Assembly (NCBI GenBank): GCA_003697085.1
Contig: RFFU01000123.1
Span: 1-6,468, forward strand
Reading direction: 5' to 3'
DNA length: 6,468 nucleotides
Origin: Candidatus Hydrogenedentota bacterium
Lineage (GTDB): Bacteria; UBA8481; J006
Under the pieces are notes generated by a model. The model worked only from the letters and a program-made list of their open reading frames with translations. It was not told the origin of the DNA and did not search any database. The position numbers were made by a program, and so were the translations under genes. Position 1 is the stretch's first letter, and each line of letters starts with the position of its first letter. This document shows, piece after piece, positions 1 to 6,468 of the stretch.

Positions 1-1082
1 CCCCCAGGCTTCGCTCCCGGCGGCGCCGGTGGCGCGGGCGGCCCGGCAGGCTTCGCTCCCGGCGGCGCCGGTGGCGCAGGCGGACCACCGGGCTTCGCTC
101 CCGGCGGCGCCGGCGGCGCAGGCGGACCGCCGGGCTTCGCTCCTGGTGGCGCGGGTGGCATCGGAGGTCTCGGAGGCGCTCCCGCGGGCCCCGGCATCAT
201 CGGCGCACCCGGGGGAGCACCGGGCCGCGGCGGACCCGGCATACCTGCGGGACGCATTCCGCGTTGCGGAGGCCTTCTCTGAGGAGGGGCGGCGCTGATC
301 TTCGCTTGCGTTCGTTTCAGTTTCTCGGCTTCTTCGGTGGATATATCGAGTTTACTTTCGAGCGCCTGGGTGAAACTGCTGCCCGCGACCGTTGCGGCGC
401 GCGTAAAGACAAGTTCTCCCTTTTTGAGGATACTGATATCGGTTGTTCCGGAACCGAAATCGATGACGGCGATCGTCTCCTTTACGTCCGGATACACGTG
501 GCGAAAGGCAAACGCCGAGGAATAGGGGGTGATCTCGATGAGTTCCGGAATAATGTTAAAACGTTGAAGGACATTGATGTAGTCGTAGAGCCGATCATTC
601 TTGACCGCAACGATCAAGACCTCCGTCTCTTTCGAACCCGATTCCGCGCCCTCTCCCTCCGACGCTTCTTCTTCCTTTTTTTTCTTCTTTTTTTCTTTTT
701 TGGGCGGCGGAGCATTGAGAACCTTGTAACCGAAGGCGCATTCATTCAGAGGAAAAGGAATCAAAGGTTCCGCTTCATATCGGATCATCTGGGCGATGCG
801 ATCCGGAGGCGCCTCCGCCAGCCGCAAGGTTCTCACCACGGCCGCCTGACCGGGAATTGTGACGGCAATCCTTTTCGTCTTAACCTTGTTCCGCTTGAGA
901 AGGACTCCCAAGGCCTCCGCGATCGCATCCGCCGGGAAGGTGTCTCCCATTTCTTGAAGCGAAACGGCGAGCGGTTCGCTGTCGATCTTCTCGATCTTCG
1001 GAGCCGAGGCCTTCCCGCCGATTTGAATCAGTTTGAGAGCACTCGACCCAAAATCGATTGCATAGGAACCCAGTTTCGCCAT
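1..1082 (-). CDS. pilM: PilM-like type IV pilus assembly protein, 3' end missing
   Basis: An open frame starts at the ATG at 1082-1080 and runs off the left edge, giving 360 visible residues without a stop. PilM is a cytoplasmic actin-fold ATP-binding protein that links the inner-membrane PilN/PilO proteins to the pilus machinery. Visible signs are the N-terminal actin-type phosphate loop IDFGSSALKL (9-18), the block IRYEAEPLIPFPL (100-112) typical of PilM, a second nucleotide-binding motif VIDFGSGTTDISIL (206-219), and ISTEEAEKLKR (247-257). Two insertions are unusual: a Lys/Glu tract (about 128-154, KKEKKKKKKEEE and following) and a Pro/Gly/Ala/Lys segment from about residue 265 to the edge. 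PilM proteins are usually about 350 residues, so this one must be clearly longer. The start is followed at once by the first beta strand; the sequence before it is only weakly SD-like (GGGATTGGGTGA). The gene follows secG by 133 bp on the same strand. The PilM call is firm at family level; a broader 'PilM-like actin fold' reading is the alternative. Confidence 0.86.
   Translation of the reverse strand, partial: MAKLGSYAIDFGSSALKLIQIGGKASAPKIEKIDSEPLAVSLQEMGDTFPADAIAEALGVLLKRNKVKTKRIAVTIPGQAAVVRTLRLAEAPPDRIAQMIRYEAEPLIPFPLNECAFGYKVLNAPPPKKEKKKKKKEEEASEGEGAESGSKETEVLIVAVKNDRLYDYINVLQRFNIIPELIEITPYSSAFAFRHVYPDVKETIAVIDFGSGTTDISILKKGELVFTRAATVAGSSFTQALESKLDISTEEAEKLKRTQAKISAAPPQRRPPQRGMRPAGMPGPPRPGAPPGAPMMPGPAGAPPRPPMPPAPPGAKPGGPPAPPAPPGAKPGGPPAPPAPPGAKPAGPPAPPAPPGAKPG
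7..165 (-). repeat. 42-bp tandem repeats coding a Pro-rich 14-residue unit in PilM
   Basis: On the plus strand the word GGCTTCGCTCC recurs at 7, 49, 91 and 133, a period of exactly 42 bp. Copies 1-3 are nearly identical; the fourth decays after about 30 bp. Because 42 is a multiple of three, the frame is kept and each copy encodes the 14-residue unit GAKPGGPPAPPAPP on the minus strand. Changes such as GGT/GGC and CCA/CCG are mostly synonymous, so the peptide is kept while the DNA drifts; one copy has KPAG for KPGG. The array reaches the window edge, so the true copy number is unknown. Confidence 0.93.
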
Positions 1083-1110
1083 TCACCCAATCCCGTTCAA
1101 ATAATCATTT

Positions 1111-1133
1111 CCGGAAAGACTGCTTCTTTCCAG
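1111..1133 (-). other. Hairpin between secG and pilM
   Basis: Read on the minus strand, arms CTGGAAAGA and TCTTTCCGG enclose the 5-nt loop AGCAG. This gives a 9-bp stem with one G-U pair, 83 bp after the secG stop and 28 bp before the pilM start. An AT-rich stretch (AAATGATTATTTG) follows, but no real T-run, so it is at best a weak intrinsic terminator. It could also be a processing or mRNA-stabilising stem. Confidence 0.4.
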
Positions 1134-1169
1134 CGCAACGTCCCCTCAAAGCCACTTGCCTTGTCTGAT

Positions 1170-1203
1170 GCCAATTCTCGAAGCCGCCATCCCAAGAACT
1201 GGC
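1170..1203 (-). other. Inverted repeat just after the secG stop
   Basis: Arms at 1170-1179 and 1194-1203 pair over 10 bp with G-U wobbles around a 14-nt loop, starting 12 bp after the secG stop codon. No T-tract follows. It may protect the 3' end of the secG message or help termination; chance is not excluded. Confidence 0.25.
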
Positions 1204-1215
1204 CGCGGGAGCCGA

Positions 1216-1632
1216 CTATTCGGCAGCGGAACCGCCATCCGCTCCCGCTGCCTTCTCCTCCCTGCTTGCTCCGGTCGCCGCCGAGCCTTCCGCGCTCCCC
1301 CCGGCTTTCTCTGTCTTCTCTTCTCCGGACACACTCACTCCCGGCGTCTCTTGCGCACGGGGAATTTCCGCCCTCTGCACAATCGAGCCCGCGCGAGGAG
1401 ATAAGTACGCCAGAACGACGGACGTCACCATGAATGTGATCGCCACGTTTCGCGTCCATTTGACCATGAATTGATCCGTCTGGGCTCCAAAAGCCGAAGC
1501 CGATCCCATTCCGAAGGAAGCCGAAAGCGACGCTCCCTTCCCGCCCTGGACCAGAACGATCCCGATCAAGGAAAGGCAGGCAAGGACGTGAACAGCCAAA
1601 AACAACCAGTTGAGAAAACCAATGAATGACAT
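1216..1632 (-). CDS. secG: Preprotein translocase subunit SecG
   Basis: SecG is the small inner-membrane subunit of the SecYEG channel and assists SecA-driven export. The 138-residue product has the family layout: a first membrane helix at about 4-28 ending in IVLVQ, the cytoplasmic loop QGGKGASLSASFGMGSASAFG (29-49) that matches the SecG signature of Gly/Ser/Phe after VQ, and a second helix at about 62-78 (NVAITFMVTSVVLAYLS). The tail after residue 85 is rich in Ala, Gly, Glu and Ser, is likely disordered, and makes the protein longer than the common 70-110 residues. The ATG at 1632 is the only sensible start because the first helix begins at once. It has little SD: AGGA 9 nt upstream overlaps a promoter-like -10 box, so the gene may be read from a leaderless message. 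It lies 74 bp after citrate synthase. Confidence 0.93.
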   Translation of the reverse strand: MSFIGFLNWLFLAVHVLACLSLIGIVLVQGGKGASLSASFGMGSASAFGAQTDQFMVKWTRNVAITFMVTSVVLAYLSPRAGSIVQRAEIPRAQETPGVSVSGEEKTEKAGGSAEGSAATGASREEKAAGADGGSAAE

Positions 1633-1639
1633 AAAGCGT

Positions 1640-1667
1640 ATCCTATGCCGCCGAAACGGTGCGTCAA
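1640..1667 (-). promoter_or_regulatory. Promoter-like -35/-10 pair at secG
   Basis: On the minus strand TTGACG (1667-1662) and TAGGAT (1645-1640) are separated by 16 bp. The -35 box matches five of six consensus bases and the -10 box four of six. Only 7 bp separate the -10 box from the secG ATG, so transcription would begin at or next to the start codon. The AGGA within the -10 box could instead be a Shine-Dalgarno sequence, which would argue against a promoter here. Confidence 0.4.
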
Positions 1668-1670
1668 GCA

Positions 1671-1698
1671 GGTTTTGGAAAAAGCAACACCAAAAACC
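1671..1698 (-). other. Hairpin 3' of citrate synthase
   Basis: GGTTTTGG (1671-1678) can pair with CCAAAAACC (1690-1698) with one bulged base, leaving an 11-nt loop that contains a five-T run on the minus strand. It begins 8 bp after the citrate synthase stop. The T-run lies in the loop rather than after the stem, so this is not a standard intrinsic terminator. It may still separate citrate synthase from the secG promoter. Confidence 0.3.
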
Positions 1699-1706
1699 CG
1701 GTCACC

Positions 1707-2990
1707 TCAATCCTTCTTCGCGACCTCCTGTTTGAGCCACTGCGTCGTGACGGACTTCGGACGAATGATCGGCATCCCCAAAGCCCGCGCAAGCACGGCC
1801 TGACAGGTCACACCGATCGCCCGCGAAACCCCGAAGAGAACCGTGTAAAAGGGAAACTCGGTTACGCCGTAATGGTAAAGCAAGGAACCGGAAATGGCAT
1901 CCACGTTCGGCCACGGATCCTTGATCTTCTTCACCTGCCGCAGCACATTCGGCACCGTCTCGAATATCCGCACCACCGTCTGAAAAATCTCATCCTGCAT
2001 ACAATACTTCTTCCCGAAATCGAAGAACGCCTCGAACCGAGGATCCGTGACCCGCAGGACCGCGTGACCGTATCCGGGAATCACTTTCCCGGCCTCGAGC
2101 GTCTCCCAAGCAAATTTCTCGATCTCCTCCAAACTCGGAACGCCTCCAAATCGCTCGTGTACCATCAAAACCCATTTCAGACATTCTTGATTGGCAAGCC
2201 CGTGGAGCGGACCGGCTAAGCCGTTGAGCCCGGCCGAGAGACTGTAATAGAGATCCGACAGCGCCGAATTCACCGTCGCCGTCGTCGCGGCACTCACATT
2301 CCCACTCTCATGGTCGGAATGGAGAACGAGATAAAGTCTCATCAGGTCCGCAAACTCTCCGCTCGTATCCTCGACACCGAGCATCCGAGCGAAATTGAGC
2401 GCCAGAGGAAGTTTCTTATCTCCAGGAATCCGCGGCCCCTTGTTGAAACGCTTTCGGTAGATTCCCGCCGCCAGGACCGTTATCCTGGCGATGATATCCA
2501 AGGCGTCCTCCAGCGTGGAACGCCAATACTCGTCCTTCCTGATCCCCTTCGCGTAGGCCTTTGCGAAGGCCGACTCGCCCTGCATCGCCAAGAGTCCGAC
2601 CGAAAGCATCGTCATCGGATGCGTTTCCTCCGGAAGGGCGTCCAAAACCTTCCAGACGTTCTCCGGAACCTCCCGGCGCGCAGCCAGATCCGCTTGAATA
2701 TCTCTCTTCGTCACCGGATCGGGAAGTTCGCCGAGAAGCAATAGATGAATGATGTCCTCGGGAGAACAATCCACCAACTCCTTCACCGGCCGCCCGCGAA
2801 TCTTGAGCCCCGTTTCGGGCTCGACCGATGAGGTGTCGCAAAGAAGCCCCCGCACACCGCGCATACCACCGTAAACTTGCGAAACCGTCACCTGGGAAAT
2901 GACCTTTGTCCCGTGTTCCTTCGCCAACGATTTCGCCTCTTCCCTCAAACCTGGAATCACTCCGGCCAACCGTTCCTCCAAGACGCTCAT
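1707..2990 (-). CDS. gltA: Citrate synthase, mitochondrial (type I) class
   Basis: The enzyme condenses acetyl-CoA with oxaloacetate to citrate, the entry step of the TCA cycle, in the cytoplasm. The 427-residue protein resembles animal mitochondrial citrate synthase more than the usual bacterial hexameric enzyme. The blocks HSDHESGNVSA (224-234), NGLAGPLHGLANQE (256-269), IPGYGHAVLRVTDPR (304-318), PNVDAISG (361-368) and FYTVLFGVSRAIGV (381-394) are all recognisable. The catalytic triad is present as H263, H309 and D364, and the substrate-binding arginines as R318, R390 and R410. Each equals the mature pig heart residue minus 11 (H274, H320, D375, R329, R401, R421), from memory of that enzyme, so this half would align without gaps. 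The ATG at 2990 is backed by the best Shine-Dalgarno of the window. No allosteric NADH-site N-terminal domain of the E. coli type is seen. Carbamate kinase lies upstream and secG downstream on the same strand. Confidence 0.96.
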   Translation of the reverse strand: MSVLEERLAGVIPGLREEAKSLAKEHGTKVISQVTVSQVYGGMRGVRGLLCDTSSVEPETGLKIRGRPVKELVDCSPEDIIHLLLLGELPDPVTKRDIQADLAARREVPENVWKVLDALPEETHPMTMLSVGLLAMQGESAFAKAYAKGIRKDEYWRSTLEDALDIIARITVLAAGIYRKRFNKGPRIPGDKKLPLALNFARMLGVEDTSGEFADLMRLYLVLHSDHESGNVSAATTATVNSALSDLYYSLSAGLNGLAGPLHGLANQECLKWVLMVHERFGGVPSLEEIEKFAWETLEAGKVIPGYGHAVLRVTDPRFEAFFDFGKKYCMQDEIFQTVVRIFETVPNVLRQVKKIKDPWPNVDAISGSLLYHYGVTEFPFYTVLFGVSRAIGVTCQAVLARALGMPIIRPKSVTTQWLKQEVAKKD

Positions 2991-2996
2991 GATCCT

Positions 2997-3003
2997 ACCT
3001 CCC
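2997..3003 (-). promoter_or_regulatory. Strong ribosome binding site of citrate synthase
   Basis: GGGAGGT on the minus strand lies 6 bp before the ATG at 2990, an ideal distance, and fixes the start codon. It is the only near-consensus Shine-Dalgarno among the minus-strand genes. Confidence 0.8.
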
Positions 3004-3132
3004 TACTCATTTTCCCCCAGCATTCGTTTCCCTCGCCTCCGCCTGCTCTTTCACTCCTCTATCACCCATTCCATATATCCAGTCCGTCACCGCAATCACC
3101 GGCTCTCCCCTCTCTTCCGCCCCCTCCCCTTT

Positions 3133-3169
3133 CCGATTCCCGATTCATCCCGCAATTTCATCCCGCAAT
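3133..3169. repeat. Tandem duplications across the carbamate kinase stop codon
   Basis: The plus-strand 13-mer TTCATCCCGCAAT occurs twice in perfect tandem (3144-3156 and 3157-3169), and the stop codon of carbamate kinase (3158-3160) lies inside the second. Directly next to it, CCGATTC occurs twice (3133-3139 and 3140-3146). The rest of the gap, 2991-3132, holds no convincing gene. It is largely C/T on the plus strand, with runs such as CCCCCTCCCC, and looks like decayed simple repeat. Confidence 0.85.
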
Positions 3170-4114
3170 AATGCGCGTCCCCGTCTTCCCCTTCAGCGCC
3201 TCCTCCAGCGATTCCGTAGCGGTAATCAAGACCTCGCCGCCCCCTTCCTCAAGATAGTGGATCGCCGCCTGAATCTTTGGCCCCATCGAGCCGGGGGGGA
3301 ACTGGCCCTCCTCCAAATGACGCCGCGCCGAACCGACGTCCAGAAAATCCAGCGCGCGCTCCGCCGGCGTTCCAAAATTCAATTTCACCTTTTCCACGCC
3401 CGTGAGAATCACCAGCTTATCGGCTGCGACATCCAACGCCAACCTCGCGCTCGCTAAATCCTTGTCGATTACGGCTTCGACTCCTTTCAAATTCCCTTCT
3501 TGGTCCCGATAAACCGGTATCCCGCCGCCACCGCAGGCCACGACCAGAAATCCATTGGCCGCGAGAACACGAACCGCGTCCCTCTCCAAAATCTCCTTTG
3601 GTTGCGGAGAAGGAACAACCCGCCTCCAACCACGCCCCGAATCCTCTACGATCCGCCATCCGTCCTTCTCCGCGTGACGCCTCGCTTGTTCCTCCGTCAG
3701 AAAGGGCCCGATGGGTTTCGTTGGATTTTCGAAAGCCGGATCCTGGTGGTCCACGACACATCGCGTCACAACCGTGACAACAGTCCGGTCCACCCCTCGC
3801 CGCCGCAACTCGTTCGCCATCACCTGTTGCAACATATACCCCATCCCCCCTTCGGAATCCGCGACGCAGATATCCAGCGGTAGGGAATAAACCTCCCGGG
3901 ACGCCAGTTCGACCCTTCGCAGGATATTTCCCACCTGGGGACCGTTGCCGTGCGTGAGAATGATTTCGTACCCGTCACCGATCGCTCCCGCGATGTCGTG
4001 ACACGCTGCGGCTGAATTCTCAAATTGTTCTTCGATCGTCCCGACTTGCTCCGCCTTCTGGATCGCGTTCCCCCCCAACGCCACGACCAGCCGCTTTCCA
4101 CTCTCCGATTTCAT
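3158..4114 (-). CDS. arcC: Carbamate kinase
   Basis: The enzyme catalyses carbamoyl phosphate + ADP to carbamate (NH3 + CO2) + ATP, reversibly, in the cytoplasm. The 318-residue length is normal for the family. Amino acid kinase fold motifs are present in order: VVALGGNA (10-17), THGNGPQVG (54-62), SEGGMGYM (87-94), the subdomain segment PTKPIGPF (131-138) and GRGWRRVVPSPQP (160-172), ACGGGGIPV (193-201), VIDKDLASARLA (215-226) and GSMGPKIQAAI (275-285). The lysines in PTKPIG, IDKD and GSMGPK, which bind phosphate and nucleotide in known carbamate kinases, are all kept. The ATG at 4114 precedes the first strand by seven residues, but its Shine-Dalgarno is poor: AAAGG touches the ATG and GGAGAGG is 15 bp away. 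No arginine deiminase, ornithine carbamoyltransferase, agmatine or allantoin gene is in the window, so the pathway it serves is open. It sits 144 bp after the DUF1015 gene and 167 bp before citrate synthase. Confidence 0.96.
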   Translation of the reverse strand: MKSESGKRLVVALGGNAIQKAEQVGTIEEQFENSAAACHDIAGAIGDGYEIILTHGNGPQVGNILRRVELASREVYSLPLDICVADSEGGMGYMLQQVMANELRRRGVDRTVVTVVTRCVVDHQDPAFENPTKPIGPFLTEEQARRHAEKDGWRIVEDSGRGWRRVVPSPQPKEILERDAVRVLAANGFLVVACGGGGIPVYRDQEGNLKGVEAVIDKDLASARLALDVAADKLVILTGVEKVKLNFGTPAERALDFLDVGSARRHLEEGQFPPGSMGPKIQAAIHYLEEGGGEVLITATESLEEALKGKTGTRIIAG

Positions 4115-4185
4115 CCTTTAAATAACCAACCTCTCCTCGAAGCGGTTTCTCAATCCTTCTTTATTCTCTTCTCTTCTCCAAAGTT

Positions 4186-4213
4186 ATCCTATTCACATAA
4201 TTCGATCTGTAAA
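4186..4213 (-). promoter_or_regulatory. Possible promoter of carbamate kinase
   Basis: In the AT-rich gap after the DUF1015 gene the minus strand has TTTACA (4213-4208) and TAGGAT (4191-4186) with 16 bp between them. Five of six and four of six consensus bases match. Transcription would start near 4180, leaving a leader of about 65 nt. The 16-bp spacing and the TAGGAT box are the same as at secG. Confidence 0.35.
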
Positions 4214-4258
4214 GATAATTCGGACTCCAAAGAAACACTCTGTCCGCGTGGAATCGCG

Positions 4259-5512
4259 TCACGACGATTCCGGGCCGCTGTTCGAGTCGGAAATCACCTT
4301 GATGACAAAACCGTCCTTCAACTTCGGCTCGAACCAGGTCGATTTCGGAGGCATAATCCGGCCGGCGTCGGCGATCTCCATCAAATCGGCGACCTGGACG
4401 GGAAAGAGCGAGAAGGCCACTCCGCCGCCTTCCCTCACCCGCCGCTCCAGCTCCCCCGTTCCGCGAATCCCCCCGACAAAATCGATCCGATCCGAACGCC
4501 TCGGATCCTCGATCCCCAACACCGGAGCCAGCAGATTTTCCTGCAAGATACTGGTGTCCAGCCGCCCCACGGGATCCCGCTCGTCATACGTGCTCTTCCG
4601 CGGAACCAGCGTCCACCACCGGTTTCGAAAATACATCGCGATTCTGTGGACCTCCCCCGGCGTCGGATTCCGATCGTCGAGCACGATGAAGTTCTTCGAC
4701 ACTTCCGTGAGAAATTCCTCCTCGCTCAATCCGTTGAAATCCTTCACGATCCGGTTGTACGGAAGAATCTTGAGTTCGTCGTCCGGGAAAAGGACCGCGA
4801 GGAAAAAGTTGAACGGCTCCTCCCCCGTCACGTGTTCCCGTTTGTTCCGCGCACGAATACAGGACCGCGTGTAGGAGGCCGCGCGATGGTGTCCGTCCGC
4901 AATGTATAACTCCGGTACCGCCGAAAACTCCTCGACCCATTCCCCCGGACGCTCGATGACCCAGAGCCTGTTCCGAACCCCGTCGTATGTCGTGACATCG
5001 AAGACCGGCGGCGTTTCCTTGACCCTCCTCGCCAAATCCTTGATCGAGTCGCGATGGCGATAAACGAGGAAAACGGGACCGGTGTGGGCCCCGAGATACT
5101 CCGTGTGCTTCGTCCTATCCTCCTCCTTGTCCGCGCGCGTCAACTCATGCTTTTTGATCCGCCCCGCCTCGTACTCCATCGCTGAAGCCCCCGCCACGAC
5201 CCCCGTCTGCGCCCGCCCGTTTACCTCCAATTCATAAAGGTATAACGACGGAACCGGGTCCTGCTCCAACCACCCCTTCTCCAACATTGCCTGAAAATTC
5301 TCCCGCGCCTTTTCGTATACCGATTCGTCATAGAGAGATGTTCCCTCGGGAAGATCTATCTCGGAACGCGAGACATGAAGGAAACTGTACGGATTCCCCT
5401 CCGCCAACCTCGCCGCCTCCTTCGTGTCGACGATGTCATAAGGCGGAGCCACCATCTGCTCGACCAAATCTTGCCGGGGACGGTACCCCTTGAACGGAGA
5501 AATCTTAGCCAT
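4259..5512 (-). CDS. DUF1015 family protein
   Basis: The 417-residue protein is a full-length DUF1015 member, the usual size being about 400-430. Recognisable blocks are the start ISPFKGYRP (4-12), MVAPPYDIV (20-28), GRIKKHELT (117-125), the motif YIADGHHRAAS (203-213), the NRIVKDFNG segment (253-261) and the closing MPPKSTWFEPKLKDGFVI (387-404). No signal peptide or membrane helix is seen, so it is probably cytoplasmic. No activity is firmly established for this family that I can cite. The DGHHR motif recalls the ParB/Srx-like fold of the archaeal free serine kinase SerK, and DUF1015 genes often lie beside serine biosynthesis genes (serA, serC) in other bacteria. Serine or small-molecule phosphorylation is therefore a reasonable guess, but no serine gene is present here. 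The ATG at 5512 has no clear Shine-Dalgarno and lies 11 bp after a good -10 box. It is the first gene of the minus-strand series. Confidence 0.93.
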   Translation of the reverse strand: MAKISPFKGYRPRQDLVEQMVAPPYDIVDTKEAARLAEGNPYSFLHVSRSEIDLPEGTSLYDESVYEKARENFQAMLEKGWLEQDPVPSLYLYELEVNGRAQTGVVAGASAMEYEAGRIKKHELTRADKEEDRTKHTEYLGAHTGPVFLVYRHRDSIKDLARRVKETPPVFDVTTYDGVRNRLWVIERPGEWVEEFSAVPELYIADGHHRAASYTRSCIRARNKREHVTGEEPFNFFLAVLFPDDELKILPYNRIVKDFNGLSEEEFLTEVSKNFIVLDDRNPTPGEVHRIAMYFRNRWWTLVPRKSTYDERDPVGRLDTSILQENLLAPVLGIEDPRRSDRIDFVGGIRGTGELERRVREGGGVAFSLFPVQVADLMEIADAGRIMPPKSTWFEPKLKDGFVIKVISDSNSGPESS

Positions 5513-5523
5513 ACTCGCGGCGT

Positions 5524-5551
5524 ACTATATCGCGCTCATTAAAAATGACAA
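5524..5551 (-). promoter_or_regulatory. Promoter of the DUF1015 gene
   Basis: On the minus strand TTGTCA (5551-5546) and TATAGT (5529-5524) each match five of six consensus bases, with a 16-bp AT-rich spacer. The -10 box ends 11 bp before the ATG at 5512, so the message should have a leader of only about 4-6 nt. The -35 box directly abuts the palindrome ATACC-T-GGTAT (5551-5561), a possible operator, which itself overlaps the heptamer repeat. Confidence 0.55.
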
Positions 5552-5556
5552 TACCT

Positions 5557-5577
5557 GGTATCAGGCATCAGGCACAG
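5557..5577. repeat. Short heptamer repeat beside the DUF1015 promoter
   Basis: The plus strand reads GGTATCA GGCATCA GGCACAG, three 7-bp units differing by one to three bases, with TCAGGCA perfect twice (5561-5567 and 5568-5574). The period is the same as in the array at 5772-5869, on the other side of the palindrome cluster. Confidence 0.6.
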
Positions 5578-5614
5578 CAAACGCGCCGGCTCTTCTCCCC
5601 CGCCCCGTCCCTGC

Positions 5615-5755
5615 CCTCGGCCCGGCGGCAACGCCGAGGCCTCCCTCCTCCGTTATTCCGAAGCGGGCACAGCCCGACGCGAAATCCCCCTCGAGTGCCC
5701 GATTCGCCCCGCAGGTTGAGAACCCGCACTCCATCCCTGCAGGCAAGATGCCTGC
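5615..5755. repeat. Cluster of small palindromes (intergenic repeat element)
   Basis: Four hairpin-forming units follow one another. Unit 5739-5755 is a perfect 7-3-7 palindrome (GCAGGCA AGA TGCCTGC). Unit 5711-5727 has the same 7-3-7 design (GCAGGTT GAG AACCCGC) with one wobble. Unit 5664-5676 is a shorter 5-3-5 (CGGGC ACA GCCCG). Unit 5615-5639 has 7-bp arms CCTCGGC and GCCGAGG around 11 nt. The repeated 17-bp design, flanked by heptamer repeats, points to a modular non-coding repeat of the kind dispersed in many bacterial genomes. Whether copies exist elsewhere in this genome cannot be seen here. Confidence 0.6.
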
Positions 5756-5771
5756 GCTCCCAGGATGCGCT

Positions 5772-5869
5772 TCCCCTTCCCTTTTCCCTATCCCCTTTCC
5801 CCTTTCCCCTTTCCCCTTTCCCCTCTTCCCTTTTTCCTTTTCCCTTTTGCCTTTTGACTTTTGACTTTT
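5772..5869. repeat. 98-bp array of 14 in-phase degenerate heptamers
   Basis: Read on the minus strand from 5869 down, the sequence divides without a slip into 7-bp units: AAAAGTC twice, AAAAGGC, AAAAGGG, AAAAGGA, AAAAGGG, AAGAGGG, GAAAGGG four times, GATAGGG, AAAAGGG and AAGGGGA. The variants change gradually along the array. Bases 5791-5848 form an unbroken 58-bp polypyrimidine tract on the plus strand. Heptamer short tandem repeats of this general kind are known from cyanobacterial intergenic DNA (STRR sequences); that is a comparison of type, not proof of relation. Confidence 0.9.
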
Positions 5870-6080
5870 GCTTTTTTTCCTTCTCCCGCCTATCATCCCG
5901 TTGGCTGTTTTCCTACAGCATACTGTTCGTTAACAGACACTTTCTCGGTTCTCCTTCCTCCTGTTCCTCCCCACCGATCTCCCCCCTCTCTTCGCAAACT
6001 TCAGTCGTCTCACGCTTCTTTCCCCACTTTCCCCTCGGGGTCCTTCCGTGGCATACTCCTTGCTCCGCTAGGAACGATCG

Positions 6081-6468
6081 ATGAATTCGAAACTGCAATC
6101 AAAATTCTCCGAGCCGTCCGTTCTTTCCGAACTGCTGGCTCATCTTCTGCTCGGAGGCTTCGTCATTTTGGCGCTCATCATTTTCTTTCTTCCGGTCGTA
6201 ACGCGCGCGGCTGAAACTCCTTCACACTCAAAGACGATCGAGTACACCGTCCGGCCGGGTGACACGCTCTACGGCATCGCACTCCGCGAATTGGGAAAGG
6301 GTTCCCGTTGGAAAGAGATAGCCCGGCTCAACAAGATCCCACCTCCCTATGAAATCGCCGTCGGAGAGAAACTTCTTCTGCCGATTTCGATTCCGTCCTC
6401 CCCTCCCCCCCCCCCCCCCCCCCCCTCCTCCACCCCTTCCCCCCCCCCCACCCCCCACCCCCCCCTCC
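6081..6468 (+). CDS. LysM-domain membrane-anchored protein, 3' end missing
   Basis: An open frame starts at the ATG at 6081 and runs off the right edge, giving 129 visible codons. The product has a cytoplasmic N-terminus of about 21 residues, one hydrophobic helix (about 22-40, LLLGGFVILALIIFFLPVV) and then TRAAE, which could be a signal peptidase site or simply the end of a membrane anchor. A LysM domain follows at about 53-101, with YTVRPGDTLYGIA (55-67), WKEIARLN (77-84) and IAVGEKLLLP (92-101). LysM binds the glycan of peptidoglycan, so the protein probably contacts the cell wall from the periplasmic side. After residue 105 it becomes a polyproline run encoded by poly-C. AGGA lies 7 bp before the ATG and supports the start. 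It is divergent from the DUF1015 gene. What follows the linker, whether an enzyme domain or nothing, is not visible. Confidence 0.85.
   Translation, partial: MNSKLQSKFSEPSVLSELLAHLLLGGFVILALIIFFLPVVTRAAETPSHSKTIEYTVRPGDTLYGIALRELGKGSRWKEIARLNKIPPPYEIAVGEKLLLPISIPSSPPPPPPPPSSTPSPPPTPHPPL
6400..6468. repeat. Poly-C low-complexity end of the window
   Basis: A run of 21 C (6405-6425) is followed by C-rich sequence broken only by single T, TT and A bases to the last base. In the LysM frame it reads as proline with a few Leu, Thr and Ser. Runs of this length are prone to sequencing and assembly error, so both its length and the reading frame after about 6405 are doubtful. Confidence 0.85.

Follow-up and report, generated by a model that had tools for sequence, protein, structure and literature searches.

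What are the small palindromes and heptamer repeats that lie together between two divergent genes in a Candidatus Hydrogenedentota genome? The window, that is, the whole stretch of 6,468 nucleotides that we analyzed, is contig C19 of a 3.2-Mb assembly that is 94.6% complete. An initial annotation had read the cluster as one modular element of a dispersed, REP-like family, with four small palindromes bracketed by heptamers. Its features are listed in Table 1. Read along the minus strand, the heptamer array (5876-5777) comes first, followed by the junction, hairpin C, hairpin B, a spacer and module A in degraded form (5690-5652). In the REP core unit, the foot CYGG-GAGC stands 5' of a 7-3-7 DNA hairpin, and hairpin B is placed head-to-tail behind hairpin C, their tags approximately 28 bases apart. 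All four palindromes are indeed present (5739-5755, 5711-5727, 5615-5639 and 5664-5676), but of the two described as exact 7-3-7 structures only GCAGGCA-AGA-TGCCTGC is perfect, GCAGGTT-GAG-AACCCGC having one mismatch. The palindrome at 5613..5641 was not shown to belong to a dispersed unit. The window copy of module A, GTTATTCCGAAGCGGGCACAGCCCGACGCGAAATCCCCC in plus-strand reading, deviates from the exact pattern of its family.

Table 1. Features of the intergenic mosaic and its neighbors (window coordinates)
Feature	Position	Strand	Description
DUF1015 gene	4259-5512	minus	left neighbor, divergent from LysM gene
Intergenic region with mosaic	5513..6080	.	568-bp gap, DUF1015 gene to LysM-domain gene
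GGTATCAGGCATCAGGCA, two heptamer copies	5557..5574	plus	judged outside the element
Imperfect palindrome GCCCTCGGC...GCCGAGGCC	5613..5641	.	CCTCGGC...GCCGAGG at 5615-5639, arm 7, loop 11
Module A, degraded copy	5652..5690	plus	consensus GTCATTCCGAGGCGGGCGCAGCCCGACGAGGAATCCCC; reminiscent of CGTC-type REPs
Small palindrome CGGGC-ACA-GCCCG	5664-5676		inside degraded module A copy
REP hairpin B	5732-5709	minus	GGAGT tag + GCGGGTT-CTC-AACCTGC + GG; one stem mismatch
Stem-loop of hairpin C	5755-5739	minus	GCAGGCA-TCT-TGCCTGC, perfect 7-3-7 palindrome
REP hairpin C	5763-5739	minus	foot CTGGGAGC = CTGG + GAGC (5763-5756), then 7-3-7 stem-loop
Junction array/hairpin C, GGGAAGCGCATC	5764..5776	minus	similar in loci L011, L013, L016, L019
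Heptamer array CTTTTCC/CTTTTGC	5777..5876	plus	purine-rich on the element's strand; 13 bp from C tag
LysM-domain gene	6081 on	plus	right neighbor

Within the window alone, palindrome density is marginal (two hairpins with arms of at least 7 bases, P = 0.064 against shuffled sequence), as it might be if chance palindromes and low-complexity sequence had met in one intergenic region. The feature was judged real because of its copy number, not of palindrome density in the window. A 351-bp query gave 58 BLAST matches across the genome, and a covariance model of hairpin C gave at least 139 matches at E<=0.01, a floor value as 150 candidates were scored, with the window copy ranking fourth. The palindrome of hairpin B has 46 perfect copies in the genome and module A 86 exact-pattern copies, against 0 for each control. 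In a 398-kb sample of the genome, fuzzy models of C, B, E and A detected 25, 15, 6 and 24 copies, respectively, which were clustered, and the same models found no copies in the reversed sequence. The multiple copies and the zero matches of reversed controls refute the chance reading, which keeps practically no probability. They agree with the dispersed, modular palindrome family proposed initially, and the element is clearly not single copy. A simple palindrome pattern allowing two mismatches was too noisy (233 matches versus 133-137 in the control), and tag-plus-hairpin patterns and the covariance model were used in its place. A search of the genome and its relatives, as had been suggested, thus found the element in many copies in the genome but none in G001, the only same-order genome compared, in which the hairpin C model had 0 matches. 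G001 is distant, its DUF1015 match being only 20% identical. The model also had 0 matches in two unrelated genomes.

The modules recur in the order C-B-A, and a C-B spacing of 28-29 bases was seen repeatedly in the 398-kb sample; they are also found singly and in other combinations. With genes predicted by hexamer score occupying 86% of the sample, 61 of the 70 modules fall outside them (C, 20/25; B, 14/15; E, 6/6; A, 21/24). Longest-ORF calling placed most modules inside ORFs, an artifact of spurious ORFs. Eight of the 22 module-bearing gaps are divergent and 3 are convergent, with no bias to gene ends. Transcription terminators or mRNA-stabilizing hairpins that arose repeatedly and do not move would also be G+C-rich hairpins between genes. 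This explanation is nevertheless very unlikely, given the lack of preference for gene ends, the position of the locus itself between divergent genes, the conserved foot outside the stem, the long conserved tandem composites and, as described below, a near-identical sequence over phyla with RAYT (REP-associated tyrosine transposase) flanks. Other dispersed repeats, namely, GTAGGGGCGACCGGCCGGTCGCCCCTAC palindromes and CCGTGTCCTCCGTGGTTT-type strings, occur near mosaics of the same genome, at L006 and other loci. An Rfam search of the feature gave no match.

The stem itself appears to be under constraint. When elements of this genome were chosen by the tag alone, stem pairing was 0.473, compared with a mean of 0.358 and a maximum of 0.403 for permuted arms; the same selection in other phyla gave 0.604, compared with 0.452. 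The third stem pair is variable (AT, GC or CG). In the cross-phylum pattern scan, two free arm positions were complementary in 90 of 100 sites (GC 42, CG 35, AT 13), and the covariation score in the model alignment was higher than in all 500 shuffles. The copies thus share a conserved arm design with compensatory changes, as the dispersed family proposed initially was expected to. Compensatory changes in the stem, combined with a conserved 5' foot that is unpaired, are characteristic of REP elements.

The hairpin extends far beyond this genome. Pattern GGGAGCGCNGGCATCNTGCCNGC, which joins tag and hairpin in 20 fixed bases and for which less than one chance match is expected in 257 Gb, gave at least 117 matching genome stretches, whose species titles cover about a dozen phyla, and the reversed control of the 20-base form had no matches. 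Titles among the matches listed include Acidobacteria, Verrucomicrobia, Planctomycetota, Bacteroidales, Alpha-, Beta- and Gammaproteobacteria, Syntrophobacteraceae, Chloroflexi, Armatimonadota, Latescibacterota, Hydrogenedentes, Obscuribacterales, Actinomycetota, Nitrospinota and Binatia; many of the records are metagenome bins, and individual titles may be wrong. A slightly wider pattern matched in 10 of the 386 genomes of a broad set, and its control in none of them. The foot is CTGG or CCGG in 44 of 64 hairpins flanking RAYT genes and in 89 of 131 hairpins of other phyla, and GTGG in 3 of those 131. GTAG is absent among the 15 commonest feet listed. The feet thus depart from GT[AG]G, and for this reason we do not file the family in the GTAG superfamily.

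Genes for Y1 transposases (Y1_Tnp) are present in 23 of 24 carrier genomes. Perfect tagged hairpins lie in inverted orientation on both sides of 13 of 27 RAYT-type loci, and on at least one side of 15, compared with 0 of 19 IS200-like Y1 loci in the same genome set. The same hairpin therefore flanks RAYT genes in inverted copies, as REP elements do. Such loci come from Acidobacteriota, Armatimonadota, Hydrogenedentes, Verrucomicrobiota, Gammaproteobacteria and Obscuribacterales. At L255 (Pyrinomonadaceae), which contains an exact match, a 46-base identical inverted repeat starting with GCTGGGAGCGCAGGCATCCTGCCTGCAATGAGCGCG flanks the RAYT gene, and further cases are L252, L257, L250, L261, L211, L246 and L213. 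Roughly half of the tested RAYT-type loci bear hairpins other than the CYGG-GAGC one, a different inverted hairpin being found at most of the remaining loci (scores mostly 14-52 versus a null maximum of 13). Two tested RAYTs exceed the cut-off of 80 of the curated NF047646 REP_Tyr_transpos model, with 88.3 and 97.3. The carrier RAYTs are 45-50% identical between phyla, and a RAYT tree gave no resolution of which RAYTs use the tag. They have approximately 200 residues and NHVH and YIxNNP motifs, in keeping with TnpA-REP subclass 2.4, which is described by NH[IFV]H and YIxNNP motifs and about 194 residues (Table 1 of PMC6006769).

A second RAYT-type gene in the genome of L255, at L256 (G066), has GTAG-footed hairpins (GTAGGACAGGCATTCCTGCCTGTCC), and thus two foot codes stand side by side in one genome. 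Some RAYT genes and their flanking hairpins lie inside long open frames that remain unbroken (L211, 1..3162; L258, 96..4223; L259, 1..2292; L264, 1338..4157; L269-L271; and L276). By eye, the host frames are leuS-, carB-, dnaE- and metH-like, apparently housekeeping genes, as if whole REPtrons had been inserted in frame.

We placed the hairpins with REP elements on the basis of copy number, hairpin structure and RAYT flanking. Most probably, the stretch is a BIME/NIME-like mosaic of non-autonomous repeats between genes, with REP elements of the RAYT class at its core. The hairpins are probably mobile, to judge by sequence comparisons, and mobilization by a RAYT is supported because RAYT genes elsewhere are flanked by this hairpin.

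The search for a RAYT elsewhere in this genome, which had been recommended, found no cognate RAYT in the 94.6%-complete assembly (about 5% may be missing). The single Y1_Tnp gene of the genome, L047 on contig C64, encodes 330 residues with a long C-terminus and scores 46.6 bits against a RAYT-family cut-off of 80. Against the RAYT alignment, the best match in the genome is 38.7 bits, for this gene, compared with 238-284 bits for the RAYTs of four other carriers. L047 groups with a long-C-terminus protein (support 100/100), and no hairpins are found beside it; Y1 genes of the long-C-terminus type are described as having no REPs beside them (PMC6006769). Among the top-scoring copies, which were those compared, the hairpins of this genome are more varied than those of RAYT carriers (8 distinct among 20, versus 3-4 in the carriers, whose sampled copies are almost identical). 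Copies here are arranged in head-to-tail C-B tandems, and those of the RAYT carrier G257 in inverted pairs (REPINs). These differences suggest that the spread of the hairpins in this genome may have stopped. As the assembly lacks a cognate RAYT, the copies here most likely remain from an earlier spread, with the RAYT lost, or were mobilized in trans. In G257 (L290-L309) the tags of each pair point outward (CTGGGAGCGCGGGC...GCCCGCGCTCCCA), a typical REPIN layout.

Heptamers had been described on both sides of the palindromes. The right array is real, with period 7, 11.3 copies and 87% matches over 5777-5855, and continues to 5876, but the left GGCATCA bracket does not stand. It amounts to 2.1 copies at 5560-5574 (score 30), and no other locus examined contains the string TATCAGGYATCAGG; being unique to the window, the left heptamer is not a flank of the dispersed element. 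The proposed link between a 7-bp arm and a 7-bp period is not supported and looks like a coincidence, as the palindromes are common without arrays. In the 398-kb sample, all three arrays lie 15-18 bp 5' of a C or E tag and are oriented as in the window, where the distance is 13 bp; 4.9% of random positions are near a module. Several single BLAST alignments cover array and hairpin with order and orientation kept. Seven unrelated genomes, mostly hairpin-free, have CTTTTSC arrays as well. Thus, the CTTTTGC array is an independent cross-phylum heptamer repeat, joined to REPs here. CTTTTGC arrays are repeated in G048, G356, G226 and G212, mostly without a REP hairpin, and almost no control matches were obtained. 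Cyanobacterial STRR sequences are heptanucleotide repeat arrays. Such arrays are also known from Geobacter metallireducens (PMC2700814); the present ones are likewise dispersed with a period of 7 but differ in their unit (CTTTTCC/CTTTTGC) and their fixed position beside a REP tag.

The shared order, orientation and spacing of array and hairpin C in single BLAST matches, the distance of 13-18 bp from array to tag and the repeated C-B-A order could mean that array, C, B and A move as one non-autonomous element. The transposase would then not be a RAYT but, for example, the C64 Y1 protein or some enzyme that the assembly lacks. We consider this improbable, as modules are also solitary or differently combined, and as the C64 Y1 gene lacks adjacent hairpins and groups with the type reported without REP neighbors (PMC6006769). 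For the preferred reading as REP elements of the RAYT class, the array was most likely grown by replication slippage and carried along, or it would be a preferred landing context.

By that reading, the hairpin strand, when single-stranded on the lagging strand, would be bound by a RAYT of the subclass-2.4 or group-4 type and recognized through foot and loop. The foot would guide which dinucleotide is cleaved, and the piece, once excised or copied, would be rejoined at another site. By analogy with the Marinomonas RAYT, in which a GTAG-to-GTGG change shifted cleavage to CC (PMC8266576), the CYGG foot may direct cutting at CC. No host function would be necessary to explain the locus.

The family resembles the GTAG-tagged REPs mobilized by RAYTs (Nunvar 2010, PMC2817692; Di Nocera 2013, PMC3733652; Corneloup 2021, PMC8266576) in having a tag 5' of a short hairpin, a high copy number, an intergenic location, inverted copies beside a RAYT gene and, in some carriers, REPIN pairs. 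The Pseudomonas putida REP TGTGGGAGCGGGC.. is similar to CTGGGAGCG.. of the present family. In contrast to those REPs, the foot here is CYGG rather than GT[AG]G, a 4-base GAGC linker precedes the stem, the sequence hardly varies across about a dozen phyla, and no cognate RAYT was found in this genome. The carrier RAYTs share motifs, size, a scatter over phyla and REP insertions into reading frames with TnpA-REP subclass 2.4 (RAYT group 4; PMC6006769), but the published REPs of that subclass are GT[AG]G-footed, and the assignment here is by motifs only. Class-3 genes have been reported with the non-canonical foot CnGA (PMC6006769), so non-GTAG feet have a precedent. Module A (TGTCATTCC...GGAATCC), compared by eye with CGTC-tagged REPs (PMC3733652), appears to fit their TGTC variant and AT-first stem but differs in a longer variable inner part (GAGG..CGAC) and a CCCC tail; the form TGTCATTCC...GGAATCCCC is found in the 86 module A copies, and by the same comparison its tail is unlike the CCA of the CGTC superfamily (PMC3733652). 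The mosaic as a whole is like the Neisseria dRS3/NIMEs (PMC3733652) in clustering with other repeats and in having no known transposase.

No description of a CYGG/GGGAGCG-tagged REP family was found in the text of the published papers searched. We tentatively propose, with somewhat less than even confidence, a third, CYGG-GAGC-tagged REP superfamily with its own RAYT lineage, spread horizontally and almost unchanged through about a dozen phyla, with a foot coding for a different cleavage choice (predicted CC), and with REPs kept after loss of the enzyme in genomes such as this one. Guide-tag rules of RAYTs have been established for GT[AG]G feet only. The guide model predicts that the cleavage site shifts with the foot, and a widespread CYGG-foot family with identified RAYT partners lends itself to testing this in nature. 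The at least 139 copies without an enzyme in one genome would exemplify REPs that outlast their RAYT.

A 23-base hairpin near-identical over phyla could also help explain the recurrent spurious short ORFs encoding AGILPA-type peptides in environmental genomes. The initial remark on AGILPA holds as a translation: the minus-strand ORF 5561-5896 reads ...SAGILPAG... and matched no Pfam family. At the contig end, a long C-rich run (window 6396-6468) lies within the proline-coding part of the LysM gene and is a likely assembly break point.
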